This document shows positions 1 to 64,000 of a stretch of DNA of 64,000 nt, in pieces. Source of the DNA: Erysipelothrix sp. HDW6C (GTDB taxonomy: Bacteria; Bacillota_I; Bacilli_A; Erysipelotrichales; Erysipelotrichaceae); NCBI RefSeq assembly GCF_011299615.1, contig NZ_CP049861.1, positions 1,736,001 to 1,800,000 of the forward strand, read 5' to 3'. The position numbers and the translations under genes are program-made. Position 1 is the stretch's first letter, and each line of letters starts with the position of its first letter. The notes beneath the pieces were generated by a model. It saw only the letters and a list, made by a program, of their open reading frames with translations, had not been told where the DNA came from and searched no databases.

Positions 1-52
1 ATCCGGCACGATTTATTCATATATAAGAAATTATGTTTCATTGCATGGTGTA

Positions 53-2107
53 TTATTGATTTGAATACAGAAGTCTATCGACTAAGGCTTCTGGGACACT
101 ATCATAACGAACAAACGCTTGTGAATAGAGTCCGCTTCCCTGTGTTAGTGAGCGCAAATCACTCAGATAACTGGTGACTTCTACCTTCGGTACTTCTACG
201 TGAATGCGTTGATGATTGTTTGTTAAGGGTTCCATGTTCAAAATTATTCCCCTTCGCTTGTTTAAGTCACCAATCACTGCTCCTGTGTAAACATCCGCGA
301 CATCCACATCTAAAGCAACAATGGGTTCCATCAATACAGGATTTGCACGTGGCATAGCATCCAAGTAGGCAAGACGTGCGGCTTGCTTAAAGGCAATGTC
401 TTTCGAGTCGACATCGTGATACTTTCCATCTGTGAGGACTGCTTTAACACCCATCACTTTGTATCCAGCCAAAACTCCTTGCTGCATGGCTTCGCGAATT
501 CCTTGTTCAACAGCTGCAAAATACTGTTTGGGTACACTGCCACCAACGATACGGGTCTCAAAGATGATTTCATCGCCCGCATGCGGTTCGAATTCAATAA
601 ATACATGCCCAAACTGTCCAGACCCACCTGATTGCTTTTTATGGCGTCCTTCACCCATGACTTTTGTTTGAATGGTCTCGCGGAATCCAACCTTTGGTAC
701 TGTTGTGCTAACCGCCACACGGTAGCGATCTTTGAGTTTCGAAACCATTGCCTCCAAATGTTGATTTCCCATACCAAATAAAACAAGTTCGGATGTATCA
801 GGGTCTTTGAATACACGCGCTCCAACATCTTCTTCAACTACTTTAGCAATCGCAGCACTGACGCGATCTTCATCCTGTTTGGTTAGTGGCCAAATGGCCA
901 TTCCAAATAAAGGTTTGGGTAATACTGGTTTTTGATGAATGATTGGGTATTGTTTGGTTGATAAAGTATCGAATGTTTTGGTGTATTGGAGTTTGGTAAC
1001 AGCCCCAATATCGCCGGCAAACAATTTACCAATACCTATTTGATGTTTTCCGTTGATACTAAAGAGCCCTGTCACGCGTTCAGATTCATCGCGGTTGGCA
1101 TTGTAGACTTCTGAGTCAACATTGAGCACACCACTAAGCACTTTTAAATAGCTGATTCGTCCCACAAAAGGATCAACGATTGTTTTAAAGACTTGAGCAC
1201 TCAAGTGTTCGTCTTCATGCGTTCGCAAAATCACAGGATTTCCTTTGGGATCTTCGGCTACAATTTCGCCTTTTTCAAAATAACTAGGAAAGTACTCGGT
1301 AATAAGGTCCAGCAAGCGACGCATGCCGATCCCTTGATTTGCACTTCCACAATAGACAGGGCAAATTTCACCCGAACGCACACCCAAACAAACCCCTCTG
1401 ATAATTTGTTCATCATTCAATGTGCCATTCGTAAAGTAGTCTTCCATGAGTGCATCATCCGTCATCGCAACGGCTTCACAAATTTCTTTCCAATGTTTCC
1501 CAACCTGTTCTACATATTCCTTGGGAACATCGTGCGGATGTGTCGGTGCATCATAGTACCACACTTTTCGACTCAAAAGATTAATACTACCAATCACTTT
1601 TCCTTCCTCACGAATCGGCATTTCAAATGCAATTACACGTTTCCCAAAATTGTCACGCAAATCATCATAGACGCGATGAAAGCTCACATTGGGATCATCC
1701 ATTTTATTAACGAAAAAAATACACGGTTTTAAGGATTCGGATGCCCACCGGAAGGCTAAGCGTGTGCCTTCATCAACGACTTCTTTGGCATCAACAACAA
1801 TTAATACATTGTCTCCAGCAATGAAACTTGATTGTGTTTCTGATACGAAATCAGCGTATCCTGGAGTATCAATGCAATTTATCTTATGATCACGCCACTC
1901 AATTGGAACCAACTTAGTCGATAAGGTTTGTCCACGTTGAATTTCGAGTGGTTCATAATCGAGAACTGACTGACCACTTTCAGCACTGACAATGCGATCG
2001 ATCTGTTTTGCTTCAAACAACATCGCCTGAATGACACTGCTTTTTCCACTGCCATTATGGCCCAAGACAACAAGATTACGTACCGCTTCACTTCGATAGT
2101 CTTTCAT
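53..2107 (-). CDS. Elongation factor G-like translational GTPase
   Basis: 684 aa, close to EF-G length. Seen: G1 loop GHNGSGKS at residues 16-23, G3 DTPG at 80-83, G4 NKMD at 134-137, and the EF-G-type domain II-V region behind them. The G1 loop differs from the canonical AHIDAGKT of true EF-G, which marks the EF-G-like paralogue family rather than the housekeeping factor; its exact role is not established. ATG start behind AGGAGG. It lies 9 bp downstream of the ankyrin gene, so the two are probably co-transcribed. Family call is firm; function beyond ribosome-associated GTPase is inference. Confidence 0.9.
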   Translation of the reverse strand: MKDYRSEAVRNLVVLGHNGSGKSSVIQAMLFEAKQIDRIVSAESGQSVLDYEPLEIQRGQTLSTKLVPIEWRDHKINCIDTPGYADFVSETQSSFIAGDNVLIVVDAKEVVDEGTRLAFRWASESLKPCIFFVNKMDDPNVSFHRVYDDLRDNFGKRVIAFEMPIREEGKVIGSINLLSRKVWYYDAPTHPHDVPKEYVEQVGKHWKEICEAVAMTDDALMEDYFTNGTLNDEQIIRGVCLGVRSGEICPVYCGSANQGIGMRRLLDLITEYFPSYFEKGEIVAEDPKGNPVILRTHEDEHLSAQVFKTIVDPFVGRISYLKVLSGVLNVDSEVYNANRDESERVTGLFSINGKHQIGIGKLFAGDIGAVTKLQYTKTFDTLSTKQYPIIHQKPVLPKPLFGMAIWPLTKQDEDRVSAAIAKVVEEDVGARVFKDPDTSELVLFGMGNQHLEAMVSKLKDRYRVAVSTTVPKVGFRETIQTKVMGEGRHKKQSGGSGQFGHVFIEFEPHAGDEIIFETRIVGGSVPKQYFAAVEQGIREAMQQGVLAGYKVMGVKAVLTDGKYHDVDSKDIAFKQAARLAYLDAMPRANPVLMEPIVALDVDVADVYTGAVIGDLNKRRGIILNMEPLTNNHQRIHVEVPKVEVTSYLSDLRSLTQGSGLYSQAFVRYDSVPEALVDRLLYSNQ

Positions 2108-2116
2108 CAGTGCCTC

Positions 2117-2785
2117 CTATTTTAAATGTTTCTTGAGTGACTCAAAGCTTGCTTGGCGAATATAATGAATGGCCATGTTTCCTTCGCGATCTTTAAGTGT
2201 CTTATCTGCACCATTTTCCAATAATATTACAATCAATTGCTCATATCCCGAATAGCACGCACGCATAAGTGCAGTACATCCGTTATGATCTTGGGCATTT
2301 ACATCGGCGCCATTTCGTAAAAGAATCTTAACAATATCCGAATTATATGCGGTTGTTGCATCCATGAGCGCACTGCGTCCTAAAGCATCGACAGCATTAA
2401 CCGCTGCACCCGCATCCAACAATTGATTGACCACATCAAGATGTCCCAGAAAGGCTGCACGCATTAAAGCCGTACGCCCACGATCATCTTGATTGGTCGG
2501 TGATGCACCACGTTGCAATAACAACTTAACAATATCACTGTGCCCTTTCTTTGCTGCACCCATTAATGCATCTTTACCATGAACATCAACGCGCGTAGCA
2601 TCTGCACCTTGTTCCAAAAGAAAACGAACGATATCAACATACCCACGCTTCGCGCTTCGCATTAATGCCGTTCGTTTCTCACCATTCATTGTATTTATAT
2701 CTGCACCTTCACGATGTGCCTCATCGACACCATAAAGATTATCTTGTACTGCCTCATCAAATAACTTCTTATCCGTTTGTTCCAT
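2117..2785 (-). CDS. Ankyrin-repeat protein
   Basis: 222 aa composed almost entirely of about six ankyrin repeats. The phrases TALM and DIVK(I/L)LL recur every 33 residues, each repeat ending in a G-A-D/x-x-N/T-x-x-D-x-x-G turn. There is no signal peptide or membrane segment, so it is probably cytosolic and a protein-binding module. ATG preceded by AAGGAGG. First gene of a two-gene unit with the EF-G-like GTPase. No partner or target can be deduced from sequence. Confidence 0.9.
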   Translation of the reverse strand: MEQTDKKLFDEAVQDNLYGVDEAHREGADINTMNGEKRTALMRSAKRGYVDIVRFLLEQGADATRVDVHGKDALMGAAKKGHSDIVKLLLQRGASPTNQDDRGRTALMRAAFLGHLDVVNQLLDAGAAVNAVDALGRSALMDATTAYNSDIVKILLRNGADVNAQDHNGCTALMRACYSGYEQLIVILLENGADKTLKDREGNMAIHYIRQASFESLKKHLK

Positions 2786-2867
2786 ATGAACCTCCTTGTA
2801 AACGAAAACAGTTATCAGTCTTTAATCACCAATGTGACCTCACTTGAAAAGTCACTTCTTTAGTTCT

Positions 2868-2895
2868 ATTGTAACCGATTGCAGTAAGGGTGCAA
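2868..2895 (-). promoter_or_regulatory. Promoter of the ankyrin/EF-G-like unit
   Basis: Minus-strand TTGCAC (2890-2895), 16-bp spacer, TACAAT (2868-2873). Between it and the gene a GTGAC...GTCAC dyad (about 2834-2855) could be an operator. Start site would fall near 2861, giving a leader of about 75 nt. Confidence 0.5.
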
Positions 2896-2947
2896 GGAAA
2901 TATTAGATATTTCAAGATACTTTCAATTTCAAACGCGAATCTTTGCG

Positions 2948-3904
2948 TTATCGACGTCGAATTGTATACCGAATCCATCGTTTAAAATGATGGTCCTTAT
3001 CGTAAACTGTATTCGTTTCACCAGTGTTAATCGCATTGGGTAAGGTTTGCGGTTCGATTGCAATGCCTGCATAATCTCGGAGCATGCGACCATTCGAGAG
3101 TGTTTGTTCTGCATCACCCAAATGATTCCCTAAATATATAATCGCATAAGGTGCATCCGATTCGACTATGAGCGTAATACCATATTTTAATTCGGACAGT
3201 ACGACTTTCCCTTCTATTAAGTGATACGGGTGGTCAATATTTTTGGTAATTTCGAATTGCGGGTGTTTTTGGTTTAAAACCATGCCAAGCGATTTAGCAT
3301 GATTGAAGTCAAAGATATCCGCGCTTATATCATGTTTTCTTACAGGGATACTGTGTTCATCCACAAAATAAAGGCAGTCTGAAGCGATTTTAAGATGGTG
3401 TTCACGAATTGTACTATCCCCATTCAGATTAAAGTAAGTATGTTGGGTCAAATTAAGGTGGACTGGTTTTTGTGGTATTGCCTCCATATTTATAAGGAGA
3501 CCCCTCTCATCCAAAAGATATGTGATGACATACTGGGTACCGTCATTATCAGTCGTCGTTGCAACAACACACTCATTAACGCGCGTAAGCTCAAAGTAAT
3601 GATGATGCAAACCATTGACTCCAGCATGAAGGCTATTGGTTCCATCATTAAGTTCATGATAGACCACTTTCCCATTAATCGCATATGTCCCATTAGCAAT
3701 ACGACCTGCAAACGGGCCAATCATGGCATTCAAATAAAAGGGATCGGTGCGATACGATTCAATCTGTGAATACTCCAAAACAAGGTTCCGCCGAATCTTA
3801 TCTTCGGTTACGATGCTCAATTCAAGAATACGTGCACCGTAGTTTAAGATTTCAAAGCGAAAGCGCTCATTCTCGAGGGTCATGGTTTTAAGCTGTTTTG
3901 TCAT
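2948..3904 (-). CDS. Aldose 1-epimerase (mutarotase) family protein
   Basis: 318 aa, GalM-type beta-sandwich family that interconverts alpha and beta anomers of aldoses. Catalytic-type residues are visible: His93 in SLHAG, His155 in LTQHTYFN, Asp224 in NIDHPY and Glu284 in AIEPQ. Divergent from xylR with only 60 bp between, so I infer action on xylose or a xylose-containing sugar rather than galactose. Start ATG behind AAGGAGA. Confidence 0.88.
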   Translation of the reverse strand: MTKQLKTMTLENERFRFEILNYGARILELSIVTEDKIRRNLVLEYSQIESYRTDPFYLNAMIGPFAGRIANGTYAINGKVVYHELNDGTNSLHAGVNGLHHHYFELTRVNECVVATTTDNDGTQYVITYLLDERGLLINMEAIPQKPVHLNLTQHTYFNLNGDSTIREHHLKIASDCLYFVDEHSIPVRKHDISADIFDFNHAKSLGMVLNQKHPQFEITKNIDHPYHLIEGKVVLSELKYGITLIVESDAPYAIIYLGNHLGDAEQTLSNGRMLRDYAGIAIEPQTLPNAINTGETNTVYDKDHHFKRWIRYTIRRR

Positions 3905-3964
3905 AAATGTCTCCTTATTAATGTTATAATTGCACTATACGTTATAGGTAAAGGCGGTTAGGCT

Positions 3965-5137
3965 ATGTATTTTGATAAATATGGATTACGTGATAAAAAT
4001 GAGCGCATTGTCTTAGAATCATTGATGGCGAACCAACCCCTCTCAAGGGTTGACTTATCCAAAATTACGCATTTAAACAAAGCAACAATTACGAATATTA
4101 TCAATACTTTTATTGATCGTAAACTCATTAATGAAATTGGATTTGGGGTAAGTCACACAACGGGTGGTCGACGCCCAATTTTATTAGAAATGAACCGCAA
4201 TGCGGGTACAGCTATTTCTATTGATGTGGGTAATGATTATATGCGTGCAATTATGACCGATCTTAACGGAACCGTTCTAGCCCATTATGAAACGGCAACG
4301 CAAAGTATTGATGCATCAAATATTTATACGTTGGTGGATGAAATTGTGAATGCCTTTACTGCCGAAGCAAGTAAAACTATTTATGGCATTGTTGCTATGG
4401 TCTTAGCGATTCATGGTGTTGTCTTCGAAAACCACATTACGGTTGCCCCCAATTATAATCTAATCGGTCTAAACCTGCATGAAACATTAAGCAAGAAATA
4501 TACATTTCCAGTTCTATTGGAAAACGAAGCAAACTTAGCAGCATTGGGTCACATTTCTGGTTCGCACGAAGTATCGAATGCCGTCTTATTGAGCATTCAT
4601 ACTGGAATTGGCGCAGGGATCATTATTGATCGTAACCTATACACTGGTCTCAATGGTGCTGCCGGTGAAGTCGGACATCTTACGCTTTATCCCTCTGGGA
4701 AACCATGCCGTTGTGGTCGACAGGGATGCTTGGAACAATATTGTTCCTCAAAAGTAATTTACGATGCATTTCATGAACTATATCCGCAAAAAACCATGAC
4801 ACACAACTTGCTCGTTGATGCCTATGAAACAAACCCTGATTTCGCAATGATAACCAATCAAGCGATGCGAGACCTCGCAACTGGATTAAACACAATTATT
4901 GCCAGCTTTAACCCCGAAATCATCTACATTGTCAGTGATGTTATCACAGCAATTCCCAGTCTTCTAACTTTACTTTCGGATACTCTACAAAATGACTATA
5001 ATTATTCTGTACCCTTAATGATATCGGATATTGCACCAGGTGCGACCCTCTTTGGTGGCGCAAGTCTTGGTATTGCAGAATTCCTAGGAACAGAACGGTT
5101 TACATTGATGCGCCATGAAGTAAAGAACAACAATTAA
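3965..5137 (+). CDS. xylR: ROK-family xylose repressor XylR
   Basis: 390 aa. An N-terminal winged helix-turn-helix (about residues 14-60) precedes a ROK sugar-kinase-like domain with the zinc-binding signature CRCGRQGCLE. This is the XylR/NagC plan: a DNA-binding repressor released by xylose. It sits opposite the xylose operon, whose promoter holds a dyad resembling Bacillus xylO (11852-11874). A -10 TATAAT lies at 3925-3930; the Shine-Dalgarno is AAAGGCGG. Its stop codon overlaps that of xylB in the shared bases TTAA. Confidence 0.92.
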   Translation: MYFDKYGLRDKNERIVLESLMANQPLSRVDLSKITHLNKATITNIINTFIDRKLINEIGFGVSHTTGGRRPILLEMNRNAGTAISIDVGNDYMRAIMTDLNGTVLAHYETATQSIDASNIYTLVDEIVNAFTAEASKTIYGIVAMVLAIHGVVFENHITVAPNYNLIGLNLHETLSKKYTFPVLLENEANLAALGHISGSHEVSNAVLLSIHTGIGAGIIIDRNLYTGLNGAAGEVGHLTLYPSGKPCRCGRQGCLEQYCSSKVIYDAFHELYPQKTMTHNLLVDAYETNPDFAMITNQAMRDLATGLNTIIASFNPEIIYIVSDVITAIPSLLTLLSDTLQNDYNYSVPLMISDIAPGATLFGGASLGIAEFLGTERFTLMRHEVKNNN

Positions 5138-5154
5138 CTTGTTGTTCTTTTTTT
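5122..5154. terminator. Terminator inside the xylR/xylB 3' overlap
   Basis: Perfect 12-bp inverted repeat, arms 5122-5133 and 5139-5150, loop TTAAC, then more T residues on the plus strand. The arms are coding sequence for the last codons of both xylR and xylB. The T tract is good for xylR and weaker for xylB. Confidence 0.85.
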
Positions 5155-6633
5155 GAGCAATTGGGCACTGATATCACGTTGTGATGCATAAACCTGACAA
5201 TAGATATTGTAATAATCACGATAGACAGCAACAGCAACAGGTCGTGGCTTAATCGTTTCAGATATCCTGACACATGTTTTAATGCACGCATCAACCGATT
5301 CAAACCAATCTGCACCCAATGCGGCTAACATAGCAGCACCCAAAGCAGGACCTTCCTCGACTTCCAACGTAGCGACAGGAAGATTAAATACATCTGCTTG
5401 AATCTGCAACCATTCTTTATTTTTCGCACCACCACCCACGGATATAATGCGTTTAAAATCTGTCTTCTTATGTTTTTTCATGATGTCATACGCATTCTTT
5501 AGAGAATAGGTAATGCCTTCCAGTACACTGCGCACAAAGTGTACACGGGTGTGCATCGCATCCAGTCCAACAAAGGATCCACGAATCGATGCATCGAAGA
5601 AAGGTGTCCGCTCTCCCATAATATAAGGTGTAAACAACAGACCATCAGAACCCGGTTGAATCTGCGGTATTTCAGCGAGGAATGACTCATAATCAGCGTC
5701 TGGTGCAAGGATTGATTTAATCCAACTCAACGATGCCCCCGCTGATAAAGTGACACCCATTGAATAATATGCAGGAATGCAATGATTAAAGAAATGCAAG
5801 GCACCATCGTAATTCACGATGCTGTCTTCAGTTGCAAGAAACACCCCTGATGTACCAATACTGAGCATGGCATCTTCAGAATCCACAATTCCCGATCCTA
5901 GAGCAGCACATGCGTTATCGGCGCCGCCTGCATAAATAGCGACATCGTGCGTGAAACCAAAGTAGTCTCTTAAATCAGCATGCATCATGCTTACAGTATC
6001 GGTACTCTTGCATAATTCTGGAAGCGCAGCCATTGGAATAGAAAATGTAGCACAAATCGGTTCACTCCATTGCTCCTTTTCAACATCCAATAATAGTGTT
6101 CCGGCAGCATCTGAATAATCCATATGCTTGGTTCCGGTAATTCGGAAACGTAAGTAATCCTTAGGAAGTAAAATACTAGAAATAAGACGATAAGTTTCTG
6201 GTTCATTTTTTTGAACCCAGAGTAGTTTGGGAAGTGTGAATCCTTCTAATGAGCGATTCAAGGTTATATCCATTAACGTTTCATAATAATGTTCATTGAT
6301 CCAATCACTTTCCAGTGACGTTCGAACATCATTCCATAAAATTGCCGGTCGCAACACACGGTCCTTATCATCTAAGATAACCAAGGTGTGCATTTGACCT
6401 GAGAAGCTGATGCCAGCACAGTGTGAGACAAGGTCTGGGAAATCCAGAATTAGTGCATCCATTACCTTAAGAAACGCCTGATACCAGTCTTCAGGATTTT
6501 GTTCGCTGTAACCAACGTGAGGGTTATGGACAGGGTAGCTTTGTGACGCAGATGTGATGACCTCGCCTGTCCGTTTCATAACAAGTCCTTTAAGGGATCC
6601 CGTCCCCAAATCAATTCCAATGACGTAGTTCAT
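5134..6633 (-). CDS. xylB: Xylulokinase
   Basis: 499 aa, standard for FGGY-family xylulokinase. It phosphorylates D-xylulose to xylulose 5-phosphate with ATP, the second catabolic step after XylA. The N-terminal phosphate-binding motif GIDLGTGSLKG and the C-terminal ATP-binding GGGAKN are present. It is the last gene of xylAFGHB, 8 bp after xylH. Confidence 0.95.
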   Translation of the reverse strand: MNYVIGIDLGTGSLKGLVMKRTGEVITSASQSYPVHNPHVGYSEQNPEDWYQAFLKVMDALILDFPDLVSHCAGISFSGQMHTLVILDDKDRVLRPAILWNDVRTSLESDWINEHYYETLMDITLNRSLEGFTLPKLLWVQKNEPETYRLISSILLPKDYLRFRITGTKHMDYSDAAGTLLLDVEKEQWSEPICATFSIPMAALPELCKSTDTVSMMHADLRDYFGFTHDVAIYAGGADNACAALGSGIVDSEDAMLSIGTSGVFLATEDSIVNYDGALHFFNHCIPAYYSMGVTLSAGASLSWIKSILAPDADYESFLAEIPQIQPGSDGLLFTPYIMGERTPFFDASIRGSFVGLDAMHTRVHFVRSVLEGITYSLKNAYDIMKKHKKTDFKRIISVGGGAKNKEWLQIQADVFNLPVATLEVEEGPALGAAMLAALGADWFESVDACIKTCVRISETIKPRPVAVAVYRDYYNIYCQVYASQRDISAQLLKKRTTS

Positions 6634-6641
6634 ACACGCTC

Positions 6642-7826
6642 CTAATTTGTTTCTGTCTTTGACTTATTGTAGATATCAAATGCGACAACAAGTAGGAGTA
6701 CAATTCCTTTAATCGCTTGTTGCCAATCGACACCCACACCAAGAAGTGACATACCATTGTTGAGTAATCCCATAACAAGACCCCCAATTATTGCCCCCGT
6801 AATGGTACCGACCCCACCATAAGCTGAAGCACCACCAATATAACATGAGGCAATCGCATCCAATTCAAATCCTTGACCCGCATTTGCCGTTGCAGCATTC
6901 AAACGTGCTGCAAATACCAATCCAGACACCGCTGCAAGAATCCCCATATTTACAAACATCGCGAATGTTGTGAATCGTGTATTAACCCCTGAAAGTTTCG
7001 AAGCTTTTTCATTACCCCCAATTGCATAAATTTGCCGCCCTACGACCGTCTTCGTTGTGATGAAATTATATATAAAGATCAAGACAGCAAGGATAACAAG
7101 AATATTTGGAATCCCCTCATACTGGGCGAGGAGAAATGTAAATCCAATTAAGACAATATCTGTTGTCGCCATTTTCATAAAGAACCAAGTGCTTGATTCA
7201 ACATCAATGCCATTTTTCTTACGTTTACTGCGCTTGCGTACTGCCATGAAATTCATAAATAATAACATAACAATTACAGCAACCAGTGAGAATATATGAA
7301 TGCCAGACCCAGAGAGCAAATCAGGGATGAATCCTGAACTTATATATTGAAACGCTTGTGGGAAGGGTCCAATTGATTTTCCTCCTGTAACAACAATGGT
7401 CAAACCTCGGAATAAAAGCATCCCTGCCAACGTAGCAATAAATGCCGGTACTTTGACATAGGCAACCCAGAACCCCTGGAATGCACCAATCAGTGCACCC
7501 ACGATAAGGCACACAAATACAGATAGCCACACATTCATGCCGTTCTCTATCATCATCTTTGAGGCGATGGCACCGACAAAGGCCATCACAGATCCTACTG
7601 AGAGATCAATATGCCCCAATATAATGAGTATCATCATCCCGATTGCTAGGATAAGAATGTAACTGTTTTGTAGAATAATATTGGTTATATTCAACGGACG
7701 CATCAGCGTGCCATCTGTTAAGATTTGGAATACAACAGCGATTACAACTAAGAAGATGTACATGCTGTATTTCTGCATGATCCCTTTAAGGCGGGACCCT
7801 AACGATATCTGTGTTTCTGAATTCAT
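6642..7826 (-). CDS. xylH: Xylose ABC transporter permease
   Basis: 394 aa with roughly ten hydrophobic segments, matching the XylH/RbsC branch of sugar permeases (BPD_transp_2). It forms the membrane channel that works with XylF outside and XylG inside. A hydrophilic basic stretch near residues 196-206 is probably a cytoplasmic loop. It overlaps xylG by 4 bp (translational coupling). Specificity for xylose is inferred from flanking xylA and xylB. Confidence 0.9.
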
Positions 7827-9364
7827 GATTTCTTCCCTTTCTTTTCCTGAGTCATCAAGGTCATTAAGTTTTCTTGTGTCGCTTCACTTCGTGATAATTC
7901 TCCTGTGATCCGACCCTCACTCAATGTATAAATACGGTGGCAAATCCCCAATATCTCCGGTAATTCTGAAGATATAACACAAATTGATTTACCTTCGGCA
8001 GCCATCTTTTGAATAATGGTGTAAATCTCATATTTCGCACCAACATCAATCCCTCGTGTCGGCTCATCCAAGAAGAGTACATCCGGTTCAGTCGTTAGCC
8101 ACTTGGATAAAACTACTTTTTGTTGATTCCCTCCACTCAAATTTTCGACTTTTTGGAAAATGCTAGAAGTTCGAATGTTTAAAAGGGATTTATAGTGGAC
8201 TGAGTTTGCAACTTCTGTGTCCATATCCATAACGCCGTATTGTGAGAATTTTGAAAGTGACGCCATGGATATATTGCGATTAATTGTATCCATAAGCACG
8301 AGGCCGGCAGATTTACGATCCTCTGACACGTAGGCAATCCCAGCATCGATTGCTTGCTTTGGGCGATTCAATGTCAGTGGGATGCCATCTTTGATGATTT
8401 CACCAGAAATATTGCTACCGTACGATTTGCCAAACAAACTCAGAGCCAATTCAGTTCGCCCTGCTCCCATCAGTCCCGCAATACCAACAATTTCACCGCT
8501 CCGAATATTGAATGATACATTATCAACCATCAAGCGATCCACTTGAGTTGGATGATAAACATTCCAGTGCTTTACTTCAAATGCGATATCGCCAATTTGT
8601 GGTTCAAATGTAGGATAACGATTATCCAATGAGCGTCCAACCATTGCCTTAATGATTGCTTCTTCATTGATTTCTCCCTTATCCTTCTTCAAACAAGCAA
8701 CAGCCTCACCGTCCCTTATGACACTAATAGCATTGGAAACTGCCGTTACTTCATTCAATTTATGCGAGATAATAATCGATGTTAGTCCCTTTTTTTGTAA
8801 TTCTTGTAAGAGTAACAAAAGATTCTCACTATCATCTTCATTCAGTGCAGATGTTGGTTCATCTAAAATTAAGAGTTTAATGTCTTTCGATAGCGCTTTG
8901 GCAATTTCAACCAGTTGTTGTTCTCCAACAGAGAGTGTCCCAACCAACCGATCTGTCTTCAGATACAATCCAACGATATTCATCAATTCCTTCGCACGCG
9001 TGTGTGTTGCATCCCAATCAACAATCCCATGTTTTTGTTTCTCATTACCTATGAAGATATTTTCAGCAATCGACAATTGTGGAATGAGCGCAAGCTCTTG
9101 ATGAATGATAGCAATCCCCTTTGCTTCACTGTCTTTAATCCCACCAAAGGAACATATTTCGTCTTGAAACACAATGTCACCTTCATAGCTTCCATGAGGA
9201 TAAACACCACTCAAGACTTTCATCATAGTCGATTTCCCAGCACCATTTTCACCACAAAGTGCATGGATTTCGCCTGCTTCAACAACTATATTTACATCTT
9301 TAAGAACATGGATGGGACCAAATGATTTATTGATATTTTTCATTTGTAAAATAGTATTACTCAT
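7823..9364 (-). CDS. xylG: Xylose ABC transporter ATP-binding protein
   Basis: 513 aa with two tandem ABC domains, the usual plan for monosaccharide importers. First half: Walker [10 protein letters not shown], signature LSVGEQQ, Walker [10 protein letters not shown]. Second half: a degenerate Walker A (GLMGAGRTE) but intact LSGGNQQK and DVLFLDEPT, typical of the family, where only one site is fully catalytic. Overlaps xylH by 4 bp. Confidence 0.93.
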
Positions 9365-9389
9365 AGTGTCACCTTTCTAAAGAATACAG

Positions 9390-9409
9390 GGGAAGGAATT
9401 TTCCTTCCC
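9390..9409 (-). other. Intercistronic hairpin between xylF and xylG
   Basis: Near-perfect palindrome with 9-bp arms (9390-9398 and 9401-9409) and no downstream T tract on either strand. It follows the stop codon of the binding-protein gene. I infer an mRNA-stabilising or processing hairpin that favours the upstream xylA-xylF message, as known for other binding-protein operons. Confidence 0.6.
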
Positions 9410-9414
9410 ACTGT

Positions 9415-10482
9415 TTAGTTTTTCAAATCGGCTTCGGTAAAGTAACCACTGCCAATTAAGATTTCCTCGTAATTGTTGACATCAACTTGAACTGGGTTTA
9501 AGTAGTATGTCGGTACAACCTTAACGCCATTGTTATAGGAAGTTGTATCGTTCACGTCAACTGTCTCCCCTTTAAGAATGGAGTCAGCCATTTTGATTGC
9601 CACTTTTGCAAGTTCAGATGTATCTTTAAAGACTGTCATTGTTTGCTCATTTGCAATGATTGACTTCACAGAGGCTGTTTCTGCATCTTGTCCTGTGATA
9701 ATTGGCATTGGACGATCACTACTTCCGTAGCCAATTCCTTTAAGTGATGAAACAACACCAATTGCAAGCGCATCATTTTGAGTCAGAACTGCATCAATGC
9801 GATCTTGTGTATAGTTAGCACTGAGAAGATTATCCATGCGCTCTTGTGCTTTTGAGCCACTCCATGATTGTGTAGCGACCTGATTGAATTCTTTTTGACC
9901 ACTTTTGATGATAAGTTTGCCACTGTCAATATACGGTTGGAGTTGTTCCATAGCACCTTCAAAGAAGAAACGGGCATTATTATCATCGGGAGCACCACCA
10001 AAGAGTTCAAGATTGAATGGCCCCGCTGCGTTCTCTAAATCAAGCGCTTTAACAATGTATTCGCCTTGCAAGACTCCGACGGTTTTCAAGTCAAATGTTG
10101 CATAGTAATCGATTGCATCCGAATTCATAATCAAACGGTCGTATGAGATAACAGGAATTCCTTGACCTTTTGCTTTTTGAGTAACATCGGTCAATGCCTC
10201 TCCATCAATTGCTGCAATGATGATGACATCGACACCTTTTGTAATCATATTTTCAATTTGCGAAACTTGAGTTTGGACTTCGTTTTGCGCAAATTGCATA
10301 TCTACCTTATAGCCCAAACTTTCAGCTTGCTCTTTCATGCTGTTTCCATCTTTTTCCCAACGCTCTAAATCTTTAGTTGGCATGGCAATACCGATTGTTT
10401 TATCGCCATCGCCTCCCTTACTACCACATCCCGTTAATAACAATCCAATTATTAAAAGTACTGCTAATAGTTGCTTTTTCAT
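9415..10482 (-). CDS. xylF: Xylose-binding lipoprotein
   Basis: 355 aa. Lipoprotein signal peptide with lipobox LLTGC, so Cys19 would be lipidated; the rest is a periplasmic-binding-protein type 1 fold of the XylF/RbsB group (KTIGIAMPTKDLERW at the mature N terminus). It captures sugar at the membrane surface for XylGH. ATG behind AGGAGA, 13 bp after xylA. Confidence 0.92.
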   Translation of the reverse strand: MKKQLLAVLLIIGLLLTGCGSKGGDGDKTIGIAMPTKDLERWEKDGNSMKEQAESLGYKVDMQFAQNEVQTQVSQIENMITKGVDVIIIAAIDGEALTDVTQKAKGQGIPVISYDRLIMNSDAIDYYATFDLKTVGVLQGEYIVKALDLENAAGPFNLELFGGAPDDNNARFFFEGAMEQLQPYIDSGKLIIKSGQKEFNQVATQSWSGSKAQERMDNLLSANYTQDRIDAVLTQNDALAIGVVSSLKGIGYGSSDRPMPIITGQDAETASVKSIIANEQTMTVFKDTSELAKVAIKMADSILKGETVDVNDTTSYNNGVKVVPTYYLNPVQVDVNNYEEILIGSGYFTEADLKN

Positions 10483-10495
10483 ATTTTCTCCTATT

Positions 10496-11803
10496 TTAAT
10501 AAATGTAGTCGTTTAATTTCGACTTTACAATTTCAATATGACCAGACTTATTCGTAATATCTTGGTGTTCCATTGCATAGGCAGCTAATGACTCCAAATC
10601 TGTCGTTCCATCAATAATTTCTTTACCAATACCTGATTTAAATGAGGCATAACGTTCCTCTTTTAAGTTTGTAAAGAACTTATCTTCTTTAAGTTTGATT
10701 GCGGCTTTGAATCCACGAGCAAACGTATCCATTCCTGCTATATGTGCAAGCACTAAGTCATCCATGGCAAACGATGTCCGACGCACTTTCGCATCAAAGT
10801 TTATACCACCCGGTGCAATCCCCCCTGCATCCAGCACTTCAACCATCGCGAGTGTGACATCCATAAGGTTTGTAGGAAACTCATCTGTATCCCAGCCAAG
10901 TAATGGATGACCTTGGTTTGCATCCAGTGATCCCAACGCATTGTATGTATTGGCAACCGCAATTTCATGTTCAAATGTATGGCCAGCAAGTGTAGCATGA
11001 TTTGCCTCTAAATTGAGTTTGAAATCATCTTGTAGATCATACTTTTGTAAGAATGCTAAGGATGTTGCGGCATCAAAGTCATACTGATGTGTTGTTGGTT
11101 CTTTTGGTTTTGGTTCAATTAGAAACTGAACATCATGACCAATTTTCTTCTTGTATGCTATTGCCATTTTGAAGAATCGGGCCATATTATCAAGTTCAAG
11201 GTTCATATCCGTATTGAGTAATGACTCATACCCTTCACGACCACCCCAGAATACATAGTTCTGTCCACCCAATTTCTTGGATAACTCAAGTCCTTTTTTT
11301 ACTTGTGCTGCAGAATATGCGTAGACATCAGCATTGTTACTCGTTGCACCACCATTTAAGAAACGGGGATGTGTGAATAAATTTGCAGTATTCCATAGCA
11401 GCTTGATTCCTGTTTGGGCCATTTTTTCCTTCATCAAATCTGTGATAACGTCTAAGTTTTCAAAGAACTCTTCCAGTGAATTCCCTTGCGGTGCGATATC
11501 TACATCATGAAAACAGAAATACTCAACACCTAACTTCTCCAAAAGTTCGAAGAATGCATCAACACGATTTATTGCAGTAACCATTGGATCATTCTCGACC
11601 CAAGTTCGCTCATTCACCGCATCACCAAATGGGTCATTACCACCATTTGTCATTGTATGCCAATACGCTAAACCAAATCTGAGATGCTCCTTCATTGGTT
11701 TGCCAAGGACAATTTCATCAGCATCATAGTGACGATATGCAAAATCATTGGATGACTTCGGACCCTCATACACTATTTTCTCAATACCTTTAAAATACTC
11801 CAT
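10496..11803 (-). CDS. xylA: Xylose isomerase
   Basis: 435 aa from the preferred start. Converts D-xylose to D-xylulose. Metal and substrate motifs are visible: [49 protein letters not shown] and GGINFDAK. The open frame continues 12 codons further upstream, but only the ATG at 11803 has an AGGAGG at the right distance (a 7-base gap), and the longer start would lie close to the predicted operator. First gene of xylAFGHB. Confidence 0.95.
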
Positions 11804-11851
11804 AATTCCTCCTCTAGATTCTATCCTTTGTGGAAACATTACTTCGCGAAG

Positions 11852-11874
11852 GTTAGTTTGTTCCTTAAACTAAC
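11852..11874 (-). promoter_or_regulatory. xylO-like operator for XylR
   Basis: Dyad GTTAGTTT (11852-11859), 7-bp spacer, AAACTAAC (11867-11874). The half site TTAGTTTGTT resembles the xylO operators bound by Bacillus XylR (from memory). It lies at the predicted transcription start, where a repressor would block initiation. Confidence 0.8.
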
Positions 11875-11881
11875 TACCTTG

Positions 11882-11910
11882 ATGTTAACGCTTTCATGAT
11901 TCTTTGTCAA
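11882..11910 (-). promoter_or_regulatory. xyl operon promoter
   Basis: Minus strand: perfect -35 TTGACA (11905-11910), 17-bp spacer, -10 TAACAT (11882-11887). Predicted start near 11875, just at the xylO-like dyad. Confidence 0.8.
11883..11896 (-). promoter_or_regulatory. cre (CcpA site) in the xyl promoter
   Basis: TGAAAGCGTTAACA on the minus strand matches the cre consensus TGWAANCGNTNWCA at all positions. It overlaps the spacer and -10, so CcpA would block RNA polymerase. Confidence 0.85.
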
Positions 11911-11950
11911 TATGAATTTCTATATTTTAGTCAATTTGAAACGCCTTAAC

Positions 11951-11984
11951 ATAAAAAAACTCCACCTTAATGTAGTGGAGTTTT
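11951..11984 (-). terminator. Terminator of the PTS operon
   Basis: Perfect 10-bp stem (11956-11965 / 11975-11984), 9-nt loop, T run on the minus strand. Confidence 0.85.
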
Positions 11985-12007
11985 GAGTTTGTATATTGCT
12001 TAAATTA

Positions 12008-12907
12008 TTAGCGTTTGACTGAGGATCCCATCAATCGTAATGTATGTCTATCCCCGCGAATAGCAACAGACAGTGCTAAGATGTTTTGCCAAGGAGCAAT
12101 TCCTCCCGGTCCTGCATCACCAATATGATGAATGTCCGCGCCTGCCATTTTATTCATAATCGCAATTTGACGAATCGTCTCTTCTTGAGCACAATCTTGG
12201 CTTGTACCATTTGCGACAAGACTCAATACACCCGCTCGTTTTATCTGTAAACATGCTTTTGCAACGGCTTCTTGTGATACCCCTGGAACTGTTCCAGCAG
12301 CAGGTAATAGAATAATATCTGCTCCATTTTCTATAAAATGATCAATGGCAGCATAATCTAAGACATCCTCTGCAACCCCTGCCCCATGCATTTTTCCAGC
12401 AACGATAATGCCATTGTATACCGTTTTAGCAAGTTTGACTGCATTTATAATCTCAGGATTGCTCACACCAGTTCCGGGATTCCCTGTTAGACAAATAAAA
12501 TCAATGTCTAACTCATTGGCCCTTTCAAATGTCTCACGAATCGCCATACGCCCTTTACTAATTACATCCATCGTTTCTAGCATAGGCGCATGAAGATCAA
12601 CCGGTTCTAAGTTCACTCCGATCATCTTTCCTGTTAAATCTTTGAGCAAACGAATTGGATGATCCGTTTCCGGTAGTCCGTAGATAAACGGTTCAAATAA
12701 ATCAATGGTATTCAACATAATCAAATCACTACTTAACGATGCTGCAACCTCACTATTGGTTACATTCCCGCTTACTCTAGGAATCTGCGTACAAACATTT
12801 TCTGACATTACAGTACGCCCTTCATTTGCCTTAATCGCTGTTAACTTTTCTTCTTTACTCATTGCAAGAATATCACTTGCAGTTGCATTCAACAAACGCT
12901 TAGCCAT
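12008..12907 (-). CDS. Conserved PTS-operon protein, barrel-like, function unknown
   Basis: 299 aa, no signal or membrane segment. The alternating hydrophobic strands and glycine-rich turns (FICLTGNPGTG, GIIVAGKMHGAG, IILLPAAGTVPG, IHHIGDAGPGG) suggest a TIM-barrel-like enzyme. I recall similar proteins beside lactose/cellobiose-type PTS genes, some labelled haloacid-dehalogenase-like without clear support. It overlaps the IIC gene by 8 bp and is the last gene of the operon, so a role in the PTS sugar's catabolism is likely. No 6-phospho-glycosidase is present in this operon. Confidence 0.6.
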   Translation of the reverse strand: MAKRLLNATASDILAMSKEEKLTAIKANEGRTVMSENVCTQIPRVSGNVTNSEVAASLSSDLIMLNTIDLFEPFIYGLPETDHPIRLLKDLTGKMIGVNLEPVDLHAPMLETMDVISKGRMAIRETFERANELDIDFICLTGNPGTGVSNPEIINAVKLAKTVYNGIIVAGKMHGAGVAEDVLDYAAIDHFIENGADIILLPAAGTVPGVSQEAVAKACLQIKRAGVLSLVANGTSQDCAQEETIRQIAIMNKMAGADIHHIGDAGPGGIAPWQNILALSVAIRGDRHTLRLMGSSVKR

Positions 12908-14195
12908 TGTGAATTACTCCTCCTTTATTAAGAACTTCTTTCGCCTCAATAGCGAGTTCTTCCTCATATGTTTCATTGTCCATTCGCTTAAAGAATGGGT
13001 AGTAAATTAGTGCATTAACCGCTATGGTTACAATACTTACCAATGCTCCGGAAATATGACCACCTGTCGCTAAGAATCCCGCAAGAATCGGTGGTGTTGT
13101 CCACGGAATTACAATTCCTGCTGGTTTAGCAACCAAACCCCATGCCATTCCATAATAGGTAATAATTGCTGATGTGACCGGTGCGAGTACAAACGGAATT
13201 ACCATCTTTGGATTAAGAATTGTAGGTAACCCAAATAGTATTGGTTCTGCGATTTGGAAACATAATGGCGCGATTGATAGTTTTCCAAGCGCTTTATTTT
13301 GCTTGCTCTTTGAGAAGAAGAACACCAAGAGTGCCAGTGCAAAAACAGATCCTGCGCCACCTGTAAAGACGAAGTTATATAAGAATTCATAGGTTATGAT
13401 ATTGGGAACTTCGAGACCTGCTTGCATTGCTAAACGGTTCGCATCCGATGCTTGTAACAAAAGTGGTTCAATAATAGGGCCGGTGACTTGGGCTCCATGG
13501 ATTCCAAATACCCAGAAGAAACACTGAAGTAAAATTACGACGATTATCCCAAACAAATTCCCTGTGAGGTATGAAAGTGGAACCCCCATCGTATTCGAAA
13601 TTAATTTGTGAATGTCTGTAACTTTAAGTGTTGTAAAGAGAATAAATACCACCAACCAAAATAAGATTGTCAATAATCCTGGTACAAATGCTGCAAAAGA
13701 CTTTGCAACATTTGGTGGTACTGAATCAGGCATACGAATTTGAAGATTCTTATCCACAAAGAATCGAAATAATTCTGCAGTGACCAATGCAACTATAATT
13801 CCCACAAATAACCCTGCACTTCCGAAATATTGCGTTAGGAATGCATCGCCTGCATCTGCAGTGACAATCGGTGAAACAAGTACATAGGATGCAAGTGCAA
13901 TAATCCCAGCCGATAGTGCATCTTTTTTGTAGTACTTACTCAAATGGTAAGTCGTAGCAAATGTTGCTCCCAAGCCAATTAAGCCAAAGGTAGAGTTTGC
14001 CGCTTTATTGATAAACTCACTTATCCCCATGCTCTTTAGCCAATCTGTATACGGCGTAAATGGTATGTTTCCAATCATCAAGAATATTGAGCCAATAAGT
14101 ATCAATGGCATGGATGACGCCAATCCATCACGTACTGCCAAAAGATGACGTTGATTACTAATCTTACCAGCAAAACGTTGAATCTTTTCTTTCAT
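12900..14195 (-). CDS. PTS lactose/cellobiose-family IIC component
   Basis: 431 aa polytopic protein of the CelB/LacE EIIC family, with about ten hydrophobic segments and an N-terminal NQRHLLAVRDGLASSMPLIL region typical of these permeases. It carries the sugar across the membrane with phosphorylation by IIB. It follows IIA and IIB in the same operon. Substrate could be cellobiose, chitobiose or another diholoside; sequence alone does not decide. Confidence 0.9.
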   Translation of the reverse strand: MKEKIQRFAGKISNQRHLLAVRDGLASSMPLILIGSIFLMIGNIPFTPYTDWLKSMGISEFINKAANSTFGLIGLGATFATTYHLSKYYKKDALSAGIIALASYVLVSPIVTADAGDAFLTQYFGSAGLFVGIIVALVTAELFRFFVDKNLQIRMPDSVPPNVAKSFAAFVPGLLTILFWLVVFILFTTLKVTDIHKLISNTMGVPLSYLTGNLFGIIVVILLQCFFWVFGIHGAQVTGPIIEPLLLQASDANRLAMQAGLEVPNIITYEFLYNFVFTGGAGSVFALALLVFFFSKSKQNKALGKLSIAPLCFQIAEPILFGLPTILNPKMVIPFVLAPVTSAIITYYGMAWGLVAKPAGIVIPWTTPPILAGFLATGGHISGALVSIVTIAVNALIYYPFFKRMDNETYEEELAIEAKEVLNKGGVIHNG

Positions 14196-14196
14196 T

Positions 14197-14517
14197 TTAA
14201 TTTCCTTCCCTTATTTTTTTAAGGCATTCAATCATTTCAAATGCCAAATCTCGTGTCGTGATTGCATTCATAATATGATCCTGACCATGGATCATCAGAA
14301 GTGAAAGTTCTGTAGCACTGCCTTGTGCCTCAGCAACTAAGAATTCTGTTTGCGCTTTATGGGCAATATTCAATTCTTTATCACATGCGTTCATACTTTT
14401 TTCTGCTTCAATAAAATCATCATTTCTTGCATATTTGATTGCCTGAATGGCTAGGCCTTTTGCATTGCCTCCATGCATAATTAATGCCATTATCGATTGC
14501 AACAGTTCATCATTCAT
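14197..14517 (-). CDS. PTS lactose/cellobiose-family IIA component
   Basis: 106 aa, full length for the small helical EIIA of the Lac family. The phosphorylated histidine should be His77 in MIHGQDHIM, and the QAIKYARNDDF helix is typical. It takes phosphate from HPr and passes it to IIB Cys10. One base separates it from the IIC start. Confidence 0.92.
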   Translation of the reverse strand: MNDELLQSIMALIMHGGNAKGLAIQAIKYARNDDFIEAEKSMNACDKELNIAHKAQTEFLVAEAQGSATELSLLMIHGQDHIMNAITTRDLAFEMIECLKKIREGN

Positions 14518-14524
14518 AATATAC

Positions 14525-14845
14525 CTACTTATCTAATAATCCATTCGCAAAAAGAATAGTCTTTTCACCATTCATTGTTCCGTAATCCATCATGTTAATA
14601 ACTCCTATCGGAACAGGTTTATCTTTTGTTAGTCGTTCAAAATCATCAATCATGTACGACAATTGTGGGCCAAGTAAAATTAAATCGACATCGCGCTCAG
14701 CAAGAACATCGCGAGCTGCAGTAGCGGGAACCGCGAATATCGTATACTCCAAACCCATTTTCGTAGCTGCATCTTCCATCTTCCTTACCATCAAACTCGT
14801 ACTCATGCCGGCAGCACATGCCAACATTATCGTTTTTTTACTCAT
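14525..14845 (-). CDS. PTS lactose/cellobiose-family IIB component
   Basis: 106 aa. P-loop-like active site ACAAGMSTSLM with phospho-Cys10, the hallmark of IIB-cellobiose. It receives phosphate from IIA and passes it to the incoming sugar. It overlaps the upstream activator gene by 8 bp. Confidence 0.93.
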   Translation of the reverse strand: MSKKTIMLACAAGMSTSLMVRKMEDAATKMGLEYTIFAVPATAARDVLAERDVDLILLGPQLSYMIDDFERLTKDKPVPIGVINMMDYGTMNGEKTILFANGLLDK

Positions 14846-16766
14846 TTGTTCCTCCTACGTGTTGTTTGTCATCAATAGTTCGTATCGTCTTTATAAACCG
14901 TTCGAAATCTTTATACTTGATCAATTCATGAACAGCCTGTCTTGATGCCATGAATTCACTCATGACACGGTAAAAGTGTTCGAGATTATCATTAAAATCT
15001 TTCTGAATCGAAACCAATATTACAACTTGTACTTCAGATCGTTCCCACAATATCGGTTTGTCCAAAACTGCAATACACACAAATGTGTCTTGAGTTACCA
15101 ATTGATTAGGATGTGGTAAGGCAATGAGATTTCCATAGTCGGTTGACCCCACTGCTTCACGCTGTAATATTAACTCAAGAAAATTTCTCGGAATAACCTC
15201 ACTCTCATTAATTGAATGAACCATTCCCTCCAAAATTGCAGTGCGTGTTGGAGTGTTACTCAAGGATAAAAAGAGAGTTTTCTTGAAGTATTTTTCAATG
15301 TTAGTTTGTGTCTTTAGTTCCAACTCACGCGAAATTCGATTCATATCCGCATCGTCAAGGAAATGCCCTATATGTACTGTTGGAGTTTGCGTTTCAATTC
15401 CATGATTAATTGTGGTAATGATAAGATCAAACGTATCCAAACTGATATGAGGAAGTCCCGCAACATCACTTGTCACAATTTCTTTAATCTGCTTAGAAAA
15501 TCTACTCCGAACTTGATATGCAAGAAGTTCGGAACTACCTCGACCCGTGCTGCATAGAATGAGAATGCGTTTTCGATTTGTTCCTTCACGCTTTCTTGCA
15601 AGCGCAAGATTGATATGCAAGGCCACAAATGCAACTTCATCTGCACTGATATTACGTTCAACCAAGACCTCCACAAATTGTAAGGACTGTACGGCCAATA
15701 AGTATGCTAATGACAGATTCTTTTTTATATCACCCAGCATCGGATTCTTTTGCTCAAATCCAGATTTTATACGAATTAATAACGGCTTGAAGTGTAGAAC
15801 AAGATTAAAGAGTAGTTCTTTATCATTACGCAAATCAATGTTCCAGTTTGTATGGATACTTTCTAACATTGCCCTTACCATTGAGACAAGGTTATCATCG
15901 TTTTGGATTGCTACATCAAACTCAGAAATGTAGACATTTTGTTTTCCAGCAAGATGAATTGCTATATAGAGAACTTCATCTTGTGGAAACACGATTTTAA
16001 AGAGTTTTGAGAATTCCGATGCAATGTCCTTTGCAACCTCAATGGGTAAGTCTTTTTGTTCAATTTCAAACCGAGTCAGTTCTCCAGATTTTGTATGATT
16101 TTGATTTTTAATGCGTTCCATCAAAATATAAAGATGGTTGCATAAGTTTTGAAATCCTATATCTGAGAGAACAAAGTTATTTCTTTGGAGCACAACAGAT
16201 AGGTGTTTAGAAACGGCCTCATACTGTTCGTGTCCTCCCAGAGATTCACTCAGAAAACGATTCGTATTCAAAGTAACCTGTGATAAGCAACGTCTTATAT
16301 CTGTTTCACTGCCACTTAATTTAACACCTTTTCTTTTTGAATCAACTACGCGTATATTAAAGCGTTCAAAATGCTTTCGAACTTCAATTAAATCATTCGA
16401 TAACGTTGAGCGACTAATGTATAACTGCTCACACAGGACCGTTAAATTTACATAACTATCACTGAGTAGTAGATAATCAATGATGAAGTCTATACGGCCT
16501 TGTTTTGTTTTTGGATACGAAGCATTCTCTTCGATCGATCTATTAAGATATCTCTCGAAATCACTTAGATTTAATATATTTAACCGGATCCCTAGACCCG
16601 GTACAGATCCTAGATTTGCTCCACAATCCTGAATCAAAATGGATATTTCCTTGATGCGCTTACGAATTGTTCTTTCGGAAACACCCATAATTAATGCTAA
16701 TTCTGTACTCGAAATGTAGTCGGTATTCTTAAGTTCCTGCAGGATTTGAATATCCATTTCATCCAA
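14838..16766 (-). CDS. PRD-domain PTS operon activator (LicR/MtlR type)
   Basis: About 642 aa. Order seen: N-terminal helix-turn-helix, a second HTH (DYLLLSDSYVNLTVLCEQL), two PRD domains, an EIIB-like segment with Cys in LCSTGRGSSELL, and a C-terminal EIIA-like domain with His in IALPHPNQL. Such regulators are tuned by PTS phosphorylation and activate the adjacent PTS genes. An ATG at 16793 lies upstream of the start site predicted from the TGG-TACAAT promoter; I prefer TTG at 16766, 6 bases after GGGGTG. The ATG at 16757 is the alternative. Confidence 0.87.
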   Translation of the reverse strand: MDEMDIQILQELKNTDYISSTELALIMGVSERTIRKRIKEISILIQDCGANLGSVPGLGIRLNILNLSDFERYLNRSIEENASYPKTKQGRIDFIIDYLLLSDSYVNLTVLCEQLYISRSTLSNDLIEVRKHFERFNIRVVDSKRKGVKLSGSETDIRRCLSQVTLNTNRFLSESLGGHEQYEAVSKHLSVVLQRNNFVLSDIGFQNLCNHLYILMERIKNQNHTKSGELTRFEIEQKDLPIEVAKDIASEFSKLFKIVFPQDEVLYIAIHLAGKQNVYISEFDVAIQNDDNLVSMVRAMLESIHTNWNIDLRNDKELLFNLVLHFKPLLIRIKSGFEQKNPMLGDIKKNLSLAYLLAVQSLQFVEVLVERNISADEVAFVALHINLALARKREGTNRKRILILCSTGRGSSELLAYQVRSRFSKQIKEIVTSDVAGLPHISLDTFDLIITTINHGIETQTPTVHIGHFLDDADMNRISRELELKTQTNIEKYFKKTLFLSLSNTPTRTAILEGMVHSINESEVIPRNFLELILQREAVGSTDYGNLIALPHPNQLVTQDTFVCIAVLDKPILWERSEVQVVILVSIQKDFNDNLEHFYRVMSEFMASRQAVHELIKYKDFERFIKTIRTIDDKQHVGGTNE

Positions 16767-16793
16767 GTAAATCACCCCTTTGTCGACAACCAT

Positions 16794-16802
16794 ATTGTAC
16801 CA
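16794..16802 (-). promoter_or_regulatory. Extended -10 promoter of the PTS activator operon
   Basis: Minus strand TGG followed by TACAAT (16794-16799), no good -35. Start predicted near 16787. Confidence 0.5.
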
Positions 16803-16871
16803 TCATGCATCCATGACTATCTTACAAGTCTTTACCGCATTCATGTGGCTGCGATATGGAACTTCTAACAC

Positions 16872-16902
16872 AAAAAAATATCACCACTTCAATGTGGTGA
16901 TA
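16872..16902 (-). terminator. Terminator after pepF
   Basis: 9-bp perfect stem (16879-16887 / 16894-16902), 6-nt loop, then seven T on the minus strand. Confidence 0.85.
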
Positions 16903-16910
16903 CTCTTCAG

Positions 16911-18719
16911 TTATTGTTTTTCAAGTAAATCTGTAAGATCCACCATTTCATCAATCATTGCACCAATATGAGCAATTGTATTGAGAAGTGGAGTTTCTGT
17001 TGATAAATCGACATCTACCATCTTTGCAAGTTCAAGTGGTGTTTTAGTTCCCCCTGCCTTCAAGACATCTTTCCATTTATCGATGGGTAATTCACCATCA
17101 ATAACTTTCTGACTTACTTCCGTAGCGATTGTTAATCCAGCACTATAAGTGTATGGGTAAAGTCCCATGAAATAATGTGGTTGACGCATCCATGTCAGCT
17201 CGGCACCATCGTTAATTTCGATGTCCTCACCCCAGAATTTCGCAAGGACTTCTTTTTTAAGGGTGCTTAGTGTGCGTGTTGATACAGGTTGACCATTATC
17301 TACAAGGCGATAGACTTCACGTTGATACGCCGCCTCTAAGAGGTGGGTTACAAAGTTATGATAGTACGTACGTCCAATCATACTTGACAGAATCCATCGT
17401 TGGAAGCGTGGATCATCGTTACTCTTCTTTAAGTGATTTGCCATCAATAACTCATTCATGGTTGATGGTGCTTCAATAAAGTAAAGTGATGCACGTGTAT
17501 TGTAAATATTTTGGTTTTGTCCAGCAAGATAGAAGTGTCCAGCATGGCCAACTTCATGAGCTAATACAAAGACCTCACGCATTCGTTTGGTCCAATTGAT
17601 GAGGATGTAGGGATGGTTTCCATAAGGACTGCTGCAGAATGCACCGGTTGATTTCCCAATATTCTGTGGAAAATCAATCCAACGTTCATCAAATGATCTG
17701 CGCACAATCTCACGATAGTCATCACCAAGTACAGCAAGTCCATCAAGAAGATAATCTTTTGACTCCTCAATTGATATCGAAGGTTCAAAATCTGGATCTA
17801 CACTAAGTTTTAAGTCAACATAGGTCATCTTATCAAGTTTGTGGATGCGTTGGAGTAGTTTTGCATACTTGCGCATGTGTGGAGCGAGGTGTTCCATAAT
17901 CAAATCAATTTGACGGTTGTACATATCGCGACTTACTTTTTGATCAAAGAGTAAGTAGTCAAATACTGATTCAAACCCTTTTAACTCAGACATCGCCTTC
18001 TCTTTGGTAATTTGATTGTTGTAGATAGCAGCAAACGTATTTTGATACTCCGCAAGTTTGCCATGGAAGGTGTTAAACGCTGCATGACGTAATTCATGAT
18101 CGTTTTCAAACTCAAATTCATTCTCGTAAGATACAAAGGACATGGGATATGTTGTTCCCTTAACCGTAAAGTCAGGGAAACTTATATCAGCAAGTTTACT
18201 ACGATTGTATGTGTTGTAAGATGAATCGAGCACTGGGCTAAGAGCGGTCAATGCCTTGTTTACTTCAGGGCTCAATGTGTGTGGTTTATCACGCATTAGA
18301 TCTTCCAGATATAATTTATTTTCTTCACTGAGTGATGCTGCTTGTTGGAGTGTGTCTTCATCATTAAGCAGTAATTCCGACTCAAAGAAACTCAACGTAT
18401 TTTGAACTGTAGATCCCGCAATTTGATATTTTCCAGTTCTTTCAAGATTCGCATCATCTTGTTGGTTTGCACTTAACTGAAGGGATTGATACGTCCCCAC
18501 GGCTGTCGCAAGTTCAAGAATCGCTCGGTATGCATCCAATGCTGTGTTAATCGTATCTGGGGTAGTGAGCGTTCCTTGATACTTTTGTTCAAATGCACTG
18601 GCATCTGTTTTGAGTTTTTGTAACGCCTTATCAAATGCATCATCACTTTCAAATAAGTCACTTAAATCCCACGTATGAGCTTGATTAACTTCCCATCGTT
18701 GGTCTATTTTCTTGGTCAT
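16911..18719 (-). CDS. pepF: Oligoendopeptidase F
   Basis: 602 aa, usual for M3B peptidases. Zinc site HEVGH, inside VLAHEVGHAGHFY near residue 390, with the downstream glutamate region (YFIEAPSTMNELL). It is a cytosolic peptidase that trims short peptides. Monocistronic, with its own terminator; candidate -10 TATACT on the minus strand near 18745-18750. Confidence 0.95.
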   Translation of the reverse strand: MTKKIDQRWEVNQAHTWDLSDLFESDDAFDKALQKLKTDASAFEQKYQGTLTTPDTINTALDAYRAILELATAVGTYQSLQLSANQQDDANLERTGKYQIAGSTVQNTLSFFESELLLNDEDTLQQAASLSEENKLYLEDLMRDKPHTLSPEVNKALTALSPVLDSSYNTYNRSKLADISFPDFTVKGTTYPMSFVSYENEFEFENDHELRHAAFNTFHGKLAEYQNTFAAIYNNQITKEKAMSELKGFESVFDYLLFDQKVSRDMYNRQIDLIMEHLAPHMRKYAKLLQRIHKLDKMTYVDLKLSVDPDFEPSISIEESKDYLLDGLAVLGDDYREIVRRSFDERWIDFPQNIGKSTGAFCSSPYGNHPYILINWTKRMREVFVLAHEVGHAGHFYLAGQNQNIYNTRASLYFIEAPSTMNELLMANHLKKSNDDPRFQRWILSSMIGRTYYHNFVTHLLEAAYQREVYRLVDNGQPVSTRTLSTLKKEVLAKFWGEDIEINDGAELTWMRQPHYFMGLYPYTYSAGLTIATEVSQKVIDGELPIDKWKDVLKAGGTKTPLELAKMVDVDLSTETPLLNTIAHIGAMIDEMVDLTDLLEKQ

Positions 18720-18900
18720 AAAAACCTCCTTTTATTATAAATAGTATACTGCTTATGGAAACGTTTTGAAAGTATATTCAAGAATTTGTTGAAAACATTT
18801 CATCATTCTGAAAATCTTTCACCTTCTGTTATCAAAAACCACAATGAGACGCGACGATGCATTTAAAATGTGTACTTTAGAACTATGGGATGCTTAAAAT

Positions 18901-18929
18901 TTGACAGCTGATAAGCATCATAGTATACT
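18901..18929 (+). promoter_or_regulatory. Promoter of the tetR-gap pair
   Basis: TTGACA (18901-18906), 17-bp spacer, TATACT (18924-18929); start predicted at about 18936, inside the adjacent palindrome. Confidence 0.8.
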
Positions 18930-18934
18930 ATAAA

Positions 18935-18948
18935 GGAACGTTCATTCC
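18935..18948 (+). promoter_or_regulatory. Operator-like palindrome before tetR
   Basis: GGAACGTTCATTCC sits on the predicted transcription start. The outer GGAA-N6-TTCC recurs before gap (19573-19586), suggesting both are bound by the TetR protein. Confidence 0.6.
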
Positions 18949-18965
18949 AGAATAGGAGTTGAGTT

Positions 18966-19547
18966 ATGGCCAGACACAAAGAGTTTTCAAAAGAAGCGGC
19001 TCTGCAACAAGCAATGCTACTTTTTTGGAAAAAAGGATTTTCTCGAACGAGTATGCAGGACCTTACGGAAGCGATGGGACTCAGTCGCTCAAGTATTTAT
19101 GATTCATTTGAAAACAAAGAAAAACTTTACGCAGATGCATTGGAACTTTATGCCTATCAGAAGAGTCAAAAGCGCATAAATTTTGTAGCGTCGCTCCAAG
19201 CCAATGGCAAAGAGAAAATTATTTTACTGTTTAACGATATGATTGATGGTTTGTACGCCACAACATCGCCTGACGGCTGTTTGCTTACGGATTCAGTAGG
19301 TATCCTACCCAGTGTTGATGCTTCAATTCATGCGTTTGTTACAGAACAATTTGCTTCGGTTCGTGAGCTCTACGGCGAGCTAGTTGCATTGGGAAAGCGT
19401 GATGGAAGTATTACCTCTTCCCTATCAAATGAGTCTTTATCCTTCATGCTCTTTAATTTGCATGAAAGTACGATTGTACTGGGTTCTGTTGGAGACAATG
19501 ATCAAGAACAACGTCAATTGATTCAGAATTTTATGGATATGCTTTAA
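18966..19547 (+). CDS. TetR-family transcriptional regulator
   Basis: 193 aa. The N-terminal TetR helix-turn-helix spans about residues 10-56 (KGFSRTSMQDLTEAMGLSRS, then YDSFENKEKLY); the C-terminal ligand domain is of the AcrR/YezE-like kind and holds a TSPDGCLLTDS segment with one Cys. Probably represses itself and gapdh through shared palindromes. Effector unknown; the cysteine could sense electrophiles or oxidants, which is speculation. Confidence 0.85.
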   Translation: MARHKEFSKEAALQQAMLLFWKKGFSRTSMQDLTEAMGLSRSSIYDSFENKEKLYADALELYAYQKSQKRINFVASLQANGKEKIILLFNDMIDGLYATTSPDGCLLTDSVGILPSVDASIHAFVTEQFASVRELYGELVALGKRDGSITSSLSNESLSFMLFNLHESTIVLGSVGDNDQEQRQLIQNFMDML

Positions 19548-19554
19548 GCATATC
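19536..19554 (+). other. Palindrome across the tetR stop codon
   Basis: GATATGCTT-T-AAGCATATC, 9-bp arms around the TAA. Followed by a T-rich stretch, so it might be a weak terminator or a processing site between tetR and gap. Confidence 0.4.
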
Positions 19555-19572
19555 TTCTATTTTAAAAATATC

Positions 19573-19586
19573 GGAACGATTGTTCC
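19573..19586 (+). promoter_or_regulatory. Operator-like palindrome before gap
   Basis: GGAAC-GATT-GTTCC, perfect 5-bp arms, located 17 bp before the gap ATG and matching the element at 18935-18948. Confidence 0.6.
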
Positions 19587-19602
19587 ATAAAGGAGATTAA
19601 CC

Positions 19603-20607
19603 ATGACTACACGTATTGCAATTAATGGATTTGGCCGAATCGGCCGCTTAACACTGCGCCGCATTTTAAGTCTTGATACTGATTTAGAAGTTGTCGCAAT
19701 CAATGATTTAACACAACCAAAAGTTCTCGCACACCTCTTCCGTTTTGATACAGCATTTGGACAATTTGATGGCAGTGTTGATTACACAGATGATGCCATT
19801 ATTATCAATGGAAAGGCAATCAAAGTATATGCTGAGAAAGATGCGAAGCATCTTCCTTGGGGCGATGATGCCATTGATGTTGTTGTAGAATCGACAGGAT
19901 TCTATACATCACAAGAAAAATCACAAGCACACCTTGATGCTGGAGCAAAGAAAGTCTTGATTTCCGGACCCGCAGGGAACATGAAAACGATTGTCTACAA
20001 CGTGAACGATGCGATTTTGGATGCGAATGATACGATTATTTCAGTAGCATCATGCACAACCAATGCCCTTGCTCCAATGGCAAAAGCACTCAACGATGCA
20101 TATGGTATCGAAGTCGGAACCATGACAACCATCCATGCCTATACAGGTAACCAAGCCCTTGTAGATGGTCCTAAAGGATTAAACCTGCGTGGTGCACGAG
20201 CTGCTGCTGGTAATATTGTTCCTTATACAACAGGTGCCGCTAAAGCGATTGGACTTGTGCTACCCGAGCTGAATGGTAAACTTCAAGGTCATTCGCACCG
20301 TGTTCCTGTCATTGATGGTTCTGTCGTTGAATTGGTTAGTATCTTACGTACGAAAGTAAGTGAAGATGACATCAATGCCTTGATGAAGAACGTAACCGAA
20401 AACAATCCATCATTTGGGTATACAGACTTGGAAATAGTTTCCAGTGATGTTATTGGTTCAACCTATGGATCTCTATTTGATGCAACACAAACTGAAGTCA
20501 CTACAGTTAATGACTACCAACTTGTTAAAACAGTCGCGTGGTATGATAATGAATTCGGCTTTGTCACTCAACTTGTCAGAGCACTCGAAAAATACGCTAC
20601 ACTTTAA
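19603..20607 (+). CDS. gap: Glyceraldehyde-3-phosphate dehydrogenase
   Basis: 334 aa, full length. NAD-binding GFGRIGR at 9-15, catalytic Cys151 in SCTTNALAP, and WYDNEFGF near the C terminus. Oxidises glyceraldehyde 3-phosphate to 1,3-bisphosphoglycerate in glycolysis. Here it is not with pgk/tpi but behind a tetR gene, which may mean a second, stress-controlled copy or simply an unusual arrangement. Start behind AAAGGAG. Confidence 0.95.
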
Positions 20608-20612
20608 GTACA

Positions 20613-20646
20613 AGAAAGGCACTTCATATTGATGAAGTGCCTTTCT
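20613..20646. terminator. Bidirectional terminator between gap and cdaR
   Basis: Perfect 15-bp stem (20613-20627 / 20632-20646) with 4-nt loop. The right arm touches the cdaR stop codon. T tracts are short on both sides. Confidence 0.75.
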
Positions 20647-21711
20647 TTAGTTCATATCTACATTATAGACGTCGCGTTTTGCTTGCCAATTGACTAAGGC
20701 CGCGAAGAGGCGAAATAAGTCTACAGTGTAGCGCGGATTCAACCCTGTACTTTCAGTAATGCGATTCAAACGATATTGCAGTGTATTACGATGTACCATT
20801 AAGTCATCTGCAATCTCATTAATACTTCCGTTATACCGAATGAATGACTGTAATGTCTCAATAAGTAAATCGTCAGCCAATGTGTCTATTGGATTCAATG
20901 TCTCGGTTTTGGCAGTCGTAATCATCGTAGCAAGTAAATCCAAATCATGGTAATCCGCTTGCTTTAAGAGGCGATCATGATAACCGAGTGCATGAAACAC
21001 GCTAATAAGACGTTTTAAATCTTCAAAGGATTGGGCAGCATTTTCAGCTTGCTTGCCTACATAAATACGAGTAACGTCCTGACGCTTTTTGAGGCGTTCA
21101 ATGATGTCATCATTCTTATCGTTTGTAATGATGACATACTGAAGTGTGGCATAGCGGTAGATACTGACGCCATCCAAGCACTTCTCCAAAACGGATGATT
21201 TCACATACGCTCCCAATTCAAAGATAATTAAATTGAATGCTTGCTCTAAATTGATATTAAAGCGTGGTGCTAATTCTTCAATTCGTTTGTTGTTTTCATC
21301 ATGTGATAAGAGAATACGATTGAAGAAATATTTCTTGCTGCCCTTTACACGAAATTCATCCTGCATCTTAAGATAGCTGGATATCATCAAAACAACGGTA
21401 GAGTTTACTAGTTTACAAAAAGGAATAACCTCCAAAGGATTTCCAGTGATACCGACGACGCCAATAATGCGCTCTCCAAGAAGAATAGGATCGTTTGTAC
21501 CACGTTTCTCGGTTGCGGTTTCCTCATAGATTGTCACCATCTCACCTGAAGAAATGGCTTCACGGGCACCTCGGTGGAGGTCACCGATACGATCTTTTTC
21601 ACCACTGCCGATGATCGTCCCTGTCTCATCCATAATATTGATGTTATAGGGAATATCTTCCATCATTTTGTTGACAATTTCCTGTATGTTAATTGATGCT
21701 AATAAACTCAT
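20647..21711 (-). CDS. cdaR: CdaR-type sugar-diacid/glycerate regulator
   Basis: About 354 aa. N-terminal diacid-recognition domain (INIMDETGTIIGSGEKDRIG), middle GGDEF-like region, and a PucR-type C-terminal helix-turn-helix (LMVHRNTLQYRLNRITE). CdaR proteins activate glycerate and sugar-diacid genes, which fits the upstream genes. A GTG at 21723 overlaps the pyruvate kinase stop; the ATG at 21711 has GAGGTC just upstream and is preferred. Confidence 0.88.
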   Translation of the reverse strand: MSLLASINIQEIVNKMMEDIPYNINIMDETGTIIGSGEKDRIGDLHRGAREAISSGEMVTIYEETATEKRGTNDPILLGERIIGVVGITGNPLEVIPFCKLVNSTVVLMISSYLKMQDEFRVKGSKKYFFNRILLSHDENNKRIEELAPRFNINLEQAFNLIIFELGAYVKSSVLEKCLDGVSIYRYATLQYVIITNDKNDDIIERLKKRQDVTRIYVGKQAENAAQSFEDLKRLISVFHALGYHDRLLKQADYHDLDLLATMITTAKTETLNPIDTLADDLLIETLQSFIRYNGSINEIADDLMVHRNTLQYRLNRITESTGLNPRYTVDLFRLFAALVNWQAKRDVYNVDMN

Positions 21712-21719
21712 TTTTGACC

Positions 21720-22721
21720 TCACAGTTCGTTACGATGTCGATAACTTTCATCACAAATACGGCGCATTACCGTGACTGCTTCAATTGGATAGTCTCCAAC
21801 CGCAGTCTCTGCTGAGAGCATCACAAAACTGGCTCCCTCAAACACCGCATTGGCAACATCACTCACCTCTGCCCGTGTCGGCTTGGGTGCTTGAATCATC
21901 GATTCAAGCATTTGTGTAGCGACAATACTTAGTTTGTGATGATGATGACATCGTTTGATAATCTCTCGTTGAAAAAACGGAACACGCTCATACGGTACTT
22001 CAATACCCAAGTCTCCACGGGCAATCATAATGCCATCACACTCTGAAATAATGGATTCTAGGTTATCAAGTCCTTCTTGATTTTCAATTTTCGCAATGAT
22101 TTTTGTATGCTTGAAATCCAGTGCTTGTAATGTGTTGCGAACCACCATTATATCATCAATCGAACGTGTAAAACTAACCGCAACATAATCAGGTGCTGAT
22201 GCAAAGGATGCAAGAATTGTCTTGTCTTTCTCTGATAGAATATCCAAATCAATATGTTTCCCTGGGATGTTTACACCCTTGTGATTGCTAAGGAGTCCCC
22301 CTTGCATCACCTGTGTCACAACGCCATCTTCGGTTATATCAATCACGCGCAATACAATCCTGCCATCATCAACATACACTGTATCGCCACGCTCTACACC
22401 GCTTGTGATATCTTTGTAGGATATACTGACACCCAATTGATTTCCTACACACATATGGGTGAACAGCGTAAACTGTTGATTTACTTCAAGTTGAGTAGAA
22501 TCCCTGGCAAAGGTTCCAATACGAATTTCAGGACCATTGGTGTCAACCAAACATGCTGCATTCGAAACCAGTGCCATGGTTTCTTGAAATTGAATGCAAT
22601 GTTGATAATCTGCATGTGAGATATTATAGCGAATAATGCTTGCACCAACATCAACGAGTTCATTGAGTTTCTCAGAAGTTGAAACGCTGGGACCGTATGT
22701 CGCAATAATTTTGGTTTCCAT
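21720..22721 (-). CDS. Pyruvate kinase lacking the C-terminal domain
   Basis: 333 aa against about 470-590 for usual pyruvate kinases. The barrel and B domain are present: [12 protein letters not shown] with the catalytic Lys, DLGIEVPYE, and ATQMLESM. The protein stops soon after the barrel, so the allosteric C-terminal domain is missing. Two usually conserved spots differ: RYNISHA at 31-37 (RLNFSHG-like in most) and DTNGPEIR at 60-67 (DTKGPEIR in most). It lies between glycerate kinase and cdaR, so I infer a dedicated enzyme for glycerate-derived PEP. Confidence 0.88.
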
Positions 22722-22734
22722 GATATCTCCTTTT

Positions 22735-23871
22735 TTAACGGTTGACTGTATTTAGGAGCCGCGCAATGTTCTCACATGTTCGTTGAACATTTTGTGGCCC
22801 TTCTTTAAGTGCTTCACCAAGAGACATCGCACCAGGAACAATTCCAAAGATTGAATCAATGGCATGATCATACAGTGAATCGATATCATCACCGACATTA
22901 CCAGCTACGACAATGACAGGAATACTTTGCTTCTTGGCTTCTTTCGCAACCCCATAAGGTGTCTTCCCAAATTTTGTTTGAAAATCAATTCCACCTTCTC
23001 CAGTAATGCAATAGTCGGCATCTTTGAGAGCCTCACCAAGGCGTGAATACTCAATTACAATATCAATACCGCGCTGCATTTTTGAATTCGTGAATAGTAA
23101 TAATCCCGCACCCAGACCTCCAGCGCCACCAGCTCCTGGAACATCCTTCACATCTTTACCAAGGTCATGACTGGCGATGTCTGCGTAATGTGATAGTGAG
23201 CGGTCCAAGTGTTGAACCATTTCAGGTGTTGCTCCTTTTTGGGGACCGAATACTTGGGATGCACCATTTTTTCCACATAGTGGATTGGTAACATCACTGG
23301 CAACAATGATACTCATTGTTTTAATACGTACATCCGTGTTGGTAGTATCAATCGTTGCGAGTGCATCCAATGCACCGCCACCTTCGGGTAAATCATTGCC
23401 ATCTTTATCGAGGAATCGAACTCCCAAGGCACGTGCCATTCCCGTTCCACCATCATTGGTTGCGGAACCACCGATACCAAGAATAATTTTATGAACACCT
23501 TGGTCCAGGGCATCAAGAATTAATTCTCCCGTTCCATAAGTCGTCGTAATCAAGGGATTCTTAGTTGCCTCGCTCACATAAGCTATGCCACTGGCAGATG
23601 CCATCTCAATGATGGCAGTTTCACCATCACCCAAGATTCCATAAACTGCATCCACAGGATTCCCAAGTGGACCTTTGACTGATTTATGAATTTGTTTTCC
23701 CTGCGTTGCATCAACTAAGGATTGAACAGTGCCTTCACCACCGTCAGCCATTGGAACATGCACAAATTCGGCATCGGGAAGAATTTTCTTGAATCCTGTC
23801 TCCATTGCAATACATACTTCTTTTGCTGTCATCGACTCTTTGAATGAATCGGGTGCAAATACAATTTTCAT
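22735..23871 (-). CDS. glxK: Glycerate kinase
   Basis: 378 aa, GarK/GlxK family (glycerate kinase type 1). Characteristic N terminus [31 protein letters not shown] and ITGEGGID. Phosphorylates D-glycerate to 2-phosphoglycerate (some members give 3-phosphoglycerate). Placed between a permease and a pyruvate kinase, so uptake, phosphorylation and final glycolytic step are in one operon. Confidence 0.93.
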
Positions 23872-23890
23872 CAGAAATCTCCTTTAATAG

Positions 23891-25189
23891 TTAGAATATA
23901 AAACCATATAAAATTGTTGCAGTAAGTGCCATTGAACCCCCAACAAGGGCTTCATAAGGAAGTACTTTGAGACGCTGTTTGATGGTCATTTTCATCCCAC
24001 TTGCGGTAACATGGAAATAGTTTCCTTGTGGAACTTGATCAAGGACAGTTGCACCTGTATGAACCATGGCTGCCGCTGCAGTCGGTGTGACCCCCATATC
24101 AAGAATTGCTTGACCAAATGATTCGGTTGCGACGATAACTGCTGTTGAGGTTGAACCAGTAGCAGCTCCCATCAGTATTCCCGAAATTGGAGCCAACAAT
24201 GTTCCCGATATCCCCATCGTCTCAATCACTTTAACAACTTGAACTGAGAGGTCACTGCTTGAGATAAGTCCCGCAATCGCCCCTGCGCCGATAAGAATAA
24301 GAACAGTATCGGTCATTTTTTTCAATCCAGTATTGGCATAATGCAACAAGTGTTTGGTCTTACCCATAGCAATTGTTCCAACAATTGCTGCAAGCGGTAA
24401 TATAAACATTGCATCAACATTAAACGCTTTAAGTGCATCGATATTTAGAATTGACCCAATTGGATTGATTAGCAAGAGGATAACAGCCACAAGAGGACCG
24501 ACAATTGCCCGACCGAATCGTGGGTATTCTTTGGTATCAATTTCATTAACATCATCAATATCCTCTTTGGCTATTTTATCACCTTTATTACGAATTACAT
24601 TGGCAATAATGACTGTAACAATTAACCCAACGACTGCTGGAATAAAGTCTGCAATCATCAAATCACTGAGTTCAAGTCCGAAACCTTTTGCCGCAGCAAT
24701 CGTATTTGGATTGGGTGAAATGACATTTCCTGCCTTCCCTCCTCCTGATAAGGCTAAGAGTAATGCTGTTTTAGATATACCAATTTTGTCTCCTACCGAC
24801 AATGCAATCGGTGCAACGATAAGTACAGCCACAGGAATGAATACCCCAACTGCTGTAATAATCATGGTTGCAAGTGCCAAGGCCAGTATGGCTTGACTCT
24901 CTCCCATCTTATTGACGATTGTCTTTGCGATAGATTCCGCAGCTCCGGATTCCATCATAACCCCCGCTAAGAGACCCGCAGCAATCACTCGAATGACGGT
25001 TCCCATAATACTTTGTGTACCCGAAGTAATCATACTTACCACACCAGGTAAATTCGCACCACCAATGAGTGCACCAATAATTGCCCCTAAAAACAATGAA
25101 TAAACAGGATTCAATTTCTTAAATATTAGTATAATTGCGATTGCTAATCCAACAATTGCACCAATCCAACTTATTGTAGTTCCTTCCAT
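23891..25189 (-). CDS. GntP-family permease, probably for glycerate
   Basis: 432 aa with about 12 hydrophobic segments and the glycine-rich motifs of GntP/gluconate:H+ symporters (ALSGGGKAGNVISPNPNT, PTAAAAMVHTGATVLDQVPQ). Gene context with glycerate kinase makes glycerate the likely substrate; gluconate cannot be excluded. First gene of the operon. Confidence 0.88.
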   Translation of the reverse strand: MEGTTISWIGAIVGLAIAIILIFKKLNPVYSLFLGAIIGALIGGANLPGVVSMITSGTQSIMGTVIRVIAAGLLAGVMMESGAAESIAKTIVNKMGESQAILALALATMIITAVGVFIPVAVLIVAPIALSVGDKIGISKTALLLALSGGGKAGNVISPNPNTIAAAKGFGLELSDLMIADFIPAVVGLIVTVIIANVIRNKGDKIAKEDIDDVNEIDTKEYPRFGRAIVGPLVAVILLLINPIGSILNIDALKAFNVDAMFILPLAAIVGTIAMGKTKHLLHYANTGLKKMTDTVLILIGAGAIAGLISSSDLSVQVVKVIETMGISGTLLAPISGILMGAATGSTSTAVIVATESFGQAILDMGVTPTAAAAMVHTGATVLDQVPQGNYFHVTASGMKMTIKQRLKVLPYEALVGGSMALTATILYGFIF

Positions 25190-25209
25190 TCTATTTCTCC
25201 TTTAAGTAG

Positions 25210-25223
25210 TGTAACCGGTTACT
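25210..25223 (-). promoter_or_regulatory. cre-like site before the glycerate operon
   Basis: TGTAACCGGTTACT matches the cre consensus at 13 of 14 positions and holds a perfect 12-bp palindrome. It is 20 bp upstream of the permease ATG. Likely carbon catabolite repression by CcpA. Confidence 0.65.
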
Positions 25224-25343
25224 GATATCATCTTATCGTAGCGTCACGTAACCAACAATTGACAAAAGAGAGAATATTTTGGGCAAATGCACAATATCTT
25301 CCCAGCCATACGCAATAATTACCCGTTCGGACAAGAAATGAAG

Positions 25344-25480
25344 TATAATATGTAAGGTTCGATTCTAAGGAATCATCTACGAAGCATTTCTAGTACACCA
25401 TACAATAAAGATATTCATTCCCACATTGTCTTAGTTTTTGGTTCCCTATCAGGAAAAACTTCACAATTTAAGGAGAAACA
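25344..25480 (+). promoter_or_regulatory. -10 and long leader of the DEAD-box helicase
   Basis: TATAAT at 25344-25349 without a clear -35; transcription from about 25356 gives a 125-nt untranslated leader with a small hairpin (GATTC...GAATC near 25370-25383). Long leaders are common for cold-shock RNA helicases; I see no known riboswitch here. The rest of 25224-25343 shows nothing identifiable. Confidence 0.4.
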
Positions 25481-26884
25481 ATGAAATTTGAAGATTTAGG
25501 AATTAATGCTAACATTTTGTCAGCATTAGAAGCACAAAATTATACACAGCCAACACCCATCCAAGAAAAGGCAATCCCGTTTGTATTACGCGGTCGCGAT
25601 GTTTTGGGTCTGGCACAAACTGGTACAGGAAAGACAGCTGCCTTTGCAGTACCTACGATTCAGCGTTTAAGCGCAACAAAAACAGAAGGCAAGCGAAAAA
25701 TACGCTCTTTAGTGTTAAGCCCAACCCGTGAACTTGCATTGCAAATTCATGAGAGTTTTGAGAACTATGCTGTAAACACTAAAATTAGATCCGCTGTAAT
25801 TTTTGGCGGTGTCTCCCAAGTACCTCAAGTAAAAGCATTACGCAGTGGCGTGGATGTTCTTGTTGCTACACCCGGTCGTTTGAATGATTTGATCAAACAA
25901 AAGCATGTGAGTCTGGATGATGTTGAGATTTTTATCCTCGATGAAGCAGACCGTATGTTAGATATGGGATTCATTCACGATATCAAACGGATTCTTCCCC
26001 TGTTACCAAAGAAAAAACAAACACTACTTTTCTCGGCAACAATGCCCCCTGAGATTACAGAAATTGTCGATTCACTTTTAAAGAATCCAATTGAGGTATC
26101 CGTTGCACCCGTATCATCAGCAGTTGATACCGTTGAACAATTCGTTTATTATGTTGACCGCAATAATAAGACAAAACTCTTGATTGACATTTTAAAAGAA
26201 AAATCAGACGCCAACGTCCTTGTCTTTACGCGTACCAAACACGGTGCCGATAAAGTTGTTCGTGAACTCTTAAAACATCAAGTGAGCGCAGCGGCAATTC
26301 ATGGAAACAAGTCACAGACTGCGCGCCAGATTGCCCTCGCAAATTTTAAAGAAGGTAAAATCCAAGTTCTTGTGGCTACCGATATTGCTGCACGTGGTAT
26401 AGATATTGATGAATTATCGTATGTTATTAATTATGATTTATCCGATGTTCCTGAAACCTATGTACACCGTATTGGTCGTACGGGTCGTGCGGGTTCAACT
26501 GGAGTCGCGATTGCATTTTGTAATTTCGAAGAAATTCCATTATTGAAACAAATCGAATCTTTGATTCGCAAGAAAATTACCGTGATTGAAAATCACGACT
26601 ACCCTCTTATCGATAAAACAGTAAAACCAAAGAAACAAAACAAAAAAGCCAAGGCACGTGCGGCTGCTGTCAAAGAGACACAACCCCGTCGCAAGCCCAA
26701 ACCTGTTTCAAAAGATAAAGGTGCACCAAAAGCTGGCCAGAAGAAATCAGATGGTAAAGCTTCCAAAGCACGTCGTGGAAAAAACGATACCGCTGAGAAG
26801 AAGGAAAATGGCCCTTACAATTGGTCCAACCATCAATCAAAAAAGAAACCCAGAAAACCAGCACGTAAGAAAACGACTGTATAA
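25481..26884 (+). CDS. DEAD-box RNA helicase
   Basis: 467 aa. Motifs in order: Q motif (PTPIQEKA), I AQTGTGKT, Ia PTRELALQ, II DEAD (ILDEADRMLD), III SAT, IV-VI ending in HRIGRTGRAG. The basic, lysine-rich tail from about residue 380 to the end is likely RNA-binding. It resembles the CshA/RhlE group used in ribosome assembly and RNA decay, often cold-inducible. Single-gene unit with AAGGAG and a strong terminator. Confidence 0.93.
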   Translation: MKFEDLGINANILSALEAQNYTQPTPIQEKAIPFVLRGRDVLGLAQTGTGKTAAFAVPTIQRLSATKTEGKRKIRSLVLSPTRELALQIHESFENYAVNTKIRSAVIFGGVSQVPQVKALRSGVDVLVATPGRLNDLIKQKHVSLDDVEIFILDEADRMLDMGFIHDIKRILPLLPKKKQTLLFSATMPPEITEIVDSLLKNPIEVSVAPVSSAVDTVEQFVYYVDRNNKTKLLIDILKEKSDANVLVFTRTKHGADKVVRELLKHQVSAAAIHGNKSQTARQIALANFKEGKIQVLVATDIAARGIDIDELSYVINYDLSDVPETYVHRIGRTGRAGSTGVAIAFCNFEEIPLLKQIESLIRKKITVIENHDYPLIDKTVKPKKQNKKAKARAAAVKETQPRRKPKPVSKDKGAPKAGQKKSDGKASKARRGKNDTAEKKENGPYNWSNHQSKKKPRKPARKKTTV

Positions 26885-26888
26885 TCTT

Positions 26889-26925
26889 AAAACTGCATCA
26901 GCAACAAAGTGATGCAGTTTTTTTT
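26889..26925 (+). terminator. Terminator after the DEAD-box helicase
   Basis: Perfect 12-bp stem (26889-26900 / 26910-26921), 9-nt loop, eight T. Confidence 0.9.
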
Positions 26926-27076
26926 ATTCTTCACAAAGTACCACAACAAAATGAAAGCGCATCATTATGTTTCAGAATTTCTTACAAAAATGATTAAAAA
27001 TGACTAATGTGTCATATACAATACCTTCATAAAACGATACAATGGAGACAGAACATTAATGACAGGGAGGTCACAT

Positions 27077-28585
27077 ATGAATCATTTTAAACGAGCATGG
27101 CTAAGTGTCATACGTCGTAAAGGTAAATCTTTAATTTTACTGGTCGTCGTATTTATTCTTGGTAATGTCATTGCTGGAGCTTTCTCAATACAGCAAGCGT
27201 CCGTGAATGTTGAAAAGACAATTAAGAAACAATTGGGTGCTGTCGCAACCATTGAAGTTGATTATGAGAAACTGCAAGAAGAGTCAATCAAAAATCCTGA
27301 GCTTGTTTTTGAGTATGATGGTATTTCTGAGGCACTCATTGCTGAAGTTGCAAAACTAGAACAAGTTCGTTACTACGACTATAGCATTCCAACTTCATTT
27401 CGTTCAAAAACCGTTAAACTGGTTAGTGAAGAAGAATCTGGTGTCGTTATTGGAGGTTCAGGCAGTGAGTATGGTGAATACTTCAATGCCACGGGTGTTG
27501 AGTACCCACCAGTAACGGATATTGATCAAGGCAAAATCGAACTTGTTAGTGGTCGCGTCTTTACACCTGAAGACATTACAAGTGGTAAACTTGTGATGCT
27601 TGTCTCTGAAAAATTTGCAAGCACAAATGGTGTGAGTGTAGGTGATTCTTTGGTTTTCCAAAATATCATTACCGATTACAACACCGAAGGTAAAGAAACA
27701 GTCATTGCACAGCGTGATGTATCCTTAGAAATTATCGGTACATTCAAACCCTTGATTGTTGAAAATTCAACAGACCCAAGCAAACCAACGCCACGCAGTG
27801 ATGCAAAATCACAAGAACTTTCATGGCGAGAAAATGAATTAAATAACCGTCTTTATATTCCAAACAAAGTTGCAATTCAAGAAGCCGTTTACAATCAAGA
27901 AGAACTTGCAAAAGTTCATCCAGAATACTTTGAAGATACAACATTAACCGCAGAACAAATGATTATGCGCTACATCCAACCAACATTCGTTCTCAACGAC
28001 CCAGAGTCTGTAGAACCTTTCCGTGACGCAGTCAACCCAATGCTTGGTGAATACTATAAAGTTGTCACTTCAAGCGATGCGTATGATTCCATTGCCGGGC
28101 CTGTTAAATCATTGGATACAATGTCAAAAATCACCCTTTATGTTGCCATAGGTGCAGCAATTCTTATCTTAAGTCTTGTTATTGTATTGTTCCTTCGTGA
28201 TCGCAAACACGAGTTGGGTATTTATCTCTCTTTGGGTGATCGCAGAAATGGTGTCCTCTCACAAATTGTAATGGAAGTTGTTATGGTTGCATTCGTGGGA
28301 CTTTCACTTTCATTGGTAACAGGAAACATGATTGCAAATAGTCTATCAACTTCAATGATGGAAAACAACATGACCGATCCTAATGGTCCAATCATGTACG
28401 GAAACTACTACGGTGGTCCTCAAACAGACCTTACTGAAGAAGATGTCCGTGATGCCTATAAAGTCGAACTGACACCGCAATATATTGGCCTATTCTACTT
28501 GATTGGTTTGGGTGTCACAATTGGTTCAACAATCGTTCCAATCGTTTATATTACCCGACTCAATCCAAAGAAAATTATGATGTAA
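27077..28585 (+). CDS. FtsX/MacB-type ABC transporter permease
   Basis: 502 aa from the preferred ATG, which follows GGGAGG; the frame extends six codons further up. One N-terminal membrane helix (LILLVVVFILGNVIAGAF), a roughly 300-residue extracellular domain, then three helices near the C terminus, the FtsX/MacB_PCD layout. These mechanotransmission-type permeases export lipoproteins, peptides or drugs or remodel the wall. ATPase partner follows 11 bp later. Confidence 0.9.
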   Translation: MNHFKRAWLSVIRRKGKSLILLVVVFILGNVIAGAFSIQQASVNVEKTIKKQLGAVATIEVDYEKLQEESIKNPELVFEYDGISEALIAEVAKLEQVRYYDYSIPTSFRSKTVKLVSEEESGVVIGGSGSEYGEYFNATGVEYPPVTDIDQGKIELVSGRVFTPEDITSGKLVMLVSEKFASTNGVSVGDSLVFQNIITDYNTEGKETVIAQRDVSLEIIGTFKPLIVENSTDPSKPTPRSDAKSQELSWRENELNNRLYIPNKVAIQEAVYNQEELAKVHPEYFEDTTLTAEQMIMRYIQPTFVLNDPESVEPFRDAVNPMLGEYYKVVTSSDAYDSIAGPVKSLDTMSKITLYVAIGAAILILSLVIVLFLRDRKHELGIYLSLGDRRNGVLSQIVMEVVMVAFVGLSLSLVTGNMIANSLSTSMMENNMTDPNGPIMYGNYYGGPQTDLTEEDVRDAYKVELTPQYIGLFYLIGLGVTIGSTIVPIVYITRLNPKKIMM

Positions 28586-28596
28586 GGAGAAAACGC

Positions 28597-29286
28597 ATGT
28601 CATTAATTAAAGCAAATAACATTAACTATTTTTATCAAGATGGTGATCAACGTCGCTTTATTCTTCGTGATGTGAATGTTGCCTTTGAAAAAGGCACATT
28701 CCACGCAATTCTTGGCCAATCCGGGTCGGGTAAGACAACCTTTCTTTCTTTACTCAGTGCCCTTGACGAACCCAAAGACGGAACCATTGTCTATGAAGAC
28801 AAAGATGTAAAAGCCATTGGTTATGATAAGTATCGTCGTGATAACATCGGTATTATCTTTCAAAGTTACAACCTTGTTCCACATCTCACAGCGCACGAAA
28901 ACGTCTTGCTTGCAATGAGCATAACTGACAATGAGTTGCCAAAAGATCAAAATGAAGTTGCCTACAACCTTCTTGACTATATCGGCATTACCAAGTCAAA
29001 AGCAGACCGCTTAGTCACAAAACTTTCGGGTGGTGAACAACAGCGTGTAGCAATCGCCCGCGCGCTTGCCACAAACGTTGATTTAATCCTAGCTGATGAG
29101 CCTACTGGAAACCTTGATGAGGAAATGGAACAAGAGATCATTAACATCTTCAAGACACTTGCTCATGAACATAATAAGTGTGTTATCGTAGTTACCCACT
29201 CTAATGAAATTGCCCGCCAAGCAGATGTTTCTTACTACTTACGTAAAGGAAACCTCAGCAAATTAGACGAGGAAACCAATGTCTGA
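28597..29286 (+). CDS. ABC transporter ATP-binding protein (LolD/MacB type)
   Basis: 229 aa. Walker [11 protein letters not shown]-loop [10 protein letters not shown], signature [15 protein letters not shown], Walker [14 protein letters not shown]-loop VTHS. This is the single-domain ATPase that pairs with FtsX-type permeases, here the gene just upstream. It overlaps the PASTA protein gene by 8 bp. Confidence 0.95.
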
Positions 29287-30730
29287 TTTTTTAAACAAGT
29301 TCAGTAAAGAAAACTACGAAAAAGAAGAACCAAAGAAATCGGAAGAACCCAAAGCACAATCATCTAAACCCGTTGAACCAACCGAAACTGCAACGGAAAC
29401 ACACGCTGTTGAAACCGAAGTCGAAGTTGTTGATAACGGAGATGAAGTTATTGTTGTTGAAACCATTGAAGAGGTTCCTGACAAGAAGGAAACACTTCAA
29501 GACTTAAAGCGCCAAGACGCAACGTCTAAAGATGATGAAGAGGTTGAGATTGATCCGACATATAAAAACAAGAAGAAAAAACAACGACTCATTATCGCTG
29601 CTGTGGTTACAGCGCTCATCATTGTATCCGGACTCTTCTATTACTTTACATCCTATGTAACCCTACCCAGTTTTGTAGACAAACCAATTGCAGAGCTACA
29701 AGAATGGTCACGCGAATATAAGATGAAGATAGATGTAACCGAAGCATATTCTATTGAGAAGGATAAAGGCGTCATTCTCTCTCAAGAAACACCTGCCGAT
29801 AAGAAAATTAAAAAAGGCAGCACCATTTATGTGACTGCAAGTATGGGTGCAGATCCCGATGAAACGGTTCCCCTCGCTGACTTCTCGAAAATGAAACTCG
29901 ATGAAATCCAAGCCTGGGTCGATACGAATCGTATGGACAACATCAAAGTTATCCAAGAATACAGTGATACAATTGCCAAAAACGAATTCATTAGAGTAGA
30001 TATTCGTGATAAAGAAGTCACTGCTGATAAATTCAAACGTAAAAATGGTGCTAATATTTATGTATCCAAAGGTAAAGAAGAATTCGAAAAGAATATTAAA
30101 GTTCCCAACTTTAAAGGAAAATCAAAAGGTGAAGTTGAAGCATGGCATAAAGAGCAAAAATTTGTATCTGAGTTCACTTATGAAGAAGTCTACGACGATA
30201 AGGTTGATGCTGGCATGATTATTTCACAATCATTGTCTGAAGACACCATGGTTGCGAAAGATGCGCCAATGCACTTTGTTATTTCAAAAGGTAAAGCAGC
30301 ATATGTGCCTGACTACTCAGGCATGTCACTTGCAGAGTTCCAAGCAAATCAAGGCGGTTCTGGTGTTTCAGCAACACTTAAGGAATGGTACAGTGAGTCT
30401 TATTCCTACGGAACCTTCCTCGAACAAAGCGTCGCAGCGGGTACAAATATAATTGACTCACCAGAGACTGTCGTCTATGTGTATTACTCAATCGGACGTC
30501 CATACCTTGGTAAGGTCACGGGAATGAATGAAGGCGAACTCGCCAAGTTCTTCTACGATTTTAGAGAAAAAGGCGCAAATATTACATACAGTGTAATTTA
30601 CAAAAACAGTTGCGAACCCAAAGGAACCGTATTTGAAGTGGATAGAGAAAATCAATTCATATCCATGAATGACCACATATACCTTGCGATTAGCAATGGA
30701 ACGGGTACCGGTTGTACACCAGGGCAATAA
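29279..30730 (+). CDS. Membrane protein with PASTA-like repeats, no kinase
   Basis: 483 aa. Acidic, low-complexity cytosolic N terminus (1-95), a KNKKKKQ stop-transfer patch, one membrane helix (about 101-122), then five PASTA-like repeats of about 65-70 residues, each opening with a (V/L)P-x-(F/Y) strand and closing with an I/T-YV-S-x-G strand. PASTA modules bind muropeptides/peptidoglycan and usually belong to Ser/Thr kinases or PBPs; neither is present. Co-translated with the ABC ATPase, so I infer a wall-sensing or anchoring subunit of that exporter. Confidence 0.8.
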   Translation: MSDFLNKFSKENYEKEEPKKSEEPKAQSSKPVEPTETATETHAVETEVEVVDNGDEVIVVETIEEVPDKKETLQDLKRQDATSKDDEEVEIDPTYKNKKKKQRLIIAAVVTALIIVSGLFYYFTSYVTLPSFVDKPIAELQEWSREYKMKIDVTEAYSIEKDKGVILSQETPADKKIKKGSTIYVTASMGADPDETVPLADFSKMKLDEIQAWVDTNRMDNIKVIQEYSDTIAKNEFIRVDIRDKEVTADKFKRKNGANIYVSKGKEEFEKNIKVPNFKGKSKGEVEAWHKEQKFVSEFTYEEVYDDKVDAGMIISQSLSEDTMVAKDAPMHFVISKGKAAYVPDYSGMSLAEFQANQGGSGVSATLKEWYSESYSYGTFLEQSVAAGTNIIDSPETVVYVYYSIGRPYLGKVTGMNEGELAKFFYDFREKGANITYSVIYKNSCEPKGTVFEVDRENQFISMNDHIYLAISNGTGTGCTPGQ

Positions 30731-30736
30731 AATAAG

Positions 30737-30765
30737 AGCAATTCCAATTACGGAATTGCTTTTTC
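30737..30765 (+). terminator. Terminator after the PASTA gene
   Basis: 9-bp stem AGCAATTCC / GGAATTGCT (30737-30745 / 30752-30760), 6-nt loop, T run. Confidence 0.85.
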
Positions 30766-30769
30766 TTGA

Positions 30770-30800
30770 TTGACATTAAACTATGGTTCAATGTTATAGT
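30770..30800 (+). promoter_or_regulatory. MerR-type promoter with 19-bp spacer
   Basis: TTGACA (30770-30775), 19-bp spacer, TATAGT (30795-30800). The over-long spacer is the hallmark of promoters untwisted by MerR activators. An ACTAT...ATAGT dyad (30780-30784 / 30796-30800) may be the operator. Confidence 0.7.
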
Positions 30801-30820
30801 AACGACAACGAGGTGATTGT

Positions 30821-31228
30821 ATGTTAACCATTAAACAAGTATCAAATCTTACAAACGTTCCAGAAAGCACATTACGCTATTATGAAAAGCACAAACTTAT
30901 TCAACCTTTACGCAAGGATAATAAATACCGATACTACAGCGAGGCAGATATTGTTGATATCAAGTACATTGCAGTGATGAAGGATGCTGGGTTTACAATT
31001 AAAGAGATGAAACAAATTATTGATCTGCGACGAAGTCCCATTAGCAATGAGTGTAAAACTTCAACTCAAGATTTCTTTACGCATTTACAAGAGAAACTTG
31101 ACCAATCCATTCGTCATCTTAAATCAGTAAGAAGCATCCTTAAAACACTTCCCACACTACCACCCGATTCGGTAGATGCACAAATTGTCACACTGTTCGA
31201 CCAAGGTGGTATAAATCATGAGAATTAA
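30821..31228 (+). CDS. MerR-family transcriptional regulator
   Basis: 135 aa. Winged HTH at the N terminus (TIKQVSNLTNVPESTLRYYE), coiled-coil dimer helix after residue 70. No conserved cysteine cluster for metals, only Cys68, so the signal is probably organic or redox. Likely autoregulated through its own 19-bp-spaced promoter and controls the overlapping hydrolase gene. Confidence 0.88.
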   Translation: MLTIKQVSNLTNVPESTLRYYEKHKLIQPLRKDNKYRYYSEADIVDIKYIAVMKDAGFTIKEMKQIIDLRRSPISNECKTSTQDFFTHLQEKLDQSIRHLKSVRSILKTLPTLPPDSVDAQIVTLFDQGGINHEN

Positions 31229-31853
31229 AGTGACACCATTCTATACGCAAATCACAACCATGCCCATTTTATTTCCCATTAATTGTTATCTTGTGCATGA
31301 AGATACTGCACTAACTTTGGTTGATGCAAGTGTAGAGAGGGTCAGTAATAAACTCATTCAATATCTATTGGCTCAAGACAAACCTTTGAAGCATATTATT
31401 TTCACACACAATCACAGCGATCACATTGGGGATATAGGCGCATTAAAAAAAGCCTTCCCTGATGCAACCCTCCACATGAGTCATACGGATGCAGTGAAGA
31501 TTTCACTCCATAATGTTTCGAACCCAGAAAATGGTGATCGAATTGGTTCTTTGGAGGTCCTGTTTACACCTGGGCATACCAAAGGGTCCATATCTCTTCG
31601 CGATATTCGCAGTAATGATATCTTTGTTGGTGACCTTGTCCAGACACGTGGTGGTATCGCCATTTGTGGTGATATCAAATTTCTCTTTCCCTTCCCTGGA
31701 AAAGCAACCTGGAATCGAGAAATCTCCGGAAATTCTTTCTCGAGATTGTCAACACTAAACCCTTGTAATCTTCTGTGTGGACATGGAAATCCCGTAGCTT
31801 ACGACCTTCGCCTCTTCGAGAAATCTTTATTAAAAATCCAACAAAAGAAATAG
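31218..31853 (+). CDS. Metallo-beta-lactamase-fold hydrolase
   Basis: 211 aa. Metal-binding motif HNHSDH (THNHSDHIGD), a later His in FTPGHTKGS, an Asp in FVGDL and a final His in CGHGNP: the full set of ligands for a dinuclear zinc site. Glyoxalase-II/YflN-like family; substrate unknown. Overlaps the MerR gene by 11 bp. Confidence 0.88.
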   Translation: MRIKVTPFYTQITTMPILFPINCYLVHEDTALTLVDASVERVSNKLIQYLLAQDKPLKHIIFTHNHSDHIGDIGALKKAFPDATLHMSHTDAVKISLHNVSNPENGDRIGSLEVLFTPGHTKGSISLRDIRSNDIFVGDLVQTRGGIAICGDIKFLFPFPGKATWNREISGNSFSRLSTLNPCNLLCGHGNPVAYDLRLFEKSLLKIQQKK

Positions 31854-31860
31854 ACAGAAA

Positions 31861-31893
31861 AAATCCGTACCATATGATGGTGCGGATTTGTTT
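31861..31893. terminator. Bidirectional terminator between hydrolase and LPXTG genes
   Basis: 13-bp stem with one G.T pair (31861-31873 / 31877-31889), loop ATG, T tracts on both strands. Confidence 0.85.
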
Positions 31894-31915
31894 TATTCAA
31901 TATCGTGGTTGCGTA

Positions 31916-33631
31916 TTACGCTTCTTTCTTCCTCAGAATAGCAAGAAGAACGATGCCAAGACCACTTATGAGAAGTAACGCTCCAGTGTAGTTATTTCCT
32001 ATCCCTGTTGATGGTAATTGCGATCCAGTTGTTGGCAACTGCGAATCGGGTGTTATAACTTCGGGTTGTTGTGTTTCAGGGGTAGTAACCTCTGGAACAA
32101 CAACTTCAGGTGCATCAACTGCATTCCATTTTGCGTACAGTGTCATATTTTCAGTAATTGGCGTTGTCATGAAGTCAAATGCTTCTGTGAGTTCCGTGTT
32201 TGTGTACCATCCTGCAAACGCAAAGTTTGCTTTTGTAGGTGCAGTTGGCGCTGTAACGATTGTGTTAGCAGCGATGTCTTGAATTGATGCAACTGCTGAT
32301 CCACCATTTGATTCGAATGCGATCGCATAATTTACAGTTGTTGGAACAAACATATTAATGACAAACTCATTGTCAAATTCATAATCGTGGCCAACAGAAG
32401 CTGCTGTGAGACCCGCATTAATTTTAATTTGACTGCCGGTAAAGTCTTCCTTGATACGGAATTCTTGCGATACGGTTACTGGTGCTCCTTGGACGAGTAA
32501 ATGCCAATTCATTTCTGGTGTTATAAGACGACCGCGGAAACCACGAGCATCATCATACCAGTACATTTTTTCATTGTCTTCACCATTGACCAATTCAAGG
32601 CCTTCTGTTTCCAATAAGAGTGCAACACGGTTTCCGATTACGGAATCGTTGGTTAGTGTGAAATCAAGTGTGAATGTGTCGCCTGGTTTCATATCCACTA
32701 GATTCGGTGTATCAAATGTAACAGTTGAAGTCTCGGCGTACATATATTGATACCCTTTGATTTCCTTATATGCATTGGATCCACTTTGGTTAAAATCACC
32801 CGCAAATACCCATTGAACATCCCATTGTAAAAATTCATAGTATGCTGTTGCTGAGTATGTTTCAACATTTGCCATGCGTTGTGTTAAGACCACATCACCA
32901 TGGAATGAAATTTCTGTCGCATCCATCAAGCGATCATTTTGTTCAGGACTTACTAAATAGTAAAGTCGTGTTGGGAATTCACCATTGTTGTTCTCGTCTG
33001 CCCATGCTTGTACTTCAGCGCGTGTAATGCTTGCACTTTGGTTTTCGGCATTGATACTTACAGGATCTTTAATCCAGCTGCGACCTTCTGAGTAGATAAC
33101 CATAAAATAAATTTTAACATCATCAATTGGGTTTCCATTGACATCTTTTGCTGTAATATATGGGAATTCAATCGACTCAAATTCCGTATTCTTCATAAAA
33201 TACTCTGAGAAGAATCCAAATTGAAAATCCATAATTGCATTATCTGATGGTGCTGTCATATCAAGACCATTCAATCGATGCTCAATGGTCTCCCCGATAC
33301 GTGCTGACTTATCTTCAGTTACCATCACTGGTTTTGGTTCCTTAATTGGATTGTTGACGCGCAATTGAATTGTTTCCTCAACAGATGTTTCTTCTGTCTG
33401 TGACGATTCAGGTTCCATAACAATTGGTGCTTCAACCGTTTCAGATTCTTCAGGTAATACTATATTTTCCTGATTATCCGCAACTTCCTCAATCTCGTTT
33501 TGATCATTCGTATCAAGTGTTTCTATTTCAGTTAACGTTTCATCTGTAGTTAGTTCATCTGCAAATACAGGCAGTTGCATAAACATAAATAATGCGAGCA
33601 CACCCATAAAAATTCTTTTTGTATATTTCAT
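31916..33631 (-). CDS. LPXTG cell-wall-anchored surface protein
   Basis: 571 aa from the ATG that has GGAGGG upstream and begins the signal peptide (MKYTKRIFMGVLALFMFMQL, cleaved near VFA-DE); the frame runs 24 codons further up. After an acidic stalk comes an ectodomain of unknown fold, then a Listeria/Bacteroides-type repeat (about 440-510; ESNGGSAV..FAGWYTN..YAKWNA). The C terminus has two tandem sorting-like motifs, LPTTG and LPSTG, a hydrophobic helix and RKKEA. Sortase should anchor it to peptidoglycan. Ligand unknown; adhesin role is inference. Confidence 0.9.
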   Translation of the reverse strand: MKYTKRIFMGVLALFMFMQLPVFADELTTDETLTEIETLDTNDQNEIEEVADNQENIVLPEESETVEAPIVMEPESSQTEETSVEETIQLRVNNPIKEPKPVMVTEDKSARIGETIEHRLNGLDMTAPSDNAIMDFQFGFFSEYFMKNTEFESIEFPYITAKDVNGNPIDDVKIYFMVIYSEGRSWIKDPVSINAENQSASITRAEVQAWADENNNGEFPTRLYYLVSPEQNDRLMDATEISFHGDVVLTQRMANVETYSATAYYEFLQWDVQWVFAGDFNQSGSNAYKEIKGYQYMYAETSTVTFDTPNLVDMKPGDTFTLDFTLTNDSVIGNRVALLLETEGLELVNGEDNEKMYWYDDARGFRGRLITPEMNWHLLVQGAPVTVSQEFRIKEDFTGSQIKINAGLTAASVGHDYEFDNEFVINMFVPTTVNYAIAFESNGGSAVASIQDIAANTIVTAPTAPTKANFAFAGWYTNTELTEAFDFMTTPITENMTLYAKWNAVDAPEVVVPEVTTPETQQPEVITPDSQLPTTGSQLPSTGIGNNYTGALLLISGLGIVLLAILRKKEA

Positions 33632-33819
33632 AAATACCCTCCATGTCCCAATGTTTTCGAACTTAACATTCTTAACATTGCTTATAAAAGATACCATATG
33701 CACATATTGTGAATTGTTAAAATGTCACAAGATACACTGAAAATGTCATGGAACAACAAATTTTAATAATAATTATCGATTTTACTTATAAAATTAATAT
33801 AATATGCAAAAAAGAGACT

Positions 33820-35646
33820 TTATTGTCTCTCTTCATGAATATACGTATTAATTGCTTGAATGAATACCGCTCCGAAGGCTTCCATCTTAACGGACCCGAC
33901 ACCATCAACATTAAGAAATGCTTCTGGTGTTTGTGGAAGTTTATGACACATATCCTTTAAGGTTAGATCACTGAACACGGTATAGGCTGGTACGTTGCGC
34001 TCTCGAGCAATCGTGAGTCGTAATGTCCGCAATGTTTCAAAGAGGGCTTCATTTTCAACATGCATGCGCGTTTGTCGCAATTGTGTTACGGGTTTTGTTT
34101 TAAGTGTTCTCATGATGATCTTCGCATCCCCTTTTAAAACAGGAAGCGCTTCGGCGGTCAACTTAAGGACACTATAACTATCATCAGAGATACTGAGATA
34201 CTCCATTTCGACGAGTGTTTCGATGATTTCTTGGAGTGTTTCTTTTCGGCGTGAACTAAGGATTCCATACGTAGTAATGCGATCCAAGTTTGCTGCCAAT
34301 AGAACTTTATTCTTACTTCCACGTAAAACTTCAATCACTCGAATCATCCCATAACGCTGATCCATTCTGTAGACACACGATAGTATTTTTTGAGCATCCT
34401 CAGTAATATCGCTTTCAATAAACTCTGATTGACAGTTATAACAATTATCGCAGGTCACTGAATTTGTATCCCCAAAGTACTCAAGAATGAACGTACGAAG
34501 GCAGGTTTTTGTTTTGGCGTAGGTTGTCATTTGGCGCAATCGTTGCCGTTCGTATGTTTGAAAGTCTTGAAATGACTTTTCATCAGTGCGTTCATCACGA
34601 CTCGCATTGTCTATGAAAAAATTATTTGTGCGCACATCAGAACCACTGAAAAGCAAAATACATTCGGCTGGTGCGCCATCGCGTCCTGCGCGCCCTGCTT
34701 CTTGATAGTAGCTTTCAATATTCTTTGGCATATTATGGTGGATAACAAATGCAACGTTTGATTTATCAATCCCCATCCCAAATGCATTTGTTGCAACCAT
34801 AATCGATACTTCATCGCGAATAAAGCGTTCTTGATTGGCATTTCGTCCATCACTGTCCATTCCACCATGATAGATTCCAACCTTGTATCCATCCTGTTGG
34901 AGTTGTGCTGCCACGCTTTCGACTTCTTTCCGAGTCTGACAGTAAATAATACCGGCATCATTACGATGTTTCATAACATAATCTTTGACAAATGGATATT
35001 TCTCTCGTGAAGTCAATTGAAGCACTTTGTAGTACAAGTTCGCGCGATTGAATCCAGTTGTTGTTTTAAGCGCATTTGACAGGCTTAAGCGCGACTCAAT
35101 GTCTTGACAGACAAATTCCGTTGCAGTCGCTGTAAACGCCGCTACACGCGGTCTTGATGGCAATGAAGCAACAAACGTTGCGATATCAAGATAGTGCGGC
35201 CTGAAATCTTGCCCCCATTGTGAAACACAGTGCGCTTCATCGATGCTTACAAGTTTAATGTCAAGATAGGATGTTAGTTGTTGAAAACGATCAGTTAGCA
35301 ATTGTTCGGGTGCGACATACAACAGCGTATAATGACCATCTTTTGCAAGCGTGTATGTCATTTGTACTTCTTCTGCGGAGAGCGAACTGTTGATGTAAGC
35401 TGCTTGAATACCAACTTGGGTCAAGGCACTTACCTGATCTTTCATTAATGATATCAGGGGCGAGACGACAATGTTAGTCCCTCCTAAAAGAAGCGATGGA
35501 ATTTGATAACATATCGATTTCCCACCACCTGTCGGCATAATTGTCAGTGCATCATTACCAGCCATAATACCATCAATAATTGTCTCTTGACCGGGTCTAA
35601 AAACTTCATATCCAAAGTACTGCTTTAAAACTTCAAATTTATTCAT
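33820..35646 (-). CDS. recQ: ATP-dependent DNA helicase RecQ
   Basis: 608 aa. Helicase motifs: I PTGGGKS, II DEAHCVSQWG, VI QEAGRAGRDG; RecQ zinc-binding cysteines (CDNCYNC) and a C-terminal HRDC-like domain (QTRMHVENEALFETLRTLR). 3'-5' helicase for recombination and fork repair. Single gene; 33632-33819 upstream of the LPXTG start and downstream of recQ is A+T-rich without a recognisable gene. Confidence 0.95.
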   Translation of the reverse strand: MNKFEVLKQYFGYEVFRPGQETIIDGIMAGNDALTIMPTGGGKSICYQIPSLLLGGTNIVVSPLISLMKDQVSALTQVGIQAAYINSSLSAEEVQMTYTLAKDGHYTLLYVAPEQLLTDRFQQLTSYLDIKLVSIDEAHCVSQWGQDFRPHYLDIATFVASLPSRPRVAAFTATATEFVCQDIESRLSLSNALKTTTGFNRANLYYKVLQLTSREKYPFVKDYVMKHRNDAGIIYCQTRKEVESVAAQLQQDGYKVGIYHGGMDSDGRNANQERFIRDEVSIMVATNAFGMGIDKSNVAFVIHHNMPKNIESYYQEAGRAGRDGAPAECILLFSGSDVRTNNFFIDNASRDERTDEKSFQDFQTYERQRLRQMTTYAKTKTCLRTFILEYFGDTNSVTCDNCYNCQSEFIESDITEDAQKILSCVYRMDQRYGMIRVIEVLRGSKNKVLLAANLDRITTYGILSSRRKETLQEIIETLVEMEYLSISDDSYSVLKLTAEALPVLKGDAKIIMRTLKTKPVTQLRQTRMHVENEALFETLRTLRLTIARERNVPAYTVFSDLTLKDMCHKLPQTPEAFLNVDGVGSVKMEAFGAVFIQAINTYIHEERQ

Positions 35647-35709
35647 AAGCCACCGAACTTTCGTTCTCTTAGTTTCTCAAATTCCCATACAAAATTCAAG
35701 CGTCTTTTT

Positions 35710-36417
35710 CTAACGAAGGTCTTCTTGCTTGATGATGTAATGAATAAAGAACCCCACGCTTGCAAAAGGCTCATGTTTAGAGATTGTGAATTCTGCCGCA
35801 GTCATGGTGTCAACCCAATCAGAAGCAGTCTTCCATTCATTGAGTTGCATCGCATATGCGATTCGCAATCCATACGTTGAAGCCTTTGTAAATACATTCT
35901 CTTTGAACCATGCTTGATTGTAATCAAGGACTTCTCCAAAAAGCAGGCTTTCGCTCTGAGTTCCCTGCAACAGTGCGATCGCCTCAGTGGGTTTATTCTC
36001 AAACACAATCTTATGGAGAATCTTACCGGGTTGGTTGTGAACGACGATTGATAATGTTCCTTGGGGTCGTAGAATACGTTTGAATTCATCAATGGCCTCT
36101 TTGGGGCTTTGCATGTAATTCAGAACGTTATGACACAGAATCCAATCAACACTTGCGGTGGGCGTTTTTTTTAGAACATCCAGACTGCCGTGATGAACTG
36201 TTAACGCATGTGTTTGCGCATTTAAAAATACATAATCTTTATCGATGCCAACAACCGTATTTTCATGGGCATAATGTTCCATTGTAATGCCCAATCCACA
36301 ACCAAAATCAAGAATATCTTGATCTTGAAGGGATCCAATTTGCAGCCACAGTGTGCGATAAAACACCTGCGACCATGGTTGGGCAATGACCGCACGATAA
36401 TCGTTTGCTTTTGACAT
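35710..36417 (-). CDS. Class I SAM-dependent methyltransferase
   Basis: 235 aa from the ATG behind AAGGAGA; the frame reaches eight codons further. SAM-binding motif I LDFGCGLGITMEHY, acidic loop VVGID and motif IV-like VDWILCHNVLNY. Family 11/25 type small-molecule or ubiquinone-like methyltransferase; substrate cannot be told. It lies between recQ and the P-type ATPase, separated from the latter by a terminator. Confidence 0.85.
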   Translation of the reverse strand: MSKANDYRAVIAQPWSQVFYRTLWLQIGSLQDQDILDFGCGLGITMEHYAHENTVVGIDKDYVFLNAQTHALTVHHGSLDVLKKTPTASVDWILCHNVLNYMQSPKEAIDEFKRILRPQGTLSIVVHNQPGKILHKIVFENKPTEAIALLQGTQSESLLFGEVLDYNQAWFKENVFTKASTYGLRIAYAMQLNEWKTASDWVDTMTAAEFTISKHEPFASVGFFIHYIIKQEDLR

Positions 36418-36431
36418 GAGCTCTCCTTTAC

Positions 36432-36458
36432 AAAAGACCACATTGGATGTGGTCTTTT
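36432..36458 (-). terminator. Terminator after the P-type ATPase
   Basis: Perfect 12-bp stem (36432-36443 / 36447-36458), 3-nt loop; arms end in TTTT on the minus strand. Confidence 0.85.
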
Positions 36459-36464
36459 CGACAT

Positions 36465-38791
36465 TTAATCTACGTCTGTTTTTAGTGATCCTTTAAAGAA
36501 ACGATCAATCAAGTGATTGGATACTTTATTTAAGATAAAGAGCAGACCCATACTTAAGACGACCAATCCCACAGTGATTTGTGTTTCTTGAGTTCCAAGA
36601 TGAACCAAGCGAAGTTGCTTGAAGAATAAGTAACAAATACCGATAAGACTTGCTCCAGATGCCATCAGGACAGCAACACGCTTCCAATTCATCGGTTGGA
36701 AAATATGATAAACAAGAGCAAGTGATAAGAATATGGTTACAAAATATAACATGGTATGACGGGTTGGTAATGGAAATGGCATCAAGAGTGTTATTACAAA
36801 GATAATTGCCATTGTTGCAGCGTTGGGAATGATATTCCGTAGAATGCTTGGAATAATGGCTTCTTTTGGTTTTGCATAACTGCTTTCAAACGTTACAAAC
36901 GATGAAGGCATCCCTTCCACAAACATACTCATAATTGACACTTGTAACGGTGTAAATGGATATAGTGTATTCATAAAAATAGCGACGAGTGCAAGGAGGA
37001 ATGTTAAGAGTGTTCCCAAATAATACATTGAAGCAGAGCGCGAGATATTATTGGTAACCAATCGCCCTTCCATGACAACATCAACCATTGTTGTAAATTC
37101 GTTATCGAGTAAGATAATTTGTGCGGCTTGTCGTGCAGCACTTGACCCTGCCCCATTGCAATTGAACAATCCGCAGTTCTAAGTGCGAGGACATCATTCA
37201 CACCATCCCCAACCATCGCAACACGCTGATGGTTTTTTTGGAGCATCTTTACCATTGTTTGTTTTTGATACGGTGATGCACGTCCAATGACATTATAATT
37301 TAAAACGGCATGTTCCAGTTCTGCATCGGTTTTCATGTGGGTAACATCAATGGCTCGATCGCCATTTACAATGCCTGTCTTTGATGCGACAGCCATCAAT
37401 GTATTGATGTTATCCCCCGAAATAACCTTGACGACAACTTCATTATTTTTAAAGAAATCAAGTGCATCATAGACATCCTCACGGACTGGATCGGCAATAA
37501 CAATCAGAGCATACGGTTGTAAGTCATCCGGACGTAACACCTCATTAATCTTTTGATCACTATGAGCAACCAAGAGAACACGAGCACCCTCACTTTGGTA
37601 TGCAATTGCAGCTTCTGGCAGTGTATAATTATCAATCAAAAACTCAGGAGCACCCAAGAACATTGTTCCTTCATGGGCAAAGCTCATTGATCCCCATTTC
37701 CGTGCTGAGGAAAAAGGTACAACATGTTGTGGTTCCAAATTCGTCTTAAGGTCAAAGTGGGCTTTCATCGCCTTGGTTGTTGAATCGGTATCTTTTGAGT
37801 TACCAAGGTAAGTTGCAATCATATCATTCACTGTATTCTTGTCTTTAAGATAAAGAACATCTTGGACCGACATTGCCCCTGCGGTCAGCGTGCCTGTTTT
37901 ATCAATACAGAGCACATCCACTTTAGACAATACTTCAATACTATAGATTTCTTGAACCAAGGTTCGTTTTTGAGCCAATCGGAATACCGACACACCAAAT
38001 GAGAGACTCGTTAAGAGGATTAATCCTTTCGGTAAAAGGCCCAGTAATACAGTTGACGTTGCAACAACGGTTGGCTTGATACCTTCATGACGGACAAGCA
38101 ACGCTTGGACAACCAAGATGATTCCAATTGGAAGTACAATGCGGGTACACCAGCGCGTAATGCGCATGAATGTCTCCATAAGTTCTGACTCAACGGGTTC
38201 ATAGTTTCGTGCTTCTGATGTAATCTTTTGTGCAAAACTATTCAGACCGACACGATTTGTTTTCGCATAGCATGTTCCACTGGTGACAAAGCTTCCTGAG
38301 AGCAACTCATCCCCTTCATATTTCATAATTGGTTCCGATTCACCTGTTAGGTTCGACTCATTCATTTCAACATTATCTTGAATAACTACCGCATCGGCAG
38401 ATACTTGATCCCCGATTTGATACAAAACAACATCACCCAATACAATTTGATCACTGGGGATTTTTTCAATTTTTCCATCGCGTAAGACTTTCGTATCATC
38501 GGATATAAGAATGTTTAGATTTTCAACAATACGCTTGGACCGAATTTCTTGAAATGATCGAATGGCAATATTCATCACAATAACATTAAGAAAGAACACA
38601 CTTAAATACTCTTTTACGAGTATCAATGCAACCGCAATAAGGACATTATAAAGATTGAACAAATTGAACGTGTGCGACAGAATAATCTGCAGACTCGATT
38701 TGCTCTTGGCTTTAGGGACGACATTCACATTCCCTTTAGCAATTTGTTTTTTTACTTCATCGTGTGTAAGTCCAATTACGTTCTTATTCAT
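36465..38791 (-). pseudogene. P-type cation ATPase broken by a 1-base frameshift
   Basis: Upstream frame (from 38791) holds the actuator motif TGES, phosphorylation site CIDKTGTLT and hinge VGDGVNDVLAL, then goes out of frame after IAMGQG. The remainder, starting SSAARQAAQIILLDN with the C-terminal membrane helices, continues in another frame to 36465. Adding one G to GGG at 37146-37148 (minus strand) restores a single 775-aa protein. Resembles CtpE-like ATPases; M4 has LPKG instead of the usual PEG. Transported ion unknown. Could be a real pseudogene or a homopolymer sequencing error. Confidence 0.85.
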
Positions 38792-38803
38792 ACTAACCTC
38801 TAA

Positions 38804-39610
38804 CTAGATTTCAATATCATCAATATGTTTTGGATTTTGTTGCGCCTTGGGTGGTGCTTGCATATAGGTTGGCCCATATGTTGCTTCTAAATATGTTTCA
38901 TATTTACCCGGCACAGGTAACATGTGATTCTCAAACAAGACATCGGTTGTTGGAAAAACCACATCACGAGCAATGCGGCGATCAACAAACTTATCCCATG
39001 TCCATGTTACAGAAATAGCAATCTTACTGGAGTCACTATTTTTCTCTGAGTAACGGCGGGCATGATTCACAAAGCGTTGTTTTAACCACACAGGGTTCAT
39101 TTTAAGATTTTCAAACAATACGATAAATGGCATCATTACGGTGCTGAGTGTCCGGTGATAAAAATGATTTACTTTACTCTCAGACACAGTATCAAAGATA
39201 AAAATATCAATGAACAAACCATCGCCATCACATTTATTGTTCAGCAACGAGTTGACTTCTTTCACATACGTCCCACCCATTCGAAACTTCATGGCTGGGA
39301 TTAATACGTTGTAGCGTTTATCGGTTTCAAAGCAGTGAAAATAAAACGGCTCACGAATGTGCTCTTGAAGTACTTTGACCAAGCGATCATAGTTCGCGTA
39401 TGTCATCATAACGTCGACATCATCATCCCAAGGGATAAAACCTTGGTGGCGAATGGCCCCAAGTGCAGTGCCATCAGAGAGGGCATACTCAATATCGTGT
39501 TCTTTGCAAATACGATCAAACTCTAAGACGATTTCTAATGTTTTCATTTGTACATCACGCAGGGTGATTTCGGAACCATCACTGCGTGTCTTTAGAACAT
39601 ATTTTTCCAT
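38804..39610 (-). CDS. LicD-family phosphotransferase
   Basis: 268 aa from the ATG preceded by AAAGGAAA; nine further codons are open upstream. LicD/FKRP nucleotidyltransferase motif ALSDGTALGAIRHQGFIPWD followed by DDVDVMM, which holds the metal-binding aspartates. LicD proteins transfer phosphocholine or similar groups onto teichoic acids or capsule sugars. A LicA-like kinase is encoded at 61851. Upstream: -10 TATAAT at 39637-39642 beside a TACGATATCGTA palindrome. Confidence 0.88.
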   Translation of the reverse strand: MEKYVLKTRSDGSEITLRDVQMKTLEIVLEFDRICKEHDIEYALSDGTALGAIRHQGFIPWDDDVDVMMTYANYDRLVKVLQEHIREPFYFHCFETDKRYNVLIPAMKFRMGGTYVKEVNSLLNNKCDGDGLFIDIFIFDTVSESKVNHFYHRTLSTVMMPFIVLFENLKMNPVWLKQRFVNHARRYSEKNSDSSKIAISVTWTWDKFVDRRIARDVVFPTTDVLFENHMLPVPGKYETYLEATYGPTYMQAPPKAQQNPKHIDDIEI

Positions 39611-39702
39611 GGTTATTTTCCTTTTGCTCGTTTTCAATTATACGATATCGTAAATGCGAATACCTTACAGTAATGTCATTTTACCATAATTCCCTAAAAC
39701 TT

Positions 39703-39743
39703 AAAAAAAAGTTATAACGCATCTTAATATCTCGGTTATAACT
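39703..39743 (-). terminator. Terminator overlapping the rsmD stop codon
   Basis: Perfect 9-bp stem AGTTATAAC / GTTATAACT (39710-39718 / 39735-39743), 16-nt loop, eight T on the minus strand; one arm is rsmD coding sequence. Confidence 0.8.
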
Positions 39744-40287
39744 GGCACGCATTGTGGTAGTAATGAAGGGTCGTTGCTCCGTATTCTTTGCGATCATATC
39801 GTGACCAGGTGTGCAACGTTTCTGGTATATCAACATGTGAGTCTGTTTCAAGAATTAGAAGTCCTGATGGACTCAACAGTTCGTGATTCACAATCTGTTG
39901 TGCTATGGCAACAATATCTGGATATGCATACGGTGGATCCATAAAGACAATCTCGAAAGGACCTTGAACTTGATTGACAAGTGTCTTTGCATCGCCACGC
40001 TTTACAACAACCTTATCGGCTTCATTAAGCATCATAACATTCTCCATAATAATCTTTGCTGCGCGGTTGTCTTTCTCAAACACAACTGCCTGCTCCATGC
40101 CACGACTGATTGCCTCTAAGGACATGGCACCACTTCCACCAAATACATCCAAGAAGCGGCCACCATCGAAGTAAGGACCAATTTTACTAAAAATAGCACC
40201 GCGAATCTTATCAGATGTTGGGCGTGTGGTATTCCCTTTTAGGGTTTTTAAAGCACGTGAACCGTGCGTTCCTGCTACAATTCTCAT
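39736..40287 (-). CDS. rsmD: 16S rRNA (guanine966-N2)-methyltransferase RsmD
   Basis: 183 aa. Opening MRIVAGTHGSRALKTL, RPTSDKIRGAIF, SAM loop FLDVFGGSGAMSLEA and catalytic FMDPPYAYP identify RsmD. Modifies G966 of 16S rRNA in the 30S subunit. Its ATG overlaps the restored ftsW/rodA stop codon (ATGA), so the two are coupled. Confidence 0.95.
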   Translation of the reverse strand: MRIVAGTHGSRALKTLKGNTTRPTSDKIRGAIFSKIGPYFDGGRFLDVFGGSGAMSLEAISRGMEQAVVFEKDNRAAKIIMENVMMLNEADKVVVKRGDAKTLVNQVQGPFEIVFMDPPYAYPDIVAIAQQIVNHELLSPSGLLILETDSHVDIPETLHTWSRYDRKEYGATTLHYYHNACQL

Positions 40288-41515
40288 GATTGCTCCGCCA
40301 ACTTTTTCTTTTCGACGAGCACTTTCTGTTCGATGTTATAACGACTGATAACATTTTGGACCAATCCAATCGCCAACATAATCGCGATACGACTTGATCC
40401 CCGGCTGATATAAAGAGCAATGGTACACCTGTTAGAGGAATTAATCCTGTAACCCCACCGACATTAAAGATAAAGTGAATCATAATATACGATGCAGCGC
40501 CGATGAGTAAAATCTTATCACGCTCAAGTTTGACTAAAATTGAATATTTCAAGGTATTATACAAGACAGTACCATATCCAATTACAATTACAAGAATTCC
40601 AAAAACGCCCAATTCTTCAACGACAATTGCTAAGATAAAGTCAGTCTGTGCTTCAGGAAGGTATCCATACTTGTTGACACTGTTTCCATACCCTTTACCA
40701 AAGAAGCCACTCTCAAGTCCTTGAACCATAGCAACAAGCCCCATAAAGAGTTGGTAACCATCACCATAGCGATCCGCAAAGGGATTGGCTGATGATTGCA
40801 AACGCCCTAGCATATAAGGATGAACCCCCATCGATTCAAGTGTTTTCGAAATGAAAGCCAAACCGCCTTCTGTATCCAAAATAATTAAGAATATAACACC
40901 AATAAGCATAAGAATCATCATAACTTGTTGAAGGCGCGTTAACCGTCGGTTTGAAGGTACCAAGAAACAAATATATGAGATTCCCAAGATAACAACCGCT
41001 GATCCCAAATCTTTTTGTAAAATCGTAACAATAAATACCATGACCATCACAATTGCTAAGGGTTCTGTGATCAAATCACGCATCTTCGCAATTCGTACCC
41101 GGTCTTTATCACCCAATCGTAAAGCAATTAGAATTATAATCCATACTTTCGCAAATTCAGACGGTTGAATGGTAATGGGCCCAATGCTAATCCACGCTCG
41201 AGCACCACCCGCGGAATATCCCATAAGAATGGGCAAAAGGAGCATCACAATAATGCCACCAGTAATAATACGAGAGTACTTTTGCGCCCATTTGAAATTA
41301 AACATGCGTGCCGTAAATACCATCCCTACATAGGATACAACGACAAACCCCATCTCTTTGGCACCAATAAACATAAGCGAGCCAATATTGGCATCTGCTT
41401 TCATGCTTGCTGAAATAATCATAAGCACACCAAAAAGATTGAGGATGAGTACAGCCGCATGGATATAACGATTATAGCCCGCAGGCATCTTTAATGAGAG
41501 TTTCTTCTTTTTCAT
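40284..41515 (-). pseudogene. FtsW/RodA/SpoVE-family glycosyltransferase with 1-base frameshift
   Basis: SEDS-family lipid II polymerase of cell division or elongation, about ten membrane helices (PSEFAKVW, GLIPLTGVPLLFIS). After FISAG the frame is lost: observed AGDQVV, whereas one extra G in GGGG (minus strand, 40399-40402) gives AGGSSRIAIMLAIGLVQN, the conserved end of the family, stopping at TGA 40284-40286 on top of the rsmD ATG. Restored length 410 aa. Without correction the frame ends at 40211. The gene is normally essential, so an error or recent mutation is likely. Preferred ATG 41515, see promoter. Confidence 0.87.
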
Positions 41516-41521
41516 AGAGTT

Positions 41522-41530
41522 ATAATACCA
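41522..41530 (-). promoter_or_regulatory. Extended -10 giving a leaderless ftsW/rodA mRNA
   Basis: Minus strand TGG-TATTAT, then six bases (AACTCT), then ATG. Transcription would begin at the A of the ATG; no Shine-Dalgarno exists. Confidence 0.6.
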
Positions 41531-41658
41531 CATTAATACTGAAAATTATGCGAAACCCTTTCAAAAAGCACAAAAATAGGCTAATATAGTTGTAACGAGT
41601 TTGTTTATGAATACACATATAATTAAAGCTCACCGTTTTTTGGAATAGAGGAAATTAC

Positions 41659-42234
41659 ATGCACAAAATAAATATGGACACGATTGTCCTGGATCCAAAC
41701 CCCGTTTTGCGTAAAAAATGCGAACCGGTATCTTTTCCTTTGCAATCGGAAGACATTCAGACCCTGAATGACATGATGCAATACGTACGCGATTCTCGCG
41801 ATGAAGAACTGGCTGAGAAGTACAACTTACAACCTGCAAATGGAATCGCAGCACCCCAAATTGGCATTTCAAAACAAATGACTGCAATGGTCGTTGAATT
41901 GGAACAAAAAGATGGTACGTTTACTGAAGTTGAATATATGCTTATCAATCCAAAAATTGTTTCGCATTCTGTAAAACAAGCAGCACTGAGTTATGGTGAA
42001 GGATGTTTATCAATTCGCGACGAACACCCTGGTATTGTGGTGCGCAATCAGCGCATTAAAGTTGTTGCCTATGATTTAATTACAAACAAAGAAATCACAA
42101 TCGTTGCCAAAGATCTCTTAGCGATCGTTTTACAACATGAAATCGACCATTTAAATGGCGTGCTCTTTTACGATCACATTAATGAAACAGACCCATGGGC
42201 TGCAGACGAAAAAATCAAACTCATTGAATATTAG
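41659..42234 (+). CDS. def: Peptide deformylase
   Basis: 191 aa. Three family motifs: ANGIAAPQIG (the first Gly of GxGxAAPQ is Ala), EGCLSI with the metal Cys, and QHEIDHLNG with the two metal His and catalytic Glu. Removes formyl from nascent proteins. -10 TATAAT at 41618-41623; GAGGAAA precedes the ATG. Starts a four-gene unit def-rnjA-phosphoesterase-like-mnmM. Confidence 0.95.
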   Translation: MHKINMDTIVLDPNPVLRKKCEPVSFPLQSEDIQTLNDMMQYVRDSRDEELAEKYNLQPANGIAAPQIGISKQMTAMVVELEQKDGTFTEVEYMLINPKIVSHSVKQAALSYGEGCLSIRDEHPGIVVRNQRIKVVAYDLITNKEITIVAKDLLAIVLQHEIDHLNGVLFYDHINETDPWAADEKIKLIEY

Positions 42235-42248
42235 ATAGGAGTCATATT

Positions 42249-44039
42249 ATGACAAAAGAAGAAAATAATGTAAGTATCAAAAAAACCGATACCCTAGTCT
42301 ATGCATTAGGCGGACTGGGCGAAGTTGGAAAAAATATGTATGTCATCGAACACGAAGATGAAATTATCATCATCGATTCCGGTGTCATGTTCCCCGAGGA
42401 TGACCTTCTCGGTGTGGATTATGTAATCCCTGATTTCTCACACCTTGTGAAAAATCAAAAGAAGATCAAAGCACTCATCATTACTCACGGTCACGAGGAC
42501 CACATTGGAGGAATTCCATTTTTACTCCAACGCGTTACGATTCCGCAAATTTATGCACCACGTTTTGCGAAAGCACAAATTGAACGTAAATTAGAAGAAC
42601 GTAAAATCAAAACAAAACATCAAATTCAAGAGATTGATTCAAAATCAAAAGTCACAACAAAGCACTTTGTGATTGGATTCTTTAATGTTGTTCACTCCAT
42701 TCCTGATGCATTGGGAGTGTTGGTAAATACACCCAACGGACGCATTGTTTCTACTGGAGACTTTAAGTTTGACTTAACCCCTGTTGGTGAAAACCCAGAC
42801 TATCAAGTCATGTCATATATGGGTGAAATTGGTGTTACACTGCTTATGAGTGACTCCACAAACGCACAAGTTAATGGTTTCTCAATCAGTGAGCGTGATG
42901 TTGCCCGTGAAATTAATCGAATCTTTAAAAAAGTCGAAGGACGTATTATCATTGCGACCTTTGCCTCGAACGTCTACCGTGTCCAGCAGATTATTGAAGC
43001 TGCGATTGCACAAGGTCGTAAGATTGCTGTCTTTGGTCGTTCAATGGAGAATGTCATTACAATCGCCCGTAAACTGGGGCACATTAAAGCTTCTGACAAG
43101 AACTTCGTAAATGCAAACCAATTAAACAAGCTGCCTGCAAATCAAGCATTGATTCTATGTACAGGTTCTCAAGGTGAACCCTTGGCTGCACTAAGCCGTA
43201 TTGCTAATGGTACGCACCGTCAAATTAACATCATCCCTAATGACACAGTCATCTTCTCATCAAGTCCAATCCCAGGAAATGGACCGAGTGTATCACAAGT
43301 TGTTAATAAGCTAACACGTGCTGGTGCAAATGTACTTACAAACTCACCCTTAAACTCGTTGCATACAACAGGACATGCTTCTAAAGATGAACAAACATTA
43401 ATGTTACAACTTATCAAGCCGAAATTCTTCATGCCAATGCATGGGGAGTACAAAATGTTGAAAACACACCGCCAAACGGCAATCGAAACCGGTGTTGATC
43501 CCGATAACATCTTCATTTGTTCAAATGGTGATGTCATCGCCCTGCGTGATGAAAAAGCGTTTATGACCGATATCCGTATCCAAGCAGATGACATTTACGT
43601 GGATGGAAATGATTCAAGTGGACTTTCGACCGCAGTCCTTAAAGACCGTAAAGTCTTATCTGACAGTGGATTGGTTTCCGTAGTTGTTACCATTGATTCA
43701 CGCCAAAACAAAATCCTTACAAAACCAAGTATCGTAAGTCGTGGCTTTGTCTTTATTAAAGAAAACCAACCACTTCTTAAAGAAGCGGAACAAGTCGTTT
43801 ATGAAGCACTTAAGAAACGCATGCAAAAGAAGGTTACCTTTGGTGAAATCAAGAATACCATCCGTGGTGCCCTTGAACCCTTCTTATACAAACACACACA
43901 ACGCAATCCGTTGGTCATCCCTGTAATTTTAAACCAACGTTCTGCTGTGCAAACGCCACCTGCACCTAAAAAGGAAGCACCCAAGAAAAAAGCGCCACAA
44001 AAGAAACCCGTCGTAAAGAAGGAAGCCGATGTTGCGTAA
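42249..44039 (+). CDS. rnjA: Ribonuclease J
   Basis: 596 aa. Metallo-beta-lactamase/beta-CASP nuclease: THGHEDHIGG, later STGDFKFD, MSDSTNA, and MPMHGEYKML at the CASP C-terminal motif. Endo- and 5'-3' exonuclease of mRNA decay and rRNA processing. The basic, alanine/proline/lysine-rich tail (PAPKKEAPKKKAP) is a probable RNA- or partner-binding extension. Overlaps the next gene by 11 bp. Confidence 0.95.
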   Translation: MTKEENNVSIKKTDTLVYALGGLGEVGKNMYVIEHEDEIIIIDSGVMFPEDDLLGVDYVIPDFSHLVKNQKKIKALIITHGHEDHIGGIPFLLQRVTIPQIYAPRFAKAQIERKLEERKIKTKHQIQEIDSKSKVTTKHFVIGFFNVVHSIPDALGVLVNTPNGRIVSTGDFKFDLTPVGENPDYQVMSYMGEIGVTLLMSDSTNAQVNGFSISERDVAREINRIFKKVEGRIIIATFASNVYRVQQIIEAAIAQGRKIAVFGRSMENVITIARKLGHIKASDKNFVNANQLNKLPANQALILCTGSQGEPLAALSRIANGTHRQINIIPNDTVIFSSSPIPGNGPSVSQVVNKLTRAGANVLTNSPLNSLHTTGHASKDEQTLMLQLIKPKFFMPMHGEYKMLKTHRQTAIETGVDPDNIFICSNGDVIALRDEKAFMTDIRIQADDIYVDGNDSSGLSTAVLKDRKVLSDSGLVSVVVTIDSRQNKILTKPSIVSRGFVFIKENQPLLKEAEQVVYEALKKRMQKKVTFGEIKNTIRGALEPFLYKHTQRNPLVIPVILNQRSAVQTPPAPKKEAPKKKAPQKKPVVKKEADVA

Positions 44040-44829
44040 ATTTCGCCGACGCATCATTACGCTCACGGTAATCCTTGCACTGCTCTTAGGAGTCTACTTC
44101 GAGATGACAGTCTTTGCACCCAAGCGCGTGCGTTTACGATTTGAAACGGTAACATCGTCAACATTACCGGCATCTTTCAATAACAGCTCTGTTGCTGTGT
44201 TCTCTGATGTATTTAGTAATGTTGATAATTTACGAAAAGCAGTGGCACATATTAATGAATTCCAACCTGATATGGTCTTGTTTGCAGGAAACTTGTTCGA
44301 TACACAACCTGATGATGAAACAGTGAAGATTATTCAAGATCTTCTTGCTTCATTACCGGATAAGCTGGGCAAGTATGCTGTATTGGGGGATGTTGATGCA
44401 AATGCTGCCAACGATATCACCCGGATTACCTTGCAGAATGCAGGGTTTCGAATCTTAGATAATGGGGTCACACCCATCTTCAACAATTCAAACGAGTCGA
44501 TTCAACTGGTAGGACTCAATACCAATACCGAACCTGCCTTCCCAAGTATCAACGAGGCATTTACGCTGGTATTGGCTCACAATCCCGATGTCATTGATCA
44601 ACTTAGCGATAAGGCCATCCATTTAATGGTTGCTGGAAAGTCCATGAATGGGCAAATCCGTATTCCACTTCTTGGATCACTCTTAGATGGTCCACAACAT
44701 GATAAAAAAAGAGAGACCGTGAACAACACCCTCTTGATTCAATCATCCGGTGTTGGGAATCGCGAACCACAATTACGACTTCTTACCAATCCAGATGTCG
44801 TCATTATTACACTGAAGAACTCTCAATAA
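44029..44829 (+). CDS. Metallophosphoesterase-like protein lacking catalytic residues
   Basis: 266 aa with one N-terminal membrane helix (RIITLTVILALLLGVYF). The fold of YkuE-type phosphoesterases is traceable but every metal-site motif is changed: SDLH is SDVF, GD(L/F)xD is GNLFD, GNHD is GDVD, and GHTHGGQ is GKSMNGQ; only AHNPD is kept. I infer a membrane-tethered pseudo-enzyme, perhaps a scaffold. ATG follows AAGGAAG inside rnjA. Confidence 0.7.
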   Translation: MLRKFRRRIITLTVILALLLGVYFEMTVFAPKRVRLRFETVTSSTLPASFNNSSVAVFSDVFSNVDNLRKAVAHINEFQPDMVLFAGNLFDTQPDDETVKIIQDLLASLPDKLGKYAVLGDVDANAANDITRITLQNAGFRILDNGVTPIFNNSNESIQLVGLNTNTEPAFPSINEAFTLVLAHNPDVIDQLSDKAIHLMVAGKSMNGQIRIPLLGSLLDGPQHDKKRETVNNTLLIQSSGVGNREPQLRLLTNPDVVIITLKNSQ

Positions 44830-44859
44830 AAGGAGTTCTTTCGTTTCGAGGAGACACTT

Positions 44860-45384
44860 ATGAATCACAAACAAGCAGCCCATGAATTTATGTTACAGTT
44901 TTTAAACACTCAATCACGTGTTGTGGATATGACTTGTGGAAATGGACATGATACATTATTCTTGGCACACCATGCCCAGCATGTCTATGCAATCGACATT
45001 CAAAAAGCGGCAATAGAAGCCACTGAGATACTCACACAGGACTATGCTAACATTACCTTTCTCAATCAAAGTCACGATACTGTTGATTATAAAAAAATTG
45101 CACCTATAACAGGTGCAATCTATAACTTAGGATATTTACCAGGGAGCGACAAAACACTTATTACAACAGCAGCCACAACAATCGCTTCACTTAAAAAGCT
45201 TCTTGATGTTGTCAGCGATTTTATCGTCGTTTCATGCTACCTCAAACATGAGGGTGGTTATGACGAGTACCAAGCTGTAACCGCCTTTCTTGACGCTACA
45301 AATACCTCATACGAGACATTACGCTACGAAACACCGTTAAGCCCGGTAACGTATCTTATTGATTTAAGAAATATGACAAGATAA
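44860..45384 (+). CDS. mnmM: tRNA wobble-uridine methyltransferase MnmM (YtqB family)
   Basis: 174 aa. DMTCGNGHDTLFLA is the SAM loop and YNLGYLPGSDKTLIT is the family signature of YtqB/MnmM, which methylates nm5s2U34 in tRNA. Preceded by GAGGAGA. Its last 29 bp overlap the convergent Nudix gene. Confidence 0.88.
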   Translation: MNHKQAAHEFMLQFLNTQSRVVDMTCGNGHDTLFLAHHAQHVYAIDIQKAAIEATEILTQDYANITFLNQSHDTVDYKKIAPITGAIYNLGYLPGSDKTLITTAATTIASLKKLLDVVSDFIVVSCYLKHEGGYDEYQAVTAFLDATNTSYETLRYETPLSPVTYLIDLRNMTR

Positions 45385-45853
45385 AGCGTTCGCGCTGATG
45401 CACAAGTTCATTAACCATAGGCCGTGGCTTGGCTAATATATCAACCCACTCTTGGGGAGTTTTCCAAACAACTCCTTGAAACCATTCCTGTTCAGAGGCG
45501 GTCCATGCGGTCGCTTCTTTTTTTGTGATTGTACATACAAAAAAATGATGAACAGTGATAACTTCAAGTAAATTGTAACGATTGATTACAGAACCCAGAT
45601 ACGAGTCAATCCGACACGCAAAACCTACTTCTTCAAGCACCTCGCGATGGATTGCAGTTTCAGCATCCTCTCCAGCCTCAATTCCGCCTCCTGGTGTCTC
45701 GTAATGATCACGTGCACCAAAGATATCATCCCCAACAATATGCATCATGCCCATCCTTCCCTGTTCGTCAAACACCAAAGCACGTGCGGTCGAACGAATG
45801 GTTGTGAAACCTGTATTCTCATAATAATAATCATAGAATTCGTTAAGTAACAT
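45356..45853 (-). CDS. Nudix hydrolase
   Basis: 165 aa from the ATG that follows GGAGGG (frame open seven codons further). Nudix box GGIEAGEDAETAIHREVLEE followed by VGF, with all consensus Gly/Glu/Arg residues. Hydrolyses a nucleoside-diphosphate-linked compound; substrate unknown. It is preceded by a promoter, a roughly 100-nt leader and an intrinsic terminator just before its ribosome-binding site, so attenuation is likely. Confidence 0.88.
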   Translation of the reverse strand: MLLNEFYDYYYENTGFTTIRSTARALVFDEQGRMGMMHIVGDDIFGARDHYETPGGGIEAGEDAETAIHREVLEEVGFACRIDSYLGSVINRYNLLEVITVHHFFVCTITKKEATAWTASEQEWFQGVVWKTPQEWVDILAKPRPMVNELVHQRERFILSYFLNQ

Positions 45854-45872
45854 AGGGATTCCCTCCTGAATC

Positions 45873-45976
45873 AAAAAAAGACGCTTCTGCGCCTTTCAAT
45901 GAAGTTGTTGAATCATACAAACATCTTGGGTGGGGGGGTAAAGAATATTTGATGATCAACGAGGTCATCACTGACC
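45873..45976 (-). ncRNA. Candidate attenuator leader or small RNA before the Nudix gene
   Basis: From the predicted start at about 45976 the RNA has hairpin GGTCA-GTGA-TGACC, a linker with C7 and C3 runs, and at its end an 8-bp stem (45877-45884 / 45889-45896, loop TTCT in plus sense) followed by seven U. The terminator lies 5 bp from the Shine-Dalgarno. No known riboswitch class recognised. Either cis-acting attenuator or about 100-nt sRNA. Confidence 0.6.
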
Positions 45977-45983
45977 ATATATA

Positions 45984-46012
45984 ATATTACTACTATATCG
46001 ATGTTATGTCAA
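45984..46012 (-). promoter_or_regulatory. Promoter of the Nudix leader
   Basis: Minus strand TTGACA (46007-46012), 17-bp spacer, TAATAT (45984-45989). Confidence 0.75.
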
Positions 46013-46082
46013 TAAAATTAACGCATAATTTTTATTTTATACACAACAACATTATATTAAGGTCGTATGAATATACTCTCAT

Positions 46083-46109
46083 AAAAAAACATCACCGTTA
46101 GGGTGATGT
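46083..46109 (-). terminator. Terminator after ccpA
   Basis: 8-bp perfect stem (46089-46096 / 46102-46109), loop of 5, seven T on the minus strand. Ends the long trmB-to-ccpA run. Confidence 0.9.
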
Positions 46110-46120
46110 GGATTTGAAAT

Positions 46121-47116
46121 TTAGCTCTTGGTTGATTGTCTTGGTGTATACAAGTAGCTCAATTCGATTTCTTTATCATCGACTTCATCGTCATTTAACA
46201 TTTTTGTCAATACACGCATGGATACAGCTCCTAAGTCGTATGCTGGAATTGCGAAACTTGATAAACGTGGACGTACCATTGAGTTGTATTTTGAATCAAT
46301 CAAGCAGACAATTTCTAAGTCTTCAGGAATACTGAGTCCTTTTTCATGCGCTGCATTCATTGCTGAGATCGCTTGGGAGTCTCGGTTTGCAATTAAGTAA
46401 TCAAAACCAAGTGTTTCAATGTTATCCAAGAAGTAGTCGTATGAGCGACGGTACTCGGATGGAATTTCAATGTAACCATGATTCTTCAAGCCCATTTCTT
46501 CATAAGCACGTTTCACACCTTTATTCATTTGGTTGGTTGTGAAATCATTCTTACGGTCTTGAATGACAGCAACTTTACGGTTTTTGTCTTCATGGAGTTG
46601 TTTCATGGTTAGCTCATAAACAGCTTTTTCAATGTCGACATATACGGATGAAATTTGTTTATCAGACATCTTGTTTCCAATAATTACGATTGGGAACTGA
46701 TATTTGCTAAGTTGTTCGAGTTCAGCATCCATTAATTTGTCATTGTATATAATAACGCCATCAACGCGTGATTTGATAACATCATCAATAACGTCTTTGA
46801 TGTCAGTAATACCTTCATTCATTGTGTGCAACATAATGCTGTACTTGTAGATTTTCGCAACATCAATCAAACCATTAATAATTTGACCTGTGTATGCAAA
46901 ACTTGCTTCTGGCACCAACAACGCAATTGTTGTTGTTTTTTGTAATGCCAATCCTTGTGCAATCGCATTTGGTTTATAACCCAAACGATCAATTGCTTCT
47001 TCAACCTTAACCCGTGTTTCTTCACGAACAATCTCAAGTCCATTAATAACTCGAGATACGGTAGCTAAGGAAACCCCCGCCTCTTTGGCTACATCATATA
47101 TAGTAACGCGTTTCAT
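46121..47116 (-). CDS. ccpA: Catabolite control protein A (LacI family)
   Basis: 331 aa, CcpA length. LacI-type HTH at the N terminus (TIYDVAKEAGVSLATVSRVI) and hinge helix YKPNAIAQGLA, close to CcpA. Gene order murC - DUF948 - coiled coil - this gene matches Bacillus murC-ytxG-ytxH...ccpA. With HPr-Ser-P it would bind cre; cre sites are seen at 11883-11896 and 25210-25223. Another LacI regulator is possible but context argues for CcpA. Confidence 0.85.
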   Translation of the reverse strand: MKRVTIYDVAKEAGVSLATVSRVINGLEIVREETRVKVEEAIDRLGYKPNAIAQGLALQKTTTIALLVPEASFAYTGQIINGLIDVAKIYKYSIMLHTMNEGITDIKDVIDDVIKSRVDGVIIYNDKLMDAELEQLSKYQFPIVIIGNKMSDKQISSVYVDIEKAVYELTMKQLHEDKNRKVAVIQDRKNDFTTNQMNKGVKRAYEEMGLKNHGYIEIPSEYRRSYDYFLDNIETLGFDYLIANRDSQAISAMNAAHEKGLSIPEDLEIVCLIDSKYNSMVRPRLSSFAIPAYDLGAVSMRVLTKMLNDDEVDDKEIELSYLYTPRQSTKS

Positions 47117-47118
47117 AT

Positions 47119-47838
47119 TTATTTATCATCCTTCTCTTCGATATCGTTTTCAGTCACTTTATCAATAACATCTTGTAATTTGGTCGGTGTTTCTTTAAAG
47201 ATATCAGCCACATCCTCACCTGCATCAACAACTTCGTGATAGACTTCAGAACCTTTATCTTCAGCATCATTGATTTTATCAGTAACAAATTTTGTGCCGT
47301 CCTTAACAAGTTTTGAACCTGCTTCAACCGCTTCTTTTGTTTTCTCTTTAATTATGTCCGCACTTTTTTGGACCGTTGGATGTTTGGAAAATTCTTCCAA
47401 ACCCTCTTGAACTTTTTTGAATCCTTCATTTGCTTTATCCGCAATGCGATCCACAACGCCAGAATCTTCAATCTTCTTGAAGACATCTTTTGCCGATTCA
47501 TAAACACCTGTTGCAAGATTTTGTACGTCTTCAAGGAATTCATTCTTATCCGGTGAGCCTTGAAGAATGCTTAAACTTGAAGCAACAAGATCTTTATTTT
47601 TAGCAAGCAATGCCTCGGCACGCTCTTTCACAAGAGCCTCATTTTTAAACTCAGAAATAATTTCCAGTGAACGGACATTCATATCATTAATCGTATTGAT
47701 TGTTTTATCACGGAATGATAATAAACGTTCCTGTTCGGACTTCACAGCGATAATTTCATTGCTCTTGCTGTAGAACTCATATACAACATCATCAATTTGA
47801 TAAACGAGTTCATTTAAAATATCATCATATTTACTCAT
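47119..47838 (-). CDS. Coiled-coil protein in the YtxH position
   Basis: 239 aa from ATG 47838, which overlaps the preceding stop by 8 bp; an open frame continues 32 codons up but inside the neighbour. No membrane helix; heptad-rich, with amphipathic Lys/Glu repeats (KSADIIKEKTKEAVEAGSKL) reminiscent of LEA or apolipoprotein-like helices in YtxH proteins. Function unknown, perhaps envelope stress. Confidence 0.75.
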   Translation of the reverse strand: MSKYDDILNELVYQIDDVVYEFYSKSNEIIAVKSEQERLLSFRDKTINTINDMNVRSLEIISEFKNEALVKERAEALLAKNKDLVASSLSILQGSPDKNEFLEDVQNLATGVYESAKDVFKKIEDSGVVDRIADKANEGFKKVQEGLEEFSKHPTVQKSADIIKEKTKEAVEAGSKLVKDGTKFVTDKINDAEDKGSEVYHEVVDAGEDVADIFKETPTKLQDVIDKVTENDIEEKDDK

Positions 47839-48229
47839 AAATACCAAAGTCCTCTTCTTTCTCTTGATTTCCAGCTTCTTCTTTATTATTGCGGCGCTTG
47901 TCTCCAAAGTCTTTAAACCAGGATACGATCGCATCAGAGTGTTTCATTGACATTGAAACCGCCTTGCTTGCGATACCGATCGCTGAATTATTAACCATGT
48001 CGACAGTACCAGAAACATTCTTAAGCGTATTAAGAGGTGCTTCAAGTTGATCCACTGATTTTTGGGTTGAATCAATGACACCGTCGACTTTTTCCAATGT
48101 TACGGGCAGTTTCTTTGTTATGACATAGATACGATAAAGTATCATGGCTACCAAAATTAAACAAACCACACCAACAATGGGAAGTAATACCAAAGAAACA
48201 TTGTGCAAACTCTCTAATAGTGCATCCAT
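47831..48229 (-). CDS. DUF948 (YtxG-like) membrane protein
   Basis: 132 aa. One N-terminal membrane helix (LLPIVGVVCLILVAMILYRI), then a coiled coil, DUF948 layout. The ATG at 48229 follows AGAGGTG; a GTG three codons earlier lies inside that site. Conserved partner of murC and ytxH; function unknown. Confidence 0.8.
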   Translation of the reverse strand: MDALLESLHNVSLVLLPIVGVVCLILVAMILYRIYVITKKLPVTLEKVDGVIDSTQKSVDQLEAPLNTLKNVSGTVDMVNNSAIGIASKAVSMSMKHSDAIVSWFKDFGDKRRNNKEEAGNQEKEEDFGIYE

Positions 48230-48277
48230 TCTATTCACCTCTTCTATCTTTCATTATACTTAGTTCTGAAACTATTT

Positions 48278-49597
48278 TCAATCATTGAAACGTATTTTCA
48301 ATGCATCTTTCAAATCATAAATATCTTTACTGCTCATAAACACGTACACTGCAGGACCCATTGCTTGTAATTTATCCAAATCTTGGTCATTCAAATCAAC
48401 AATCAAACTGCCAGGAATGCGGTCTTGTAGATACGTTATATCAATGTCAATTCCTTCTTCCATATCATCAATACTTGTGAATGGGCATAAGGCAACTTCA
48501 TCAGCAAGTTTGAGTGAATTGGCAAATTCATCCACAAAATAATAGACACGTCCCACACGATGTGGTTTGAAGATAGCAACGATTTTTTTATCTGGGTAAC
48601 GTACGCGTGCAGCTTCTAGAGTTACACGAATTTCCGTTGGATGGTGCGCGTAATCATCAATATAGATATTCTCTGCACCCTCTTCAATCACAAAACGGCG
48701 TTTTGCCCCTTTGAAATTTTGAAGTCCCCGTTCCATATCACCAGCATCAATGCCTTCATGAACTCCAACAGCAATAACAGCAAGTGCATTGAGAATCATA
48801 TGATCGCCAACAATCGGTAAATCAAAGTGTCCAATGAACTCCCCACGGAAGTAAGCATCAAAGAGACTGTGTGTTGTAGTGCGCTCAACATTACGCGCTA
48901 CAAAGTCATTCTTTTCGTCAAACCCATAAGTCCACACCTTGTTATTGAATGTTAAGTCATTGAAATGTGGATCATCGCCCCATACAATGAGGAGTTCCTC
49001 TACATTGGCAGCAAACTCTTCATATGCCGACAAGTAATCTTCAACGGACTTAAAGTAATCAACATGATCAATCTCAAAGTTTGTCATGATTGCTACCTTG
49101 GGATGGTATGCCAAGAAGTGACGTCGGAACTCACACGCCTCAACTGCAAAGTAATCATCGTGATTGTGAAGTTCGCCACGACCATCGCCAATGAGATAGC
49201 CGGTATTCTTCGAATAATCAAGCATGTCCTTAAGAAGCGTCGTTGTGGTTGTTTTACCATGTGAGCCACTCACTGTGATTGTGCGGTGTTCCTTGGTTAG
49301 TTTTCCAAGGTAATCGTGGTAACGATATACTGTAACGGATGGATTAGCATGTGCTGCGACAACTTCTTCATGATCATCACCAAACGCATTTCCAACAATC
49401 ACGGTCATGGAGTCCTTAATGTTTTGTGCATCAAAGGGAAGAATCGGAACATTCAATTCGCGCAATGAGTCTTCAGTAAAAAAGTGACGTTCAATATCAG
49501 AACCGGCAACATCATAGCCAAGATTGATCGCAATTTTGGCTAGTGATGCCATCCCTGTTCCCTTGATTCCTATAAAGAATAGTTGTTCATTATTCAT
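48278..49597 (-). CDS. murC: UDP-N-acetylmuramate--L-alanine ligase
   Basis: 439 aa. N-terminal FIGIKGTGMASLA (UDP-substrate domain), ATP-binding SGSHGKTTTT, then EIDHVDYF and DDYAHHPTEI, all Mur-ligase motifs. Adds the first peptide residue, L-alanine, to UDP-MurNAc. ATG at 49597 with GAGGGG; it overlaps the upstream gene by 8 bp. Confidence 0.95.
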   Translation of the reverse strand: MNNEQLFFIGIKGTGMASLAKIAINLGYDVAGSDIERHFFTEDSLRELNVPILPFDAQNIKDSMTVIVGNAFGDDHEEVVAAHANPSVTVYRYHDYLGKLTKEHRTITVSGSHGKTTTTTLLKDMLDYSKNTGYLIGDGRGELHNHDDYFAVEACEFRRHFLAYHPKVAIMTNFEIDHVDYFKSVEDYLSAYEEFAANVEELLIVWGDDPHFNDLTFNNKVWTYGFDEKNDFVARNVERTTTHSLFDAYFRGEFIGHFDLPIVGDHMILNALAVIAVGVHEGIDAGDMERGLQNFKGAKRRFVIEEGAENIYIDDYAHHPTEIRVTLEAARVRYPDKKIVAIFKPHRVGRVYYFVDEFANSLKLADEVALCPFTSIDDMEEGIDIDITYLQDRIPGSLIVDLNDQDLDKLQAMGPAVYVFMSSKDIYDLKDALKIRFND

Positions 49598-50177
49598 CTT
49601 CAAGCCCCTCTAAGTAGTCATATAATGATACCTGCACTTCTTCACCGGTTCGTTCTGGTGAAAGCATTTCGGTGATATCCAAATCCATGGAAGCATCATT
49701 GAGTGCTACCTCATGATGCGCCTCTTCTTCAACACGACCAAACATTGGGCTGATGACTTGTGTTAAAGGTGCACGACGTTTCGCATCACCATAGGTTTGC
49801 GTTGGTGCAGGCTTCATCGGTTCCTCACCCTCAGGTCCCCCGAAAATCGGGCTAATAATGGCTTGAGGACGGTAGGTGTTTTTCGGTTCTGGCTTTGCCT
49901 CACGGCGTACCTTAGTTTCTTTAACAACCGGATCCTCATCGACATTAATCATCATTGGTTTGCGATCATCCTTGGATTCTACAAACACAATTTTCTCTTC
50001 TGAGAGTGGTTGTGATTTGGGTTCATATTTTGTAGCAATGGCAGGTTCAGCAACGGGTTTTGATGCCACCATTGGTTTGAGTTCAGGAATCTTAAGTTCA
50101 TCCTCGTGTTTTTCAAGTTCTTCTTCAATAATAATTTCTTCTTCTTTAAAAAGAATCGAAGCAAGTTTTTTAAACAT
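49590..50177 (-). CDS. Low-complexity acidic protein with ISPxFG repeats
   Basis: 195 aa, mostly disordered: Glu/Lys/Pro-rich, no membrane segment. Two copies of a short motif, AIISPIFGGPE (about residue 109) and QVISPMFGRVE (about residue 138). These look like linear docking motifs. Located directly before murC where Bacillus has ytpT/sftA (FtsK-like); no FtsK motor is present here. Not recognised; divisome or wall-synthesis adaptor is a guess. Confidence 0.7.
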   Translation of the reverse strand: MFKKLASILFKEEEIIIEEELEKHEDELKIPELKPMVASKPVAEPAIATKYEPKSQPLSEEKIVFVESKDDRKPMMINVDEDPVVKETKVRREAKPEPKNTYRPQAIISPIFGGPEGEEPMKPAPTQTYGDAKRRAPLTQVISPMFGRVEEEAHHEVALNDASMDLDITEMLSPERTGEEVQVSLYDYLEGLEDE

Positions 50178-50881
50178 TATTGATCGCCTCCTTTATTTGG
50201 CACGACAATTTTGTCATCGGGGTGCAATTGATTATAAATATCCAACAAGGTTCCTGTTTCTGGTACCTTGTGGTCAAAGAACTCTTCATGAATTGCTTTA
50301 TAATCGATAATTTCTTTATTTGAGTAGTGAGCAACGACTTTATCCTCGTTGACCTCAGAACTTCGCATGGTAACAAACATGGAATCAACAACATAGTTCA
50401 CATCCACATCGCGTACCACCGCGATCAAACTGATTAATCCATTTTCAAGGACTAAAATCTTTTCTCCTTCTGCCTCAAGTACTGAGAAGATGAAGTTTTG
50501 CTCTTGGTCATTGCGATCAAGATAGGTTCCTTTGTGGCTGAAAACAGTTTGATCTTCAGTAATCTGCGATACAAAGGTATGATTCTTTTCTGCACTCCCA
50601 CTTGCATCATAATACTTTCGGGTGATAATGTCGGAAACATTGAGCGTCATCATCACAGGATAGCCAGCAACTTCCATCAATGTCGAAAGTTGGGTTGTTT
50701 CTTTGATTCCAGTATCTGGGAGTACGTAGTATTTTAGGAATTGTTTGTTTCGGTTTGGTGATGTCACCAAAGGTCTCGATAACGCTTGTTGGATCATTTG
50801 ATCGTAAGTTTTTTGTGAACCACATCCGGTGAGGATGAGTAATGATACCAACGCGATCGCTATGAACTTACGCAACAACAT
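50177..50881 (-). CDS. Predicted lipoprotein of unknown function
   Basis: About 234 aa. Signal peptide with lipobox LTGC (Cys20). The rest is a soluble domain with no family I recognise (FLKYYVLPDTGI..., DVNYVVDSMFVTMRSSEV). Start is uncertain: ATG 50881, GTG 50884 or TTG just after; the region overlaps the end of the peptidase gene. Stop and next start overlap as TAATG. Confidence 0.7.
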   Translation of the reverse strand: MLLRKFIAIALVSLLILTGCGSQKTYDQMIQQALSRPLVTSPNRNKQFLKYYVLPDTGIKETTQLSTLMEVAGYPVMMTLNVSDIITRKYYDASGSAEKNHTFVSQITEDQTVFSHKGTYLDRNDQEQNFIFSVLEAEGEKILVLENGLISLIAVVRDVDVNYVVDSMFVTMRSSEVNEDKVVAHYSNKEIIDYKAIHEEFFDHKVPETGTLLDIYNQLHPDDKIVVPNKGGDQ

Positions 50882-51935
50882 CACCCCATGTCTTCATATC
50901 GATAAAGTGAATCAAGGCCTCTTTAGCCGCAAGATAATCATCTGTATCCAATATTGAGCTTGCTGTATGAATATTGCGAGCACACAAGCAACATGTCAAT
51001 GTCTTGATACCTTCATTTGACTTGTGAACGATACCGGCATCTGTTCCCCCTGGAGAGAAGTAATACTGATGTTTGATATCATGTGCTTCACAAATATCGG
51101 CAAATTTATAAATAAGGTCTTTGGTCGCAATCATACTTCCATCCATAACACGAATTAAGACACCCTCACCCAACTTACCAATAGCATCTGTTGCCATTGC
51201 ATCATTGGCTGGGGAACAATCTAAGATGATCGCTAAATCTGGTTTTACCATTTGCGCAACGGTTTGGGCCCCACGTAAACCAACTTCTTCTTGGACACTG
51301 GCGCCAACATACAAATCATAATCAAGTTCTTGGTCTTTAAGTGCAGCAAGAAGATCCAGTCCCATGACACAACCATAACGGTTATCAAATGCTTTGGCTA
51401 ACAAGCGTTTTCCACCATTCAAGACTTGGAACCCACCATCAACAATAACCATATCTCCTGGTTGAATTCCCATTGCTTTTGCATCCGCTTGGTCAATAGC
51501 ACCAACATCCACAAGCATTTGAGGGATTTCCATCGGTTTAGCACGCTCTTCTGCGGAAAGCATATGCGGCGGAATGCTGCCAATTGTACCGTTGAGTACA
51601 TCGCCTTTACGTGTCGTTACACGAACACGATGGGCTAAAAGTGTTTGACTAAACCAACCCCCAACAGGATGCAATTTAAGGACACCTGTTTTTGTAATTT
51701 CTTTGACCAAGAAACCAACTTCGTCCATATGGCCTAAAACCAATACTTTCTTAGCATTGGCTTTTTTTGATTTTCTTACAGCAAGAATGCTGCCTAAATT
51801 GTCTTGAATAATTTCATCAACACCCAGCTTTTCGTACTCACTGCGTAAGTAACGTGCCACTGCATGTTCATGCCCACTCACTCCATCTAATTGGGTTAAT
51901 GTTTCAAACCATGTTAACTGTTGTTTATTTAACAT
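50868..51935 (-). CDS. M42-family metallo-aminopeptidase
   Basis: 355 aa from ATG 51935 with GGAGGA; the longer open frame upstream is inside trmB. M42/YtoP-type motifs: GHMDEVGF, KAFDNRYG, VQEEVGLRGA with the catalytic Glu, LDCSPAND and a late GGTDAG. Cobalt/zinc exopeptidase (glutamyl aminopeptidase type) or endoglucanase M homologue. Overlaps trmB by 11 bp. Confidence 0.9.
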   Translation of the reverse strand: MLNKQQLTWFETLTQLDGVSGHEHAVARYLRSEYEKLGVDEIIQDNLGSILAVRKSKKANAKKVLVLGHMDEVGFLVKEITKTGVLKLHPVGGWFSQTLLAHRVRVTTRKGDVLNGTIGSIPPHMLSAEERAKPMEIPQMLVDVGAIDQADAKAMGIQPGDMVIVDGGFQVLNGGKRLLAKAFDNRYGCVMGLDLLAALKDQELDYDLYVGASVQEEVGLRGAQTVAQMVKPDLAIILDCSPANDAMATDAIGKLGEGVLIRVMDGSMIATKDLIYKFADICEAHDIKHQYYFSPGGTDAGIVHKSNEGIKTLTCCLCARNIHTASSILDTDDYLAAKEALIHFIDMKTWGDVVA

Positions 51936-52566
51936 CTTTTTTCCTCCACACCGCTCTGAATATGGGCTGTCCCAATTCATGAAATTTTCGTTCATATTCT
52001 GTAAATGGATCCTCATGGTCTTGAGCACGGAAATCAACATGTGCTTCAACCAATTCGAACTTATGCTGACCGACGCTGACAAGTGAATAGTTAAACAATC
52101 CCACATTATCAGTTTTCATGTGAATCTCACCCGTATCGGTCAGTACATCATAATAGTCATCCAACTTCGTTTTGTATGTCAATCGACGCTTCTCATGACG
52201 TGTTTTTTTCCAAGGATCGCTAAAATTTAAATGGATGATATCCACTTCACCATTCGCAAACATATCCGAAAGCTTTTCGGCATCACCAAAGATGAACCGT
52301 TTGCGATCACCGGGGTGTTCTTCAAGCTTCTTCAATGCAATTGAACTTGCTGTATAATCACGCTCCATAGCAACAACTGCGCGCTCTGGATACATGGCAC
52401 TCAGTTGATGCCAATAATCCCCTTTTCCTGCCCCAATCTCGACATGCATAATCGGAGCATCTAAATCGTGTTTCCAATTGCCTTTAATGGCCTCATAATC
52501 ACTTACTAAATAATTCGAAAAGGTCTCAAAAATTTCTGAGCTCCAATCTTTTTTACGTAATCTCAT
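51925..52566 (-). CDS. trmB: tRNA (guanine46-N7)-methyltransferase
   Basis: 213 aa. HVEIGAGKGDYW is the SAM site, IHLNFSDPWKKTRHEKRRLT the substrate loop, and FTEYERKFHELGQPIF the conserved C terminus. Makes m7G46 in tRNA. First gene of the minus-strand run that ends with ccpA; divergent from tmcAL. Start behind GAGGTAG. Confidence 0.95.
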   Translation of the reverse strand: MRLRKKDWSSEIFETFSNYLVSDYEAIKGNWKHDLDAPIMHVEIGAGKGDYWHQLSAMYPERAVVAMERDYTASSIALKKLEEHPGDRKRFIFGDAEKLSDMFANGEVDIIHLNFSDPWKKTRHEKRRLTYKTKLDDYYDVLTDTGEIHMKTDNVGLFNYSLVSVGQHKFELVEAHVDFRAQDHEDPFTEYERKFHELGQPIFRAVWRKKDVK

Positions 52567-52646
52567 AAATCTACCTCATTTGTACTCCTATTGTACCACG
52601 CTTACATTAGTTTTACGTGACTTTTTACATTATTTTCATTAATCTG

Positions 52647-52655
52647 TGGTAAAAT
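52647..52655 (+). promoter_or_regulatory. Extended -10 giving a leaderless tmcAL mRNA
   Basis: TGG-TAAAAT, then ACATCT, then ATG. Predicted start is the A of the ATG; no Shine-Dalgarno present. Confidence 0.6.
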
Positions 52656-52661
52656 ACATCT

Positions 52662-53720
52662 ATGAAAAAAAGACCAGCAATTACCGGCATTGTTGTCGAA
52701 TACAATCCTTTCCATAATGGGCATATCTATCACATTCAAAAGGCACGTGAAATCAGCCAGTGTGATGTTTTAATTGCCGTCATGTCACCACATTTTGTAC
52801 AACGTGGTGAGCCTGCATTTATTGACAAATGGGCACGCACTGAAGCTGCATTGAATCACGGCGTAGACATTGTGATTGAACTTCCGACTTACTTCGCTTT
52901 ACAAAGTGCTGACTACTTTGCGAAAGCCAGTGTTGAACTGCTGAATATCATGCACGTGGACACGCTTGTTTTCGGATCTGAGAGCAATGATTTGGATACC
53001 ATTCGCAATGCCTTTTCATTCCAACCCGAAGTTGGCCGAAGTTATGCACATCAAATGGGTGGTGCTGTCTTATCCAACGATATTCTCGGCTATCAATACA
53101 TCCAAACTGCACAAGCACTTGGTATAAAAGCCATCCCCATTCAACGAACCAACGGCTATCACGATACGTCAGTCGAGGCCGCAATTGCAAGCGCGACTTC
53201 GATCCGCCTTAACCATCGTGTCCGTGATGTATCACATACAACACCTTTAAACTTGGATGCAATAACAACCCATGATATTTCCGAATATGAAACATTGATT
53301 CGCTACGCATTAAAAACCAAAACACGCGCTCACTTGCAGTCCATTTTACTAGTTGATGAAGGCATCGAGAATCTCTTGGTTAAACATTCCAACCTCCCAC
53401 TCGGTGCATTGATTGCCACATGCACCTCAAAACGTTATACAACATCACGCATCCAGCGAACGCTCATGAATATTCTTTTGGACATTAAGAAGGATGATGT
53501 GAAACCCCCTGCTCAAGCTCGGGTGTTAGGTATGAATATGCGCGGACAAGCGTATCTTAAAGATATAAAAAACGATGCCAACTATGTGACATCGTTTAAA
53601 CAATATGATTTAAAAGACCTTGAACTCAAAGCAACCACTATCTATGGCATGGTCAAGGATAACAAGACCATGAATGCCTTAATTCAAGACGAAATCTCAA
53701 AACTCATCCTTAAAAGGTGA
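52662..53720 (+). CDS. tmcAL: tRNA(Met) cytidine acetate ligase
   Basis: 352 aa. Nucleotidyltransferase motif GIVVEYNPFHNGH at the N terminus and SATSIR in the middle. TmcAL (YlbM) activates acetate with ATP to form ac4C34 on elongator tRNA-Met. Its last 11 bp overlap the convergent metK, with a terminator inside the overlap. Confidence 0.92.
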   Translation: MKKRPAITGIVVEYNPFHNGHIYHIQKAREISQCDVLIAVMSPHFVQRGEPAFIDKWARTEAALNHGVDIVIELPTYFALQSADYFAKASVELLNIMHVDTLVFGSESNDLDTIRNAFSFQPEVGRSYAHQMGGAVLSNDILGYQYIQTAQALGIKAIPIQRTNGYHDTSVEAAIASATSIRLNHRVRDVSHTTPLNLDAITTHDISEYETLIRYALKTKTRAHLQSILLVDEGIENLLVKHSNLPLGALIATCTSKRYTTSRIQRTLMNILLDIKKDDVKPPAQARVLGMNMRGQAYLKDIKNDANYVTSFKQYDLKDLELKATTIYGMVKDNKTMNALIQDEISKLILKR

Positions 53721-53728
53721 GTTTTTTT
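53699..53728. terminator. Terminator inside the tmcAL/metK 3' overlap
   Basis: 10-bp stem with one wobble (53699-53708 / 53716-53725), 7-nt loop, T run on the plus strand; arms are coding sequence of both genes. On the minus strand the tract is shorter. Confidence 0.8.
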
Positions 53729-54804
53729 ATCGTTTCCCATGGAAATCCATCGCGACCGAATGCTCCGAAGTTTGCACTCTCACGATAAATCGGACGTAAT
53801 AAATCAAGTTCCTTGATGATATTACCAACTTTAAAGTTGAAATTATTCTTAATAATTTCTAAGATTTCCGATTCAGGACGCTTGTGTGTTCCGAATGTAT
53901 CAATGTGAATGGATAAGGGGTCGGATAAACCAATCGCATAGCTCAATTGAATTTCAATCTTATCTGCCAAACCAGCAGCAACCACAGATTTCGCAACATA
54001 GCGACTGTAGTATGCAGCAGAGCGATCAACTTTTGATGGATCTTTCGAACTAAAGCAACCACCACCAATACGACCGACACCCCCATAGGTATCGACAACT
54101 ATTTTACGACCTGTTGTTCCAGAGTCACTAAAGGGTCCGGCAATACTAAACTCGCCACTTGGATTGATGATGTAACGTGTTTCTTCTGTCAGCCATTTTG
54201 GGTCAATGACAGGTTTAATCACGTGCTCCATAATTGTTTCGCGAATTTCTTCAGCACTGTGACCTGGCATATGCGAAGCACTCACAAGAACGGTATGTAC
54301 GAAGACGGGTTTTCCATCTTTGTAGGCTACAGTGACTTGTGTTTTTCCATCCGGCAAAAGCCACGTAATATCACGTTTCACATCACTCAACTGCTTCGAT
54401 AGTTTGTGGGCCAACTCAATAGGGAGTGGCATGTAACTTTCAGTTTCGTTGGTTGCATATCCAAACATAATCCCTTGATCACCTGCACCTACATTTTCCT
54501 CGGATGTAACAGCATGATTGATTTGTGCGGATTGTTTGTTTACTTTAACCAACACCTCATAATTTTCAGTATAACCAATATCAGCAATGACATTTTTTGC
54601 GATTGCGGCATAATCGAGAACAGCCGTGGTATTCGCCTCACCGTATACCAACACAAAGTCGTCCTTAATTGTTGCTTCTACCGCCATCTTAGCATGCACA
54701 TCTTCTGACAACGCAGCATCCAAGATTGCATCCGCAATCTGATCACACATCTTATCTGGGTGACCATCCGTCACACTTTCCGATGTAAAATAAATAAATT
54801 CCAT
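53710..54804 (-). CDS. metK: S-adenosylmethionine synthetase
   Basis: 364 aa, slightly short (usual 380-400). SESVTDGHPDK at the N terminus, GAGDQGIMFGYA, GGGCFSSKDPSKVDRS and the C-terminal FGRDGFPWE. Makes SAM from methionine and ATP. Preceded by a SAM-type riboswitch with terminator, so it should be repressed by its own product. Start behind GAGGC. Confidence 0.95.
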   Translation of the reverse strand: MEFIYFTSESVTDGHPDKMCDQIADAILDAALSEDVHAKMAVEATIKDDFVLVYGEANTTAVLDYAAIAKNVIADIGYTENYEVLVKVNKQSAQINHAVTSEENVGAGDQGIMFGYATNETESYMPLPIELAHKLSKQLSDVKRDITWLLPDGKTQVTVAYKDGKPVFVHTVLVSASHMPGHSAEEIRETIMEHVIKPVIDPKWLTEETRYIINPSGEFSIAGPFSDSGTTGRKIVVDTYGGVGRIGGGCFSSKDPSKVDRSAAYYSRYVAKSVVAAGLADKIEIQLSYAIGLSDPLSIHIDTFGTHKRPESEILEIIKNNFNFKVGNIIKELDLLRPIYRESANFGAFGRDGFPWETIKKLTF

Positions 54805-54833
54805 AATAATACTAGCCTCTTTTCTAACGACAT

Positions 54834-54971
54834 AAAAAAAATCCTAGCAACAACACTAAGACTCATCAAACCACGTATGATAGCTTATCGTTGTTAGCTG
54901 TACCACCTTACGCAATATCGCAGGTTGGCTTGAGGTCAATGAGCTAACCCTCTACCTCAATTCTTGATAAT
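54834..54971 (-). promoter_or_regulatory. SAM-clan riboswitch before metK, P4-less
   Basis: Minus strand: P1 TTATC (54966-54970) with GATAA (54885-54889), then AAGAAT-TGAGGTAGAGGG typical of S-box P2, loop GTTAGC (54943-54948) perfectly complementary to GCTAAC (54893-54898) for the pseudoknot, P3 ACCTGCG / CGTAAGGT. After GCTAAC the 3' P1 strand follows at once, so no P4. Terminator stem AGTCTTAG / CTAGGATT (54856-54863 / 54840-54847) then eight T; AACAAC of the aptamer can pair with GTTGTT in the terminator loop as antiterminator. Confidence 0.72.
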
Positions 54972-55067
54972 CGTGCCTACATCATATGATAAACTGTCAA
55001 AAAATGCAAGAAGATGTTATAGTATTTTGCAGGTAGGGTGTATGCGTCACCCTAGAAATGAGGCCTT

Positions 55068-55685
55068 ATGAATCACTTGGATAAAATCATCAATGCATTA
55101 AGCGAAACATATGATACTGCAACTGAAATTGCATTTGAAAAAGCACTTCGAGATGCCATGCTTTATCGTATCGACGACTTTGCAATCACACCCCCAGACA
55201 ACGACACCTTCATCCCCTTGTTCACTAACGAATTGGAAGCAGAAGCAATGGGAGTTTGTGCCCCCATATATGTAACATATCTCAAAGATGTGCAATTCAG
55301 TGATGACCAAGCTTTAGTCATCAACCCGATGAATCAGGCAATAACCTTGGATGCATATGCAGTGGATGCCATTTTGGATGTTGATGTTCAAACTGAAATT
55401 ACAACTCCCGACAACACATCGCTATCCTTCTTGTTCTTTGTGAAACCATTGCTTGAAGATACCCCCACAATTGTTGCAGCATATCTTGCAAAACTTGTCA
55501 CTGGGCGCAGATCATCTTTGGCACTTGTGCTTGAGGGAATCGCCAACGATGAAACAGTCATCCGCTCCCTTGTAGATCGGATTGCACCACATTTCCCCAA
55601 AGGCACACACTGTGATGTCTTTACCCATCACGATACAACAGGACAGACTATCATTAAAAGTATGAAACCTTTTTATAAAAAATGA
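55068..55685 (+). CDS. SseB-like protein, function unknown
   Basis: 205 aa, soluble. The segment FIPLFTNELEAEAMG with the following beta strands and VINPMNQAITLD resembles the SseB N-terminal domain; the C-terminal half (KLVTGRRSSLALVLEG...) is unassigned. Own unit: GAGGCC precedes the ATG, a weak GAGC-TGCG-GCTC-T6 terminator follows at 55717-55734. Function unknown. Confidence 0.6.
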   Translation: MNHLDKIINALSETYDTATEIAFEKALRDAMLYRIDDFAITPPDNDTFIPLFTNELEAEAMGVCAPIYVTYLKDVQFSDDQALVINPMNQAITLDAYAVDAILDVDVQTEITTPDNTSLSFLFFVKPLLEDTPTIVAAYLAKLVTGRRSSLALVLEGIANDETVIRSLVDRIAPHFPKGTHCDVFTHHDTTGQTIIKSMKPFYKK

Positions 55686-55716
55686 AATTGGTCTGATTGC
55701 TTGACCAAAACTCATG

Positions 55717-55734
55717 GAGCTGCGGCTCTTTTTT
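55717..55734 (+). terminator. Weak terminator after the SseB-like gene
   Basis: Short stem GAGC / GCTC (55717-55720 / 55725-55728), four-base loop, six T. Low stem stability. Confidence 0.5.
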
Positions 55735-55884
55735 AATGTTCTCGCAAGCATTCTGAGACCACCACCCTACTCTTAGTACGATGTGCATTTTAGTCTTTTG
55801 GCAATTGTTAGACAAAATTAGATGTTCATTTTTCGGATATGATCCCCATTGATTTAGCGTATACTAATCGTAAGAGGTGATTTC

Positions 55885-56943
55885 ATGGAAATAAACGAAA
55901 AAGACAAAGTACGTTTCTATCAAGCGTTTGTAGAAAGAGACAGCGCGTATGACGGCATGTTTTTCGCAGGTATCAAAACTACGGGAATCTTTTGTCATGC
56001 AACATGTCCCGCTCGAAAAGCAAAGTTTGAAAACTGTGAGTTCTTCAGCAAAGCCGAATCTGCCTTATTGGCGGGGTATAGACCCTGCAAAAAATGCAAC
56101 CCTTTGACGTATCCACAAGAACTGCCATCTGAAGTAACGCATCTTGTTTCGGTTATCGAAGTAGATCCCGCGAAACACTGGAATGATCGTGATTTTGAAG
56201 AACTAGGAATCCATTCCGCAACAGCACGACGGTTGTTTAAGAAGCATTATGGCATGACTTTTGTTCAATACGCCCGTGCTCGTCGGATGGGCTTCGCACA
56301 CGACGGCATTCGTAAGGGGCAAAGTGTCATCAACAAACAATTAGATAGTGGTTATGAATCGTCCAGTGGATTCCATGATGCTTTCGCAAAGGTCATCGGA
56401 ACGGCTCCAACTCAATCAAAAACACGCCATATCCTTTATTTTGAATGGATTGATACCCCACTGGGCCCCATGCTTAGCATCGCCGATAATTCATCGCTAT
56501 TCTTGCTTGAGTTTGCAGATCGCGACGGTCTAGAAGATGAAATTCAATCTTTAAAGGATAAAGGGAACACGCAGATTGTCCCCGGAAGAAACCCTGTTAT
56601 TGTACAAATCACGAATGAGTTACATGATTATTTCGCAGGAACTTTATCACATTTTAAGACACCACTTCACCTTGGCGGAACCCCCTTCCAAAACACGGTG
56701 TGGGAACACCTCCAAGCCATCCCCTACGGGAGCACACAAACCTACAAACAACTTGCAAACACACTTGACATGCCCAACAGTTCAAGGGCCATAGGCAATG
56801 CAAACAGCAACAATCAACTCGCCATTATCATTCCTTGCCATCGCATCGTGAAGGCAAATGGCGAAGTTGGCGGTTACAGTGGCAATGTTGACCGCAAAGC
56901 ATGGTTAATCAACCATGAAGCACACGCCATGAAAGGAAGATGA
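55885..56943 (+). CDS. ada: Ada: DNA repair methyltransferase and transcription activator
   Basis: 352 aa, full-length three-part Ada. Zinc/phosphotriester domain with Cys37, Cys41, Cys68 and Cys71; AraC-type HTH (about 95-175); C-terminal O6-alkylguanine transferase with PCHRIV catalytic Cys. It accepts methyl groups from DNA, then activates the alkylation response. -10 TATACT and AGAGGTG precede the ATG. Overlaps the acetyltransferase gene by 4 bp. Confidence 0.93.
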   Translation: MEINEKDKVRFYQAFVERDSAYDGMFFAGIKTTGIFCHATCPARKAKFENCEFFSKAESALLAGYRPCKKCNPLTYPQELPSEVTHLVSVIEVDPAKHWNDRDFEELGIHSATARRLFKKHYGMTFVQYARARRMGFAHDGIRKGQSVINKQLDSGYESSSGFHDAFAKVIGTAPTQSKTRHILYFEWIDTPLGPMLSIADNSSLFLLEFADRDGLEDEIQSLKDKGNTQIVPGRNPVIVQITNELHDYFAGTLSHFKTPLHLGGTPFQNTVWEHLQAIPYGSTQTYKQLANTLDMPNSSRAIGNANSNNQLAIIIPCHRIVKANGEVGGYSGNVDRKAWLINHEAHAMKGR

Positions 56944-57434
56944 CCATGATACGCTTAGCGCGTATTGAGGATGTGGAAGATATCCTCAATATATTCGAAT
57001 TTGCCCGCCACACTATGGCACAATCTGGAAATCCAAGGCAATGGCGTAACAACTACCCTCACCCTAGTATTATCATGGACGATATCAACACACAGACCTG
57101 TTATGTCGTGGAGGAAAACCACAAGATTGGCGGTGTCTTTGTACTAAAAATTACGGGACAAAAAAGTTATGATACACTCGCAACAGGGCAATGGCATCAC
57201 GACAAACCCTATGGAGCCCTTCATCGCCTCGCTAGCAACAATACAATCCCACACCTAGGTAGACTTTGCTTAAGCTATTGTAAAGCACGCATTAATTATC
57301 TTCGAGCCGATACACACGAAGATAACCAACGCATGAAAGCATTGTTGATAAACCATGGGTTTCATCAATGCGGATATGTTCTGTGCGCAATCACCGGCGA
57401 TATTCGACCAGCATTTGATTGGTATGAGGACTAA
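56940..57434 (+). CDS. GNAT-family N-acetyltransferase
   Basis: 164 aa. Begins MIRLARIEDVEDILNIFEFA, with a Tyr/Trp-rich core and LRADTHEDNQRMKALLINHG, a typical GNAT acetyl-CoA/C-terminal motif. Substrate unknown. Start overlaps ada (ATGA), so a place in the alkylation response is possible but unproved. Confidence 0.8.
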   Translation: MTMIRLARIEDVEDILNIFEFARHTMAQSGNPRQWRNNYPHPSIIMDDINTQTCYVVEENHKIGGVFVLKITGQKSYDTLATGQWHHDKPYGALHRLASNNTIPHLGRLCLSYCKARINYLRADTHEDNQRMKALLINHGFHQCGYVLCAITGDIRPAFDWYED

Positions 57435-57499
57435 TACAAATTGATTTCTTACAGTTCAATAACGTTATATCTTAGTATTTAGAAAACATAAACTACAGC

Positions 57500-57538
57500 A
57501 AACGCCGCGACTTCCCATTATGAGAGCACGCGGCGTTT
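57500..57538. terminator. GC-rich terminator after ada/GNAT and yitT
   Basis: Perfect 10-bp GC-rich stem (57500-57509 / 57529-57538) with 19-nt loop, followed by TTTTATTATT on the plus strand. Confidence 0.8.
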
Positions 57539-57581
57539 TATTATTTCTATCGATTTATATTGTCATAAATGTATTCTTGTC

Positions 57582-58442
57582 TTAATCAAGCGGTTTTTGT
57601 CGGTAGTTACCTTCGATGCGCTCAACGGACGATATTTCAATGAACGCTTTCGCATCCGTTTCTTTAATTGCATTGACGATTGATTTAATTTCAAACTCAT
57701 TTGCTACCATATAGAGCATGGCTTTATATTTGTGTTTGAATACGCCAATGCCATCCATTTGCGTAATCCCATGGCGGCAAACCTTGAAGACAGCTTGACT
57801 GACTTCTTCGGGATATGCGGTGATAACATGCAAGCTCGAAAGCTTATAGCGATCATGATAGGTTTCAATAATTTTTGTGGACGCCATTTGATAAATGATT
57901 GAATACAGCGCAAGACTCCAATTATATGTCCATCCTGAGTACAAGAGTACCGCAACGTTGAACATCATAATCTTATCCCACATGGGTTTATTCTTAACCA
58001 TCGAAAAGTAAATTGCAATAAAATCTGTTCCACCAGCAGATCCGTTCATACGGAGTGCAAACGATGATCCAATTCCATTTACAATACCACCAAAAACCGC
58101 GAGTAAAATTGGGTCTGAGACAACTTTAACTTCGGGAATAATCTCAACAAACAAACTGGTTAAGAATACATGAAGAAATGATAAAGCGATGAATTTCTTA
58201 CCCAGTTTATTAAAAACAAATGCGAGCAGAATTATATTTAAAATCAGATACAGCGGTCCATAACTCAAAGTAATATTAAAGAGTCGGTTGGCTTCTTTCA
58301 TCAAGAGAACTGTTACCCCACCAACACCGGCAGGAACAAGATCCCCAGGCCTAACAAATATCTTAATTGCCGCCGCAGAAAACAGAGCCCCAATTGTGAC
58401 GCCGAGAATATGCTTCGGTTTTATCAGTTTTAAATTTTCCAT
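57582..58442 (-). CDS. YitT-family membrane protein
   Basis: 286 aa. Five or six hydrophobic segments followed by a C-terminal cytosolic DUF2179 domain (SSLHVITAYPEEVSQAVFKV). Typical YitT/DUF161 layout; physiological role unknown. Last gene of the rdgB-to-yitT run, overlapping the ComK-like gene by 13 bp. The ATG lacks a strong Shine-Dalgarno, fitting translational coupling. Confidence 0.88.
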   Translation of the reverse strand: MENLKLIKPKHILGVTIGALFSAAAIKIFVRPGDLVPAGVGGVTVLLMKEANRLFNITLSYGPLYLILNIILLAFVFNKLGKKFIALSFLHVFLTSLFVEIIPEVKVVSDPILLAVFGGIVNGIGSSFALRMNGSAGGTDFIAIYFSMVKNKPMWDKIMMFNVAVLLYSGWTYNWSLALYSIIYQMASTKIIETYHDRYKLSSLHVITAYPEEVSQAVFKVCRHGITQMDGIGVFKHKYKAMLYMVANEFEIKSIVNAIKETDAKAFIEISSVERIEGNYRQKPLD

Positions 58443-58855
58443 AATTCAATGTTTCGCTTCGACAATACATCACAACGGTTGATTTGACGCTTCACGACGC
58501 GAAAGCTTGCACTTACAGTTCGTGAAGTCCCATTGCGAAATACAATCTTCGTTCGGTCCTTCCCTCGTTCTTTTATCGATCTAATATGTTCATAATTAAT
58601 CCAATCACACTGGACATTATCAATGCCAGTGGTGGGAAAAAACAAAGTGTGGTGTGTAAGGGATAAGCATACGGGCGGTTTCTGGCGGATTTGCAATAAG
58701 TCAGCACACACACGGCGGCTGCCATTAAAATCTACTGCATATTCCCGACATATCAATTCCATCACGTCCGAACTCTGTTTACGACTCCAATGGCGTTTTC
58801 CATTTGAAAGCACAATCTCAGAGCCTTGTTCGGTACCTATTACACAATATATCAC
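58430..58855 (-). CDS. ComK-family competence regulator-like protein
   Basis: 141 aa with GTG start behind AGGAGG. The core pattern PPVCLSLTHHTLFFPT, then C-x-W-I-x-x-x-H-I, matches the ComK signature (PP-I-S...YFFPT-SP...C-W-HI). Shorter than Bacillus ComK (about 190 aa), covering mainly the conserved core. ComK activates DNA-uptake genes; whether this copy does so is inference. Confidence 0.6.
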   Translation of the reverse strand: MIYCVIGTEQGSEIVLSNGKRHWSRKQSSDVMELICREYAVDFNGSRRVCADLLQIRQKPPVCLSLTHHTLFFPTTGIDNVQCDWINYEHIRSIKERGKDRTKIVFRNGTSRTVSASFRVVKRQINRCDVLSKRNIELWKI

Positions 58856-58873
58856 TGAATAACCTCCTACAGG

Positions 58874-59317
58874 TTAGTCTTCGCAGTAACGTCCTTCACA
58901 ATCTTCGTTTGTAGGTTCTGGTTCAAATGATGGCATCACTTTTGCCACCGCAATTGCTTCTATTTCAACCAATGCATCTTTCGGCAAACGGCTTACCTCA
59001 AAACAGCTGCGTGCCGGATAGGGATGAGTAAAATAAATTGCATAGATTTGATTCATTTTATCAAAATTATTGAAGTCACTTAAGAAAACTGTTGTCTTGA
59101 CAACATCATTCAAAGTAAGTCCAGCAGCTTGTAGCGTCAATTCCAAATTATCAATCGCTTGTTTCGTTTGGTCACCAATTGAATCACCTACAATTTGCGA
59201 GGACACATCCACAGGGAGTTGCCCAGAAATATAAAGGGTTTCGCCTGCTTGAATCGCACTTGAGTATGGGCCAATTGCTTTCGGTCCATCTGTAACACGT
59301 ATCTGTTTTCGTTCCAT
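58874..59317 (-). CDS. ridA: RidA-family enamine/imine deaminase
   Basis: 147 aa. GPYSSAIQAGETLYISGQLP near the N terminus, the DVVKTTVFLSD strand, and YPARSCFEVSRLPKDALVEIE with the Arg and Glu of the active cleft. Hydrolyses reactive 2-aminoacrylate. A tail of about 18 residues beyond the usual end carries two cysteines (NEDCEGRYCED), unusual for the family. Confidence 0.92.
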   Translation of the reverse strand: MERKQIRVTDGPKAIGPYSSAIQAGETLYISGQLPVDVSSQIVGDSIGDQTKQAIDNLELTLQAAGLTLNDVVKTTVFLSDFNNFDKMNQIYAIYFTHPYPARSCFEVSRLPKDALVEIEAIAVAKVMPSFEPEPTNEDCEGRYCED

Positions 59318-59328
59318 ACTTGTCTCCT

Positions 59329-59469
59329 TTAGAGAAGGTCGCGGTAGTACTCGTCCGTCTCGTCTTGTTTCTTAAGGCGTTTATTGAAATTTGTGAATCC
59401 AAAGATTGACCCAATCACAATAACAACCAACACAGCAATGCCTATAAATCCATTAAAATCTTCAATCAT
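59329..59469 (-). CDS. Small single-span membrane protein, 46 aa
   Basis: ATG at 59469 behind AGAGGTG, stop at 59329-59331. Sequence: short acidic start, one hydrophobic helix (IGIAVLVVIVIGSIFGF), then a charged tail with KRLKKQDETDEYYRDLL. It fits between its neighbours (11 bp before ridA, 33 bp after the membrane protein) without overlap. No family recognised. Confidence 0.65.
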   Translation of the reverse strand: MIEDFNGFIGIAVLVVIVIGSIFGFTNFNKRLKKQDETDEYYRDLL

Positions 59470-59502
59470 TGTGTCACCTCTACTTCCATTATAGAAAATT
59501 AA

Positions 59503-60021
59503 TCAGTCAACTGCAATATAGTCGCCTACAACGAGTACTGCCGAAACAATTCCTATCAAGGTTAAAACTGCAGCGACACATGCCGTTACCCACGCAATTG
59601 CATGCATTACTGTAAATCCTGTTGCAATGCTGTTTGATTGCAATGCATAGCCCAAGCCACTAACTAAAACAACATTCAGCACACCGTAAATAATTTGCGC
59701 AAACACAAACGGACGCCACATTTTTGTCTTATAGAAAGCACGATACCAAATGAGGAGCAAAACAATGACGGGTACCGAAACAATATTCAATGTTTGGCGT
59801 AAGATTGTCCCAAACTCAAAAGCATTCTCCATGAGCACCTTTATCAATCGCACAATCCATAAGCGCTGATCGGATAATAGTGCGTAGGCTTCTCTAATTT
59901 CCTTTGTTTGAATGAGTGTAATATTGAACGAAAACATTTGAAAAAAGAAAAATGTCATGAAAATGAGAAATGCAACAACCAATACTTTCTTAGAAATTGA
60001 AATTGGACGATGCTCACTCAT
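59503..60021 (-). CDS. Four-helix membrane protein, function unknown
   Basis: 172 aa from ATG 60021, which overlaps the trmL stop region by 8 bp; the frame is open 28 codons further but inside trmL. Four hydrophobic segments (VLVVAFLIFMTFFFFQMF; VPVIVLLLIW; IIYGVLNVVLVSGLG; ACVAAVLTLIGIVSAVLVV). Not recognised. Sits next to Lit and may share its membrane setting. Confidence 0.7.
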   Translation of the reverse strand: MSEHRPISISKKVLVVAFLIFMTFFFFQMFSFNITLIQTKEIREAYALLSDQRLWIVRLIKVLMENAFEFGTILRQTLNIVSVPVIVLLLIWYRAFYKTKMWRPFVFAQIIYGVLNVVLVSGLGYALQSNSIATGFTVMHAIAWVTACVAAVLTLIGIVSAVLVVGDYIAVD

Positions 60022-60526
60022 AATCTTTGAGGAAGTCTTTTCCTTTTTGGACTTCAACACGTGATAACCCTTCATAATTCTTTTGTCGCAACACCTCGAA
60101 GACACAAATTGCCACGGTATTTGAAAGGTTCATACTTCGTGCAGAAGGTGCCATTGGGATTCGGAAACAATGGGCATAGTTCGCTTTAAGAATTTCCTTA
60201 GGAATACCGGTGCTTTCTTTTCCAAATACAAGATAAATGTCTTCATCAATTGCAGCATAATCAAAATCAGAATGAGTATACTCACCGTAACGGGTCAAGA
60301 AGAACATGGGGCCTGTAGCCTGCGCTACAAACGCTTCCCAATCGACATGACGTCTTAATACCAAATCATCGGAATAGTCCATGACACTACGCTTAACGCG
60401 CTTCTCATCAAGAATGAATCCCAATGGTTCAATTAAATGAAGTTGTGCACCACTTGCGGCACATGTCCGCATAATGTTACCCGTGTTTTGTGGGATTTCC
60501 GGCTCATACAGTACGACGTGAATCAT
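60014..60526 (-). CDS. trmL: tRNA (cytidine/uridine34-2'-O)-methyltransferase TrmL
   Basis: 170 aa SPOUT methyltransferase. VVLYEPEIPQNTGNIMRTCA opens the protein; FGKESTGIPKEIL and RIPMAPSARSMNLSNTVAI form the SAM knot. Methylates the wobble ribose of tRNA-Leu. Overlaps lit by 23 bp. Confidence 0.93.
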   Translation of the reverse strand: MIHVVLYEPEIPQNTGNIMRTCAASGAQLHLIEPLGFILDEKRVKRSVMDYSDDLVLRRHVDWEAFVAQATGPMFFLTRYGEYTHSDFDYAAIDEDIYLVFGKESTGIPKEILKANYAHCFRIPMAPSARSMNLSNTVAICVFEVLRQKNYEGLSRVEVQKGKDFLKDYE

Positions 60527-61199
60527 TTTTCTTCACCACCCTTTCCAACCACATTAAGATACCACCACTCACAGCAGCAATCGCTACAACGGCAGCAATA
60601 ATTCGATAAACAAGTCCCATAAAGAATCGCTCAGGGACCATCATAATTAAGCGATCTACACGTGGATCAAGTAACCATAAGTCATTACTGAATACGATCT
60701 TATGAAACGTAATCCAAAAGGACTGAAAGTCCAAGATAGCGAAGACACCCACAACACCAAAGAGTAAACCAAGACATGACAGCGCAACTTTCATTGTATC
60801 GCGGCTCAACGCCATATCCAAGTAATCTCCAGAACCCAAACTTACAACTAACATGATTGCCACGAATATGGTCGTAATACTGCGAAAGTTGACAACCGTA
60901 AGGTATAAGTCTTTGACGTCAACCATATGGTCTTTTTCACGTTGGTTGAACATTTGCACATCTTCCCCTGCAACTGTAACAACAATATCCAAATCATCGC
61001 GCTTGTCCTTGATGTAATCCAAAAGACCATTTGTCGCACGCTTTAAGTCTGCATCACTGATGCCAATCGTTTCCGCTGTGTTCAAATGACGGTACGTTTT
61101 TGCATAATAACCGCGGTTAAAGGACAACATGAGAATCGCGGAGATTACAATATTTAAAATAAAGAGCATCACCGCTACAACATATAAATTCCGCTTCAA
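60504..61199 (-). CDS. Lit-like lipoprotein transacylase (TIGR01906/DUF1461)
   Basis: 231 aa, four or five membrane helices. The conserved NQREKDHMVDVKDLY segment and the WITFHKIVFSNDLWLLDP region are the signature of the TIGR01906 family, which includes the lipoprotein intramolecular transacylase Lit that makes lyso-form lipoproteins. Overlaps trmL and follows rdgB by two bases. Activity is inferred from family only. Confidence 0.75.
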   Translation of the reverse strand: MKRNLYVVAVMLFILNIVISAILMLSFNRGYYAKTYRHLNTAETIGISDADLKRATNGLLDYIKDKRDDLDIVVTVAGEDVQMFNQREKDHMVDVKDLYLTVVNFRSITTIFVAIMLVVSLGSGDYLDMALSRDTMKVALSCLGLLFGVVGVFAILDFQSFWITFHKIVFSNDLWLLDPRVDRLIMMVPERFFMGLVYRIIAAVVAIAAVSGGILMWLERVVKKNDSRRTV

Positions 61200-61201
61200 G
61201 G

Positions 61202-61780
61202 TTACACCTCCAGGTATTTAATAAATGCCTCAGTTGCCAAGGCACGATGGGATATTTTATTTTTCTCATCTGCTGACAATTGACCAAATGATTGTTCATA
61301 ATTATTTGGTACAAAAATCGGATCATAACCAAAACCACCAAATCCCATTACACGATCGGCGACCGTACCATGAATTTGACCTTCAAATACTTCATCAACA
61401 TTATCACCAACGAGTGCAATCGCACAATTAAAGTATGCACTGCGATCCGCTTTATCCTCTAAGCGGGTCAATATTTCTTTATTCTTTTCGATATATGGGG
61501 TATCTTCCCCCATAAAACGCGCTGAATAAATTCCAAGAATATCCGGCAATGCAACAACTGTAAGTCCTGAATCATCGGCAATTGCAGTCGTTCCCGTTTG
61601 TTTGTAGAGAAACTCAGCTTTAATTCGCGCATTCTCAGCGAACGTCGTTCCTGTCTCTTCCACATCATCCATCGATATCCCCATATCCTTTGCACTCAAT
61701 ACAGTGTATCCGCGTGGTTCTAAAAGTTCTTTAAATTCATTAATTTTTCCATTGTTATGACTTGCAACTAAAATTTTCAT
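61202..61780 (-). CDS. rdgB: XTP/dITP diphosphatase
   Basis: 192 aa. HAM1/RdgB motifs: VASHNNGKINEFKELL, EETGTTFAENARIKAE, ADDSGLTVVALPDILGIYSA, GFGGFGYDPIFV. Removes non-canonical purine triphosphates. First gene of the run to yitT; AAAGGAGC before the ATG. Confidence 0.95.
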   Translation of the reverse strand: MKILVASHNNGKINEFKELLEPRGYTVLSAKDMGISMDDVEETGTTFAENARIKAEFLYKQTGTTAIADDSGLTVVALPDILGIYSARFMGEDTPYIEKNKEILTRLEDKADRSAYFNCAIALVGDNVDEVFEGQIHGTVADRVMGFGGFGYDPIFVPNNYEQSFGQLSADEKNKISHRALATEAFIKYLEV

Positions 61781-61835
61781 GATAACGCTCCTTTTGTTTT
61801 TAATAAACCTTAAGCATATGAAATTATACCATCTA

Positions 61836-61844
61836 TGCTATAAT
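61836..61844 (+). promoter_or_regulatory. Extended -10 giving a leaderless licA-like mRNA
   Basis: TGC-TATAAT, then TTCACT, then ATG at 61851. Predicted start is the A of the ATG; no Shine-Dalgarno. Confidence 0.6.
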
Positions 61845-61850
61845 TTCACT

Positions 61851-62663
61851 ATGAAAACTATAAGAACAATAAAAAAAGCGTTCAAGCAAACGCCCCTATC
61901 TGAAAAGTTTATCCCTTCGGGTTTAACAAACAATAATTACATTGTCCAAACACCGACACAAAAAGTCGTTGTTCGCCTTCCAAAGCCAGGCAATGAGGCA
62001 CTTTTTAATTATGCCCACGAAGCGATTGTTTTAAAGATGATTGCAGATGCCGACTTGGATGCGCCCACACTCTATTTCGATGAAAAATCAGGTGTTAAAG
62101 TGAGCGCGTATATTGACGATGCTCACGTTTACAATAACAGTCATATTCGCGATGCTGCACGCTTGATTCGAAGACTGCATGATCTGGATGTCCTCTCTGG
62201 GGAATCATTCGATATTCTCGCAAAATATGAAATGTACAAAAAACGGATTTCAACACCTCTATATAATCTTGAGCCTTACGAGGATTTTATTCGCCATGTT
62301 GCGATTTCAAGTGCTCCACACACATTATGCCATAATGACTTGGTTCAGGGGAATCTACTGTTTACCCCAGACCGCGCGTATCTCATTGACTACGAGTATG
62401 CAATGGATAACGACCCTTTCTTTGATATCATGTCATTCTTAACAGAAAACGACATTCAAGACCCATCATTGCGTGAAACATTCTATCTTGCGTATTTTGG
62501 TGAGACTCCCACAACAGCACAACGGAAACGATTACATACATTTGAACTTGCCCACCACGTATTATGGTGTGCATGGGCACAGATGATGTACAACACTCAC
62601 GGCGACACAATTTATTACGACATTGCTACACTGAAATACACGCGACTTCTCGAAGCACTTTAG
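61851..62663 (+). CDS. LicA-like choline/ethanolamine kinase-family protein
   Basis: 270 aa from the ATG 6 bases after the -10 box; the frame is open 24 codons further but overlaps rdgB. Kinase fold: VVRLPKPG with the ATP lysine-type region, Brenner motif CHNDLVQGNL, LIDYEYAMDNDPFFD. Phosphorylates choline or a related alcohol (thiamine is the alternative). With LicD it suggests phosphocholine surface modification. Confidence 0.8.
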   Translation: MKTIRTIKKAFKQTPLSEKFIPSGLTNNNYIVQTPTQKVVVRLPKPGNEALFNYAHEAIVLKMIADADLDAPTLYFDEKSGVKVSAYIDDAHVYNNSHIRDAARLIRRLHDLDVLSGESFDILAKYEMYKKRISTPLYNLEPYEDFIRHVAISSAPHTLCHNDLVQGNLLFTPDRAYLIDYEYAMDNDPFFDIMSFLTENDIQDPSLRETFYLAYFGETPTTAQRKRLHTFELAHHVLWCAWAQMMYNTHGDTIYYDIATLKYTRLLEAL

Positions 62664-62686
62664 CGATTCCCTTAGGGATCGCTTTT
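62663..62686 (+). terminator. Terminator after the licA-like gene
   Basis: AGCGATTCCC-TTA-GGGATCGCT, a 9-bp stem with one bulged T, then TTT. Confidence 0.75.
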
Positions 62687-62691
62687 CTAAT

Positions 62692-62716
62692 AAAAAAACA
62701 CTACCGAAGTAGTGTT
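62692..62716 (-). terminator. UUCG-loop terminator across the marR stop
   Basis: 8-bp stem AACACTAC-TTCG-GTAGTGTT (minus sense), seven T follow. The 5' arm is the marR stop region (62709-62716). Confidence 0.88.
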
Positions 62717-63155
62717 AGATGTCATAAAGTTCTTTAAAGAATGTATTAATTTGATTTACTGATGCAATCAAATCATCACTATCATCCAGATGCAATAACA
62801 AGCGATCAATCATTTCCTCATGGAACTGATTGTGAATATCTACGACTTCTTCTCCCTTTTCAGTGAGCACCAGTCGAAATATGCGTCGATCACGCGTATC
62901 TTGTTCTCTGTAGACATATCCTTTATGAGTTAAACGATTTATGGTTGTTGTCAGTGTTCCTTGCGTAATCCGCAGATGGGCTGCAACATCACTCATCATT
63001 TTAGTTTCACTTTTCGAAATGCCTTCAAGTGTATGAACTTCTGTCATAGAAAGTTTGATTCCATGAACTCGATGGTAGCGTTCTTCTATAATCAAAATTT
63101 GATTAAAAATATCAACCAGTAATTCATTCAATACCTTTCGAGCATCGATCGTCAT
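62715..63155 (-). CDS. MarR-family regulator, FabT-like
   Basis: 146 aa. Winged helix: KMMSDVAAHLRITQGTLTTT, then HKGYVYREQDTRDRRIF and LVLTEKG, with the TEVHTLEGI segment typical of FabT-type regulators of fatty-acid genes. No fab genes are in the window, so the target is unknown. Lies 7 bp after rplT. Confidence 0.85.
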   Translation of the reverse strand: MTIDARKVLNELLVDIFNQILIIEERYHRVHGIKLSMTEVHTLEGISKSETKMMSDVAAHLRITQGTLTTTINRLTHKGYVYREQDTRDRRIFRLVLTEKGEEVVDIHNQFHEEMIDRLLLHLDDSDDLIASVNQINTFFKELYDI

Positions 63156-63162
63156 ATGCTAA

Positions 63163-63522
63163 TTATTTTTCTAAAGCTTTTTGAGCTTTTCCAACTAATG
63201 TAGCGAATCCTTTTGGATCGTGAATAGCAATCTCTGATAACATTTTACGGTTAATTTCGATGTTTGCTAAACGAAGACCGTGCATTAATGTGCTGTAGCT
63301 AATGTCATTTTGACGTGCTGCTGCATTGATACGTGTAATCCATAATTTACGCATTTCACGTTTAAGTTGTTTACGATCACGGTATGCATAACGCATTGAA
63401 CGCATAACTTGTTCGTTAGCTGTACGGTACAATGTATGTTTTGAACCATAATAACCTTTCGCTAATTTTAAAACCTTTTTACGGCGTGCACGTGACGCCA
63501 CTGAATTTGTTGATCTTGGCAT
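63163..63522 (-). CDS. rplT: 50S ribosomal protein L20
   Basis: 119 aa, full length. Basic N terminus, [20 protein letters not shown], then [19 protein letters not shown] and [15 protein letters not shown]. Binds 23S rRNA early in assembly. Third gene of infC-rpmI-rplT; spacing of 14 bp from rpmI. Confidence 0.98.
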
Positions 63523-63536
63523 TTAACTCGTCCTCC

Positions 63537-63731
63537 TTAACCTTGTAACAAATGCTTAACACGTTTGTAATCGCTCTTTGAAACAAGAGTTGCTTTACGC
63601 AATTGACGATTTTGTTTTGTTGTCTTACGACGTTTCATATGACTTACATAAGCATGTTGTCTTTTTAATTTACCGGTACCTGTGCGCTTAACACGTTTAG
63701 CAAAAGTACGCTTTGTTTTCATTTTTGGCAT
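63537..63731 (-). CDS. rpmI: 50S ribosomal protein L35
   Basis: 64 aa, full length. [20 protein letters not shown] and the KQNRQLRK...KRVKHLLQG end are typical. Start behind AAGGAGG. Between infC and rplT, the usual order. Confidence 0.98.
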
Positions 63732-63755
63732 TCTAAAGCCCTCCTTAAATATGAC

Positions 63756-64000
63756 TTATTTCTTGTTAGGAGATATCACAACTGACATGGTATTTCCTTC
63801 AAGTTTAGGCATTTTCTCTACCGAACCTAAGTCTTTACATTCTTCGATAAAGCGATCCATTGTCTTGCGTCCGACATCAATACGTGTCATCATACGACCT
63901 CTAAATCGCATGTCAACTTTAACTTTGGTGCCTTCTTCTAACCATTTACGAGCATGACGTAGTTTTGTATCAAAATCATGTTGATCAATAACTGGCGACA
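63756..64000 (-). CDS. infC: Translation initiation factor IF-3, C-terminal part
   Basis: Cut by the window edge; only the last 80 codons or so are seen. SPVIDQHDFDTKLRHARKWL, KVDMRFRGRMMTR and EGNTMSVVISPNKK are the IF-3 C-terminal domain. It binds the 30S platform in initiation. The operon leader lies outside the window. Confidence 0.95.
   Translation of the reverse strand, partial: SPVIDQHDFDTKLRHARKWLEEGTKVKVDMRFRGRMMTRIDVGRKTMDRFIEECKDLGSVEKMPKLEGNTMSVVISPNKK

Follow-up and report, generated by a model that had tools for sequence, protein, structure and literature searches.

The 64,000-nt stretch of Erysipelothrix sp. HDW6C DNA analysed here (the window) contains, between a ccpA-like gene and a Nudix hydrolase gene, a short segment that raises a simple question: is it a leader that attenuates transcription of the Nudix gene, or a small RNA in its own right? 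Both possibilities were put forward in a first-pass annotation of the sequence, which described a TTGACA-17-TAATAT promoter, a GGTCA/TGACC hairpin, a C7 run, and a terminator followed by a strong Shine-Dalgarno sequence. We located all of these elements on the minus strand (Table 1), with two amendments. The terminator is present, with its stem at 45897-45876 and its U run extending to 45873, but the stem comprises nine pairs, G-U pairing included, rather than the eight annotated. The C7 run lies in the loop of a larger hairpin that the annotation had missed and whose long stem is the main feature of the RNA. As developed below, we consider it likely, though short of certain, that this segment is an undescribed, independently transcribed small RNA at the level of the genus, whose loop of five to nine cytosines would pair with G-rich Shine-Dalgarno regions.

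Table 1. Features of the small RNA locus, in window coordinates
Feature	Position	Strand	Basis or remarks
ccpA-like LacI-family gene, upstream of the RNA	46121..47116	-	own terminator at 46109-46089
Predicted sigma-A type promoter, TTGACA-17-TAATAT	45984..46012	-	-35 TTGACA at 46012-46007, -10 TAATAT at 45989-45984; spacing 17 nt in 10/10 RNA-bearing species; spacer letters vary
Small RNA gene, three hairpins and C-rich loop	45873..45978	-	fold z, model R2, covariation
Hairpin 1, GGUCA-GUGA-UGACC	45963..45976	-	GNRA tetraloop (GUGA, GAGA, GAAA) in 9/10 species
Hairpin 2, long stem with covarying pairs, bears the C-rich apical loop	45907..45960	-	fold, covariation
C-rich apical loop, contains CCCCCCCACCC, proposed mRNA-pairing seed	45928..45940	-	C-run predicted unpaired
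Single-stranded linker AACUUCAUU	45898..45906	-	invariant in eight species, different in G008 and G011
Intrinsic terminator, 9-pair stem plus U run	45873..45897	-	predicted fold
Nudix hydrolase gene, downstream of the RNA terminator, separate from the RNA	45356..45853	-	Shine-Dalgarno AGGAGGG at 45867-45861; ATG at 45853

The predicted fold of the whole leader (-30.6 kcal/mol) is considerably more stable than those of shuffled sequences (-16.1 +/- 3.0 kcal/mol; z = -4.93), with none of 200 shuffles as good, and the copies found in related species give fold z values of -3.4 to -6.2. The apical loop of hairpin 2 comprises 13 nt, and its C-run, which ranges from C5 to C9, is predicted to be unpaired with a probability of 1.0 in all ten of the species that carry the RNA; a stable hairpin 1 is absent only from the RNA of the species designated G008. 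The predicted limits correspond to a length of about 105 nt, with a 5' end that would lie at about 45978-45976 and a 3' end within the U run. A small open reading frame or leader peptide (AUG GUC AGU GAU ..., with CCC CCA CCC codons) was also considered and was rejected, as the frame is broken in relatives by indels and stops. A mobile-element origin was likewise set aside, as the loop has no exact match in viral contigs and a blastn search of phage and plasmid collections gave no match.

We searched a set of 13 genomes of the genus, including that of the window species. BLAST detected the leader at 83-90% identity in seven further species; in a whole-RNA alignment the copies of these close relatives are 89-92% identical to the window copy, and the eight copies share one fold. 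In the Nudix coding DNA, compared over its first 330 nt, the same relatives are 68-78% identical, with 18-60 gap positions, and the DNA further upstream of the RNA is essentially unalignable between close relatives. A covariance model built from the eight close sequences (R1) finds these at E-values of 5.8e-24 to 1.8e-19, matches that follow by construction, and additionally gave a weak match (E = 0.32) in the species designated G011, located exactly before its Nudix gene. Nearly all letters of the G011 RNA have changed and its plan has been kept (fold z = -5.06): hairpin 1 reads AGUCUA-GAAA-UAGACU, with a GNRA loop, and a 13-bp hairpin 2 whose loop contains CCCCCAUACA is followed by a linker and a terminator. 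In both deep-branching relatives, G008 and G011, the RNA is largely re-sequenced, with promoter spacing, C-run hairpin loop and terminator kept. A second model (R2), with G008 and G011 added to the training set, scores 10 of the 13 genomes at E-values of 1.3e-16 to 1.8e-6, the two added training sequences scoring 3.8e-8 (G011) and 1.8e-6 (G008). In every one of these ten species the RNA occupies the interval between ccpA and nudix/mnmM. Across 273 genomes of the family, R2 produced no convincing match in another genus; candidate homologues in other genera were weak and unconvincing, and two weak R1 matches that we inspected contained no C-run loop. No convincing second copy was found in the genome, and the RNA is single copy.

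Covariation was evaluated in two alignments. The first, of eight rows including G011 and G008, was fitted to R1 and therefore leans towards structure; in this alignment 98.3% of cells are standard pairs, a double change (both sides) occurs at least once in 15 of the 32 pairs, and the covariation score of 0.345 lies above all 500 shuffles (0.178 +/- 0.018) and falls to 0.036-0.086 when the partner is slid. The second was made with MAFFT only, from the eight close sequences, six of which are distinct. Here three pairs show double changes, a number reached by 87 of 500 shuffles, and seven cells do so, a number reached by none of the 500; the score of 0.154, compared with 0.086, again exceeds all 500 shuffles, and slid versions give 0-0.027. 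The strongest single piece of evidence is the G011 copy, in which many stem bases are changed and the fold is retained. The first-pass annotation had proposed looking for a conserved, covarying structure in related genomes, and such a structure is indeed found, linked to the ccpA-mnmM interval rather than to the Nudix gene.

In a midpoint-rooted tree of CcpA proteins, several inner branches of which are unresolved, G008 and G011 together form one side and the remaining eleven species the opposite one (support 100/99). As the RNA occurs on both sides of this tree, the simplest reading is that the ancestor of the genus had it and that some species lost it later. These observations also bear on whether promoter, hairpins and terminator might have come together by chance in the AT-rich intergenic DNA of the ccpA 3' flank. 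Promoter-like sites do occur in the region at chance density (14 found, 18 expected in shuffles), and terminator-like sites are above chance (14 found, 4.2 expected); however, the conservation, the covariation and the occurrence of the RNA in 10 of 13 species, from either side of the genus tree, make a chance arrangement scarcely credible. The stretch is, on good support, a genuine RNA gene: structured, conserved, single copy and independent of the Nudix gene. Its limits, structure, conservation, covariation and independence all rest on computation.

The local context varies within the genus. In four species (G002, G004, G006 and G009) the gene immediately upstream of the RNA encodes a cell-wall surface protein, and about 5 kb separates ccpA from the RNA; the RNA still adjoins the Nudix gene. 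The surface protein (L033, L034, L035 and L039), of which about 450 amino acids were read, contains repeated segments, and its ending is of the LPXTG type at least in G002, G006 and G009; in other species ccpA adjoins the RNA. At the other end of the interval, the convergent Nudix (ORF 45356-45874, minus strand) and mnmM (44860-45384, plus strand) genes overlap at their 3' ends by about 29 bp (window 45356-45384).

The position of the RNA suggests a possible role in cis, in which the leader would sense a metabolite, a protein or a tRNA and let polymerase pass the terminator into the Nudix gene. The terminator stands directly before the Nudix Shine-Dalgarno sequence, with no space for a second promoter, and the Nudix gene is directly downstream of the RNA in nine of the ten RNA-bearing species, even where the surface-protein gene separates ccpA from the RNA; a cis role keeps some room because of this adjacency. 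Nevertheless, RNA and Nudix gene are uncoupled in both directions. In G008, ccpA is followed by a promoter-like TTGACT-17-TATACT, the RNA (an 11-bp hairpin with a C9 loop, plus terminator) and then a convergent phosphoesterase gene, with no intervening gene on the same strand. Both nudix and mnmM are missing from this interval, and no close Nudix relative was detected elsewhere in the genome, an 84% complete draft in which the RNA and its flanking genes lie on one contig. Conversely, in three species without the RNA (G010, G001 and G005), ccpA and its terminator are followed straight by the Nudix gene, so that the order of terminator and then Nudix is not special to the leader.

Structure prediction also argues against attenuation. 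No competing antiterminator and terminator pairings are predicted in any of the ten sequences, the nascent RNA leaves the 5' arm of the terminator mostly free (0.13-0.32 paired), and the predicted upstream fold is the same before and after terminator formation. The first-pass annotation had recognised no known riboswitch class. Neither the window nor six related loci match any Rfam family at the gathering threshold; a relaxed E-value yields only sub-threshold, chance-level matches, none of them to RsaA, RoxS or LhrC. Overall, we regard a cis-acting attenuator or riboswitch as unlikely. The nucleotide-type ligand suggested earlier had no basis beyond the Nudix family name, and the substrate of the enzyme itself cannot be named because the gene product matches Pfam NUDIX and no NCBIfam equivalog above its cut-off.

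The other earlier suggestion, a free small RNA, agrees well with the predicted promoter (17-nt spacing in all ten species) and terminator that accompany the RNA wherever it occurs, with the conserved structure, and with the survival of the RNA in G008 without a Nudix gene. Such an RNA would be transcribed from its own promoter, would end at its own terminator, and would consist of a small capping hairpin, the long hairpin with its unpaired C5-C9 loop, a short linker and the terminator. The C-rich loop would be the first part to touch the G-rich Shine-Dalgarno regions of several mRNAs, and this pairing would block their translation or alter their decay. We infer action in trans by base pairing from the C-run being unpaired in all ten species, taken together with the C-rich stretches by which RsaA, RsaE/RoxS and LhrC bind Shine-Dalgarno sequences. 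The downstream Nudix gene, where present, is probably expressed by read-through past the RNA terminator.

To identify candidate targets, we carried out a genome-wide pattern search for ribosome-binding sites of the form GGGGGGTRR before ATG; such sites are rare, and no conserved target emerged. Reading 40 candidates from searches with G6 and G5 patterns yielded a few strong matches, each in a single species and before genes for secreted proteins. The best lie before genes for signal-peptide-like proteins in G003 (AGGGGGGGTAATTATG) and G007 (TGGGGGGGTAAAAGATATG, -24.3 kcal/mol); the two do not match each other, and these candidate targets should be taken as leads only. G5 ribosome-binding sites able to pair with the loop occur about as often as matches to a reversed control pattern, with no enrichment, and the complement of the invariant linker finds a full match only at the RNA's own locus, with scattered two-mismatch sites elsewhere. 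In G003 and G007 (L134 and L135), unusual G7 Shine-Dalgarno sequences (GGGGGGGTAA) that match 10-12 nt of the RNA loop precede genes whose products look secreted.

We ranked the predicted pairing between the loop and the Nudix ribosome-binding site against a background of such sites from 400 kb of genome. In G003 and G007 this site is a G5 sequence, and pairing reaches -11 to -12 kcal/mol, in the top 4-6% of the background; in G000, G002, G004, G006, G009, G011 and G012 it is ordinary (rank 0.18-0.75). The Nudix gene is therefore no obvious target, and this lack of conservation, together with the two-way uncoupling and the missing antiterminator, counts against the attenuating riboregulator of the first-pass annotation. 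It bears equally on a dual-function leader, in which a trans-acting small RNA would also set basal Nudix expression, through partial termination or through base pairing between the loop and the ribosome-binding site of the read-through transcript. The geometry of the locus and the good pairing in G003 and G007 would fit such a leader, but the ordinary pairing in the seven other species indicates that the feature is not conserved. We consider it improbable that the RNA combines trans action with regulation of Nudix in most species, the cis role having been lost in G008, or that its C-rich loop and linker instead bind a protein or ligand; in the latter case the RNA would represent a new kind of structured regulatory RNA.

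If the free-standing small RNA reading is true, the genus possesses a widespread, experimentally tractable small RNA with a clear seed candidate, linked in most species to ccpA, the carbon-control regulator. The locus also illustrates that a promoter, a structured region and a terminator directly before a gene can represent a small RNA gene with a read-through neighbour and not a riboswitch, a layout that matters for leader-based riboswitch hunting. In the open-access literature we found no description of this RNA, nor of any small regulatory RNA in the genus, and small RNAs go unmentioned in an Erysipelothrix transcriptome paper (PMC4968806).

Other genera of the family contain units that resemble small RNAs, each combining a CU-rich loop (ACCUCUUCUCCU) with a single-stranded UCUAUCCCCUUAA and a terminator. 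Two genomes have two copies each (L018:1133-1252 and 1372-1470, L015:638-740 and 1398-1482, all on the plus strand), one copy being located right before a Nudix gene, and a weaker unit occurs at L017:2125-2050 on the minus strand. TTTCACA repeats lie upstream of several of these units; the four L015 and L018 copies have fold z values of -3.9 to -7.2, and the units gave no Rfam match. This looks like an undescribed multicopy family similar to LhrC and the csRNAs.

Among known systems, the Erysipelothrix RNA resembles RsaA of Staphylococcus and the C-rich Rsa small RNAs in being independent, in its three hairpins and in its unpaired, conserved C-rich stretch, which in RsaA is directed against Shine-Dalgarno sequences (PMC3961350). 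It differs from RsaA in that no sequence similarity was detected, in that its C-run forms an apical loop of C5-C9, and in its genomic neighbourhood. RsaE/RoxS is likewise a Firmicute small RNA, with C-rich regions that pair with ribosome-binding sites (PMC4409812); however, RoxS has several such regions whereas the RNA described here has one C-run, and there is no family match. LhrC of Listeria, whose CU-rich loops bind the Shine-Dalgarno region (PMC4132741), and the csRNAs of Streptococcus are similarly small RNAs built of hairpin, linker and terminator. Both are present in multiple copies, and in LhrC several sites bear CUCCC-type motifs, whereas the Erysipelothrix RNA is single copy and presents a pure run of cytosines.
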